NCBI GenBank assembly: GCA_023484185.1
Contig: JAMDBC010000036.1
Span: 1 to 5,894 of the forward strand
Length of the DNA stretch: 5,894 nt
Reading direction: 5' to 3'
Origin: Chloroflexota bacterium
GTDB taxonomy: Bacteria; Chloroflexota; Anaerolineae; Anaerolineales; Villigracilaceae
Part shown: piece after piece, positions 1 through 5,894 of the stretch
Position numbering within the stretch: position 1 is the stretch's first letter
Layout of the letters: each line of letters starts with the position of its first letter
Program-made: the position numbers and the translations under genes
Notes under the pieces: model-generated
Database searches by the model: none
What the model was told of the DNA's origin: nothing
What the model saw: the letters and a program-made list of their open reading frames with translations, nothing else

Positions 1-23
1 TTATTTTACATTAAATCGCAAAA

Positions 24-122
24 TTAACAGCTCGCCTCATCCACAATCGTGATCTTGTCTTCCTTGTTGGAGATAATGCACAAAAACTCAAACGGTTCTT
101 CTTTTAACTTTTCTGAACACAC
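24..122 (-). CDS. Possible 32-codon reading frame or C-terminal remnant, unknown
   Basis: In the same frame as the end of the LacI remnant and two codons past its stop, a GTG opens 32 codons: VCSEKLKEEPFEFLCIIS followed by NKEDKITIVDEASC and a stop at 24-26. The composition is protein-like (alternating hydrophobic and charged residues, three Cys), unlike random AT-rich DNA. There is no Shine-Dalgarno before the GTG, so a decayed C-terminal piece of another gene is as likely as a real small gene. I do not recognise it. Nothing else is visible in 1-128. Confidence 0.2.
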   Translation of the reverse strand: MCSEKLKEEPFEFLCIISNKEDKITIVDEASC

Positions 123-128
123 AAAAAT

Positions 129-507
129 TTAAGCGGTTAATCTTTCAATGAGGGAAAGGGGCAGATGCATATGTTTTAAGGGCTGGCTTGGATCAGCAAT
201 GTGCGCCAACAAGATTTCCCTGATTCGTCCAGGTGTTGATCAATGGTTGTAAGATCGGCATATTCGGCAATATCGATATCATCGAATCCGATTACAGCCA
301 ATTGCGGGGGGATGTTCAAACCAACCCTCGCGCAGCCTTTAATACACTTAAGGCCTGAATATCGGCGGCGGCAAAAATTGCAGTGGGAGGCTTGGGCAAA
401 TGCACCAATTCATGTGCAGCACACCTTGGGTCTGCTGGAGTGTTCAGCGCAAGATGAATATATGAGTCGGGCAGGGAGAAGCCTGCGTGTGTCATCTTGA
501 ACCTGCA
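129..507 (-). pseudogene. LacI-family transcriptional regulator, C-terminal remnant with several frame breaks
   Basis: Read on the minus strand in shifting frames, this stretch recovers the last third of a LacI/GalR sugar-binding domain. From 507 the frame gives AGFSLPDSYIHLALNTPA, then PPTAIFAAADIQALSVLKAA, the family's PTA-x-FA-x-ND region. Near 318-324 and 299-304 the frame shifts and yields GLNIPPQ and then MAVIGFDDIDIAEYADLTTI, the hallmark VVGFDDI...LTT segment. Near 217-221 it shifts again, to EILLAHIADPSQPL and HMHLPLSLIERLTA with a stop at 129-131, the normal family end. The last break removes about 13 bases where R-x-A-A is expected after ESG. The DNA-binding domain and first half of the ligand domain are absent, because hemL lies only 40 bases away. 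It cannot encode a working regulator. Sequencing error could explain single-base breaks but not the truncation. Confidence 0.85.
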
Positions 508-546
508 CTATTTGTTTTAGTAAACAGGTTGGCCTGAATAAGATAA

Positions 547-1830
547 TCACAAAGTCTTCAGCGCTAATTCGGTTGCGACAATAGTGGCGTCGATCACCTT
601 ATCTGTGTGCGCAGTTGAAATAAATCCGGCTTCAAATTGCGAGGGTGCAAGATAGACGCCATTCTCCAACATCTTCCCGAAAAATTTTCCAAAGCGTATT
701 TTATCCGCCACTTTGACCGTGCTCCAATCCACAGGCTTTGTTTCGCTAAAGAAAGTTGTGAACATCGTGCCGACCCGCGTTGGTTGGATGGGAACTCCCG
801 CTTTATTTGCCGCAGATGAAATTCCCGCTTCAAGCCGACCCGCAGCCTGCTCCAGCTTCTCCCAGCATTTCTCTTCCTTTAGCAGACTCAGCGCCGCGAC
901 GCCCGCGCTCATCGCCAATGGATTTCCTGAAAGCGTTCCAGCTTGATACATTGGGCCAACAGGCGCGACCATTCGCATGATCTCGCGCTTCCCGCCATAC
1001 GCGCCAACGGGCAATCCGCCGCCGATGACTTTGCCCAATGTCGTTAGATCAGGTTTGATGTTGTAGAGAGTTTGCGCGCCACCGCGATGGACACGAAAGC
1101 CTGTCATCACTTCATCGAAGATCAGCACGGCCCCCTCGCGGGAAGTGATCGCACGCAAACCCTCCAGGAATCCGGGTTGAGGCGGAATCACACCCATGTT
1201 GCCTGCAACGGGTTCGACGATGATCGCGGCAATCTGTTCGGGATATTTTTTGAATAATGTTTCCACAGAATCAAGATTATTGAAATCTGCCACTAAAGTA
1301 TCCTTGACTGTGTTCGCGGGCACGCCAGGCGAATCCGGCAGGCCAAGTGTTGCAACACCGGAACCTGCCTGTACCAACAGCATATCTGCGTGACCGTGAT
1401 AACAGCCCTCGAACTTGATAATCTTGTCGCGTTTGGTGTACGCGCGCGCCAACCGCAACGCGGACATGGTCGCTTCGGTGCCTGAGTTGACAAAGCGAAT
1501 CATCTCGATGTTGGGCATGAAGTCTATTATGCTTTTGGCAAGTTCAATCTCCAGAGGGCTGGGAGCGCCGTAGGATGTTCCTTTGCATGCAGCTTGTTGA
1601 ATGGCTTCAACGACTTTTGGATGAGCATGTCCCGTGATGAGCGGTCCCCACGAAAGGACATAATCAATATAGCGATTGCCATCTACATCATAAAGGCATG
1701 GACCTTCACCGCGCTCGATGAAGAGCGGTTGTCCGCCGACAGCGCGAAAGGCGCGCACAGGTGAGTTCACGCCGCCAGGGAATAATTTCTGTGCTTCTTG
1801 AAATAATGCAATTGATTTATCAATTTTCAT
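547..1830 (-). CDS. hemL: Glutamate-1-semialdehyde 2,1-aminomutase HemL
   Basis: A PLP enzyme of 427 residues (from the ATG at 1828-1830) that converts glutamate-1-semialdehyde to 5-aminolevulinate, the last step of the C5 route. The start [12 protein letters not shown], the PLP-phosphate region [32 protein letters not shown] with the PLP-ring Asp (about residue 239) and [18 protein letters not shown] with the Schiff-base Lys (about residue 267) are all intact. The usual family length is about 425-430. A TTG four codons upstream (1840-1842) would add MESI, but the GGAG six bases before the ATG is a proper ribosome binding site and overlaps that TTG, so the ATG is preferred. Presence of HemL implies the C5 pathway (with a glutamyl-tRNA reductase elsewhere) rather than ALA synthase. 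It is the last gene of the operon. Confidence 0.97.
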
Positions 1831-1836
1831 GATTGA

Positions 1837-1840
1837 CTCC
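1837..1840 (-). promoter_or_regulatory. Shine-Dalgarno of hemL (decides the start)
   Basis: On the minus strand GGAG stands six bases before the ATG at 1828-1830. It would sit inside the reading frame if the upstream TTG were used, so it argues for the ATG. Confidence 0.8.
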
Positions 1841-1848
1841 AAAAATGT

Positions 1849-3282
1849 TTACAGGTTTGCAGGTTGGAACGTTTCAACGTTTGAACTTGCAAACTTGAAA
1901 ATGCGTTCCACAGCCAGTTCTCCCGAACGAATACAATCGGGGATGCCGATGCCGCGATAGCCGTTGCCTGCCAGCGCGAGACCTAAATGATTCTCCAGTG
2001 CGGTGTCAATGCGTTTAAGTAATTCGGGATGACCGAGGTTATATTGCGGCATGGCTTTGTCCCACATAAAAACGCGCGAGAGGATCGGCTCGACGGTGAT
2101 ACCGAGTGTGAGATCTAATTCTTCCTTTGCCAAGGCAAGCAGATCATCTTCATTCCACGGAATATCCTGCCCAGCTCTGCCAACGAACACGCGAATAAGA
2201 GCATAACCATCTGGTGCGCGATGTGGAAATTTTGTAGATGTCCATGTGCAGGCGAGGGCTTTGCGTCCTTCGCGGCGCGGGATGACGTAGCCGTATCCGT
2301 CGAGCGGACGCGGCAGGTCACTCTGTTGGTAGGCTAGGGAGACGGTAGCGGTTGATGCGTAGGGGATGCTTTGTAAATCGGAAGCAAGCGTCGGGTCGAG
2401 TGAAGCGAGCAGAGTCCCGCTGACGTAGGCAGGAGTGGCGAGGATGATTGAGTCCGATTGCAGAGTATCACCAGTGTCAAGTGTCAAACGCCACGTGTCA
2501 GCGTGTTGTGTAATGCGTGTTGCGTGAGTCTTCAAGCGGAGAATTACGCCGTTGGTTTCAAGATAGACAACGAGAGCCTCGACAATTTCAGCGAGACCGG
2601 TGGTGGGCGTGAGAAATGCGGAGCGTGAACCTTGAACGGATTTGCCGTTTGATTGCTTTCGCATTTGAAGCGCGCCGCGCGAGAGACTGCCATATTTGAT
2701 TTCAAGATCGCGCAGGTATGGAAAAGTGGAGGCAAGCGATAGTTGATCGCCATCGCCCGCATAGATACCAGACATGAGCGGCTCGATGAGATTCTCATAC
2801 GCCTCACGCCCAAGCCGACGGCTGACAAACGCGCCGAGAGATTCATCGCCGTTGACAGCTTTTGCGGGCTGGACGAAATCAAATCCCATGCGCGCTTTGC
2901 CAAACCATGAAACCAATTGCGTTTTGAGAATTGCTTGAACGTTGGCGGGAATCATCATGGCGAGACCATCGGGCAAAGGCTCAAGTTTGTTTCGATGGAG
3001 AACATAAGTGTTTTTTTGATTTGGATTGGTGCCGTGCAAGCGCTCGCCGAGTCCGAGTTCTTTGCAAAGCGCGGTGGCGTAAGGTTTCGTGGCGAGAAAA
3101 GTATCCGGACCGCCTTCGATGATGAATTGACCATCGTCAAAAGTTGCGCGCTCAGTGATGATCTTGCCACCCCAGCGCGAATCAGATTCCAGGAGATTGA
3201 TTTCGGAGTATTGTTTACTGCGTGATGCGTAATAGGCGGCTGATAATCCAGCGATGCCGCCACCAATAACGATGAGTCTCAT
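1849..3282 (-). CDS. hemY: HemY-type FAD-dependent proto/coproporphyrinogen oxidase
   Basis: A 477-residue flavoprotein (also called HemG or CgoX in different bacteria) that oxidises protoporphyrinogen IX or coproporphyrinogen III by six electrons using oxygen, at the membrane surface. The N-terminal dinucleotide fold IGGGIAGLSAAYYA is at residues 6-19, with WGGKI at 37-41 and the family motif EGGPDTFL at 56-63. The central motif EPLMSGIYAGD is at 167-177, and the C-terminal FAD motif GNGYRGIGIPDCIRSGE at 439-455. Length and motif order are normal. Which substrate is used cannot be told from this window, because neither a coproporphyrinogen decarboxylase nor a chelatase/HemQ is present. The ATG overlaps the upstream stop by 4 bases and has no clear Shine-Dalgarno. 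Three heptamer-repeat tracts lie within it (residues about 17-26, 252-270 and 462-477); only the last is outside the family core. Confidence 0.95.
   Translation of the reverse strand: MRLIVIGGGIAGLSAAYYASRSKQYSEINLLESDSRWGGKIITERATFDDGQFIIEGGPDTFLATKPYATALCKELGLGERLHGTNPNQKNTYVLHRNKLEPLPDGLAMMIPANVQAILKTQLVSWFGKARMGFDFVQPAKAVNGDESLGAFVSRRLGREAYENLIEPLMSGIYAGDGDQLSLASTFPYLRDLEIKYGSLSRGALQMRKQSNGKSVQGSRSAFLTPTTGLAEIVEALVVYLETNGVILRLKTHATRITQHADTWRLTLDTGDTLQSDSIILATPAYVSGTLLASLDPTLASDLQSIPYASTATVSLAYQQSDLPRPLDGYGYVIPRREGRKALACTWTSTKFPHRAPDGYALIRVFVGRAGQDIPWNEDDLLALAKEELDLTLGITVEPILSRVFMWDKAMPQYNLGHPELLKRIDTALENHLGLALAGNGYRGIGIPDCIRSGELAVERIFKFASSNVETFQPANL
1851..1897. repeat. Degenerate heptamer tract at the hemY 3' end
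   Basis: A run of related 7-mers (ACAGGTT, TGCAGGT, then variants around AACGTTT and ACTTGAA) covers the last 16 codons and the stop of the oxidase gene. The encoded tail (FKFASSNVETFQPANL) lies beyond the conserved family end. Confidence 0.6.
2473..2528. repeat. Heptamer tract, eight units, inside hemY
   Basis: AGTGTCA twice, AACGCCA, CGTGTCA, then GCGTGTT, GTGTAAT, GCGTGTT and GCGTGAG, in unbroken 7-base phase over 56 bases. It encodes oxidase residues about 252-270 (around HATRITQHADTWRL), in the FAD-domain strands before the LATPA motif, apparently without changing the local length expected for the family. Confidence 0.7.
3207..3234. repeat. Probable degenerate heptamer tract in the 5' part of hemY
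   Basis: Units AGTATTG, TTTACTG, CGTGATG and CGTAATA share a loose consensus in 7-base phase. It encodes residues about 17-26, just after the dinucleotide-binding glycines. Degeneracy makes this the weakest of the set. Confidence 0.45.
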
Positions 3283-3611
3283 AAGTGAGGTGCTTTCAAT
3301 TTTTTGATGATTGATTCAAACGGCGGTTTGATCTTGTTTGCATTGAATGGATACCAACCCAATTCCGTGCGGACAGCTTGTTCCTTGAGTTCAGTGCTTC
3401 CCCAAACGAAGGTCGCGCCAAGAACGCCGATGACAACAGAGAGCCAATTGGTCTGGATAAACAAAGAAGAGATGATTAATACAAGGCCGATGCCCATCAT
3501 GTAGGGCCACCATAAAAAGCCAAAGATGCGTTCGCCGTGAATGACGAGCGGAAAGCCGAGTCCGACAATCAGGAGAGTGGCGATGCCGGTTGTGAGACCG
3601 AAGAAGTTCAT
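3279..3611 (-). CDS. Small membrane protein, DUF4491 family-like
   Basis: A 110-residue integral membrane protein of unknown function. Three hydrophobic segments are visible at about residues 5-24, 29-52 and 56-72, followed by EL-x2-Q, GWYPFN and a basic tail. The start MNFFGL, PLVIHGE, WW, LFI, IGVLG and GWYP-x-N pattern resembles DUF4491 proteins as I remember them; the length (about 100) also fits. The ATG at 3609-3611 has no Shine-Dalgarno, because the whole upstream gap is heptamer repeat; translation may depend on reinitiation from the preceding gene, whose stop is 12 bases away. Its own stop overlaps the oxidase start (ATGA), so the two are likely translationally coupled. Position inside a heme operon suggests an accessory membrane role, but no function can be assigned. 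Confidence 0.87.
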   Translation of the reverse strand: MNFFGLTTGIATLLIVGLGFPLVIHGERIFGFLWWPYMMGIGLVLIISSLFIQTNWLSVVIGVLGATFVWGSTELKEQAVRTELGWYPFNANKIKPPFESIIKKLKAPHL

Positions 3612-3612
3612 A

Positions 3613-3640
3613 GTGTTCAGTTATCAGTGATTAGTGATTA
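3613..3640. repeat. Heptamer tract, four units, spanning the gap between the membrane-protein genes
   Basis: Units GTGTTCA, GTTATCA and GTGATTA twice, in perfect phase. The tract fills the intergenic gap and contains the stop codon (3624-3626) and last codons of the upstream gene. Confidence 0.85.
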
Positions 3641-4037
3641 ATTGAATGGCTTCATCGGACGAAACAGAACGTCCGATGGGATCGCGTTTGAGCAGGTCAA
3701 GCGTAGTAGCGGATTTGCGGTCAGCCAAAATTTTGGCATGGCGCGGATTGTTTGGATTGGCGGGCGCGTGTCCCTTGATGATGCGTTTTTGCTGGCGGGT
3801 GAGTTCGAATGCGTCGAAGAGCAGGGTGATGCCTAAAATACCAAGAGCAGTTGTAAGTTGCAGGTTGAAGGTTGAAAGAGAGAACCACTCGCAAGTGATG
3901 CCAAGTATGGCCAAGATCACTGTCGGAAGCCAGATGATCGGCAAGATGAATTCAATCTTGCGGACAGTGACATGTCCAATCCATATACTGAGGAAGGCGG
4001 TGATGGCGGCAGTGAGTCCAAGTGTGTTGATTTGCAT
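3624..4037 (-). CDS. Small membrane protein, DUF4491-like, longer paralogue
   Basis: A 137-residue protein of unknown function with three likely membrane segments at about residues 6-22, 31-49 and 61-77, then a charged cytoplasmic-looking tail (FELTRQQKRIIKGHAPANP onward). It aligns with the next gene's product: GLT near the start, a Glu before the second segment, an aromatic-Leu/Trp-Pro in it, G-x-LG-x-T in the third, then EL-x2-Q, a basic stretch, a Gly and P-x-N. The pair therefore looks like a tandem duplication. It differs by a roughly 40-residue C-terminal extension and by three extra residues between segments two and three, where the DNA is heptamer repeat (residues about 52-64). The last residues (LITNH) and the stop codon also lie in repeat DNA. 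A good Shine-Dalgarno (GAGG, 8 bases upstream) overlaps the hemE stop. No enzymatic motif is seen. Confidence 0.85.
   Translation of the reverse strand: MQINTLGLTAAITAFLSIWIGHVTVRKIEFILPIIWLPTVILAILGITCEWFSLSTFNLQLTTALGILGITLLFDAFELTRQQKRIIKGHAPANPNNPRHAKILADRKSATTLDLLKRDPIGRSVSSDEAIQLITNH
3848..3875. repeat. Heptamer tract, four units, inside the longer membrane-protein gene
   Basis: Plus-strand units CAGTTGT, AAGTTGC and AGGTTGA twice, in exact 7-base phase. It encodes the linker between membrane segments two and three, where this protein has three more residues than its paralogue. Confidence 0.75.
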
Positions 4038-4045
4038 GTTTATGT

Positions 4046-4049
4046 CCTC
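4046..4049 (-). promoter_or_regulatory. Shine-Dalgarno of the first membrane-protein gene
   Basis: GAGG on the minus strand, eight bases before the ATG at 4035-4037. It overlaps the hemE stop codon (4048-4050) and belongs to the edge of the palindromic repeat, so a repeat element seems to provide the ribosome binding site. Confidence 0.7.
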
Positions 4050-4077
4050 ACCCTACCCTTTCCCGCGGGGAGAGGGA
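4046..4077. repeat. Palindromic REP-like repeat at hemE 3' end
   Basis: The arms CCCTTTCCC (4056-4064) and GGGAGAGGG (4068-4076) form a 9-bp stem with one G-T pair and a 3-base loop, flanked by CCTCACCCTA. This CCTCACCC-x-CCCT-x-TCCC-hairpin layout matches a repeat type common in many bacterial genomes, whose translation gives the recognisable LSPRERVG. Here it encodes exactly that as the HemE C-terminus. There is no T-tract on the minus-strand side, so it is not a standard terminator. Confidence 0.75.
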
Positions 4078-5139
4078 ATACTCATGCACCATATCCACCA
4101 CAGCCTTCACATTATCAACAGGCGTGTTTTGCAAAATGCCATGTCCGAGATTGAAGATGTGACCAGGTCGTCCATTCGCACGGCGAAGAATATCGTGGAC
4201 GCGCTTTTTGATCTCAGGAAGCGGCGCAAAGAGCAGGGCGGGATCAAGATTCCCTTGAACGGCGACATCATCACCAAGTAGTTTCCAGCCATCGTCCAGC
4301 GGGATGCGCCAGTCGAGTCCGATCACGTCGCCGCCCGCGCGTTTCATCAAAGGCAGGAGAGTCGTCGTATTTGTGCCAAAGTGAATGACGGTCACGTTTT
4401 CTTTTTTTGCGGCTTGCAAAACTTTTTGCGAATATGGCAGGACAAATGTTTTGTAATCCTGCGGGCTTAGCGCGCCGACCCACGAGTCAAAGATCTGCAC
4501 GATTTGCGCGCCCGCACGGATCTGTGCCACGAGATAATCTGTCAGCACCGCGGAAAGTTTTTCCATCAGCGCGTGCCACGTTTGCGGATCGGAGTACATC
4601 ATTGTTTTTGTTTTTAAAAACTCGCGCGAGGAACCGCCTTCGATAATATATGAAGCGACAGTGAACGGTGCGCCGCAAAAGCCGATGAGCGGGGTTTCTT
4701 TGAGTTCGCCGCGCAGAATTCTGATCGCATCCAGCACGTATTTCAAATCTGTTTCCGGATTCACAGGATGCAGATTTTTTACATCATCCATCGTGCGGAC
4801 AGGATTCTGTAGAACAGGTCCTTCGCCTTTTGCAAACTCCAAGCCAACGCCGAGCGGAATGGCGGGCAGGAGAATGTCAGCGAAGAGGATTGCTGCATCC
4901 ACGCCGAGGGCACGGACAGGTTGCAGTGTCACTTCGGCAGCAATCTCGGGATGATGACAAATTTCGATCAGTGAATACTTCTCACGGATGGTGCGATACT
5001 CTGGCATGTACCGTCCAGCCTGGCGCATGAACCAGACAGGGGTGGAGTCGTTTGGTAAACGGCGGCAGGCGCGGAGGAAGGATGATTCGAGATTCGATAT
5101 TCGAGAGTCGGGAGTCGGGAGTTGAGTCACTGTATTCAT
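4048..5139 (-). CDS. hemE: Uroporphyrinogen III decarboxylase HemE
   Basis: A 363-residue cytosolic enzyme that removes the four acetate carboxylates of uroporphyrinogen III to give coproporphyrinogen III. The family signature RQAGRYMPEYR is at residues 39-49, with substrate-binding Arg39 and Arg43. Asp88 in FADIL corresponds to the catalytic Asp86 of the human enzyme; Tyr164, Ser219 in FDSW, and His333 in NLGHG match the other active-site positions. All key residues are present, so it should be active. The family core starts near Phe21 (FLRACRR) and ends near Tyr354. Residues about 5-19 are encoded by six tandem heptamers, and the last nine (SLSPRERVG) by a palindromic repeat, so both ends are repeat-derived extensions. 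The ATG at 5137-5139 has a weak GGA six bases upstream (5146-5148); no better start exists before the core, since the GTG at residue 4 also lies ahead of the repeats. Confidence 0.97.
   Translation of the reverse strand: MNTVTQLPTPDSRISNLESSFLRACRRLPNDSTPVWFMRQAGRYMPEYRTIREKYSLIEICHHPEIAAEVTLQPVRALGVDAAILFADILLPAIPLGVGLEFAKGEGPVLQNPVRTMDDVKNLHPVNPETDLKYVLDAIRILRGELKETPLIGFCGAPFTVASYIIEGGSSREFLKTKTMMYSDPQTWHALMEKLSAVLTDYLVAQIRAGAQIVQIFDSWVGALSPQDYKTFVLPYSQKVLQAAKKENVTVIHFGTNTTTLLPLMKRAGGDVIGLDWRIPLDDGWKLLGDDVAVQGNLDPALLFAPLPEIKKRVHDILRRANGRPGHIFNLGHGILQNTPVDNVKAVVDMVHEYSLSPRERVG
5084..5125. repeat. Tandem heptamer tract, six units, in the hemE 5' end
   Basis: Six consecutive 7-mers on the plus strand: GATTCGA twice, then TATTCGA, GAGTCGG twice, and GAGTTGA. 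The 42 bases equal 14 codons, so the tract keeps frame and encodes HemE residues about 5-19, ahead of the conserved core. Confidence 0.85.
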
Positions 5140-5148
5140 GGTTTGTCC

Positions 5149-5169
5149 AATTTACGATTCCCGATTCCC
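5149..5169. repeat. Short heptamer tract at the radical SAM 3' end
   Basis: GATTCCC occurs twice in tandem (5156-5162, 5163-5169) preceded by the degenerate unit AATTTAC. The tract contains the stop codon (5152-5154) and the last codons of the radical SAM gene. Confidence 0.65.
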
Positions 5170-5894
5170 GCTGACCAATACGCACGCAGGATCGCTTTCC
5201 AGATAATCACCCGTGATTCCATACGCGCGGCCGCGTTGACCGCCGCACACGTCGCGGTATTCGCAGGTCCCGCACACGCCTTTGTATTTATTGGGGTTGC
5301 GCAGGTCTTTGAAGATTTGCGAGTTGCGATAGACATCCACGATATCGTGCTCGCGCACCATGCCCGCGGTGATGGGGAGAAATCCGCTTGGTTGAATTTC
5401 GCCGATATGCGAGATGAACAAAAAGCCGTTGCCATCGTTGACGCCTTTGGTGGGACGATGAAGTCCGTCTGCGTATTGGAAGCCCGCGCTTTGGAACGTG
5501 ACGGGTTTGCCAGTATTTTCGGCGCGCTTGCGTTCAATTGCCACACGGCGATACATCGGCGCGGCAGTGGCTTTGATGTCAAAGGGCGCGGTCTGGGCAA
5601 GATCGTACAGCCAGTTGAAAACCTTCTCGTGCTGCTGGGCAGAGACCATCTGCTCGGCCATGGCGCGTCCCGTGGGGACGAGGAAGAACACCGACCATTG
5701 CACCGCACCGACTTCCTGAATGAACGGAACCATCTCGTGCAGAATGTCCACGTTGTGTTTGGCAATCGTCGTATTGACCTGCACGCTCAAACCGACACCA
5801 TGCGCGCGATGGAGCGTATCCATTGTGCGCTGCCACGAACCTTTGATCTTGCGAAAGTCATCGTGGATTTCCGAGCGCGGCGCGTCGAGCGACA
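5152..5894 (-). CDS. Radical SAM/SPASM-domain protein, AhbD/NirJ-like (C-terminal part, cut by window edge)
   Basis: The frame stays open to the window end, giving 246 residues; the true start and the radical SAM CxxxCxxC motif lie outside. The visible part begins with SLDAPRSEIHDDFRKIKGSW, the conserved strand and helix after the SLDG-type motif of radical SAM barrels, followed by VQVNTTI and the barrel strand VQWSVFFLVPTGRA. The C-terminus is a SPASM-type auxiliary iron-sulfur domain with cysteines at about 5272-5274, 5263-5265, 5245-5247 and 5182-5184 (pattern CGTCEYRDVCGG, then RAYGITGDYLESDPAC). The CGG-RAY-TGDYL-DP-C signature is shared by AhbD (Fe-coproporphyrin decarboxylation to heme), NirJ (heme d1) and a related uncharacterised family resembling TIGR04053. 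Adjacency to hemE supports a tetrapyrrole role, but the reaction is not determined by sequence. The last residues (about SGNRES) come from a 7-bp repeat and look like a non-native tail. Confidence 0.93.
   Translation of the reverse strand, partial: SLDAPRSEIHDDFRKIKGSWQRTMDTLHRAHGVGLSVQVNTTIAKHNVDILHEMVPFIQEVGAVQWSVFFLVPTGRAMAEQMVSAQQHEKVFNWLYDLAQTAPFDIKATAAPMYRRVAIERKRAENTGKPVTFQSAGFQYADGLHRPTKGVNDGNGFLFISHIGEIQPSGFLPITAGMVREHDIVDVYRNSQIFKDLRNPNKYKGVCGTCEYRDVCGGQRGRAYGITGDYLESDPACVLVSGNRES

Follow-up and report, generated by a model that had tools for sequence, protein, structure and literature searches.

Long simple sequence repeats with heptanucleotide units have been reported in bacteria (credited to Mrazek 2007 by PMC4692102 and PMC4679880), and the same two sources relay the ideas that such arrays come from replication slippage and, also credited to Mrazek, that polymerase contacts favour slippage by 7-8 nt. 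In Beggiatoaceae, PMC4679880 describes one exact word, TAACTGA, with related heptamers rare and most copies directly upstream of start codons. The heterogeneous (GGGANTN)n repeats covered by PMC4692102, GGGAATC in Xanthomonas and GGGGA(C/T)T in Nostoc, are attributed there to G-quadruplexes. For Geobacter metallireducens, PMC2700814 predicts global regulator binding sites made of tandem, degenerate 7- or 8-base repeats, often as opposite-strand pairs, and describes four-unit heptamer elements in and between genes. At parS of pSM19035, the RHH protein Omega/ParB reads unspaced 7-bp heptads, each word bound by one dimer and full activity requiring four or more words in a row, so reading of this kind exists (PMC9499535). 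Borg tandem repeats evolve fast in spacers and genes according to PMC9879509.

The arrays reported here are a variant of what is already published: the heptanucleotide excess, the TAACTGA repeats and the Geobacter 7/8-mer arrays. New, in the best families, is that a word divides into a fixed core and positions left free; comparing orthologues, we find fewer changes in the core than in the flanks, and more at the free positions. As in the heptanucleotide repeats credited to Mrazek, a unit of 7 is preferred and arrays are dispersed and mostly short, but ours are mostly degenerate with fixed and free positions, have an 8-base class alongside and switch words at coding sites. TAACTGA is a rotation of ACTGATA, a word of our ACTG family, and both sets overlap stop codons and protein ends; unlike the Beggiatoaceae repeats as PMC4679880 presents them, our arrays leave the last base free, use many words and show no excess before ATG in hosts. 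The repeats of PMC4692102 are, like ours, heterogeneous and mostly intergenic, with free positions beside a fixed core, whereas most of our words are not G-rich. The Geobacter words (GTTGCTYN, TCTCCGTS[Y], MTYCTGA and GGACCGG in PMC2700814), compared by description, differ from ours, and no test of core versus free-letter conservation is apparent in that description. Borg repeats are fast-evolving like ours but, in the account of PMC9879509, perfect, with in-gene units all divisible by three.

The window analysed is the whole stretch of 5,894 nt, whose nearest relatives are Anaerolineales/Chloroflexi records. Its genes lie on the minus strand: hemL for glutamate-1-semialdehyde aminomutase (547..1842; TIGR00713 above cut-off), which has no array; the protoporphyrinogen oxidase gene (1849..3282; TIGR00562 above cut-off, PF01593), with three array sites; DUF4491 genes a (3279..3611) and b (3624..4037; both PF14898), the latter with an array inside; hemE for uroporphyrinogen decarboxylase (4048..5139; TIGR01464 above cut-off); and the C-terminal part of a radical-SAM/SPASM gene (5152..5823; best model TIGR04053, profile positions 140-364, below cut-off). 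The last gene appears to extend beyond the window end, and a sub-cut-off score is expected for a fragment.

A preliminary description had listed at least seven period-7 tracts here, with unit words that vary from tract to tract, as they indeed do. Against 2000 equal-length Markov sequences per tract, with P values uncorrected for the choice of tracts by eye, period 7 stood at 2473-2528, 3613-3640, 3848-3875, 5084-5125 and 5149-5169 (P = 0.0005-0.0015), but 3207-3234 was weak and 1851-1897 has period 8 (P = 0.0005) rather than 7 (P = 0.48). This period-8 array (1847..1897; Tandem Repeats Finder, self-match 1847-1886) consists of GTTTACAG/GTTTGCAG/GTTTGAAC-like units, encodes the oxidase C-terminal tail and is also present in the related locus L001, at residue 472. 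Within the oxidase gene, 2473..2528 holds AGTGTCA x2.1 and then GCGTGTT x3.7 at residues about 252-270 (Tandem Repeats Finder, P = 0.0015). The stretch at 3207..3234, near the N-terminus (residues about 17-25), is unconvincing by itself (P = 0.03) and is backed by arrays at residues 21-22 in 5 of 36 orthologous oxidases, with the words ACGCANC, AACCTTC and TACGCAA. The remaining arrays were found by both Tandem Repeats Finder and self-match. At the DUF4491 gene junction, the ACTG-family array at 3611..3640 (P = 0.001) reads ACTAATC ACTGATA ACTGAAC ACTATG on the minus strand, covers the upstream gene's stop and enters the start codon; it is degenerate and contains TAACTGA once. TTCAACC units (minus strand, 3849..3876) lie in the second DUF4491 gene, GATTCGA units grading into TCGGGAG (5084..5122) form N-terminal codons of the hemE frame, and GGGAATC units (minus strand, 5155..5170), the word also reported from Xanthomonas (PMC4692102), span the radical-SAM gene's 3' end and the spacer (P = 0.0005 each).

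Local self-matching of the window at shifts 2-30 gave four period-7 segments scoring at least 9 (5084-5122, with the top score of 20; 3849-3876; 3617-3640; 5155-5170), one segment at period 8 (1847-1886), one each at periods 14 and 27, and none at any other shift; Tandem Repeats Finder agreed with these sites and added 2473-2487 and 2501-2526. Across the window and 43 related loci we found 93 period-7 and 21 period-8 arrays, with 0 or 1 array at each of periods 4-6, 9-11 and 13. Shuffled sequence yielded one period-7 array and 50 kb of E. coli none; unit length 7 is thus in excess over other lengths and over shuffled sequence. With 300 synonymous codon shuffles per gene, the control that the preliminary description had named as able to refute it, the signal persisted at P = 0.003 in hemE, DUF4491b and, for period 8, the oxidase, and at P = 0.007 in the radical-SAM fragment; for period 7 the oxidase was marginal (P = 0.043), and there was no signal in hemL and DUF4491a. 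The last two genes, together with the weak tract at 3207-3234, are what speaks for period-7 patches picked by eye out of random or codon-biased sequence. That reading has next to no probability: it is ruled out by the sequence and codon shuffles, by the other periods, by the E. coli control and by backward-read patterns (312 matches to ACTGATN in 34 genomes versus 1 for its reverse reading).

The density of arrays claimed for the heme operon was borne out in relatives, where the operon is a hotspot. The hem locus of genome G021 has 12 arrays in 21 kb (36 other 20-kb pieces: mean 2.6, maximum 9) and that of G010 has 12 in 18 kb (24 other pieces: mean 2.8, maximum 9). One loop of protoporphyrinogen oxidase hosts several different words, and many orthologues have arrays at the loop of 2473..2528. 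The preliminary description had further proposed that genes tolerate such tracts only at their ends or with balanced unit numbers, which fails for DUF4491: 32 aligned proteins (L002 matches DUF4491 but dropped out) are identical in length across the array site, yet carry different words in register. In coding arrays, a word change at the DNA level rewrites protein loops, and this one gene keeps its length unchanged. In the 12 rows picked for the ACTG word, third-position variation was 0 to 0.17 in the core and 0.41 to 0.71 at free positions against a background of 0.47; the core conservation is partly built in, because these rows were selected for carrying the word. Gene calls around arrays are longest open frames, which overcall coding, so no coding share of arrays is claimed here.

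Comparison of orthologous loci, as had been suggested, showed arrays present in some relatives and absent in others. The repeat process presumed to be active in this genome is so in the sense of turnover, since relatives differ in array presence and by whole units (49 and 63 nt in two cases), but it is spread across the tested relatives rather than peculiar to this genome, because arrays of the tested words occur in 25 of 34 (ACTG family), 26 of 36 and 17 of 36 of them. Every word has its own count per genome: for ACTGATN/GTANACAN/AATTACC the numbers are 9/163/0 in G003, 65/9/0 in G002 and 62/304/12 in G021 (304 being matches of a 3-unit pattern, which G052 matches once). The same few words recur and replace one another at orthologous sites. 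At 83 unaligned G021/G010 junctions, arrays were G010-only in 10, G021-only in 5 and common in 4, labels that overstate absence for at least 2 junctions, since a shorter or decayed array is present there in the other genome; most other one-sided junctions have an unrelated spacer in the other genome, and a clean empty site was not seen.

Repeat generation by itself leaves unexplained why certain word positions are kept while others are free. In the best families the words divide into fixed core and free positions as ACTG-NTN (7 bases) and GTA-N-ACA-N (8 bases). Between neighbouring GTANACAN units, differences fall on position 4 in 53% and position 8 in 48%, and on the six others in no more than 5%; between ACTG units, position 7 differs in 51% and position 5 in 37%, positions 1-4 in at most 6%. 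For anchored orthologous arrays, all loci were pooled because the G021/G010 pair alone gave too few (1 GTANACAN, 5 ACTG and 7 AATTACC arrays, both directions counted); unanchored comparisons, open to register shifts, were not used as proof. In 39 anchored ACTG arrays, changes affected 35/515 core positions (6.8%), 80/206 free positions (38.8%) and 193/1170 flanking positions, with free above core in 34 of the 39. The contrast survives when the core count is doubled as a neutral ceiling (P = 3.7e-13), also with a single array taken from each site cluster (10 sites, P = 0.017). The six GTANACAN comparisons, one of them within G021, gave 7/126 core, 21/42 free and 41/180 flanking changes. Compared pairs share ancestry. 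A viral replicate pointed in the same direction but is weak and failed the strict test (P = 0.13). Among smaller families, AATCGNN (4 arrays) had its core below its free positions (P = 0.014), GACTATNA (2 arrays) showed no significant contrast, and the core of ACGCANC (3 arrays) was not lower than the flanks; the split is less sharp in the AATTACC, AACCTTC, CTCTACT, GGAACGT and GAACGTTT families.

A conserved part with a drifting rest is suggestive of a cellular reader; the words would then be more than copying junk. We give a probability of about 0.45 to the reading that slippage makes the words and that constraint on a recognition core, most likely through a sequence-specific reader, keeps them. 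The tracts would be arrays built on a small set of short words common to related genomes, gaining and losing entire words as in replication slippage and persisting where added or changed DNA is tolerated, at operon junctions and in protein loops and tails. As reader, a DNA-binding protein is the probable candidate, at roughly one molecule to a word. This reading is favoured by the period 7/8 specificity, the position-bound variation within arrays and between orthologues, the orientation of GTANACAN pairs and the starts near many of them, the whole-unit differences, the separate count of every word in each genome and the pSM19035 precedent. Against it count the RHH_1 result, the less sharp or mixed contrasts of other families, the weak viral replicate, the lack of an ACTG excess before ATG in hosts, and word swapping at orthologous sites, which would be odd for gene-specific regulation. 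A somewhat less probable account is slippage alone, with a bias to 7-8 nt and arrays as neutral by-products that survive where they do little harm. The whole-unit length differences, the high gain and loss at one-sided junctions, the sharp period preference, recent, nearly perfect arrays (in G021, for instance, about 20 GTACACAG units), and ACTG free letters that are more identical at even lags, as expected of two-unit duplication, all fit it. But slippage with random mutation should hit every word position alike, and the changes are position-bound, on which ground we set it aside as sole cause; the recurrence of the same few words and the DUF4491 word change that keeps length also speak against it.

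Uptake sequences are single sites, with one word per genome. Words might, like them, spread as families by molecular drive or mobility, with biased copying rather than selection at each site restoring the core, and the independent variation of word numbers among relatives and the presence of arrays in coding DNA, non-coding DNA and phage-type contigs alike would suit such a drive. We consider it improbable: copied arrays should share their free letters, while those of GTANACAN are near chance even between adjacent units, and uptake sequences differ from our arrays in the two respects just named. Array pairs, found on opposite strands as in Geobacter, are oriented as forward-reverse 14, reverse-forward 0 and parallel 1 for GTANACAN and as reverse-forward 6, forward-reverse 0 and parallel 6 for ACTG in hosts. 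Such inverted pairs could be kept as RNA stem-loops acting in transcript termination, processing or protection, and certain spacers do fold very stably (-60 to -120 kcal/mol in L178). Yet on average permuted free letters fold better than the real ones, with mean z +0.70 in 15 GTANACAN pairs, +0.76 in 36 viral ACTG pairs from 7 related loci (17 above +1, 2 below -1) and +0.78 in 8 host pairs; many arrays, moreover, are single or within coding DNA, which makes hairpins very improbable. Two further ideas, that the words pair with the 3' end of 16S rRNA or act as stops in all frames, were judged by eye only and dropped because either would require fixed letters at the free positions.

As for the putative reader, our words are unspaced and tandem like those of pSM19035 parS, a likeness of sequence. 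That plasmid has one centromere with 7-10 words per site in the description of PMC9499535; here there are hundreds of arrays and many words. RHH_1 (Pfam), the reader family searched, was rejected as a candidate: it matched in 11 of 27 genomes with counts that do not track GTANACAN (0 in G021, G012, G008 and G013, three in G003), though a divergent RHH may escape this model. The 7-base excess in bacteria is mostly ascribed in print to slippage; the core-versus-free test asks simply whether arrays are read. Should they be, a genome would hold hundreds of unannotated sites, some in essential genes, as candidate binding platforms, and array-dense phage contigs would be a natural place to seek function.

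In one phage contig, arrays occupy 10 of 12 gene junctions. It is conceivable, if unlikely, that fixed-core/free-letter arrays form a general layer of genome punctuation in several bacterial phyla and phages, with a reader per word class, placed at junctions and tolerated in genes, whose families rise and fade; in some tailed phages, inverted ACTG arrays would bracket nearly every gene. A start-codon role for host ACTG arrays was dropped, with 17 of 61 (0.28) within 16 nt before ATG versus 0.26 at random. The window's own ACTG array adjoins a start codon. For 14 of 20 GTANACAN pairs, a ribosome-binding site and start lie no further than 50 nt away on one side; the random rate is 0.083 per strand.

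We scored local self-match across the window at every shift from 2 to 30. This gave four period-7 segments and a single segment at each of periods 8, 14 and 27, with no other period at these shifts, and Tandem Repeats Finder put the arrays (tandem runs of degenerate 7- or 8-base words, or units) in the same places. The preliminary description had listed seven period-7 tracts in the heme operon and its coding sequence: five are clear, whereas 1851-1897 has a period of 8 and 3207-3234 is weak alone. The signal survives codon shuffling, the check named in the preliminary description, in hemE, the second DUF4491 gene, the radical-SAM fragment and, at period 8, the protoporphyrinogen oxidase gene; at period 7, synonymous codon shuffling leaves the oxidase only a marginal signal.

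The window contains hemL, the oxidase gene, two DUF4491 genes, hemE and a partial radical-SAM gene, all on the minus strand. Its relatives are 43 loci from Anaerolineales/Chloroflexi metagenome records, with a top protein identity of 83% in a genome-contig scan. The DUF4491 genes (3279-4037) are neighbours between hemE and the oxidase gene, with matches at 32 and 33 of the 43 loci. A GC-rich palindrome-like stretch at 4045-4081 encodes the hemE C-terminus SPRERVG and by eye resembles a dispersed repeat, and 1-546, downstream of hemL, is without a convincing gene, its sole listed open frame being 85 aa on the opposite strand.

Counted at one set threshold, the window and the 43 loci (660,884 bp) hold 93 period-7 and 21 period-8 arrays, with 0 or 1 array each at periods 4, 5, 6, 9, 10, 11 and 13 and 4 at period 12. 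Higher counts at periods 14, 15, 16, 21 and 24 are what multiples and sums of 7 and 8 would produce. Markov-shuffled sequence gave 1 period-7 array against the 93 real ones. Surveying 400 kb from each of three relatives' genomes (G021, G010 and G052, in that order), we found 26, 39 and 7 arrays at period 7, 23, 14 and 4 at period 8, 9, 2 and 1 at period 10, 1, 4 and 0 at period 6, and 2, 2 and 3 at period 9; 50 kb of E. coli K-12 gave zero at period 7 or 8. The 9 period-10 arrays of G021 (C3:1-400000) use words such as AAAAACGCAG and AAATCAGCGT. The same genome carries in many places an element of ~87 bp, with dozens of matches at about 87-96% identity, and a second of ~60-115 bp with dozens of further matches.

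The heme operon is an array hotspot: the hem locus holds 12 arrays in G021, above every one of 36 other 20-kb pieces, and 12 in G010, above every one of 24. Across 28 relatives, the region extending from 8 kb before the oxidase start to 2 kb past it contains 0.16-0.45 arrays per kb; bins outside it contain 0-0.09 per kb.

The 165 period-7 tracts fall into 66 consensus classes, led by AATTACC (28 tracts) and ACTGATC (26). A three-unit ACTGATN pattern is present in 25 of 34 relatives, with 312 matches against 1 for its backward control. The 8-base family GTANACAN occurs in 26 of 36 relatives, and AATTACC in three exact copies in 17 of 36. Word numbers vary independently of each other between genomes: counts of ACTGATN, GTANACAN and AATTACC are 9, 163 and 0 in G003, 65, 9 and 0 in G002, 57, 64 and 55 in G010, and 62, 304 and 12 in G021.

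In the best-defined families, words consist of a fixed core and free positions. Adjacent GTANACAN units differ at position 4 in 53% of pairs, at position 8 in 48% and elsewhere in at most 5%; adjacent ACTG-type units (ACTG-NTN) differ at position 7 in 51%, position 5 in 37%, position 6 in 13% and positions 1-4 in at most 6%. Position 7 of GACTATNA differs in 60%, and the split is less sharp in AATTACC, AACCTTC, CTCTACT, GGAACGT and GAACGTTT.

Comparison of orthologues in the ACTG and GTANACAN families shows slower change in the core, and faster change at the free letters, than in the flanking sequence. We aligned orthologous arrays ungapped through both flanks, with ascertainment in one sequence only. 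Mismatches in the ACTG family (39 arrays) were 35/515 in the core, 80/206 at free positions and 193/1170 in the flanks; in GTANACAN (6 arrays, one a comparison within G021) they were 7/126, 21/42 and 41/180. Requiring the core in one of the two sequences could by itself bring a neutral core down to roughly half of the free-site mismatches, and in a strict test we therefore doubled the core count. The ACTG contrast remained (P=3.7e-13; P=0.017 when each of 10 site clusters contributed a single array), with free exceeding core in 34 of 39 arrays and falling below it in 3, as did that of GTANACAN (5 sites, P=3.2e-5). Smaller families gave core 10/42, free 5/7 and flanks 20/90 for ACGCANC (3 arrays), core 3/55 and free 6/22 for AATCGNN (4 arrays), and no difference for GACTATNA (2 arrays only). 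A viral-contig replicate (27 arrays) pointed the same way (core 27/432, free 55/324, flanks 102/810; free above core in 18, below in 4, equal in 5) but did not pass the strict test when each site contributed a single array (P=0.13).

The arrays also turn over. Aligning relatives, as the preliminary description had proposed for its active repeat-generating process, revealed arrays present or absent at junctions and length differences in whole units. In syntenic pieces of G021 and G010 (88% identity; arrays within aligned blocks are outside the count), 64 of 83 unaligned junctions lack arrays, 10 have them in G010 alone, 5 in G021 alone and 4 in both genomes; where one partner has a short array, the length differs by whole units (49 and 63 nt). 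Relatives carry different words at several orthologous spacers. Within genes, 36 oxidase sequences contain 31 arrays, 19 of them at residues 250-269 with at least 5 different words and the others at residues 21-22 (5), near 242 (3), near 34 (1), near 375 (1) and at the C-terminus (2, those of the window and the related locus L001). A palindromic repeat, CCCTCACCCC...GGGGTGAGGG, lies within the oxidase gene of locus L022 (10790-10841) and at the same site in L021; the period-7 scan picked it up in L022 at residue 375. In DUF4491, 32 aligned proteins are gap-free across the array site, which reads ACTGATN, CACTTTC, AACCGTC, CACTGTC or TTCAACC in register; words are thus replaced length-neutrally in one gene and with length change in another.

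We propose that slippage-type steps would add and delete whole words, and that constraint on a recognition core would preserve them. The strongest rival is pure slippage, in which such steps alone would produce the arrays. Whole-unit length differences speak for slippage steps in either reading. The last base of ACTG arrays in bacterial genomes has an identity of 0.53, 0.57 and 0.85 at lags 2, 4 and 6 (chance 0.35) and of 0.34, 0.38 and 0.41 at lags 1, 3 and 5, the pattern that duplication of two-unit blocks would give. Free letters of different GTANACAN units match near chance at most lags, except position 8 at lag 2 (0.56 vs 0.36). The slower core argues for constraint, and we infer that a reader of the arrays exists. 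A working model is the RHH protein of pSM19035, described as binding unspaced heptads (PMC9499535). Pfam RHH_1 matches do not track GTANACAN numbers across genomes, so the reader, if any, would be something else or a divergent protein.

Heptanucleotide excess and the slippage idea are already published (Mrazek 2007, as told in PMC4692102 and PMC4679880), as are TAACTGA (PMC4679880), GGGAATC/GGGGAYT (PMC4692102) and Geobacter 7/8-mer pairs (PMC2700814). A 2025 short-tandem-repeat survey describes 6-9 bp units as enriched in a subset of prokaryotic phyla (PMC12699852); the word "Chloroflex" is absent from its main text. Among the open-literature matches listed, no paper describes heptamer or tandem-repeat arrays in Chloroflexi, Chloroflexota or Anaerolineae.

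Neighbouring arrays have a preferred layout. GTANACAN pairs are forward-reverse in 14 cases, reverse-forward in 0 and parallel in 1. Of 20 pairs in G021 and G010, 14 are flanked on one side, at a distance of up to 50 nt, by a ribosome-binding site and start codon (random expectation 0.083 per strand); ACTG arrays in bacterial genomes show no enrichment before ATG. An RNA hairpin was considered as the selected feature, and the arms pair worse than with free letters permuted, which counts against it. The viral collection contains at least 120 stretches of four consecutive ACTGATN units and 3 of four GTANACAN units, on 2 contigs. In 120 viral loci, overlapping and related contigs included, neighbouring pairs follow the order CAGT array, spacer, ACTG array 171 times, the opposite 0 times and parallel 87 times. 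One viral-collection contig, L178, has 28 ACTG arrays in 9,130 bp, and 10 of its 12 printed junctions show this CAGT-to-ACTG order; it carries head-tail adaptor and neck families and a protein whose relatives are annotated as major capsid or head proteins. In the phage-type contigs L178, L162, L240, L142, L244, L251 and L172, ACTG arrays number 2.6-3.5 per kb.
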